A stretch of 28,468 bases of DNA from a virus. The notes below the pieces were generated by a model. That model was not told where the DNA came from, did no database searches, and worked only from the letters and a program-made list of their open reading frames with translations. Positions 1 to 28,468 of the stretch are shown one piece after another. The translations under genes were made by a program, and so were the position numbers. The stretch covers positions 1-28,468 of the IMG/VR virus record IMGVR_UViG_3300020401_000070; one strand, given 5' to 3'. Numbering within the stretch: position 1 is the first letter of the stretch; each line of letters opens with the position of its first letter.

Positions 1-164
1 GATCTGTTTCCATATCTTTCAACTTCTTGTTCGTATACATCAGGTAAAAATTGTTGAGCCCACATATTAAATGAGCTGTCTGTAAAATCAATATAGTTAC
101 CAGCATAAAGAGCCTTGCTTTGGGTTGGTTGCAAAGCAGCTGGTACTCCACTTGTAAAAGCCAT
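1..164 (-). CDS. Probable major capsid protein, N-terminal 54 codons only
   Basis: An open frame begins with ATG at 164 and runs off the window at base 1. The protein starts MAFTSGVPAALQPTQSKALY and continues with a Trp/Gln/Glu-rich stretch (SSFNMWAQQFLPDVYEQE). The start follows an A/T-rich leader 20 bases after the scaffold-like gene. No capsid fold can be judged from 54 residues. The call rests on order: large terminase, portal, acidic coiled protein, then this gene is the usual packaging-to-capsid order in tailed phages, and the major capsid gene normally follows the scaffold. It could instead be a minor head protein. The reading frame is well supported; the function is inferred from position. 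Confidence 0.62.
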   Translation of the reverse strand, partial: MAFTSGVPAALQPTQSKALYAGNYIDFTDSSFNMWAQQFLPDVYEQEVERYGNR

Positions 165-184
165 TTGTAAAAATTTTTAATTTA

Positions 185-1465
185 TTATTTTGTCCATTTT
201 ATTCGCAATTTATCAGAAGAATCACCGGACACAACCCTTATTTTATCACCAGACGAAGTTGTTATTACTGAATTATCCACTCTTGGGGACATATCAATAT
301 TTTTAGCTTCTTTTGCTTGTGCTTTTATGGCGTCTGCACGCCCTTGTTCATAAAAATGAGATGCAATTTTATCTGCATTTCTTCCAGCAAATAGTGCTTT
401 GTGATAGCTACTAGCATCACCTAAATTACCGTCTTTATCAACAAATTCATTTATAAAATTTTTTAGATCAGATTGATATTCTTTTACAGCTTTTGTATTG
501 TCAACTTTAAACCTAAATTTTTTGTCTTCAACTTGAAAATCAAACCCTTTAAAGTTGTTATTAAAAACCTTTTCTGTTTTTTCTAAAAAACTTTTTTGTT
601 GGTTGTTCCAGCTTTCCTTTTCAGATTGCTGTTCTTTATAATACTCTAAAGCGCTTACATATTCTTCAGGAATATCATTTTGCTTACTTAACTTAAGGTC
701 CGCATAATATTTGCTTTTAGAATCATCAAAGTACTTTTTAGCATTATATAGTTCTTCTTTAAATAAAACTTGTTTAGCGCGTATATCAGAACTTTCGTCT
801 GTTTCTTCATCGTATGAAAAGTTCTTTTGCATTAAAAAGTTTATATCTTCATTATCTAAATGAGGTTTTGTTGTTTTATAATATTCATACACAAGATTTG
901 TATTATTCATTTTAGAATAATCTCTATTAAGATTAACATAATCTTCTAAAGATCCTCCAGTCTCTTGCATGAAATCAATTAATTTTTGAATATTTTCAGG
1001 ATATTCAACTTTATTTTCGTTTTGCGGTTGAGGTTGTTTTTCAACAGTTTCCTCAACAATTTTTTCTTCTTCTTTAGTATCTTCTTCTTTAGTATCTTCA
1101 ATTAATTCTAAAGGAGAGTCTACTTCCTGCCCCTGTTCTTCCTCGTTACTTTTATTTTCTTCTTCTTGTTTATTTTCTCCGGCAGGTTCTTTAGTTTCTT
1201 CTTCGTTTTCTTTTTGAATTTTTTCGCTAGTTTCGGATCCGTCGCGTACAGATACCTCATTTGTGCTTTGCTCTTGAACGGCATTTTCTTCTTTTTTTGT
1301 TGGAGGTTTATCAACATTTACACGATACACACCGTCTTCTTGAAAACCATAATTAGAATCTACTTCACCTTTGTCTATTGCATCTTGCAATACATTGGCT
1401 TCTTTTTCTTGTGTTGAAACTTCTTCTTTAGCTTCAACAGCGCTTACTTTAACATTTTCTTCCAT
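185..1465 (-). CDS. Acidic coiled protein, probable capsid scaffolding protein
   Basis: This 426-aa protein lies between the portal and the probable capsid gene, where tailed phages usually encode a scaffold that guides procapsid assembly and is then removed. Residues 1-150 are low-complexity and dominated by Glu, Lys, Gln and Asn, with an exact tandem DNA repeat encoding EDTKEEDTKEE near residues 123-133. Residues 155-390 are predicted by eye to be largely helical, with Lys/Glu-rich heptads and many Tyr/Phe. The C-terminal 30 residues are basic and beta-like (DKIRVVSGDSSDKLRIKWTK), as would suit a capsid-binding tail. I see no protease motif. A second frame carrying a recognisable small protein lies inside residues 61-115. 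The scaffold role is inferred from position and composition. Confidence 0.62.
   Translation of the reverse strand: MEENVKVSAVEAKEEVSTQEKEANVLQDAIDKGEVDSNYGFQEDGVYRVNVDKPPTKKEENAVQEQSTNEVSVRDGSETSEKIQKENEEETKEPAGENKQEEENKSNEEEQGQEVDSPLELIEDTKEEDTKEEEKIVEETVEKQPQPQNENKVEYPENIQKLIDFMQETGGSLEDYVNLNRDYSKMNNTNLVYEYYKTTKPHLDNEDINFLMQKNFSYDEETDESSDIRAKQVLFKEELYNAKKYFDDSKSKYYADLKLSKQNDIPEEYVSALEYYKEQQSEKESWNNQQKSFLEKTEKVFNNNFKGFDFQVEDKKFRFKVDNTKAVKEYQSDLKNFINEFVDKDGNLGDASSYHKALFAGRNADKIASHFYEQGRADAIKAQAKEAKNIDMSPRVDNSVITTSSGDKIRVVSGDSSDKLRIKWTK
1066..1095. repeat. Perfect 15-bp tandem repeat, two copies
   Basis: The unit cttcttctttagtat occurs twice head to tail, within the scaffold-like gene. It duplicates a five-residue acidic unit and keeps the frame. 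It lies just downstream (in transcription order) of the overprinted frame and does not alter it. Slippage in low-complexity DNA is the simplest origin. Confidence 0.85.
1120..1284 (-). CDS. Overprinted 54-aa basic protein (MPFKSKAQ family) inside the scaffold-like gene
   Basis: A second frame on the same strand, inside codons 61-115 of the acidic gene, encodes a 54-aa protein ending in TAG. It starts MPFKSKAQMRYLYATDPKLA, then has a Lys-rich run, the segment KNLPEKI and a basic tail ending KNRGRK. From memory, the pattern MPFKSxAQxRYLYAxxPxLAKxF...LPEK is that of a family of small basic phage and virus proteins usually encoded as separate genes. A Glu-rich gene read one frame over tends to give Lys runs, but not this ordered motif with Met-Pro, Phe, Gln, Tyr-Leu-Tyr-Ala, Asp-Pro and Leu-Pro-Glu-Lys. 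The frame opens earlier, at an ATG at 1317, but I prefer 1284 because family members start at MPFKS. Function is unknown. Expression is unproven. Confidence 0.6.
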   Translation of the reverse strand: MPFKSKAQMRYLYATDPKLAKKFKKKTKKKLKNLPEKINKKKKIKVTRKNRGRK

Positions 1466-1492
1466 GATATAATATAATATAATAATTTACTT
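1466..1492 (-). promoter_or_regulatory. AT-only leader before the scaffold-like gene
   Basis: One of the longer gaps in the window (27 bases). Read on the coding strand it is a run of A and T with a repeating TATAT core (about 1468-1489) ending just before the ATG at 1465. It has no Shine-Dalgarno match. Such leaders could serve SD-less translation, or could hold an AT-rich phage promoter. I cannot tell which, and no -35 type element is evident because the upstream bases are portal coding sequence. Confidence 0.3.
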
Positions 1493-3916
1493 TTATTTAG
1501 GTTCAAATCTTGATAAATCAAACCCACCTAAAACGTCATTTCCTTTAGACTCAAAAGATTTTTTAGGTTTTTCTGTTTTGGGAGGGCCAGCTATTGATGC
1601 AGAACTAATTTTTTTATCTGCTATTCTTTCCTGAACCTCTGATTGTTTTTCAGCTAATTCTTTTTGAGCTTGCAACTCTAATTGTTTTAATTGAACGTTT
1701 AAATCAAATTCAAATTGCATTAATTCTCTTTTTGTCCTAGCTTCTACCTCTAATTTTTTAATATCAAATTCGTTTTCTGCATTTGATATTTGTATTTTAG
1801 ACTCTGTTTTAACTTGCTCAGCTTGAGCCTTAGCCTCTTCTATTTGTATTTGTGCTTGGCCTTGAGCTTCAGCTTGTGCAACAGAAGCTGCCTGCGCAGA
1901 TTGTTGATCCGCAGCTTGCTTTTTAATTCTTCTAAATTTTAAAAGTTGATTAGCAAGCTTTATATTGTTTACTTGTCTTATGTCAATGGCGTCTTCTAAA
2001 AATATACTGTTTTGCGAAAGAGCCATTTGTATATTAGTTTCTAAAAGTTGTTTTTCTTCTTCATCAGGCTCTAACTCTAAAAATATACCAAAGTCATGCA
2101 AATGAAGATCTTTTAATTCTTCTAAGCTTCCTACAGTAAATTTTCCTAAACCATCTATAAATGCTTTTTTAGCAGGATGGTATTCTAAAACATCTTTAAA
2201 TCTTAACGAAATAGCTTCTGCTAAAGTAAGCGTAATATACATGCTAGAATTAACTAAATGCCTTGTGGCTGTATTACTGTTTGCCGCTGCTAACTTTTGA
2301 ACACCAACTAAAGCTTTAGGGTCAGGATCAGAACCATCTCTTGCTTCATTTAATCCCGTAATATCCCGGATCATTTGCAGATATTGATTATATGCACCTA
2401 TTAATAATTGCACTTGATTGCCACCACCTCCAGGTAGTTCTTGAATTGGAACTTTACCAGGGTTAGGATCACCTTCAACTGTAAGTGATCTACCTATAAT
2501 TGAACCTGTTTGAAAGTACATATTTAAAGCCTCTTGAGGATTATAGCTTGTGCCATTTCCAAGGTCTATTTCTGCAAGTCCATCAGCATCTATATAAACA
2601 CCCGAAGGCGTCATTCTTTGTATTGCTTGTTGTAACTTTAAATGCGTAAGCTGTATAAGATCCGCATATGGAGTCATTTTAGCAACAAGAGAATCAATTC
2701 TACCTTTGTATATTCTAGGGGCAGACACAATATAATTCATTAATACTTTATTAGCATTAGAATTGGGTCTTACCATGTTTGTTGCTTTTTGCCATTTTAA
2801 AAGCTTATTACTGCCTAATAAATATACGCCTTCAAATATTACTTCTCTTGCTTGTGCTACTCTTTCAAATCTTGTTCTTTTATCTTTAGGAGGATTAAAG
2901 CTATCGTCTTTTTTAATTGCTTTTTTTGCTCCAGAAGAAATTTCTTTTATTTTATAAACACTATTTTCAAAAGTTTTCCAATTAAAATATAAAACAGTTA
3001 AAGTGTTTTCATTATCGGAATCACTATTTCCGTAATCAAAATTATCACCGTACATTAAAGAATAGTTACTTCCTTTTTTAGTAATTTCTTTTATGTCTTC
3101 TATTGTTAAATCGGGAAACTGTTTTTTAAGCTCATTTAATTTTATTCTTTTTACTTCACCAAAATAATAGCAATCCTCAAAATTAGGATCTTCTGTATAT
3201 GACCATATTAAATTAGCAGGGTCTACATAATCAAGCTTTATTCCGTCAGTATTATTAAAAGAATGTTTTACAGCAGATATACCGAGCACTGCTCCGTCGT
3301 AATCTATTCGTTTTTTTAATTCACTGTATTTATTTCTGAGAAATATATTGTTTATAGCCTGTTCTTCAGCTACTTCAATGCCTTGCTTATAATTTAATTG
3401 CATGTATAACTCGAGCTCTTCCGTATTTTCAGGAAGTTCTGACTCTGGTATATTTCTTGCGTTTACACCAAGCTCAGCTTCAATATCCGCTAATATTTGC
3501 TTAGCAGCCAAATCTCTTTGGACATTTTCAACATATTTAGTTCGCTTACCTGTAGCTATTTGGTCTTGTGCAAAAGCTTTGATAGAAAATAATCTGTCTT
3601 GCATTCCATTAACTACTATATCTATAAACTTAGGAATAATAGGCACGGGCTTCCAATCTAAGTTTAAATATGATAAATCGCCATTAATAGCAAATTCATC
3701 TTTATATTTTCTTATTGACTGCTCACCTCTAGCATATAACCTAAGCCTATGGAACTCGTCCCGTGTTTGGTAATATTTACCCAGGCCTCTGTCCTTGTTA
3801 AACCATTCTTGCTCTATAGCTTTAGCTACTTCTAACCCATACTCAGAACTTCTTTTTTGGGAGTCTGAAACAGCTTGGCTTGGAAAAATAGAATAATCTT
3901 TTTGAGTTTTTGCCAT
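1493..3916 (-). CDS. Portal protein
   Basis: The 807-aa product fits the dodecameric portal that forms the DNA entry pore at one capsid vertex. The length and several stretches match my memory of crAss-like and flavobacterial phage portals: the N-terminal YARGEQSIRKYK and NLDWKPVPIIPKFIDIVVNG segments (residues 61-104), and the mid-protein DGAVLGISAVKHSF and DPANLIWSYTEDPNFEDCYY stretches that form the portal body. Residues about 675-768 are a long Ala/Gln/Glu/Lys coiled coil, probably inside the capsid or around the DNA. The last 40 residues are Pro/Lys-rich with a terminal GGFDLSRFEPK. The gene follows the terminase by two bases, as expected for a packaging module. Portal identity is strong from context and length; the crAss-like affinity is moderate. 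Confidence 0.85.
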   Translation of the reverse strand: MAKTQKDYSIFPSQAVSDSQKRSSEYGLEVAKAIEQEWFNKDRGLGKYYQTRDEFHRLRLYARGEQSIRKYKDEFAINGDLSYLNLDWKPVPIIPKFIDIVVNGMQDRLFSIKAFAQDQIATGKRTKYVENVQRDLAAKQILADIEAELGVNARNIPESELPENTEELELYMQLNYKQGIEVAEEQAINNIFLRNKYSELKKRIDYDGAVLGISAVKHSFNNTDGIKLDYVDPANLIWSYTEDPNFEDCYYFGEVKRIKLNELKKQFPDLTIEDIKEITKKGSNYSLMYGDNFDYGNSDSDNENTLTVLYFNWKTFENSVYKIKEISSGAKKAIKKDDSFNPPKDKRTRFERVAQAREVIFEGVYLLGSNKLLKWQKATNMVRPNSNANKVLMNYIVSAPRIYKGRIDSLVAKMTPYADLIQLTHLKLQQAIQRMTPSGVYIDADGLAEIDLGNGTSYNPQEALNMYFQTGSIIGRSLTVEGDPNPGKVPIQELPGGGGNQVQLLIGAYNQYLQMIRDITGLNEARDGSDPDPKALVGVQKLAAANSNTATRHLVNSSMYITLTLAEAISLRFKDVLEYHPAKKAFIDGLGKFTVGSLEELKDLHLHDFGIFLELEPDEEEKQLLETNIQMALSQNSIFLEDAIDIRQVNNIKLANQLLKFRRIKKQAADQQSAQAASVAQAEAQGQAQIQIEEAKAQAEQVKTESKIQISNAENEFDIKKLEVEARTKRELMQFEFDLNVQLKQLELQAQKELAEKQSEVQERIADKKISSASIAGPPKTEKPKKSFESKGNDVLGGFDLSRFEPK

Positions 3917-3918
3917 AC

Positions 3919-6147
3919 TTATTTAATTAGCATACTTCTATTTCCTTCATTCTTATATTTGGAGAATGAAAAATTAAGTTTCTTTGTTGATCTTTCTTGT
4001 CTTGGTCTATATAAATGTTTTCTGCAGGCCATTATAGCTAACCCGCTGCTTATAGAAGCATCATGAGCTGTTCTTTTTGATATATCAAATTTAGCCCAGT
4101 CTTCTAATGTTCTTTGAAAATACATACTGCCGTAGTCCTCTCCTTGATTACCTACGTTTTCTTCTATGTATGATTCAATTGCGGCTGCATGTGCTTGTCT
4201 TATATCTTCTGATGTATTAGGTATTCCTCCTAATTCTGATTCTGTTTTTGATAAAGCGCCCCGTAATTTATCAGGGCGATTCATAGAATAACCTCTATAA
4301 CCTCTTCTTTTTAAATGATATAATAATCTTGGCTTATTGTTTTCTGCCAATATTGACATACCATAAAAAACTATTGCCATTAAAACATCTTCAAAAAATA
4401 TTTCGGCTGTTTGAGGTCTTGCAATATATTCTAAAAAAAATCTACTTGACGGGAAATCAGAGTTCATTGAAAATGTGGTAAGCCCATGCAAAGCTCCGTT
4501 TGAGCCACGCCCGCCTACTGTGCCTGATATATCATATGAGTCACATCCAAAATACCCAAACCCGTCGTTGCCAGGATATTTTATTCCATTTTTTTCAATT
4601 ATATTGTTTCTTAAGTGTTCTTTAGGTAACCAACTTACAAGAAATCTTCCATTTCTATTTGGTGTCCATATAACTTCACTATCTTTAATGCCATTCTTCC
4701 AAGAAAAACTACCTTTAACAACATAACCTTTCATTGCCATTTCTTCATTATGATCAATCTGTTCGTATATTTTAGTAAGATTAAATAATGAATTTAGTGT
4801 TTCATCTCTAAAAGCATGTTTTTCAGATCTTGGAAATTGTCTGTAATATTCATTTAATGCATCAGCATCGTTTTTGAGGCCTTCAACTTCGTTTTCCCAA
4901 TGTTCAATAACTCCTGTAGTGATGATGCTTCCTTCAATTCCTTTAACCGGATTTTGTGGGGTATCGAATACAGGGTATCCATACATATCAATAAATCCTT
5001 CGTAGCCCCATTCCATAGGTATGAACAAAGAATATAATCCACTTGTAGTCTGGCCATTTTTATTTCGTTCTCTAACGTCTGAGTCATAGTATAATTTTTT
5101 AAAATTATCGCCTCCTTTGTCTAAAGAGTTAGACGTTGAACCCATCATACATTTACCAACAACTCTAGCACCTAATCTTAAACAAGTTTTAGTTACTCGC
5201 CAGTTGTTTAATATATTGTCAGGTCTTTCCCACTTACCTGATTCATCGTGTACTAATAGTATTAACTTTTCACCATCATAACTATTATCACCTGTATTTT
5301 TCCAATCAATAGTTGTATCAAGACCTTGCCCTAAAAGATCGTCTTCAGACTCTTTAAAAGAATTTCTTGTTAATCTTCTTGACGGGACCTTGTAGGATAA
5401 CTCGGTCTTCGGCCTTTCCATTCCGTCTTGTATCGGTTTGAAAAAGAACGGATAGTTGGTTGATATTGGTACGACTTTATCGGTGAACATTTTTTTAGCG
5501 TCAGCACCGGTCTTGGATAGTATGCCAAACCTCGAGTCCCTTGATGTTGTAGCCATGTTAACAGTTTCTGATGATGCCATGAAGCTAAACCCAGACCGTC
5601 TATTTTTGAGGTAGCACATACCGTAACATCTGTAATCGGCCTTGCACGCCTCCCAAAAATAATAAAAGATCCTGTTAGCATGTCTGAACTCCGGAGCCCC
5701 CACGTCAATCTTTGTCCAGTTGAGATACATATAGTGCGATCCTGTAATGTAACAGGGCTCACCGTTGCACATGAACCAGTAACCATCATTACGCCTATTA
5801 AATTCAGTATCAATATAATTATAATACTGTTCTTTAGTTTGTTCGGGATGATGCTTAAACTCATGTACTGTTTTAATTTTGTTTAATGATTCAGGTCTAT
5901 TCCTTCTAGTAAATATTTGATTTTCTTTTTTTAAATGATCACCATCTATTTTATCAGGAGTTTTAGGTATTGCTATCTTAAGACCTTGAATTTCATATAT
6001 CTCACCTATTGTACCGTCTTTACTGATTATAACGCAATCTAAATCAGCATTATAACCATATTCGTATTTTTTATACTTGTTGTTTCTTTTTGTTTCTTTA
6101 GTATCTATGTGGTCTATAATTATGTTATAGAGAGATTGTTTATACAT
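3919..6147 (-). CDS. terL: Terminase large subunit (DNA-packaging ATPase/nuclease)
   Basis: A 742-aa packaging motor that cuts concatemeric phage DNA and pumps it through the portal. The ATPase domain shows a degenerate Walker A region (KNRRSGFS, residues 181-188) and a clear Walker B, LILLVHDESGKWE (295-307; Asp301-Glu302). A coupling motif GKCMMGSTSN follows (331-340). The RNase H-like nuclease domain starts near GYFGCDSYDISG (531-542; Asp536 as the first acidic ligand) and includes RTAHDAS (692-698; Asp696) as the likely last one. The HDE(S/A)GKWE and MGST.N pattern matches, as far as I recall, terminases of crAss-like and flavobacterial phages. The start overlaps the preceding stop as TAATG. 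Codons for residues about 119-259 are much richer in G+C than the rest of the gene. Confidence 0.92.
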   Translation of the reverse strand: MYKQSLYNIIIDHIDTKETKRNNKYKKYEYGYNADLDCVIISKDGTIGEIYEIQGLKIAIPKTPDKIDGDHLKKENQIFTRRNRPESLNKIKTVHEFKHHPEQTKEQYYNYIDTEFNRRNDGYWFMCNGEPCYITGSHYMYLNWTKIDVGAPEFRHANRIFYYFWEACKADYRCYGMCYLKNRRSGFSFMASSETVNMATTSRDSRFGILSKTGADAKKMFTDKVVPISTNYPFFFKPIQDGMERPKTELSYKVPSRRLTRNSFKESEDDLLGQGLDTTIDWKNTGDNSYDGEKLILLVHDESGKWERPDNILNNWRVTKTCLRLGARVVGKCMMGSTSNSLDKGGDNFKKLYYDSDVRERNKNGQTTSGLYSLFIPMEWGYEGFIDMYGYPVFDTPQNPVKGIEGSIITTGVIEHWENEVEGLKNDADALNEYYRQFPRSEKHAFRDETLNSLFNLTKIYEQIDHNEEMAMKGYVVKGSFSWKNGIKDSEVIWTPNRNGRFLVSWLPKEHLRNNIIEKNGIKYPGNDGFGYFGCDSYDISGTVGGRGSNGALHGLTTFSMNSDFPSSRFFLEYIARPQTAEIFFEDVLMAIVFYGMSILAENNKPRLLYHLKRRGYRGYSMNRPDKLRGALSKTESELGGIPNTSEDIRQAHAAAIESYIEENVGNQGEDYGSMYFQRTLEDWAKFDISKRTAHDASISSGLAIMACRKHLYRPRQERSTKKLNFSFSKYKNEGNRSMLIK

Positions 6148-6392
6148 TATTTTATTCTATCTTCTACGCCTAAAAATTTTATAGACTCTTTGTTTTGCTT
6201 TTTGTTTTCTGAAAGCTCTTCTATTTTTTCTATTATTTTAAATGAATCTTCTATTGCAACCCATTTTGCTTGCGCCGCTATTTTTGCTTTTTCAGGTTCT
6301 AACTCAACTAAATTTATTTTTTGTCTAATAACTTTGTCAAGTTCAAGTAAAGCCACCTCAGCAGCTTCAATTACTTTTTTGTGCCGACTCAT
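6147..6392 (-). CDS. Small helical protein, candidate terminase small subunit
   Basis: The 81-aa product is almost wholly helical by composition: residues 1-20 (MSRHKKVIEAAEVALLELDK) and later Glu/Lys/Ile/Leu heptads (EDSFKIIEKIEELSENKK). It lies directly before the large terminase, with stop and start overlapping as TAATG. Its own start overlaps the end of the upstream gene by 26 bases, and no internal Met offers a shorter version. A small DNA-binding terminase subunit is commonly found in this position, but I see no helix-turn-helix that would settle it. It may be an unrelated small helical protein. The reading frame is well supported by the tight packing. Confidence 0.6.
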   Translation of the reverse strand: MSRHKKVIEAAEVALLELDKVIRQKINLVELEPEKAKIAAQAKWVAIEDSFKIIEKIEELSENKKQNKESIKFLGVEDRIK

Positions 6393-6945
6393 ATTTAATT
6401 GTAATTTGATTTGATAATACTCTATATAATTTTTCGTCGTCTATATTAAACTCATATTCTGAATCAGGCGAAAAGCCCACCACGTCACCTACGGACAATC
6501 CTAATGACTCTAAATACTCGTTGCTATACACAAGCTCACCTAATAATTTTTGCTCTCTTAAAACGCTCCATTTTGAATCTTCTTTAATAGGCTTTACAAA
6601 GCAATATTCGTCTAAACATTTCCATTTGCCATTTCTTTTATAAGCGTATATTTGATCTGGTGCAACCATGTAATCATTTTCTTGTATACGACTAGATGAA
6701 TCCTTTTCTTTACCTCGTATATCAATCCATCTTCTAAAAACATTATGATGTAGTATTACACTGTCGCCTGGTTTAATGGGAGTTTTAATTATTGCAGGAA
6801 TTGCTTTTACAGTACCTATACGATTAGTGTACATATAATCTCTTTCAGAAATTTCAGTGTTGAGTATCAATTCTTTACCTTCTATATCTTTAGAGTTATT
6901 ATATCTTTTATTTGATTCAATAATAAAATTAAAAACTGACCGCAT
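6367..6945 (-). CDS. Tandem GroES-like (co-chaperonin-fold) protein
   Basis: The 192-aa product reads as two GroES-like barrels in one chain. In the first (about 25-102), IGTVKAIP (43-50), IKPGDSVILHHNV (57-69) and DYMVAPDQIYAY (91-102) line up with the GroES pattern RGxVLAVG ... VKVGDIVIF ... EVLIMxExDILAIV. In the second (about 112-187), EYCFVKPI (113-120), LGELVY (135-140), LSVGDVVGFSP (150-160) and KLYRVLSNQITIKYE (172-186) repeat the same order. No GG-hydrophobic mobile loop is obvious, so it may not cap GroEL like true GroES. It sits just before the terminase-portal-capsid genes, so help with head protein folding, as with T4 gp31, is a reasonable guess. Start is by TAATG overlap with the gene before it. 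Confidence 0.68.
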   Translation of the reverse strand: MRSVFNFIIESNKRYNNSKDIEGKELILNTEISERDYMYTNRIGTVKAIPAIIKTPIKPGDSVILHHNVFRRWIDIRGKEKDSSSRIQENDYMVAPDQIYAYKRNGKWKCLDEYCFVKPIKEDSKWSVLREQKLLGELVYSNEYLESLGLSVGDVVGFSPDSEYEFNIDDEKLYRVLSNQITIKYESAQKSN

Positions 6946-7163
6946 TAATAGTCTAAATTAAATTCAACTGATATTGCCATATTTTTATTAAAATGTTTCC
7001 AGGGCAATATTTCGTCATTTTTCTTTATGTATATATTATATGTGCCATCTTCTTCTAATATGTCAGAAATGGTATGGCCACCATAAACTTCTTGGCCTAC
7101 TGAATAATGCATAGCTTCATTCTTATAGTCTTGGCCAATTGATATTTTTCTAATTAATTTCAT
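6945..7163 (-). CDS. Small protein of unknown function (72 aa)
   Basis: The protein starts MKLIRKISIGQDYKNEAMHY and continues with a Gly/His turn (YGGHTISDI) and beta-like segments to the C-terminus (KNMAISVEFNLDY). A start at 7163 is chosen because it follows the peptidase stop by one base; an earlier in-frame ATG at 7208 would overlap the peptidase by 44 bases. I recall similar small proteins in marine phages but no assigned function. The alternation of charged and hydrophobic residues and the WKHFNKN segment suggest a compact beta fold. It is cotranscribed between the lysis cassette and the tandem GroES-like gene, so either lysis or head assembly is possible. Confidence 0.7.
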   Translation of the reverse strand: MKLIRKISIGQDYKNEAMHYSVGQEVYGGHTISDILEEDGTYNIYIKKNDEILPWKHFNKNMAISVEFNLDY

Positions 7164-7164
7164 T

Positions 7165-7509
7165 TTAATATGTCCAAATTGTTGTGTCAGGTGCACCGGG
7201 ATACCCAATGCCTAAATGTATGAATCCTCTTTTTCTGCTAATACCTATTCTAGTAAAGCCAACTTCAATTGCAGCTTTTACTAATCTAAAGGTTTTACCA
7301 CCTCCAACACTTTCAATATCAACAGCAGCGCCATATGCGTGCTCGCCTGGTTGCTCTTTTGCTGCTTCTATAGGATGCTCGGGACTTCTATAGCTGGAAG
7401 TAATTTTTATTGGATAACCGTATTTTTCACGCACTTCATCTAACATAGACAAAAGCTTGCTATCCATCATTTCAAAATTTGAAAATTCAGACTCTTCAAA
7501 GTATTTCAT
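7165..7509 (-). CDS. M15-type D-Ala-D-Ala carboxypeptidase/endolysin
   Basis: A 114-aa zinc peptidase of the M15 (VanY/DacA-like, Peptidase_M15_3) family that cuts peptidoglycan stem peptides. The family signature is complete: ITSSYRSPEHP (36-46), then H57 in GEHAYGAAVDIE with D64, then H98 in FIHLGIG, the three expected zinc ligands (His, Asp, His). The GFTRIGIS strand (84-91) before the last ligand is also typical. There is no signal peptide, so export would rely on the holin just upstream. It starts by a 4-base ATGA overlap with a 52-aa membrane protein. Short for an endolysin but normal for this family. This is the likely lysis enzyme; a virion-associated role is less likely given the holin neighbour. 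Confidence 0.85.
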   Translation of the reverse strand: MKYFEESEFSNFEMMDSKLLSMLDEVREKYGYPIKITSSYRSPEHPIEAAKEQPGEHAYGAAVDIESVGGGKTFRLVKAAIEVGFTRIGISRKRGFIHLGIGYPGAPDTTIWTY

Positions 7510-7664
7510 TTTTCTTTTCTATCTTTTAATTTTATATAAATATTCATCCCTGTATAAACTATTGTCATAACTAATACTACGGTTTGTAGTACGGGGTTAA
7601 TATTCGGCATTGCTGAAAAAGCAACTGCTCCGACATTTATGCCGTAAATTTTTAAGTCATTCAT
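7506..7664 (-). CDS. 52-aa single-span membrane protein of the lysis cassette
   Basis: A short gene fitted exactly between holin and peptidase, with ATGA overlaps at both ends. The product starts MNDLKIYGINVGAVAFSAMP, has one hydrophobic span at about residues 28-45 (VVLVMTIVYTGMNIYI core) and ends in a basic cytoplasmic-type tail (KLKDRKEK). The exact fit and translational coupling argue that it is real. Candidate roles are a second holin/antiholin or a spanin-like component. I see no lipobox and no coiled periplasmic domain, which makes a spanin less likely. The membrane call is firm, the lysis role is by context. Confidence 0.72.
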   Translation of the reverse strand: MNDLKIYGINVGAVAFSAMPNINPVLQTVVLVMTIVYTGMNIYIKLKDRKEK

Positions 7665-8074
7665 TTATGCTTGTTGTTTCCAAATACTTTTTCTACACCG
7701 CGAGAACCAAAATAGCCGCCAATCACGATAGTTAAAAGACCTGTAATGCTATCTAGCGGGTAACCCATATACCACCCAACTACATAGCTAATTGTTAAAA
7801 ATACTAAAACTAATGGCCTTACATTAGAAGCAAGCCAGCTCCCGGATCTTGCATCCGCCACCCAGCGCTTTGTTGTGCCATCAATTTCAGCTCTTTCTAA
7901 ATCTAATTTTTTTAGTGCAATAGCTTTATCTTCGTCACTCATATCTGAGCCGCCAATAATAGCTTGTATCACCGATCCGACCGGGGTGTCGCCTGCAATA
8001 GCGCCGACTACATTTGGTATCTTATTTAATAAGAACTTACCGACCCCGGTATCTTTAAACTTTTTTTTACTCAT
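7661..8074 (-). CDS. Holin, 3TM (gene-transfer-agent holin) type
   Basis: A 137-aa membrane protein. A hydrophobic N-terminal segment (about 14-42) is followed by a charged helix (DEDKAIALKKLDLERAEIDG) and the segment RWVADARSGSWLASNVRPLV (70-89). The last matches the sequence I know from holins of the 3TM type (GTA_holin_3TM family), which have a conserved Asp, a SWL and an N(V/I)RP before the first strong span. Two further spans follow, about 84-104 and 108-125, with a basic C-terminal tail. It would open the inner membrane to let the M15 peptidase reach the wall. It is the first gene of a three-gene lysis cassette joined by ATGA overlaps. Confidence 0.82.
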   Translation of the reverse strand: MSKKKFKDTGVGKFLLNKIPNVVGAIAGDTPVGSVIQAIIGGSDMSDEDKAIALKKLDLERAEIDGTTKRWVADARSGSWLASNVRPLVLVFLTISYVVGWYMGYPLDSITGLLTIVIGGYFGSRGVEKVFGNNKHK

Positions 8075-8082
8075 ATTTAATT

Positions 8083-11000
8083 TTATTTAAATGCCATATA
8101 TAAATATGTATTTCCTGAAGTATTAACATTTCCACTAGTTGTAGCATTCCAAGAAAATCCATTATTTTGGAATGTAATTACCCTGTCTGAATGTGTAGAC
8201 TCAGCGGCGCTGTCATTTGCGTATATTACATTATTATTTGAGTCACCGCCTCTTCTAGAATCTAAAATATTCCAGTAACCTGATCCAATGCTTTTAACCA
8301 TAACCCACGAAGGCTTAAAGCCTGTAACTATAGTATTTGTAGATCCTCCAGAATACGAGCCAATTTTACTGTATCCTGCTACAGAGTGCCAACAATACAT
8401 TATAAAGTCTGAAGCAGCATTAGTAGCCTGATTATTGCCTAAAGTAACTAATGTATTCGTAGGATCCGTATTATTTACAGCCCATGCTCGTCTGCCGTCT
8501 GTTAAAGGATCATCAATATCAAGATACCCTATAACATTATTAATAGTGTCATAAGCAATCCAACTCACAGCAGTATCCAAATTTTTAAAAAGAATAAATT
8601 CAGGTTTTGCAGAAAGACCATGCCCAACTGTTTCCCCTGCGGTTCCATTTCCTGTATATTTTACAATACTAAATCCAGCATCTTGATTAGCGTCTACAGT
8701 AGCTGATATAGTGCCGTTATTATTTGTTTGAAATAAATTTTTAGTTGCATTATAATCATTTAATACTTCTGCAGCAGTTAAAACATCGCTATATACTCTT
8801 ATTTGGCTTACTGCCCCGGTTAGATAACCATTAGCATTTGTTGAATTTCTAATTACTCTAAAATATTGATCTGAATTACTTCCACTATAAAAAGTGCCTG
8901 TAATAGTGCTTGCAGTATGCGCTAATGCACCATTTAAATATAATTTTACAGTTCCATTAGATAAATCATATGTTACCATAATATGGAACCAAGCACTTTT
9001 AGGCACATCAATACCTGTATCATAAGAATTGCTAGTACTGCCGTTATGCAAAAAATGATAAATTCTGTCTCCTGTAGAGCCACCATAAATTTGTAATCTA
9101 AAAGTAGGCGCATACCCTTGAGACCATAAAGTTGCGTTATTACCGTTGTTAGCGTCTTTTCTAAACCACCCGCCAACAGTAAATGTTTGATCGTTTACAA
9201 ACTGAGATCTATAAAATTGGTCGGTGCTATTCATGTTAATAACACCCCCATTATTGTTACCAATATTTATATTAGAAACACTGGTTGTATAATGAGTTAA
9301 ATCATTATTATTTGATGTAAGGTCATACCAAGTAGACCCAGGATATAAGCTATCAGTTTGCGTTGCGTTCCAATGCGCAATTAATCCTTGCGTTTTTATA
9401 TCAGAAAAAGTTTGGCTAGGTTGAAAACCTGAGCCTTTCCAACACCAAGCCACCATAGATTGCCCACTTCCATTAGCATCACCTCCTGCAATTAAAGAAA
9501 ACCCATTTGCATCAAATGAACTTAGCTTACCATTAGAATCTTGTGCAGCATTATTTTGTGATTTAAGTCTTTGTAATACACCTCTTACGGAATCATAAAG
9601 GTTATGGTCATAACCTGAAGAATCTCTTGATTTAACCCAAACAAAATCAGGTTGAAATCCTACATTAGAAACATATTGTGTGCTATTATTTCCCTCATAC
9701 AATATAGTCTTAAAATTACTTGTATCTGTTTCAGGTTTTTCGTTGTAAAGTTCTGAAACTTGGGTATTCGTAAGTGCGGATGCGAATAACCTTACTTGGT
9801 CTATATTACCATCTAAATGTGATGTGCTATAATCTCCTGACCTACCTATAGTAAAATCTATTGCGTGAGTAATAGAATTATTTGATGCAGATACGGGAGT
9901 TCCATTATTTATATACAAAAAATTTGTACTTCCATCTCTTATGGCTACAATATGATTCCAATTACCTATATTAATGGTATCTATAGACTCGATGCTTGTA
10001 AGTGTACCACTATTATTTCTTTCAAAAAACCTTATTGTATCAGTAGTGTTTATAGAGAGATAAATTCCATTTTTAGCACTTGAGTTAATTGTACCTGCAA
10101 AAAGCGTATGAGAAGCTGGAGATGAATCAACTTTAATCCACAGAGAAATGGTGTAATTTGTTAAAGTTTGAAAATCTAAAGTTGTTCTTATTTTACTATT
10201 ACTCCCATTAAAGACCGCCGCTTGACCGTATTTTCCAAATTTATATTCAACATTTGTATCTGAGCCGTCGTAACCATATACTATATTAGCGCCTTCACTG
10301 CCGCTATAGTTGCCAGATATATCTACACCATTTCCATCTAATTTATATGTTGCTATTGCTGTTTTACCAGTTGGAAATGATAATGTATTAGCTGTAGTAG
10401 TTGTTTCGTTATTATACAAGTTAGCAACATCTGTAGCTGTTAATGCCACATTGTATACTCTAATTTGGTCTAACGTTCCATCAAAATACTCTGCTGGATA
10501 TAAAGGATTTGATCCTATTGAAGCTTTTTCATAAGAGCTACTTCCGTAGGAGCCCATAGAATTTGAATCAGTAGCAACAGAGCTTCCGTTCACATACACT
10601 GTAGAACCGCTGTTATTTCTTGTTACAACTACATGATACCAAGTATTGGCATTTGATAAAGTAAAATATACTTCATTGCTTGATTCATTCCTATAATGAA
10701 AAGCTGTTGTTTTATCAGGCCTTTTGCCTAAAGTAAAAGACGGATGCCCATTAAAAGCAGAAAAGAACATGATCTGCCATTTAGTTGCGGTTAAATCTTG
10801 GGGCTTCATCCAAAGAGAAACAGAATGTGCTGTTGAGCTTAATTGTAAAGTTGTATTTACAATACCAGCTGAGTTACCAATAAATGTAACTCCTTGGTTA
10901 AATTTACCTCGTGATTTACCTGAATCTTTACTGTTATTATCTAATTTATAATATGCTAAATTTGTTACAGGATAATTTACATCAGTTGTTGTGGCCGTAT

Positions 11001-12390
11001 ATTTACAAGCAATTTCACCCGCCCCATTTCCGTAAAGTTTACTAATTTCTGAGGATGATAATGCTTTATTAAACATTCTAAATTGGTCAATTCTTCCATC
11101 AAAATAACCTGAAGAAGATGATGTTTGATATACTCCTATTGAATTAGCGCCTCCTGATGTTATATTGTTATTAACATTGCCAGTTGCACTTGTGTTAGTT
11201 GCTACAGATGATCCATTAATATAAATAGTCATACCTGATACAGAACTTTTAACAAAAACAGCATGATACCAAGTATTACCACTAATAATATTAGAATTTG
11301 TGAATGCTTGATTACCACTTCCACCTATCAAACAATAAAATCTAATGTCATTATCGCCTCCATAAGATGAAGAGCTGACTGATGCCCCAAATCTTACAGG
11401 ACTTTGATAATGTTGAAACCAAAATAAACTTTGGTCGTTTTGTGCTATGTCTGCTGAATTAAACCAGCAACTAACTGAAAAATTATTTGAGGGAAAACCT
11501 AAACTTCCTGTTGGTAAATCTATTCTACTGCTGCTACCGTTAAACCTTGCGCCATACAGCGATTTTCCACCAACACCAAAGTCTACGTTTGTTGGAATTC
11601 CATTTTTTTCTCCTATTTCATTATAAAGCGTCGTGACTTCTGAAGCACTAATTGCTTTATTAAAAATTCTAACTTGGTCTATTTCACCTTCCCACTCATA
11701 ATTTCCATTGTGGTGGTATTCACCTATCTTATGTCCATTTCCTGAAGATTGAAAATTACAGTTTACTGCAGTAAAAGTTGAATCTAAGCTTCCGTTAACA
11801 TAAAATTTTAATTCCGTACCACTCCAAGTATAAACTACGTGGTACCAAGTATTATAGTTGCATACAGTATTTGTATGAAAAGAACTTGCACCGTCAGTTA
11901 TATAAAATTTATTATCTGTACTACCACTACCCGCATCATTAACAGCAATTCCATATCTTTGCCCACTAACGGAAATACCTCCTGACAAAATATATTCATA
12001 ATTATCAGAAGAGCCAGTCCTCCTATATACCCAAGCAGAAGCAGAAATTGCTGTAAGGGAGTTTAACATATTTCCAGGTAGAGTTATAAAGCTACTACTA
12101 CCATTAAAAGAAGCGCATTGACCAAAATAACCATCAGTATATGTTATATTAGTATCAGTTCCATTATAATTTCCAGATAAATCTGCAGAGCCCCCGTTTA
12201 GCCTATATGTTGCAATGCAAGAAGTGTCTCCTAATATTTGTAACGTATTTGTAGTAATATCTTTACCACTAGAAGCGTCATAGTCTAAAGTATATAGAGC
12301 TATGCCACTATTATCTTTGAATATATCTGTAGTGTCTGTAAAACACGATGGGCCTGCAAAAAACCCCGAGTTAAACCCTTGTCCAAACAT
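8083..12390 (-). CDS. Multi-LamG adhesin / tail fibre or tailspike (1435 aa)
   Basis: Five concanavalin A/LamG-like domains are visible at about residues 93-258, 282-455, 475-660, 677-885 and 1003-1215. Each begins near an (F)NGS(S)S strand and has a central W-(Y/N/F)-H motif (W182, W374, W584, W811, W1134). Four end in an (I/L)DQ(V/F/I)R(I/M/V/L) core and the fifth in VSQIRVY, each followed by a short helix. Three copies of a different module occur near 893-985, 1240-1340 and 1340-1435, sharing Y-x-G...GF/LxPxF/W-V-x-V/F-K and a Cys-Trp end; this resembles the DUF7483 module of marine phage tail proteins. The protein is Ser/Asn/Thr-rich with no signal peptide, as expected for a virion adhesin. 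It is the last and largest fibre gene, placed just before lysis. Binding to cell-surface glycans is the likely role. Confidence 0.82.
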   Translation of the reverse strand: MFGQGFNSGFFAGPSCFTDTTDIFKDNSGIALYTLDYDASSGKDITTNTLQILGDTSCIATYRLNGGSADLSGNYNGTDTNITYTDGYFGQCASFNGSSSFITLPGNMLNSLTAISASAWVYRRTGSSDNYEYILSGGISVSGQRYGIAVNDAGSGSTDNKFYITDGASSFHTNTVCNYNTWYHVVYTWSGTELKFYVNGSLDSTFTAVNCNFQSSGNGHKIGEYHHNGNYEWEGEIDQVRIFNKAISASEVTTLYNEIGEKNGIPTNVDFGVGGKSLYGARFNGSSSRIDLPTGSLGFPSNNFSVSCWFNSADIAQNDQSLFWFQHYQSPVRFGASVSSSSYGGDNDIRFYCLIGGSGNQAFTNSNIISGNTWYHAVFVKSSVSGMTIYINGSSVATNTSATGNVNNNITSGGANSIGVYQTSSSSGYFDGRIDQFRMFNKALSSSEISKLYGNGAGEIACKYTATTTDVNYPVTNLAYYKLDNNSKDSGKSRGKFNQGVTFIGNSAGIVNTTLQLSSTAHSVSLWMKPQDLTATKWQIMFFSAFNGHPSFTLGKRPDKTTAFHYRNESSNEVYFTLSNANTWYHVVVTRNNSGSTVYVNGSSVATDSNSMGSYGSSSYEKASIGSNPLYPAEYFDGTLDQIRVYNVALTATDVANLYNNETTTTANTLSFPTGKTAIATYKLDGNGVDISGNYSGSEGANIVYGYDGSDTNVEYKFGKYGQAAVFNGSNSKIRTTLDFQTLTNYTISLWIKVDSSPASHTLFAGTINSSAKNGIYLSINTTDTIRFFERNNSGTLTSIESIDTINIGNWNHIVAIRDGSTNFLYINNGTPVSASNNSITHAIDFTIGRSGDYSTSHLDGNIDQVRLFASALTNTQVSELYNEKPETDTSNFKTILYEGNNSTQYVSNVGFQPDFVWVKSRDSSGYDHNLYDSVRGVLQRLKSQNNAAQDSNGKLSSFDANGFSLIAGGDANGSGQSMVAWCWKGSGFQPSQTFSDIKTQGLIAHWNATQTDSLYPGSTWYDLTSNNNDLTHYTTSVSNINIGNNNGGVINMNSTDQFYRSQFVNDQTFTVGGWFRKDANNGNNATLWSQGYAPTFRLQIYGGSTGDRIYHFLHNGSTSNSYDTGIDVPKSAWFHIMVTYDLSNGTVKLYLNGALAHTASTITGTFYSGSNSDQYFRVIRNSTNANGYLTGAVSQIRVYSDVLTAAEVLNDYNATKNLFQTNNNGTISATVDANQDAGFSIVKYTGNGTAGETVGHGLSAKPEFILFKNLDTAVSWIAYDTINNVIGYLDIDDPLTDGRRAWAVNNTDPTNTLVTLGNNQATNAASDFIMYCWHSVAGYSKIGSYSGGSTNTIVTGFKPSWVMVKSIGSGYWNILDSRRGGDSNNNVIYANDSAAESTHSDRVITFQNNGFSWNATTSGNVNTSGNTYLYMAFK

Positions 12391-12391
12391 A

Positions 12392-12751
12392 TTATGTTGC
12401 TGGTTGCACTATAGTATACCAAAATTCAGTTGCAGATATACATAGTATTTGAATTAAATTTTTAGTTCCCGAAGTATCATCATATTCTCCTGAAACTCTA
12501 TTAAATGTACCTGAGCTACCACCTACAGTCCAAGTATCCGCTGTATATGAACTACCGGCTCCGGTAACCACTATTATTTTTGTTATTCCTACAACAGGGT
12601 TTTGTATATTGAATGTTGTATTTGCGTTTGGTGTTAGAGTAAACACCTCTGCATTTTTAAAGTTAACATTAACTGTTGCACCTGCTGTAAGCGTATCTGT
12701 TGTATTAAATTCATCGGCTAATATATCCGATGTTATTTTTGTTAATGCCAT
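12392..12751 (-). CDS. Small beta-rich fibre module, paralogue A (119 aa)
   Basis: The product is closely related to the 118-aa protein two genes upstream; by eye about half the residues match. Shared landmarks are EVFTLTPNANTTFNIQNPVV (residues 35-54), VVTGAGSSYT, FNRVSGEYDD and the C-terminal NLIQILCISATEFWYTI. The C-terminal pattern resembles the end of the two large fibre proteins, where an aromatic-rich strand closes the chain. There is no catalytic motif. Together with its twin and the glycine-rich protein between them it looks like a duplicated fibre-tip or chaperone-like unit in the adhesin cassette. The role in the virion is inferred. Confidence 0.7.
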   Translation of the reverse strand: MALTKITSDILADEFNTTDTLTAGATVNVNFKNAEVFTLTPNANTTFNIQNPVVGITKIIVVTGAGSSYTADTWTVGGSSGTFNRVSGEYDDTSGTKNLIQILCISATEFWYTIVQPAT

Positions 12752-12752
12752 A

Positions 12753-13592
12753 TTAAAATGTTATTGTTCCCGTGCCTGCTGTAAATGATATTACAGTATC
12801 CCCAGATACAGTTGAAGTTGAATGCGTTAATCCTCCTGATATTGTTGGTGTAGCTCCTGTAAATCTTAAAATTACAATTCCTGATCCTCCAGGTGCTCCT
12901 TGATAATTATATAAACCACCAGAAGAGTAATTACCATCACCACCAGCACCTTCACCACCATTTCCTCTATTAGCTGTACCAGCAACTGCAATATCATAGG
13001 TTCCACCTCCTTCACCGTGCCCACCAGCACCATAAGTTACATTACTTCCTGTTATATTGTTTGTAACGCCGGGGCCTCCGTTTCCTTGTGTATTGCTTCC
13101 AGAAGAAGTACCTCCAGCACCGCCTGCTCCACCACCTCCGGATGATGCACAACAACTAGCACCCATATTTCCACCAGCATAACCTGCAGTTGCAGATCCA
13201 CCTAAAGCACTAACTATACCGCCAGCACCACCACCGGATGCTCCTGATCTTCCGTGGTTATTACTGTTTAAAGCACCTGATGCTTGAGCGCTACCACCAC
13301 CACCTCCACCAGCGGCAGTTATATCATGAAAAATAGAATCCCCACCATTTGGGCCACGCACTGATGCGCCTGTCCATGAACCACCATTAGAAGTGGGAGC
13401 AACTTGTACTGTAAGATTTGTTCCTGTAGGAAAATCCGCTGTAGAGGTTACGACAGCACCACCGCCGCCGCCACCACCTGCTCTATCATTAGTAGGAGAT
13501 CCACCACCCCCGGTGCCACCTGCACCAACAATTAAATATTGTATGCTTATATTTGTTTTAAGGGTAGAAAGCATTATAGTATCGCCTAACAT
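12753..13592 (-). CDS. Glycine-rich fibre/tip protein (279 aa)
   Basis: Residues about 20-240 are glycine-rich, beginning QYLIVGAGGTGGGG and running through repeated GGGG and GG(A/S)GG patches, with a double Cys (GASCCASSGG). The C-terminus is ordered: GIVILRFTGATPTISGG and then Thr/Ser strands ending GTITF. The layout, a YLIVGAGG start and an IVILRF close, matches glycine-rich tail proteins in which Gly-rich loops form polyglycine II helices that contact receptors. A 318-aa relative is encoded at 19,366-20,322. It is flanked by two paralogous small beta proteins. Receptor contact is the known role of such domains in T-even adhesins; here it is inference. Confidence 0.75.
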   Translation of the reverse strand: MLGDTIMLSTLKTNISIQYLIVGAGGTGGGGSPTNDRAGGGGGGGAVVTSTADFPTGTNLTVQVAPTSNGGSWTGASVRGPNGGDSIFHDITAAGGGGGGSAQASGALNSNNHGRSGASGGGAGGIVSALGGSATAGYAGGNMGASCCASSGGGGAGGAGGTSSGSNTQGNGGPGVTNNITGSNVTYGAGGHGEGGGTYDIAVAGTANRGNGGEGAGGDGNYSSGGLYNYQGAPGGSGIVILRFTGATPTISGGLTHSTSTVSGDTVISFTAGTGTITF

Positions 13593-13949
13593 TTATGAAG
13601 CTATTTGTGATATTGTATACCAAAATTCAGTTGCACCAACGCACATAATTTGTATTAAATTTTTCTTTGCATTAGTATCATCATAATCGCCTGCAATCTT
13701 ATTGAAGGTATTAGCAGAACCGCCAACGTTTAAAGTTATAGTATATGAGTTGCCACTACCTGTTATTATAAAAGCTTTTGATATACCAATTACCGGATCT
13801 GTAATATTTAATGTTGTGTTTGATGTAGGCGTTAACGTAAATATTTGTGCACTATCATAATCTACAGTAATAGTTGAAGCTGGCGTTAAAGCCGTAACTG
13901 TATTAAATCCGCCAGATAGTAACTCTGGTTTTACTTTAGTTTGTGCCAT
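13593..13949 (-). CDS. Small beta-rich fibre module, paralogue B (118 aa)
   Basis: This is the twin of the 119-aa protein at 12,392-12,751, with the same landmarks: IFTLTPTSNTTLNITDPVIG, IITGSGNSYT, FNKIAGDYDD and NLIQIMCVGATEFWYTI. The N-terminus, MAQTKVKPELLSGGFN, aligns with MALTKITSDILADEFN of the twin. The pair surrounds a glycine-rich gene, so the arrangement looks like duplication of one small unit around a larger one. No enzymatic motif is visible. The product is probably a virion-associated fibre accessory. Confidence 0.7.
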   Translation of the reverse strand: MAQTKVKPELLSGGFNTVTALTPASTITVDYDSAQIFTLTPTSNTTLNITDPVIGISKAFIITGSGNSYTITLNVGGSANTFNKIAGDYDDTNAKKNLIQIMCVGATEFWYTISQIAS

Positions 13950-13952
13950 TAT

Positions 13953-14510
13953 TTAAGTTGTTGCTATTAATTGATACGTTGGTCTTTGAAAAGTATTTTC
14001 ACTACCTCCTGGTATATATACATTATTGCCAAATTTCCAATCATAAGTAGAGCTATAAGATGCAACTCTATATTCTAAAGTTTTATCACTAGTCCAAGCA
14101 CCTATTATTCCAGCTGCTATATTTTCAGATGATGCTCCTACTTGAAAACATCTTTGAACGTTAACCGTATTATAGTAGTCATCGGAACCACCATACATAG
14201 AATCATGAGATCCTGTCCAATCTGTACCGTCTATAGTTATTTTTGTCATCCATATAGGACCAGATGAGCCGTCTCTAGTATAATTAAAATTCATTGAAAA
14301 CAATAAATTTTTAGTTCCCGTAGGTGGCGTATAAGCAATAGTACTTCCTCCATCTACAAAAGTTGTTCCTGGAACAAAGCCTGCAGTTAAATTATCTGCT
14401 GTTTTATCGCCATTAACAGTTTTTATAGTTCTACCATCTGGTTGCCAAATTAAATGTTCTAATACATTTGTGCTACTAGCCGCCGGAAAAAATGTTGATA
14501 GATTACCCAT
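13953..14510 (-). CDS. Probable tail fibre-associated protein (185 aa)
   Basis: The protein starts MGNLSTFFPAASSTNVLEHL and is rich in Thr, Gly, Ser and Tyr. The middle contains TPPTGTKNLLFSMNFNYT and WMTKITIDGTDWTG, and the end has SENTFQRPTYQLIATT. The short N-terminal SxFFPAA patch is similar in style to the start of the 144-aa protein (KTFYPGATANN), which suggests a shared docking element for the fibre genes. The remainder looks like a single beta-sandwich. I recognise no family. Its position, tightly packed between fibre genes, supports a virion role. Confidence 0.62.
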   Translation of the reverse strand: MGNLSTFFPAASSTNVLEHLIWQPDGRTIKTVNGDKTADNLTAGFVPGTTFVDGGSTIAYTPPTGTKNLLFSMNFNYTRDGSSGPIWMTKITIDGTDWTGSHDSMYGGSDDYYNTVNVQRCFQVGASSENIAAGIIGAWTSDKTLEYRVASYSSTYDWKFGNNVYIPGGSENTFQRPTYQLIATT

Positions 14511-14511
14511 A

Positions 14512-17500
14512 TTATTGTCCTATTATTACCCAGCCTTGATCAACGCCAGAGTATATTAATTCAAAACTAGCAGATGCTGTATCTAATGTTAAATTAGCTG
14601 CTGCACCCATAATTTTTTTATTGTTTGCTCCCAGCACACAAGTTGCAACACCAGACCTATTAGATATTTTAATGCTGTCTCCAATTTGTGGATTAGCAGG
14701 CAGCGTTAAAGTTAGGTTAGCTGTTAATACATATACACTATTTGCTACTGCTGTTGTATTACTTGATATAACACCTACAGTCGGTCTTGTTGATGGATTA
14801 GTTAATAAACCACCACCGTTTATAGATATTACTTCAATTGTATAATTTAAATCCGGTGCAGTTGTAAATGTTATAACTCTGTTTGATAAAGAATACGTAG
14901 ATTTTTCTTGATATACACCTTGTAAAAATACCATCGTAAACTTTTCATCTGTAGGATTACCGTTTACAAGTGTGAATGCTGTTTGACTTCCTGTACCAGT
15001 AAATCCATCATATTCCATATATGATGATTGTTGTACATTAACAGCATTAATATGCATTACCTCTATAGTGTAGCCATTTTGTGGCGCTGTACTAAAAGTA
15101 ATAACATTATTAGCAACTACATAAGTTGACTTTTCTTGATATACACCTTGTATAAATACAAAAGTAAAATCTTCAGATGTAGGTGCAGCACTAAGTGTAA
15201 ATCCTGTTGTGCTACCATTTCCTGTAAAAGTATTTTTATTTAAAGCAGAAGCACCATTAACTGTTACAGTAGCAACATGTATAACTTCTATATTATTTGT
15301 ACCCGAAGGTGGCGCTGAACTAAATGTTAATACATTACCTGAAGTACTATAATTTAATTTAGACTGATATACACCATCAATATATACTTGCGTATGTATT
15401 TCATCTGTAACTGCACTTGATAAGGTAAACTGTGTTGTTGAGCCATTACCTGAAAAAGTATTTCTTTCAATAGTAGATGCTCCACCACCACTTCCAGCAA
15501 TAGCTCCCCATTCTGTAGTATATCCTTCAAATTGCCCATCTGTGGTATTATATCTAAACATGCCAGCCGCAGGAGAACCGGGTCTTTGTGCTGTTGTGCC
15601 GTCAGGCATTTTAATAGCACCGTTAATATTAACGTCTACCACTTGGCCTGACTCAGATATAGAAGAGTCTGCAAGTGTATCTGAATCGCTAAACTTAGGC
15701 AGTGCATTAGCACTACCGGATCCATCTATAAAACTTGAAAGAGCAGGTGGAGTGTATGTAAATACTCCAGTTGAATTATTATATGCTAATGATCCATCTC
15801 CTGAAGGTGAGCCTTCAGAACCTACAGATATATCAGTTAATGAAATACCCGCCGGCAATGCTACATTTTCCCATCTAGAATTTGAACTATTATAGCGTAT
15901 AATTTGGTTATTAGCTATACTAGCTATGTTTACATCCTGTAAATCACCAAGTGAAGCTGAAGCCGATACGCCACCTAAATCAACAGATGCTAAACCTCTA
16001 AATGCGCCAGCAGTTAATATTTTTGCTTGAGCGGTATTGTTAAGAGCACTTGCATCACCTTTCATTACAATAGCACCAAGATATATAGCTTGATCAGAAG
16101 TATTTTCTGCTTCTAAAAAGTCTTCAAGTATATATTCTTTTTCTGCTTCGGCTAGCGTATCATATACATTGTGCCCATAATAAGACACAACAATATTAGG
16201 CGTGCCTGGAAAATAAAATAATCTTTGTACCGCAAATTTAGCGCTAGTTACATTTTGAAGTGTACCAGACCCGTTATCATATTTTGTAGGATCTAATACA
16301 GTATAGCCGTTGCCGCTAGGACCATCATCTAAAACAAAACCGCCTGAGTTGTTTCTATAATATCTATGTATAACACACTGCGTTTTTGCAGAGTCTGAAA
16401 CGGTTGATGGGTTTTCAGGGTCAGCAGCATAATTTCTACCTAATGCAAAGGCAACACCAGCTGCTCTATTTATAGATAAATTAGCGCCATTTGCAGTTAC
16501 TTTATGCCCTGATTTTTTAAGTGGGCCAAATATATTAGCAAACTCGTTTATCTGACTTGTATTGTCGTAAGCTGTTATAGGAAATGTTTTTACAAACTTA
16601 AGTGCACCTTCGCTGTGTATAGCACTTCCTATTGTTATGTTGTTTCTTTTTTGAGCATCTGTAAATGCAGTTGCCTGCTGTTGTACGGCACCGTTTGCAT
16701 CTACATATATCCACGAGTTAAGCTGTTGCGTATTACCAGAGTCTAAATTAGAAACTGTAATAGTTTGCTGCGACCAAGAAATCTTTTTAATTTCTGGGTG
16801 TGGATCAGAACCACTCGCTTTATTTATATCATTTATTATACCATCACCTGCAGCAATAGTAAATTGTGTACCGTTAGCAACAGATAGCTCACCACCGTTT
16901 AATATACCGGTTGATAATACTTCTGTTAAATAATCAATACTTAAGTCTTTATCGTCGTATCTAAAATGCAAAGTATCGTTGCCGCTTTCGGTACTAAAAT
17001 ATATACCGTTGTCAAATGTGGGCGTAGAACTTTGAGCATTAGATAGCTGAATAGAATCGCCAACTGTAAGATCACTTGCTATCGTTACATCATTAGGTAA
17101 ACCTACAGTCCATGTCCTATTAGCTGATAAATCTTGTGCACCTCCGGTAACCTCTATTTCATTTGTTGTGCCTGAAACAGTAAGTGTAGTTGAAGGTGAT
17201 GTAATAGCCGGTTTATTTTGTATGAACGCGTCATTTGTATTATCCGATTCATTCCAATTCGACTGTACATTAACTTCTGCATTTGTAGCTATACTATTTA
17301 GTTTGGCCAGAAGTGCTGAAGTAAAATCTTCAGTTGATAAACCTTTGCCTGCAACCTTATCTTCTTTAGTAGCCATAGTAGTATTAAGGCTAGCTATAGA
17401 GGCATTATTTGCTTTTATGTAATCTACAATTTCCTGTATTGTATCTAAAGACGCATCATTTGACGCTAATATACCGTTTATAGTATCAATCAGTCCTTTA

Positions 17501-18099
17501 AGTACATTACCTTGCTTTGCTGATAATACTTTAGTTCCGTCTTGTGATAATAAATTATCAACAACATCTGCATCTGTTATAGCATTAATATCTTCAGCTC
17601 TTACAATACCAGAAAAAGCAACAACCACATCTGCTTCAGCAGGAGTGCCTGAACCAACTAGCATTGTAACAGAAACTAACTTGCCGCCAGTTGTATCCTC
17701 AATATTAGTAACTTTATAAATAGCATAGCTATTAATACCGTCACCAGCTAAATCAGTTACTTTTATTATTTGATTTGTAAATAAGGCATAAATACCAGAA
17801 ACATCTGTTCCATTTTGTATTGTGTTTGAAAAAGCTATTTTTTGTATATTAGCCCACCCAAATTGTGAGGGTGCTGTAGGATCAACTAAATATTCTATTG
17901 AACCTGCACTAACTGATGAATCTGTATATTTACCACCATAAGTATATTGATAACCTGTACCATTGCCTTGCTTGGCAAAATGTAAACCTATATCACTTAT
18001 TTGAAATAACTTAGTAGAATTATCCGCTGCATCATTACCTACTAGTTTATCACCACCAGTGATAGTGGTATCGGTTGAATATTGTTGTATTCTTGCCAT
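14512..18099 (-). CDS. Large tail fibre protein (1195 aa)
   Basis: The N-terminus, MARIQQYSTDTTITGGDKLV, matches the start of the 709-aa fibre and is probably the docking part. Residues 180-300 carry phrases common in fibre stalks: LSQDGTKVLSAKQGNVLKGL, GLSTEDFTSALLAKLNSIAT and NWNESDNTNDAFIQNKP. The AQRPGSPAAGMFRYNTTDGQ motif (837-856) is a frequent tail-fibre element. Three tandem repeats of about 65-70 residues follow (880-1094). A closing module (about 1120-1195; GDSIKISNRSG ... ELIYSGVDQGWVIIG) is shared with the 709-aa protein and with a stand-alone 104-aa gene. There is no catalytic residue set that I recognise. It is probably a long trimeric fibre. Confidence 0.8.
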   Translation of the reverse strand: MARIQQYSTDTTITGGDKLVGNDAADNSTKLFQISDIGLHFAKQGNGTGYQYTYGGKYTDSSVSAGSIEYLVDPTAPSQFGWANIQKIAFSNTIQNGTDVSGIYALFTNQIIKVTDLAGDGINSYAIYKVTNIEDTTGGKLVSVTMLVGSGTPAEADVVVAFSGIVRAEDINAITDADVVDNLLSQDGTKVLSAKQGNVLKGLIDTINGILASNDASLDTIQEIVDYIKANNASIASLNTTMATKEDKVAGKGLSTEDFTSALLAKLNSIATNAEVNVQSNWNESDNTNDAFIQNKPAITSPSTTLTVSGTTNEIEVTGGAQDLSANRTWTVGLPNDVTIASDLTVGDSIQLSNAQSSTPTFDNGIYFSTESGNDTLHFRYDDKDLSIDYLTEVLSTGILNGGELSVANGTQFTIAAGDGIINDINKASGSDPHPEIKKISWSQQTITVSNLDSGNTQQLNSWIYVDANGAVQQQATAFTDAQKRNNITIGSAIHSEGALKFVKTFPITAYDNTSQINEFANIFGPLKKSGHKVTANGANLSINRAAGVAFALGRNYAADPENPSTVSDSAKTQCVIHRYYRNNSGGFVLDDGPSGNGYTVLDPTKYDNGSGTLQNVTSAKFAVQRLFYFPGTPNIVVSYYGHNVYDTLAEAEKEYILEDFLEAENTSDQAIYLGAIVMKGDASALNNTAQAKILTAGAFRGLASVDLGGVSASASLGDLQDVNIASIANNQIIRYNSSNSRWENVALPAGISLTDISVGSEGSPSGDGSLAYNNSTGVFTYTPPALSSFIDGSGSANALPKFSDSDTLADSSISESGQVVDVNINGAIKMPDGTTAQRPGSPAAGMFRYNTTDGQFEGYTTEWGAIAGSGGGASTIERNTFSGNGSTTQFTLSSAVTDEIHTQVYIDGVYQSKLNYSTSGNVLTFSSAPPSGTNNIEVIHVATVTVNGASALNKNTFTGNGSTTGFTLSAAPTSEDFTFVFIQGVYQEKSTYVVANNVITFSTAPQNGYTIEVMHINAVNVQQSSYMEYDGFTGTGSQTAFTLVNGNPTDEKFTMVFLQGVYQEKSTYSLSNRVITFTTAPDLNYTIEVISINGGGLLTNPSTRPTVGVISSNTTAVANSVYVLTANLTLTLPANPQIGDSIKISNRSGVATCVLGANNKKIMGAAANLTLDTASASFELIYSGVDQGWVIIGQ
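14818..15462 (-). repeat. Three tandem ~70-codon repeats in the large fibre gene
   Basis: The repeats lie at residues about 880-945, 956-1020 and 1031-1094. Each starts FxGxGSxTxFTL, has a middle V(Y/F)(I/L)(D/Q)GVYQxK and ends with NxIEVI or YTIEV followed by a short linker. The second and third copies are closest to each other (FIQGVYQEKSTY against FLQGVYQEKSTY). This pattern occurs in many phage fibres and adds length or binding surface. Confidence 0.85.
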
Positions 18100-18102
18100 T
18101 TA

Positions 18103-18981
18103 TTATGGGTAATATGATTGATAACCTGCAAAATGAGATAACACACCGGCACCAAGCCCAGAAAATTTATATCCAGAAGATGGTACTGCATACGCAGAAA
18201 TTCTTATGTATGTAGGATTATAATTGTTAGTTAGTTCCAGTTCATATTGATAAGTTCCTGTAGGAATATTACCACTTGGAGAAACAGGGTATGGACGCCA
18301 ATATTTACTATTACTATTATTAGTAGAAGTAAATGGCTGAGAAAAATTACTTAATGTTACAGTTTCACTTCCTGAACCTCCAAAAGAATCATGATAAAAC
18401 ACAAAAGATGAGGAGTTAGCTAAGGCGGCCCATGGAAAACTACTAGAATTTATAACACATGTTATTCTAAATTTAGCACCTTGTGCCCATCTTGTTACAC
18501 CGTTTACTACAGTTGTATTATTTACAAGAACCGCAGCAGAAAAACTTGATGTGCCAATATTTACGGTTTGTACCACTGGTCCAGCAGCTTGTGTTAAAGT
18601 TCTAGTTGTAGGAACCCCTGACGCTAATGTAGTACTACCCTGAGGGGCTATTGTAACGCTTGGGCTTCTTTGAGCTGCGCCATAAGTACTATTGCTACCT
18701 ATTACAATATTAAACGCTTGGCTTGTGGAGCTTAATGATTGAGAGCCTAATGAGTTAGCCCCATTTGCCCCTGTTAAATTAAACGTAGCGCCTACTTCAC
18801 CTCCTATATTTAATACTCTAGTTTCGCCTGCATTTGATACAGTTGAAGTATCTGCAAAAGCAAAACTTTGGATTTCTTTTGTATTTGGGTATACTTCTTC
18901 ATGCCCTATATAACCTTTTGTTACATTAACAATACCTAGCTTTAAAGCTGAGATGTTTGCATGTTCAATATTAGAAGGCAT
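18103..18981 (-). CDS. Probable fibre/adhesin protein (292 aa)
   Basis: The N-terminal ISALKLGIVNVTKGYIGHEE and nearby EVYPNT resemble an attachment motif seen at the start of other phage fibre-type proteins (I.x.LKLG...V.K.YIG...VYPN). Residues 50-160 are a Ser/Thr/Gly/Asn-rich beta region. The C-terminal half has aromatic strands (FVFYHDSFGGSGSETVTLSN, YQYELELTNNYNPTYIRISA) consistent with a single beta-sandwich. It ends HFAGYQSYYP. No family was recognised. It sits one base downstream of the 127-aa gene and four bases upstream of the large fibre. Confidence 0.65.
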   Translation of the reverse strand: MPSNIEHANISALKLGIVNVTKGYIGHEEVYPNTKEIQSFAFADTSTVSNAGETRVLNIGGEVGATFNLTGANGANSLGSQSLSSTSQAFNIVIGSNSTYGAAQRSPSVTIAPQGSTTLASGVPTTRTLTQAAGPVVQTVNIGTSSFSAAVLVNNTTVVNGVTRWAQGAKFRITCVINSSSFPWAALANSSSFVFYHDSFGGSGSETVTLSNFSQPFTSTNNSNSKYWRPYPVSPSGNIPTGTYQYELELTNNYNPTYIRISAYAVPSSGYKFSGLGAGVLSHFAGYQSYYP

Positions 18982-18982
18982 A

Positions 18983-19366
18983 TTAAGCTGTTATAATATA
19001 AAATGTATCTGGATCGTATAAATCTATTTGATACCCTGAAGTAACATTTGTAGAGTATGCGGGCGTAAAATCTACAATTACACTTGTGCCATTAGGCACC
19101 CCAGAAACAGTGCCCTGAGTTCTATTTGTATTATTTCCTGACCCTGCTGTAACAAATACAATATCATTAACTGTAAATATACTAGATGATGATACTGTAA
19201 AAGTGACAGAAGATGCACCTGAAGGAGCTCCGCTGGTAGTACCTGTTACTGCTAAATTATTGTATTGTTGCTGAGTGCCTCGCCAAAAGTTTAGTAGGCT
19301 TTCATTGTTTCCAGTAGCAGCCTTATAATAATGCTGTCCACCTATTCTTGTTGTTAAATTTGCCAT
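18983..19366 (-). CDS. Small fibre protein with split GTQ...YII motif (127 aa)
   Basis: Residues 24-36 (LLNFWRGTQQQYN) and 116-125 (DPDTFYIIT) together match a short element common in phage fibre proteins, where a W-x-GTQxxY strand is normally followed within a few residues by DP(D/N)TLYxI. Here about 75 residues of beta-type sequence (SSVTFTVSSSSIFTVNDIVF ... TSVIVDFTPAYS) separate the two halves. The 144-aa neighbour has the same arrangement. The gene is joined to the glycine-rich gene before it by TAATG. Probably a fibre-docking or connector protein. Confidence 0.68.
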   Translation of the reverse strand: MANLTTRIGGQHYYKAATGNNESLLNFWRGTQQQYNNLAVTGTTSGAPSGASSVTFTVSSSSIFTVNDIVFVTAGSGNNTNRTQGTVSGVPNGTSVIVDFTPAYSTNVTSGYQIDLYDPDTFYIITA

Positions 19367-20322
19367 TATGTAAATTTTAAAGTACGTGTTCCTGAGGTCC
19401 AGGTTAACACTGTATAGTCACCGTCTGTAGTAGCTGTAGCACCTGTGGTAACATATGTATTACCAGCAGTTAAAAATCTTATGATAACAACGCCACCAGC
19501 GCCACTACCTCTTGACATTCTTCTATTACCGAGTTGACTATGATAATAAGAAGCACCTCCTAAACCGCCTCTTCCATAATATTCATACCCTGCAGTACCA
19601 TATGTTCCAGTTGCAGTATAAGTGCCACTTAAGTTTTGAGAAATATCGTAATAGCCATCATGTATATAGTAACTAGGGTAGCCGCTAGAATCCTGTATTG
19701 CTACATGCGTCCCATTGTTATATGCATTTTGCGTTACTAATCTAGCTGCTGGCCATGAAGCTCCATATTTAGTGCTGGTGCCTGTAATAGAACTAGACAC
19801 CCCACCTGGGTCGTTTCCGCTTGCGTTTATAGCTTGCCCGTAATACGCAAGCCCTGTATGACCTCTTGCAGCCCCAATACCTCCTAAGTAACCGCCATTT
19901 GTAGGATCTGGTACTGCCGGTGGTGTTCCATTTGATGTACCACCACCATAGCCGCCTCCACCGCCGCCACCTGCTCTAATATCAATATTAGGGCCTACAA
20001 TACTGGTTGTTCCGCCATTTCCTGCACCTACCACTATATTGTAAACAGATCCTTTGGTAAAAGCTTGGGTTGTATGAGTAGGTGTGCCTGCTCCTAAAGA
20101 CCAGCGCACTTCGCCAGAGCCACCACCGCCTCCGGCTGACTCATAAGCTGGGCCATAATTAGAGGGTGAGTTCGCACAATTGCCTCCATCACCTCCGCCA
20201 CCAACCATCAAAAAGTCAGCAAGCATAGTAGCGCCTCCTAATGTGCTTGTAATATTACCTTGGGATATATTTGCTGTTATATTACCAAAACTTATGTTTG
20301 GTGAAGTATTACCAAAACTCAT
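19366..20322 (-). CDS. Glycine-rich fibre/tip protein (318 aa)
   Basis: The N-terminus holds three 9-residue repeats (SFGNTSPNI, SFGNITANI, SQGNITSTL). The glycine-rich body starts ADFLMVGGGGDGG and includes RAGGGGGGGYGGG. Tyr-rich segments follow (SYYIHDGYYDI, YEYYGRGGLGGASYYH), then a closing GVVIIRFLTAGNTYV strand like that of the 279-aa protein. The two glycine-rich proteins are therefore paralogues with divergent middles, as expected when the receptor-facing part varies. Start overlaps the preceding stop by TAATG. Receptor contact is inferred from the family. Confidence 0.75.
   Translation of the reverse strand: MSFGNTSPNISFGNITANISQGNITSTLGGATMLADFLMVGGGGDGGNCANSPSNYGPAYESAGGGGGSGEVRWSLGAGTPTHTTQAFTKGSVYNIVVGAGNGGTTSIVGPNIDIRAGGGGGGGYGGGTSNGTPPAVPDPTNGGYLGGIGAARGHTGLAYYGQAINASGNDPGGVSSSITGTSTKYGASWPAARLVTQNAYNNGTHVAIQDSSGYPSYYIHDGYYDISQNLSGTYTATGTYGTAGYEYYGRGGLGGASYYHSQLGNRRMSRGSGAGGVVIIRFLTAGNTYVTTGATATTDGDYTVLTWTSGTRTLKFT
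20239..20319 (-). repeat. Three imperfect 27-bp repeats at the start of the glycine-rich gene
   Basis: Codons 2-28 form three head-to-tail units of nine codons, each S(F/Q)GN followed by a Thr/Asn/Ser/Ile segment. The units differ at several bases. Such short N-terminal repeats may form a small beta-helix turn or docking stem. Confidence 0.6.
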
Positions 20323-20756
20323 TAAAAAGTAATGTAAAGTTTATTAGGTGTTCTTTTACCTACTGTATAATCTGTAGTGTCACTTGAAGTAAATGCTGCA
20401 TTCATGTTTATAGTTACAGTACCTGCTCCTTCAGAGGTAACGCTGCCTTGCTTTTCAATATTAGTTTTTGAATCATCTGTAACATATACGACATCTCCAT
20501 TAGCAAAACTATTTGCTAATATATCTGAGCTAGTAATAGTTAGTGAAGATGCAGATGAAGGTGCCGATGTAGCGCCATTAGTTATTCTAAATGGTGCACC
20601 AGCTTCGGTTCCTGAATAAAAGGAAATATCTGATGCACTATTTGAATCATCTACATTTGTTGCTACAGTAGAAGATGTAGAAGAAACTGAAGCAGTAGCA
20701 TTGTTTATCGGATTGTTTGCCGTAGCTCCTGGATAAAAAGTTTTTATATCTGCCAT
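20322..20756 (-). CDS. Small fibre protein (144 aa), related to the 127-aa protein
   Basis: The protein starts MADIKTFYPGATANNPINNA and ends KRTPNKLYITF. The middle (SASSLTITSSDILANSFANG, DVVYVTDDSKTN, GTVTINMNAAFTSSDT) parallels the middle of the 127-aa neighbour (SSVTFTVSSSS, DIVFVTAGSGNN, SVIVDFTPAYST). SFYSGTEAGAPF before it may correspond to the W-x-GTQ strand. It therefore seems a paralogue carrying the same beta insert between two short motif halves. Its stop overlaps the start of the glycine-rich gene. Confidence 0.65.
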   Translation of the reverse strand: MADIKTFYPGATANNPINNATASVSSTSSTVATNVDDSNSASDISFYSGTEAGAPFRITNGATSAPSSASSLTITSSDILANSFANGDVVYVTDDSKTNIEKQGSVTSEGAGTVTINMNAAFTSSDTTDYTVGKRTPNKLYITF

Positions 20757-20759
20757 AGC

Positions 20760-21074
20760 TTATGTTATTAGCCACCCAATAGTGCTATTTACATATAAGC
20801 ATCTTATTGGCTGATTATTTGTTATTGTTATTGTTTGATTTGAACTCTCTATTGTTGTTGATGCAACAGTAACCGTTCCTGTTCCAATCTTTTTCATAAC
20901 AACTTCATCACCAGCATTTAAGCTAGCGGAAGGTAGTGTTACGGTATAGTTTGAACTTCCGTCTAATACATTAACAGAATTAACATTTAATGTGGCTGTA
21001 CCGTTTATCACACTTGCTGTAGCGTTGGTTATTCCTAGAAGACCAGCGCTTGGTAAATCTATTTGTAGTCCCAT
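20760..21074 (-). CDS. Stand-alone fibre C-terminal module (104 aa)
   Basis: Almost the whole protein (residues about 25-104; YTVTLPSASLNAGDEVVMKK ... IRCLYVNSTIGWLIT) has the layout of the C-terminal module of the two large fibres: TLTLPAxxxxGDSIKISN ... FELIYS...GWVI. It follows the 709-aa fibre directly, with stop and start overlapping as TAATG. It may be a detached tip domain, a duplicated end, or a trimerisation helper for the large fibres. It has no other recognisable feature. Confidence 0.65.
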   Translation of the reverse strand: MGLQIDLPSAGLLGITNATASVINGTATLNVNSVNVLDGSSNYTVTLPSASLNAGDEVVMKKIGTGTVTVASTTIESSNQTITITNNQPIRCLYVNSTIGWLIT

Positions 21075-23203
21075 TAGCTAATTCCATTTATTACCCAACC
21101 ATTTGCAGCATCAGTATAGAACAACTCAAATGATGAGGTTTGTTCATCTAATACCAGCGAGCTGGTTCTCATTATTTTTTCTGACCCATTTGGGTTTATT
21201 GTCCATGTATACGCTGATTGCGCATAGTTGCCATTCGCATCAAATGCTGAAAGGTTAGTAAACTTAATACTATCTCCAGCTGTTCCTGCAGGAAGCGTTA
21301 TTGTCCGATCCGCCGTTATATTTGAAAGTATGTAGTATTTTTGCTTTTCAACAGTTGTATTCGTTGTTAAAGCACCACCATAAGCATACCCTTGTTTTAA
21401 AACTACCTGTCCATTAGCCGGTGCAGTTTCTATAAGATTTTCAAAATTTATAGATAACAAAGCAACATTTGTTAATGATGAAGGTGCGTAATCATAAGTA
21501 GCTCCGTTTGCTGAAGCTAATATGCTTAAAGGGTTATGTGATACTGCTTTTGTAGATGGATCGTACTGTAAGTAATTAGGCTTAGATGCTTGTGGTATAT
21601 CATTTAACTTTAATACCTCTGAATTTACATTAAACTCACTAGTATTAATTACTATAACTCCATCTCCTTGTTTACCAAATGTTATACTAAGATTTGTTTC
21701 ATTCTCAGATATTATTTGATAAATGTTTACTGTTGAGTCATTAATTAAGCCTCCAACAGATGGAAATGCCGTGCTGTATGTACTTTCTACAAAATACAAT
21801 GCTTGATTTGCTGGTGTAGCATCAACCAAAGTTTTTATAGCTGTATGATTAGCAGAGGATAAAGTTACACTTGTTGCATTAGCAGTTATATTTATGCCTG
21901 AAAAACTTGCAGGGGATGTAGCTGCTTGGAAAAGCGCACCATTACTTTGTCTGATACCATAAAACAACCGTCCCATAGTAATATTACCTGATGGCCCAGC
22001 TAATGTTTCCGAAAGTCCCGGAAGTGCTGAAGCTACACCTGAAGCTAATTCTGGTAAATCAAAATAATCAGACCCTATTTGTAGTTTGGATAATAAGCCT
22101 TGATCTGTTAAACCAGATAAACTAGAAGGATTTCCTTCAACAGCTTTTATTTGTGCTCCAGTAACTACTCCTGAAGAATTTTGCAAAGCAATACCTGTTG
22201 CGGACAATACGGCTCTTGTGCCATCTGCTGCAATTGCAGTAACTGTATTTTGTCCCATAACAGTTCTGCCGTTGTTTGCAGTACCATCAGTATCCCTTAC
22301 AACATCTGTAGTAAATCTTGTGTTGTTTGAAATTATAGTTTCGCCTGCACCAGAAATAGTAAGATTAGTGCCATCTGTTCCCATGGACACATTAGGTGCA
22401 GTATCACCAAATACAACTGTAGACTCTGAGTCTTTTAAATTTATAGCACCGTGTACATTTAAATTTCTAGGATCATTATTAGGATTATCTGTTCCTATTG
22501 TAACATCTCCTGAGTCTATAATTAAATCTCTTGTAATTTTTAATTTGCCAATTACTTGAGTTTCAATTTGTTGTACTCCTGTTAAAAATGTAAACTCTGT
22601 GAATGCTAATTGCCCACCTGTATATACTTCATTTAATGTTACATTAAAGCACCATTCTGTATATTTATTGCTACCACTTGTTACATATTTGCTATCATTG
22701 GCAGCCGGTGAATCTGAAGTAAATGTTGGGGCATTAAAAGATGTTACCGTTCCGGTATAAGTCACTCCGCTTATAACACCTGTAAAAGTTGCTGAGTTTG
22801 CAGCAAAGTCCGCTAAATCATAATCTAAAGCAAATTGCCCGTCATTGTAATCTCTTATAATTAAAAATACTTGGCCTGTACCAAGTGTGTTTAAATAAAT
22901 ATCGGCTCCGGTATTTACCGTAGCACTTTTTAATACAACATTTGTAAGTGCTGAACTTTTTAATGTTCTTACTAGCGCTTTTTCATATGCCGTACCTTCT
23001 CTGTTCACTGAAAGAAAAAAGCCCAAAGGAACTGAGTCGGGAATATTGTTAACAGTATTACCGTCCCCTATAATATATGTCTTTAGGCTATCTATCGTAT
23101 AATTTTTAGTTGCTAATGCGGATGAAGAATTTGCATCAGTACCCAAAAGCTTATCGCTTCCCTCGACAGTAGAGTCTATGGTATATGTGCTTATTCTTGC
23201 CAT
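21074..23203 (-). CDS. Tail fibre protein (709 aa)
   Basis: The N-terminal MARISTYTIDSTVEGSDKLL matches that of the 1195-aa fibre and probably docks to the same tail structure. The middle is beta-rich with Gly/Thr/Asn strands (VSMGTDGTNLTISGAGETII, RTVMGQNTVTAIAADGTRAV) like a beta-helical stalk. The end, residues about 630-709, contains TLPAGTAGDSIKFTNLSAF and SSFELFYTDAANGWVINGIS, the same closing module as the larger fibre. There is no signal peptide, membrane span or enzymatic motif. It is probably the first fibre subunit in assembly order. It is preceded by a 45-aa gene with a TAATG overlap. Confidence 0.78.
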   Translation of the reverse strand: MARISTYTIDSTVEGSDKLLGTDANSSSALATKNYTIDSLKTYIIGDGNTVNNIPDSVPLGFFLSVNREGTAYEKALVRTLKSSALTNVVLKSATVNTGADIYLNTLGTGQVFLIIRDYNDGQFALDYDLADFAANSATFTGVISGVTYTGTVTSFNAPTFTSDSPAANDSKYVTSGSNKYTEWCFNVTLNEVYTGGQLAFTEFTFLTGVQQIETQVIGKLKITRDLIIDSGDVTIGTDNPNNDPRNLNVHGAINLKDSESTVVFGDTAPNVSMGTDGTNLTISGAGETIISNNTRFTTDVVRDTDGTANNGRTVMGQNTVTAIAADGTRAVLSATGIALQNSSGVVTGAQIKAVEGNPSSLSGLTDQGLLSKLQIGSDYFDLPELASGVASALPGLSETLAGPSGNITMGRLFYGIRQSNGALFQAATSPASFSGINITANATSVTLSSANHTAIKTLVDATPANQALYFVESTYSTAFPSVGGLINDSTVNIYQIISENETNLSITFGKQGDGVIVINTSEFNVNSEVLKLNDIPQASKPNYLQYDPSTKAVSHNPLSILASANGATYDYAPSSLTNVALLSINFENLIETAPANGQVVLKQGYAYGGALTTNTTVEKQKYYILSNITADRTITLPAGTAGDSIKFTNLSAFDANGNYAQSAYTWTINPNGSEKIMRTSSLVLDEQTSSFELFYTDAANGWVINGIS

Positions 23204-23340
23204 TATTTATTTTTTAATTGTGTTCCTTTAGCACTTTCTTTTATTCTTTTAGTAATAGGCTTCATACAGTTAGCGTCTGACGCTTTATCAGATTTTATCT
23301 GAATGCCTGGTAAGTTTTTGTATAAGTGTAGTCCTTCCAT
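23203..23340 (-). CDS. 45-aa protein of unknown function
   Basis: A short frame fills the only apparent gap between the 118-aa protein and the 709-aa fibre: ATG at 23,340, stop TAA overlapping the fibre start as TAATG. It begins MEGLHLYKNLPGIQIKSDKA, has one Cys (SDANCMK) and ends in a basic tail (KRIKESAKGTQLKNK). The exact coupling supports a real gene. No family recognised; a small adaptor or a basic virion protein are both possible. Confidence 0.62.
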   Translation of the reverse strand: MEGLHLYKNLPGIQIKSDKASDANCMKPITKRIKESAKGTQLKNK

Positions 23341-23351
23341 TTTTATTTATT

Positions 23352-23708
23352 TTATGCGTCAGTTATTAATGCTTCAACCACCCCGTTTACTTTAAGAGTA
23401 TCGTTAGTAGCAAATTTGTATGATTGTTGTATTCCTTCAGGTGTTTTAAACATTATTATAGTATGAACAGCTGATCCTTTAGTTACAGTCATAGTCGCTG
23501 TAACACTATTGGGTCTTACTTTAACATCATATACTAACTTGGTAACATCTGTTTCGTATGTTCCATCAGAAAGTTTATTAGGCCCATTTGTCATAAATTC
23601 TCTTAATACAACACCAGTTATAGTTACACCATTTGATGGAGCAGCTGCGGAGTAAGTTACTTCGCCTGTAGTTGCACTAACAGAAGGAGTTATAGCTAAA
23701 AATCCCAT
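23352..23708 (-). CDS. Small beta-rich structural-type protein (118 aa)
   Basis: It starts MGFLAITPSVSATTGEVTYS. Alternating Val/Thr/Ser strands (SVTATMTVTKGSAVHTIIMF) and the end TLKVNGVVEALITDA suggest a single small beta fold. There is no catalytic motif and no membrane segment. It lies between the winged-helix-like gene and the fibre cassette, so a minor virion protein or fibre attachment protein is plausible. Family not recognised. Confidence 0.65.
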   Translation of the reverse strand: MGFLAITPSVSATTGEVTYSAAAPSNGVTITGVVLREFMTNGPNKLSDGTYETDVTKLVYDVKVRPNSVTATMTVTKGSAVHTIIMFKTPEGIQQSYKFATNDTLKVNGVVEALITDA

Positions 23709-23711
23709 TTT

Positions 23712-24161
23712 TTATTTTTTTTGTTTGTTAAATTTTTTAATTGCTTGGCTATATACTTTATCTATATACCTTTCGCGCTTCATTATTTTATTGCGCTTAG
23801 TAGATTCAGGTAAATTTTCTTCACCTATAAGTATTCTATATATTCTATTTATTAAATACTTTCCCTTGTGGCTCACTTTGTATTTATTATGATCACCTAT
23901 TCTTCCTTTGCCCATATGCACTTTTTCAATCCAGCCTTCTTTCTGTAATCTATAAAATCTTGTTTTATCCCAAGAATAATATAAAGTACCATCTTTAAAG
24001 TCATTGATTGTAAAATAAACAATAGGATCTAAATAGAACAAAAGCTCTAAATCAGCCACACCTAAATTATTATTAATACAGGCCCAACGCGATACTAATC
24101 TATAATTTTTTAAAAAATCTACTTTTAACTCACCTCTTTCAACGAAATCAGATCGATCCAT
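23712..24161 (-). CDS. Winged helix-like protein (149 aa)
   Basis: Residues about 36-110 have the order expected of a winged helix: helix (VADLELLFYLDPIVYFTIND), a second helix (SWDKTRFYRLQKEGWIEKV) and a beta wing (GDHNKYKVSHKGKYLINRIY). This is the layout of MarR-type DNA-binding domains; the pattern 'LEGW I-x-K...Y-x-(V/L)-S-x-K-G-K' is common there. The C-terminal 40 residues are basic. The gene starts in a TAATG overlap with groES. Winged-helix proteins occur among crAss-like structural genes, so this could be a regulator of late genes or a virion component. DNA binding is inferred from fold only. Confidence 0.65.
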   Translation of the reverse strand: MDRSDFVERGELKVDFLKNYRLVSRWACINNNLGVADLELLFYLDPIVYFTINDFKDGTLYYSWDKTRFYRLQKEGWIEKVHMGKGRIGDHNKYKVSHKGKYLINRIYRILIGEENLPESTKRNKIMKRERYIDKVYSQAIKKFNKQKK

Positions 24162-24412
24162 TATAAAATAGCAACTACGTCTTTAAGAGCTATAACTTTA
24201 TATAGTTTATCGCTATACTCTATGTCGTGGCCTGAAACTTTATCGTATAATATTTTTTGTTTTTCTTTTATCGCATCTGGTCCAGATGATATTACAATTC
24301 CTTTGCGGTAGCGCATTTCTTCATGCTTATCTGCAAGCTCTAACCCACCAGCTGTTTTTTTAATATTTTCAGCTATGTCTTTTATAATTATGTAATTGCC
24401 TATTGCTATCAT
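24161..24412 (-). CDS. groES: GroES-type co-chaperonin, short form (83 aa)
   Basis: The chain aligns with GroES: MIAIGNYIIIKDI at the start (compare RVIVKR), then KKTAGGLELADK (19-30), which fits the mobile loop with its two Gly and three-residue hydrophobic edge (LEL here, IVL in E. coli). RKGIVISSG (36-44) matches RGEVLAVG, and KLYKVIALKDVVAIL (69-83) matches VLIMSESDILAIV. It is about 14 residues shorter than bacterial GroES, mainly in the roof loop and middle. The mobile loop being kept suggests it still docks on GroEL. Its start overlaps the groEL stop by four bases (ATGA), so it should be made in step with GroEL. Confidence 0.85.
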   Translation of the reverse strand: MIAIGNYIIIKDIAENIKKTAGGLELADKHEEMRYRKGIVISSGPDAIKEKQKILYDKVSGHDIEYSDKLYKVIALKDVVAIL

Positions 24413-25992
24413 TCTTCTCTAACATTTGAAATTACACAATCAGTTGAAAGAATAGTAGCAGCTACAGATACAGCATTATTCAAAGCTGTTTTTGTAACAA
24501 GAAGAGGATCAACAATTCCAACGTCAATCATTTCTTTTACACAACCACAAGTAACATCAACACCTTCACCCCATTTATTTAAACTATATGAGGTAGGTTC
24601 TAAACCAGCATTTTTAAGTATTTTGGTAAAAGGCGCAACTAAAGCTGATTTTAAAATTTCTAAACCAGTTAGCATTCCACCGTTTAATTTCATAACACCT
24701 GTTTCCATAACGGCAGCATGCGCAAGTGCTGATCCACCACCGGGTAATATGCCTTCTTTTTTAGCGGCACGAACGGCGTGTATAGCATCATCTACTCTGT
24801 CTTGTTTTTCTTTTAACTCTACCTCGGTATCAGCGCCTACGAAAATTACTGCAACGCCACCCGATAATAAAGCTAAACGATCATTTAAATGTTTAGTCAT
24901 TACATGATGATCTTCTTTTTCAAGAACAGTTTTTAAATACTTAATTCTGTCTTGCACTTCTTTTGGTTTATCATTAACCATAAGTACAGTACCATCTTTA
25001 TCTGAAAAGGCTTTATCAGCCGACCCTAGCATGTCAGGGGTGATCGCATCAATCGAATCACCCAAGGTTTCATCGAACACTTTTGCACCGACAAGCAACG
25101 CTAGATCCTCTAGTATATCTTTTCTTTTAAGTCCAAAACTTGGAGGGTCTATAACGTTGACCTTAATGTTGCCCTTTACTTTATTCATAGCTAAAGCCGC
25201 CAGCGGCTGCGACTCTAAAGGAGCAACAAGGAGTATTGATCGATTGGACTGTATCGCGTACTCCAAAATATCTTGAATTTTTCTCATGTTCGGAATATCC
25301 GAAACACTTAAGAAAATTAACGGATTATCTAATTCAGCAACTTCTTTTTCATTATTAGTATAAAAATGAGGACTTTTACTTATTGATCCTATTTTTGTGC
25401 CTTGTACCGCTTGCACATAAGTTTCACTAGTAGGAGAGCTTTCCATAGTAACAACTCCATTACTACCTGCTTCATTAAAAGCATTAGCTATTATATCGCC
25501 TAGCTCTACATCATTATTAGCTGATATAGTAGAAACTTGCCTTAACTTATCTTGTTCAACAGGTATAGCTTTCTCATCTAGTATTTTTATAATATGGTCT
25601 TTAAAAAGATCCATACCTTTTCTTATATCTCTAAAAGAATGCTGTTCTCCTTTTGCTGAATAGTAACAGTCAATGATAGCTTTTGTAAGAACTATAGACG
25701 TAGTTGTGCCGTCGCCTGCTACAGCTGCTGTTTTTTGTGCAGCTTGCTTCATCATAGATACCGCAAGATTTTCTATAGGATCTTGAAGCAGTATGCTATT
25801 TGCTACGGTAACACCGTCTTTAGTTACTTGAGGACCACCAAAGTCGTCTTCTATAACGACAGTTTTGCCGCTAGCTCCTAAAGTTGAGCCAACGGCATTT
25901 GCTATCTTATTTATTCCGTTAATTAGTTTTTCCTTAGCTTTGCCATCAAAATACATTTGTTTGACTAACTTTGGACCACCAAATTGTGCCAT
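24409..25992 (-). CDS. groEL: GroEL-type chaperonin (527 aa)
   Basis: A full-length group I chaperonin. Equatorial ATP site: TLGASGKTVV (37-46) and GDGTTTS (93-99). Intermediate domain: VDDAIHAVRAA (400-410) with Asp402 in the place of catalytic Asp398, and Gly-rich ILPGGGSAL (415-423). Asp495 in GIVDPLLVT matches the E. coli residue of the same number. The apical domain (about 190-375) is recognisable (KSPHFYTNN, PLIFLSVSDI, SILLVAPLESQPLAALAMNK) but quite diverged. The Gly-Gly-Met tail of bacterial GroEL is absent. Phage GroEL proteins are known (phage EL, OBP), where they fold phage proteins. It stands before groES and upstream of the fibre genes. Codons for residues about 234-324 are richer in G+C than the rest. 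Confidence 0.95.
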   Translation of the reverse strand: MAQFGGPKLVKQMYFDGKAKEKLINGINKIANAVGSTLGASGKTVVIEDDFGGPQVTKDGVTVANSILLQDPIENLAVSMMKQAAQKTAAVAGDGTTTSIVLTKAIIDCYYSAKGEQHSFRDIRKGMDLFKDHIIKILDEKAIPVEQDKLRQVSTISANNDVELGDIIANAFNEAGSNGVVTMESSPTSETYVQAVQGTKIGSISKSPHFYTNNEKEVAELDNPLIFLSVSDIPNMRKIQDILEYAIQSNRSILLVAPLESQPLAALAMNKVKGNIKVNVIDPPSFGLKRKDILEDLALLVGAKVFDETLGDSIDAITPDMLGSADKAFSDKDGTVLMVNDKPKEVQDRIKYLKTVLEKEDHHVMTKHLNDRLALLSGGVAVIFVGADTEVELKEKQDRVDDAIHAVRAAKKEGILPGGGSALAHAAVMETGVMKLNGGMLTGLEILKSALVAPFTKILKNAGLEPTSYSLNKWGEGVDVTCGCVKEMIDVGIVDPLLVTKTALNNAVSVAATILSTDCVISNVREE

Positions 25993-26020
25993 TTAATTAA
26001 ATTTAATTTATTTGATTATA

Positions 26021-26335
26021 TTAACAATTCCATTTACGTCTAGCAGCTCTACCTCTTTCTGAGGTCCAGCTTTTAGATCTAGCGCAGAATGACTTCCTGC
26101 GTTTTGCAGCTTTACTTCCTTTTTTAAGTTTAGAAGGGGGTGTTGTAACTGCAGTCTTTAGTTTACTGCCAGGATTATCTCTACGATATTTAGCAACACC
26201 TTTGCTAGTCATTCCGCCACCGGCTTTTTTACCCGTGCCACCACCTTTTTTTACTTTAGCATAATATCCTAAAGATTTCTTTTTTGAAGGTGCAGGCGGT
26301 TTACGCCTTTTAGCAGTTGCTTTTTTAACCGGCAT
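26021..26335 (-). CDS. Basic Cys-containing protein of marine-phage type (104 aa)
   Basis: Very rich in Lys, Arg and Gly (MPVKKATAKRRKPPAPSKKK; GKKAGGGMTSKGVAKYRRDN). The C-terminus has the pattern KSFCARSKSW...RAARRKWNC (Cys at about 83 and at the end). I recall this ending, SFCAR(M/S)...RKWNC, from a recurrent family in marine phages, often labelled DUF6321, with unknown function. It is placed directly before groEL. Two conserved Cys in a 104-aa basic protein might bind metal or form a disulfide; a DNA-binding virion-internal role is one guess. Family name is from memory. Confidence 0.72.
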   Translation of the reverse strand: MPVKKATAKRRKPPAPSKKKSLGYYAKVKKGGGTGKKAGGGMTSKGVAKYRRDNPGSKLKTAVTTPPSKLKKGSKAAKRRKSFCARSKSWTSERGRAARRKWNC

Positions 26336-26336
26336 T

Positions 26337-26729
26337 CTATCCTCCTTCTCCGTAACGTCTAGTGTTACCTCTTATTGGCCCAAATGAAAAATCACCACGT
26401 CTCCCGCTAGGACCTTTATATTCGCCACTTTCTCTTTTTTTCTTTGCTTCTTCTCTTTTCTTTTTTAATTCTGCTATTTTTTTTCTAGCCGCTTCTTGCT
26501 TAGCTTTTCTTTTTCTAGCATAATCAGTCATACCATCTGAACCAACTTTATTTTTATCGGGATCAGTTTTTGGCGCTGGTGAATCAGCCATGCCATAATT
26601 CATACCACTATCATCAAGGTGACCCATGTTTAGCCCGGTCATTGCTTTGTCAATTTTAAAGGTTCCCGGGGTGTATACTTCTTTGGACCCAGGCTTCATT
26701 TTAAACTGTTCGTTAATAGAATTTTTCAT
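26337..26729 (-). CDS. Basic low-complexity protein (130 aa)
   Basis: Residues 1-65 are Gly/Met/Asp/Pro-rich (KIDKAMTGLNMGHLDDSGMN, YGMADSPAPKTDPDK), residues 66-105 are a Lys/Arg/Glu/Ala helix (ARKRKAKQEAARKKIAELKK), and the end is Gly/Arg-rich (GRRGDFSFGPIRGNTRRYGE). The mix resembles disordered virion or nucleic-acid-binding proteins. Its downstream neighbour starts one base after its stop. No family recognised with confidence. Confidence 0.65.
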   Translation of the reverse strand: MKNSINEQFKMKPGSKEVYTPGTFKIDKAMTGLNMGHLDDSGMNYGMADSPAPKTDPDKNKVGSDGMTDYARKRKAKQEAARKKIAELKKKREEAKKKRESGEYKGPSGRRGDFSFGPIRGNTRRYGEGG

Positions 26730-26743
26730 TTTTAAAAATTTAG

Positions 26744-26983
26744 TTATTTACGTTTTTCTTTTTTTGTTCCTTTACCGTCGTTTCCGCGGTTCTTTTTTAC
26801 TGTTTTAAATTTACGGTCTTTATGATCGTAATCTTTACCGGTCAGAGAACGCCCCGCCTTCTTTGCGACTCTACGTTTCTTTTGGCTATCCGCTTTCTTC
26901 CATTTGCGGGCTTTTGATTTTGCATAACGCAAATCTCTCTTTGCCTTAGCCGCTCGGGCTCTTTGGGTTAGTTTCTGACTCAT
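26744..26983 (-). CDS. Highly basic protein (79 aa), possibly HNH-derived
   Basis: Extreme Lys/Arg content (SQKLTQRARAAKAKRDLRYA; KARKWKKADSQKKRRVAKKA). The latter half, GKDYDHKDRKF...KKNRGNDGKGTKKEKRK, recalls small phage HNH proteins in which a D(V/Y)xH motif is followed by a NRG...G(E/K)G segment. If so the usual second His is missing from the first motif, so catalysis is doubtful. Start at 26,983 is preferred since it forms an ATGA overlap with the preceding gene; an ATG six bases earlier is possible. It may be a DNA-binding remnant or a condensing protein. Confidence 0.6.
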   Translation of the reverse strand: MSQKLTQRARAAKAKRDLRYAKSKARKWKKADSQKKRRVAKKAGRSLTGKDYDHKDRKFKTVKKNRGNDGKGTKKEKRK

Positions 26984-27435
26984 TTGCAATCACAATCTTC
27001 TTTTTCGCCGCACTCGCAAAAATCTTTTTGCATGTAGCTCTTTGCAGCAGCTCTATCATCATAATCAAGAGCAGCTTTTAAAATTATTTTATCCATAACG
27101 TCATCTTGATTTTTTAACATTTCTCTTTGTAAATTGATCACCATTTTTTCTAAGTCATCTTTAGACTTAACGAGTAGCTCTATTTGGTGATCTCTTTTTT
27201 CTACTTCGTTTTTTAGTGCATTTACGTCATCTGGTTTGGTACCAGTTATTGCACTTATTACTACGGGAATTGATGCTGCAATAGTTCCAATGAGCATCAT
27301 TACAACTTCTTTGTTTGATTCTAAAACAGGAAACTGTAATAACGTTACTATAGTGCCTATTACAAACAAAAATATAAATAATGATCCCGCGTATGATCTA
27401 ATTTCTTTAGCGACGCCGTTTCTTGGTAAGGCCAT
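26980..27435 (-). CDS. Two-span membrane protein with coiled coil and Cys-rich tail (151 aa)
   Basis: Two hydrophobic spans are clear at about residues 15-35 (YAGSLFIFLFVIGTIVTLLQ) and 43-63 (VVMMLIGTIAASIPVVISAI). They are followed by a charged helix (74-120; VNALKNEVEKRDHQIELLVK ...) and a short acidic tail with four Cys (FCECGEKEDCDCK). This layout is like some holins or virion-linked inner-membrane proteins, but I recognise no family. The start overlaps the preceding gene by 29 bases and the stop overlaps the next start. The Cys-x-Cys...Cys-x-Cys tail could bind metal. Confidence 0.65.
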   Translation of the reverse strand: MALPRNGVAKEIRSYAGSLFIFLFVIGTIVTLLQFPVLESNKEVVMMLIGTIAASIPVVISAITGTKPDDVNALKNEVEKRDHQIELLVKSKDDLEKMVINLQREMLKNQDDVMDKIILKAALDYDDRAAAKSYMQKDFCECGEKEDCDCK

Positions 27436-27736
27436 TTGTTTTTCTTTTAGTAGTTTTACGTCTTATTTGAGATGTCTTCCTACCCATACCTACGCGTTTT
27501 TTTTCCGCAACAGCTCTACGTTTTTCTGAAGAACTCATTTCTCCCCAGGTCTTGACTGTTTTACTGGACACCCGTTTCGATGGGCGACACTTTTTTGTAT
27601 TTTTATTTTTACGTGAACCGCAAACATTACCTTTTTCGTCGGTCCACTTTTCTTTAAACCAACGTTTAAGTGCTAATCCTTTTTTAGTTTTTCTTACCGC
27701 CACCTTTATGTACTTTTTGAATTGGGAAACTAGCAT
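27407..27736 (-). CDS. Basic WFKEKW protein (DUF5872-like), 98-109 aa
   Basis: A strongly basic protein whose core, KKGLALKRWFKEKWTDEKG, then NVCGS...KKCRPSKRVSSKT and WGEMSSSEKRR, matches a family of small phage and algal-virus proteins that I know as DUF5872 (WFKEKW...CG...C(R/V)P). The two conserved Cys are present. The longest frame starts with ATG at 27,736 but overlaps the preceding gene by 53 bases. A GTG at 27,703 would give MAVRKTKKGLAL, which looks like the usual start of the family; I regard it as at least as likely. Function unknown. The end overlaps the membrane protein gene. Confidence 0.7.
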   Translation of the reverse strand: MLVSQFKKYIKVAVRKTKKGLALKRWFKEKWTDEKGNVCGSRKNKNTKKCRPSKRVSSKTVKTWGEMSSSEKRRAVAEKKRVGMGRKTSQIRRKTTKRKTNGLTKKRRR

Positions 27737-27845
27737 ATAAAGAAGCCCCGGTATGTTTTACAAATTTACCGGTATGCTTCATAAGCTTATAACTTTTTCC
27801 AGACTTCATCCAGTGATAACCAGCGGGTGCTTTAACCCTTTTCAT
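27684..27845 (-). CDS. Small basic protein MKRVKAPAGYHWM (53 aa)
   Basis: A short frame starting MKRVKAPAGYHWMKSGKSYK, then LMKHTGKFVKHTGASLYASF and a basic end (KVHKGGGKKN). From memory this pattern (VKAP.GYHWM...LMK...HKGASL.A.F) is a small protein repeatedly found in marine phages near the present kind of basic cluster. It starts in a TAATG overlap with the 51-aa gene. Function unknown; high Lys and His with conserved Tyr/Trp suggests a virion or nucleic-acid-binding miniprotein. Confidence 0.7.
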   Translation of the reverse strand: MKRVKAPAGYHWMKSGKSYKLMKHTGKFVKHTGASLYASFPIQKVHKGGGKKN

Positions 27846-28000
27846 TATGAATTTGCTTTTACTATATTTGCAAATTTACCTGTTATCTTTCCAGAATCAA
27901 CAGCTGCTTCTAGCTTAGCATTAAAAGCTAAAGGCGTTCCACAAGGTTTGCTTTTGCTGCTCATTCCGGCAGCGCCTAAATTTTGAGGTCCAATTCCCAT
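27845..28000 (-). CDS. Small protein of unknown function (51 aa)
   Basis: The chosen start, MGIGPQNLGAAGMSSKSKPC, lies one base after the stop of the 31-aa gene. Earlier in-frame ATGs (28,048 and 28,084) would overlap that gene. The chain then has a Leu/Ala helix (NAKLEAAVDSGKITGKFANI) and ends VKANS. There is one Cys followed by GTPLAF. Similar short Gly-Met-Cys proteins seem familiar from phages, but I cannot name a family. The TAATG overlap with the next gene supports translation. Confidence 0.6.
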   Translation of the reverse strand: MGIGPQNLGAAGMSSKSKPCGTPLAFNAKLEAAVDSGKITGKFANIVKANS

Positions 28001-28001
28001 T

Positions 28002-28097
28002 TTACTTTCTTTTTTTACGTTTACGTTTCTTTTTTTTGGCTTGCTCATTACGGCTAGCCCATACAGCTTTACGCTGTGCTGCACTTACATATGGCAT
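28002..28097 (-). CDS. 31-aa basic miniprotein (MPYVSAAQ type)
   Basis: The frame MPYVSAAQRKAVWASRNEQA followed by an unbroken Lys/Arg tail (KKKKRKRKKRK) starts in a TAATG overlap with the 99-aa gene and stops one base before the next gene. The opening is like a small family in phages (MPY.S.AQR.AVWAS), and it echoes the MPFKSKAQMR opening of the overprinted protein at 1,120-1,284. Function unknown; the tail would bind nucleic acid. Confidence 0.65.
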   Translation of the reverse strand: MPYVSAAQRKAVWASRNEQAKKKKRKRKKRK

Positions 28098-28396
28098 TAT
28101 TTCTTTTTCTTTTTATTAGCTTTTCGTATTGCTTCTTTGCCTTTTTTAAATATAGCAGCGACTTGTGTTTTACCCATTACTCTAGCTCTTTGCTCTCCTA
28201 CCGTTAATATTTGTATTTTTCTGGCATAAGGTTTGCTTACACGTTTTACTTTTGCAACGGTAGCTCTTGCATCTGCAGGAGTTTTAAATTTTATACTTAC
28301 TGTATCTTTAGGGTTCTCATCAGTATATAAACGCCTGCCGGAACCTTTAGGTTTTTTACCTGTACCCACTTTGGGATCTTTTTTCCTTTTAGGCAT
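28097..28396 (-). CDS. Basic protein of marine virus type (99 aa)
   Basis: It starts MPKRKKDPKVGTGKKPKGSG, then RRLYTDENPKDTVSIKF, an Ala/Arg/Val segment (ADARATVAKVKRVSKPYARK), IQILTVGEQRARVMGK and a Lys-rich end. I recall this as one of the most widespread small families in marine phages and algal viruses (possibly DUF5824), with no known function. The ordered middle suggests a compact fold rather than mere disorder. It is the first complete gene at the right end and heads the basic cluster. Confidence 0.75.
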   Translation of the reverse strand: MPKRKKDPKVGTGKKPKGSGRRLYTDENPKDTVSIKFKTPADARATVAKVKRVSKPYARKIQILTVGEQRARVMGKTQVAAIFKKGKEAIRKANKKKKK

Positions 28397-28400
28397 AATA

Positions 28401-28468
28401 TTATGAATAAGCTGTTATATCTACTATAGGTGGTACTATCGTATTGGTTCCAGCACTTTCAAAATGAT
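28401..28468 (-). CDS. C-terminal end of a truncated gene
   Basis: The last 68 bases, read on the minus strand, hold an open frame entering from outside and ending in TAA at 28,401: HFESAGTNTIVPPIVDITAY and Ser. The ending lies four bases before the next start, as expected in this packed operon. The Pro/Thr/Ile-rich C-terminus suits a virion protein, but too little is present to name it. Confidence 0.5.
   Translation of the reverse strand, partial: HFESAGTNTIVPPIVDITAYS

Follow-up and report, generated by a model that had tools for sequence, protein, structure and literature searches.

The window analysed here is the whole of a 28,468-nt stretch of viral DNA (positions 1 to 28,468 of the IMG/VR record IMGVR_UViG_3300020401_000070), in which a putative small gene lies out of frame inside a longer gene of the head module, hereafter the container (Table 1). 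The order terminase, portal, container and presumed capsid was found in the window as well as in its cultured relatives, and the position assigned to the capsid gene rests on the same gene order in contigs L192 and L248 and in those relatives. L248 (NZIO01000042.1), in which terminase, portal, container and capsid follow one another as in the rest of this phage group, was binned as Pelagibacter, probably by error. According to terminase and portal, the cultured relatives were ctfjg026, Elemovirus, the Maribacter phage Panino, and Cellulophaga and Tenacibaculum phages, for which reason the host of the window phage is inferred to be probably a flavobacterium. Elsewhere in the window, a phage-encoded GroEL-like chaperonin of 527 aa was found at 24409-25992, elemo phages likewise carrying GroEL and GroES, and a small basic protein matching phrog_10346 was found at 26021-26335, a similar one appearing near the free-standing small gene of phage 023Pt_psg01.

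Table 1. Features of the locus, with coordinates in the window.
Feature	Coordinates	Strand	Remarks
Putative nested gene, 54 aa (MPFKSKAQMRYLYATDPKLA...)	1120..1284	(-)	+1 frame of the container; stop at 1120-1122
Container, acidic protein of 426 aa, scaffold-like, of the head module	185..1465	(-)	Flanked by the portal gene and the presumed major capsid gene
Translation initiation region of the nested ATG, A-rich (TCCAACAAAAAAAGAAGAAA)	1285..1304	(-)	A at -3, -6, -12, -13; without Shine-Dalgarno motif
Container residues 53-115, predicted disordered (pLDDT<50), hosting the nested gene	1120..1309	(-)	
Optional in-frame upstream extension, 65-aa version from ATG 1317	1285..1317	(-)	Not kept in relatives
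Portal protein, phrog_6547	1493..3916	(-)	Anchor independent of the nested ORF
Terminase large subunit, phrog_6681	3919..6147	(-)	Profile match
Start of the presumed major capsid protein gene (MAFTSGVPAALQ...)	1..163	(-)	Runs off the window

The original prediction, made from the letters alone, had placed an overprinted 54-aa basic protein at 1120-1284, and an ORF running from ATG to stop was indeed found there, beginning 181 nt into the 426-aa ORF (181 mod 3 = 1) and overlapping container residues 61-115/116, as had been claimed. An in-frame start further upstream would lengthen the product, although only the MPFKS start was conserved in relatives. The nested product contains 20 Lys, 4 Arg, 1 Asp and 1 Glu, as against 17 Glu, 1 Asp, 5 Lys and 1 Arg in the overlapped stretch of the container. 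Membership in a family of small basic phage proteins, which had been asserted from recognition of its landmarks, was corroborated by a match to phrog_1375 of PHROGs v4 (E-value of 1.1e-5, residues 3-51 aligned to positions 17-69 of the 70 in the profile), listed in PHROGs as of unknown function. Both share the MPFKS..Q start and the basic tail, and the free-standing homologues L026 and L078 also match the profile; in contrast, the window member is nested out of frame, and the nested classes PKWDC and MPYKG fall short of the profile. When viral contigs were scanned with the nested product, relatives were found to be encoded at 406 loci, and the proposed homologue search thus returned hundreds of relatives with conserved landmarks other than Lys, including free-standing genes. 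Searches of Pfam and NCBIfam gave no usable match for the nested protein or the container. Moreover, a tblastn search of cultured phages with all 54 aa as the query gave no match, probably owing to the low-complexity filter, while trimmed queries did give matches. Matches in Pseudomonas phages (E-values of 2-3) were rejected as chance, being in frame with the PAK_P3 portal gene, and a likewise weak match in 201phi2-1 was also rejected.

The nested ATG was conserved in every nested copy, and adenine was frequent upstream of it at positions -12 (91%), -13 (83%), -6 (79%) and -3 (75%), with a Shine-Dalgarno-like motif in only one of 207 copies and a nested-frame stop within ten codons upstream in 175 of the 207. 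Adenines at those positions stimulate initiation in Flavobacterium johnsoniae (PMC6847099). However, it should be borne in mind that the richness in A before the nested ATG partly follows from the container codons. In the model of the nested product, two helices form a hairpin (residues 6-26, pLDDT about 90) followed by a Lys-rich tail, and Foldseek gave no match of this model to a known fold. That the product is an accessory of head assembly or packaging, binding either nucleic acid or some acidic partner, is only a guess, founded on position and charge, on which we would not bet at even odds.

In the AlphaFold2 model of the container, the pLDDT of residues 53-115 was below 50 while the core (residues 157-390) was mostly confident and helical, and because of this the nested gene is predicted to sit in a disordered linker, which is acidic. 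The container had no PHROG or Pfam match, and Foldseek of its model found no PDB fold match. Its gene had been called scaffold-like, which agrees with a place between the portal and capsid genes, but a role as a true scaffolding protein is unproven, there being no profile or fold match to support it. Furthermore, container homologues in elemo phages and phi38:1 are annotated as structural proteins; these labels may mean that the container stays in the virion and, if they were based on virion proteomics, would speak against its being purely a scaffold.

The nesting was followed through relatives by three routes. In loci anchored on the portal, chosen so that they were not selected for having a nested ORF, all 72 that reached far enough had a +1 nested ORF of the same kind in the same gene, with its MP start at container codon 51-87. 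The scan with the nested product gave 80 loci that were kept (of 406), in 76 of which the ORF lay wholly inside the container and in the same relative frame. Finally, in loci anchored on the C-terminal domain of the container, where nest-free relatives were included in the query, the nested family was present in 54 of 79 (52 by pattern, and L373 and L421 by eye), and another conserved nested small protein in 12 of the 79. No copy of the nested gene was found in the cultured relatives examined (Panino, phi38:1, phi13:2 and Gundel), from which it is inferred that not all such phages require it. Most loci were metagenomic contigs, and the frame breaks in L192, L063 and L318 may be assembly indels. 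In particular, L192 (4859-6044) has the nested domain fused to the scaffold-like C-terminal half, with the container N-terminus stopping after 76 aa, either as a fusion or as an indel.

Other ORFs were observed in the same container slot. The other small protein, of an unrelated family named EWLEAMK with a conserved +1 ORF (..LTTQEWLEAMKxPxPxKNKKKYxRKxKHK) weakly like phrog_6310, was nested in the N-terminal part of the container in the 12 contigs (L380, L382, L383, L397, L401, L404, L406, L411, L413, L416, L426 and L428), and its differences were wobble-biased (14/15/30). Such a family would make the slot a general nesting site. Moreover, L398 (2446-2860) had another short out-of-frame ORF (SPAKYGKSPAKMSPYKM...) at this place.

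A test by codon position across related phages was carried out on 54 disjoint pairs of relatives, container codon position 1 being the wobble base of the nested frame. Substitutions at container positions 1, 2 and 3 amounted to 512, 243 and 322 in the overlap, as opposed to 330, 176 and 640 in the upstream flank and 1545, 867 and 3451 in the downstream flank, so that they followed the nested wobble and reversed the pattern of the flanks (overlap vs. downstream, chi-squared P-value of 1.3e-68). Individual pairs showed the nested-frame pattern in 43 cases, with 3 against, and the mean identity over the shared DNA was 0.83 for the nested product and 0.73 for the container. These substitution patterns indicate that the nested frame is under purifying selection. 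The container frame, for its part, was never open in 2000 trials in which the nested gene of the window was recoded synonymously at the codon usage of the container, and was open in at most 0.6% of the trials for 16 representatives; furthermore, the real container stretch was 2.8-7.3 standard deviations more acidic than the recoded ones. Judged by these recodings, the container frame is also selected inside the overlap, and the double constraint that had been suspected is upheld on both sides.

The GC content of the overlap was 0.40 compared to 0.29 in the remaining container (0.65 at the third positions of the nested frame), and was higher than in the rest of the container in 117 of 117 sequences, in agreement with the CG-rich codons pointed out in the original prediction. 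Nested Lys was encoded by AAG in 81% of the cases before AA-codons, vs. 20% outside the overlap, and in only 8-15% before GC, AC or GT, these counts not being corrected for relatedness. Before AA-codons, a final G gives the container Glu and a final A gives it Lys, so the Lys codons appear to be chosen for the container to read Glu. Likewise, nested Phe3 was TTC in 203 copies and TTT in two (21 and 13, respectively, in free-standing copies), because TTT before AAR is a stop in the container. This choice of Lys and Phe codons, which keeps the container open and acidic, explains the CG-rich codons of the overlap. A foreign donor as the source of the high GC content of the cassette was also considered and dropped, as Lys is encoded mainly by AAA in the free-standing homologues of AT-rich phages (AAG:AAA ratios of 4:10 in L161 and 2:15 in L081).

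Free-standing homologues of the small gene, usually located in the head module, were found between the portal and scaffold-like genes in phage 023Pt_psg01, close to genes for a portal (phrog_1216), a capsid or a terminase in several contigs, in Streptomyces phage and cyanophage records, and in MAG contigs, while the container homologues of elemo phages and ctfjg026 have a shorter N-terminus without the nested gene. Because of the homologues in unrelated phages and of the containers without the segment, the small-protein family is probably older than the overlap and the container segment newer, as far as can be inferred from their distribution. Moreover, a de novo origin by overprinting would require that no homologues exist outside the overlap, which is not the case. 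Of the two directions left open by the original prediction, an older small gene is the one favoured by the data. In many loci (L187-L245), the MPFKSEKQRRYLWANEPEIARDW domain was also seen to begin long proteins of marine phages, in the manner of a portable tag.

The small gene was also found nested in +1, and unannotated, in a giant structural protein of Elemovirus (68 records) and ctfjg026, the elemo protein (gp18/gp21) being 3694 aa long with a DUF3293. Among 78 loci of a scan for the PKWDC class, 76 were nested; scaffold-like genes hosted most of these, and giant ORFs of 1171-2742 aa hosted seven. All the loci gathered amounted to 253 places, of which 207 were nested in the scaffold-like gene, 12 in giant genes and 34 were free-standing or cut by a contig end, and the phase was +1 in all 219 nested copies. 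However, these counts are biased since the searches were seeded mostly with nested sequences, and the giant genes form a family of homologous mosaics, so that they represent one container class rather than twelve. At most one copy per genome was found where whole records were searchable. At best, the cassette DNA of giant and scaffold-like genes was about 84-90% identical (84% over 141 nt between L256 and L338), with the similarity starting from a few to twenty bases 5′ of the nested ATG and ending at the nested stop, and no similarity between the two kinds of gene in the flanks. A 142-nt block bounded by the cassette was also found between the giant genes of elemo phages and ctfjg026. Conversely, in the pair L141 and L146 the flanks were about 95-99% identical and the overlap was replaced (50% identity of the nested product and 24% of the container stretch). 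The nested classes required 18 changes on the container tree, where the least possible number is 5, and well-supported branches imposed minima of 5, 7 and 8 changes on the three main classes. No recombinase or transposase accompanied the cassette, whose 120-170 nt leave no room for an enzyme. These comparisons show that nearly the same cassette DNA occupies two unrelated genes and that its types are swapped among close relatives. In addition, the elemo giant gene of L256 contains, about 420 nt upstream of its cassette, a second short cassette start (MPFKSKKLMK followed by a stop, 2579-2634), which might have been left behind by an earlier insertion.

Several other readings of these data were considered. 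As a shift of one base turns Glu codons into Lys codons, the +1 ORF might be no gene at all but an accident of the Glu-rich container, and its openness cannot decide the matter: the +1 frame stayed open in 71% of the trials in which the window was recoded synonymously for the container, and Panino, which lacks the nested gene, has a meaningless K/R-rich +1 ORF of 54 aa at the same place, so that openness was dropped as evidence for a gene. An accident is nevertheless refuted by the codon-position test, since substitutions track the nested frame, and by the giant genes, where the same ORF recurs in an unrelated container, and it does not fit the conserved landmarks other than Lys or the homologues outside the container, some of them free-standing; practically no credence is left for it. 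Hardly more can be granted to programmed frameshifting, by which the nested frame would be expressed as a fusion with the container. A-rich runs are present, and in L192 the small domain continues in frame into the C-terminal half of the container, but that contig may contain an assembly indel, and the universal conservation of the nested ATG, the nested-frame stops close upstream of it and the termination of the nested frame by a stop in nearly all loci speak against a fusion.

The two remaining alternatives concern the history of the gene, and both seem unlikely to us. Classic overprinting, with the small gene born de novo in the scaffold-like gene and escaping later, could appeal to the overlap being the commonest setting (207 of 253 places), were it not for the seeding bias of the counts; besides, homologues stand free in phages as different as those with portal phrog_1216, cyanophages and Streptomyces phages, and the containers of elemo phages and ctfjg026 without the segment make the container part look newer. 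If there had been no movement between genes, the nestings in scaffold-like and giant genes would be independent captures of similar free-standing genes, which are common and close by in the head cluster. In that case, however, the DNA identity between both settings should not extend to the container-adapted wobble bases and a few nucleotides before the ATG, as it does, nor would a single phase be expected in all nested copies. Furthermore, the 78 loci of the PKWDC scan included no convincing free-standing copy, since L311 stops at a contig end and L318 resembles the nested L319. Bacterial overlaps in general are biased by composition towards phase +1 (PMC2542354), so the single phase alone is not proof that the cassette moved, and for deep branches independent captures with convergence cannot be wholly excluded.

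The best explanation is, in our estimation, that the 54-aa ORF is a functional phrog_1375-like gene residing in a dual-coding cassette spread by recombination (probability of about 0.82), its expression and function being inferred from sequence comparison only. The family would have begun as free-standing genes of the head cluster, one copy of which would have been captured out of frame inside another gene, with its codons subsequently adjusted so that the host frame was free of stops and read Glu. A cassette tuned in this way to exactly one other open frame could be moved elsewhere by recombination, assumed to be homologous or based on microhomology, only in that phase, and the single +1 phase would be explained in this way. 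As for expression, the nested gene is inferred to be read from the same late head-gene mRNA as the container, with ribosomes initiating internally at its own ATG, where the A-rich site is of the Bacteroidetes type; expression data to confirm it are lacking. The basic helical hairpin with its Lys-rich tail may then act in head assembly or DNA packaging, probably through binding to nucleic acid or to an acidic head protein. More broadly, we lean slightly towards the existence of a class of mobile genes, short cassettes with codons chosen to keep a second frame open and acidic, which recombination can insert out of frame, always in +1, into the disordered linkers of phage proteins unrelated to each other while leaving these intact. 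The literature yielded no report of a gene like this, open-licence papers alone being covered.

Nested out-of-frame genes are known in phages, as E within D and B within A in phiX174, or Rz1 within Rz. The present case resembles them in being a complete small gene in another frame with its own start codon; in contrast, those pairs are fixed to one container, while the cassette described here is found in two unrelated containers and swapped between relatives, and its nested gene is probably the older partner. The Nu3 scaffold of phage lambda is nested in frame in gene C and shares with the present case the internal initiation in a head-module gene and the involvement of a scaffold, but the nested product here is out of frame and unrelated in sequence. 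The giant structural protein of Elemovirus carries the same unannotated cassette in the same phase, although it is unrelated to the container of the window, and the scaffold-like gene of elemo phages has no nested gene.

Overlapping genes are usually accounted for by the birth of a new gene within an old one, where it then stays fixed. In the present case, the captured gene appears to be the old one, to have changed between containers that are unrelated and to have been exchanged by relatives, while dictating the sequence of the linker of its host protein. It is also implied that standard annotation misses a conserved gene in hundreds of marine phages, including the 68 deposited Elemovirus records. 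Moreover, since cultured Flavobacterium phages carry the gene, its expression and function are directly testable, and the cassette offers a natural system for testing how one stretch of DNA serves two proteins.
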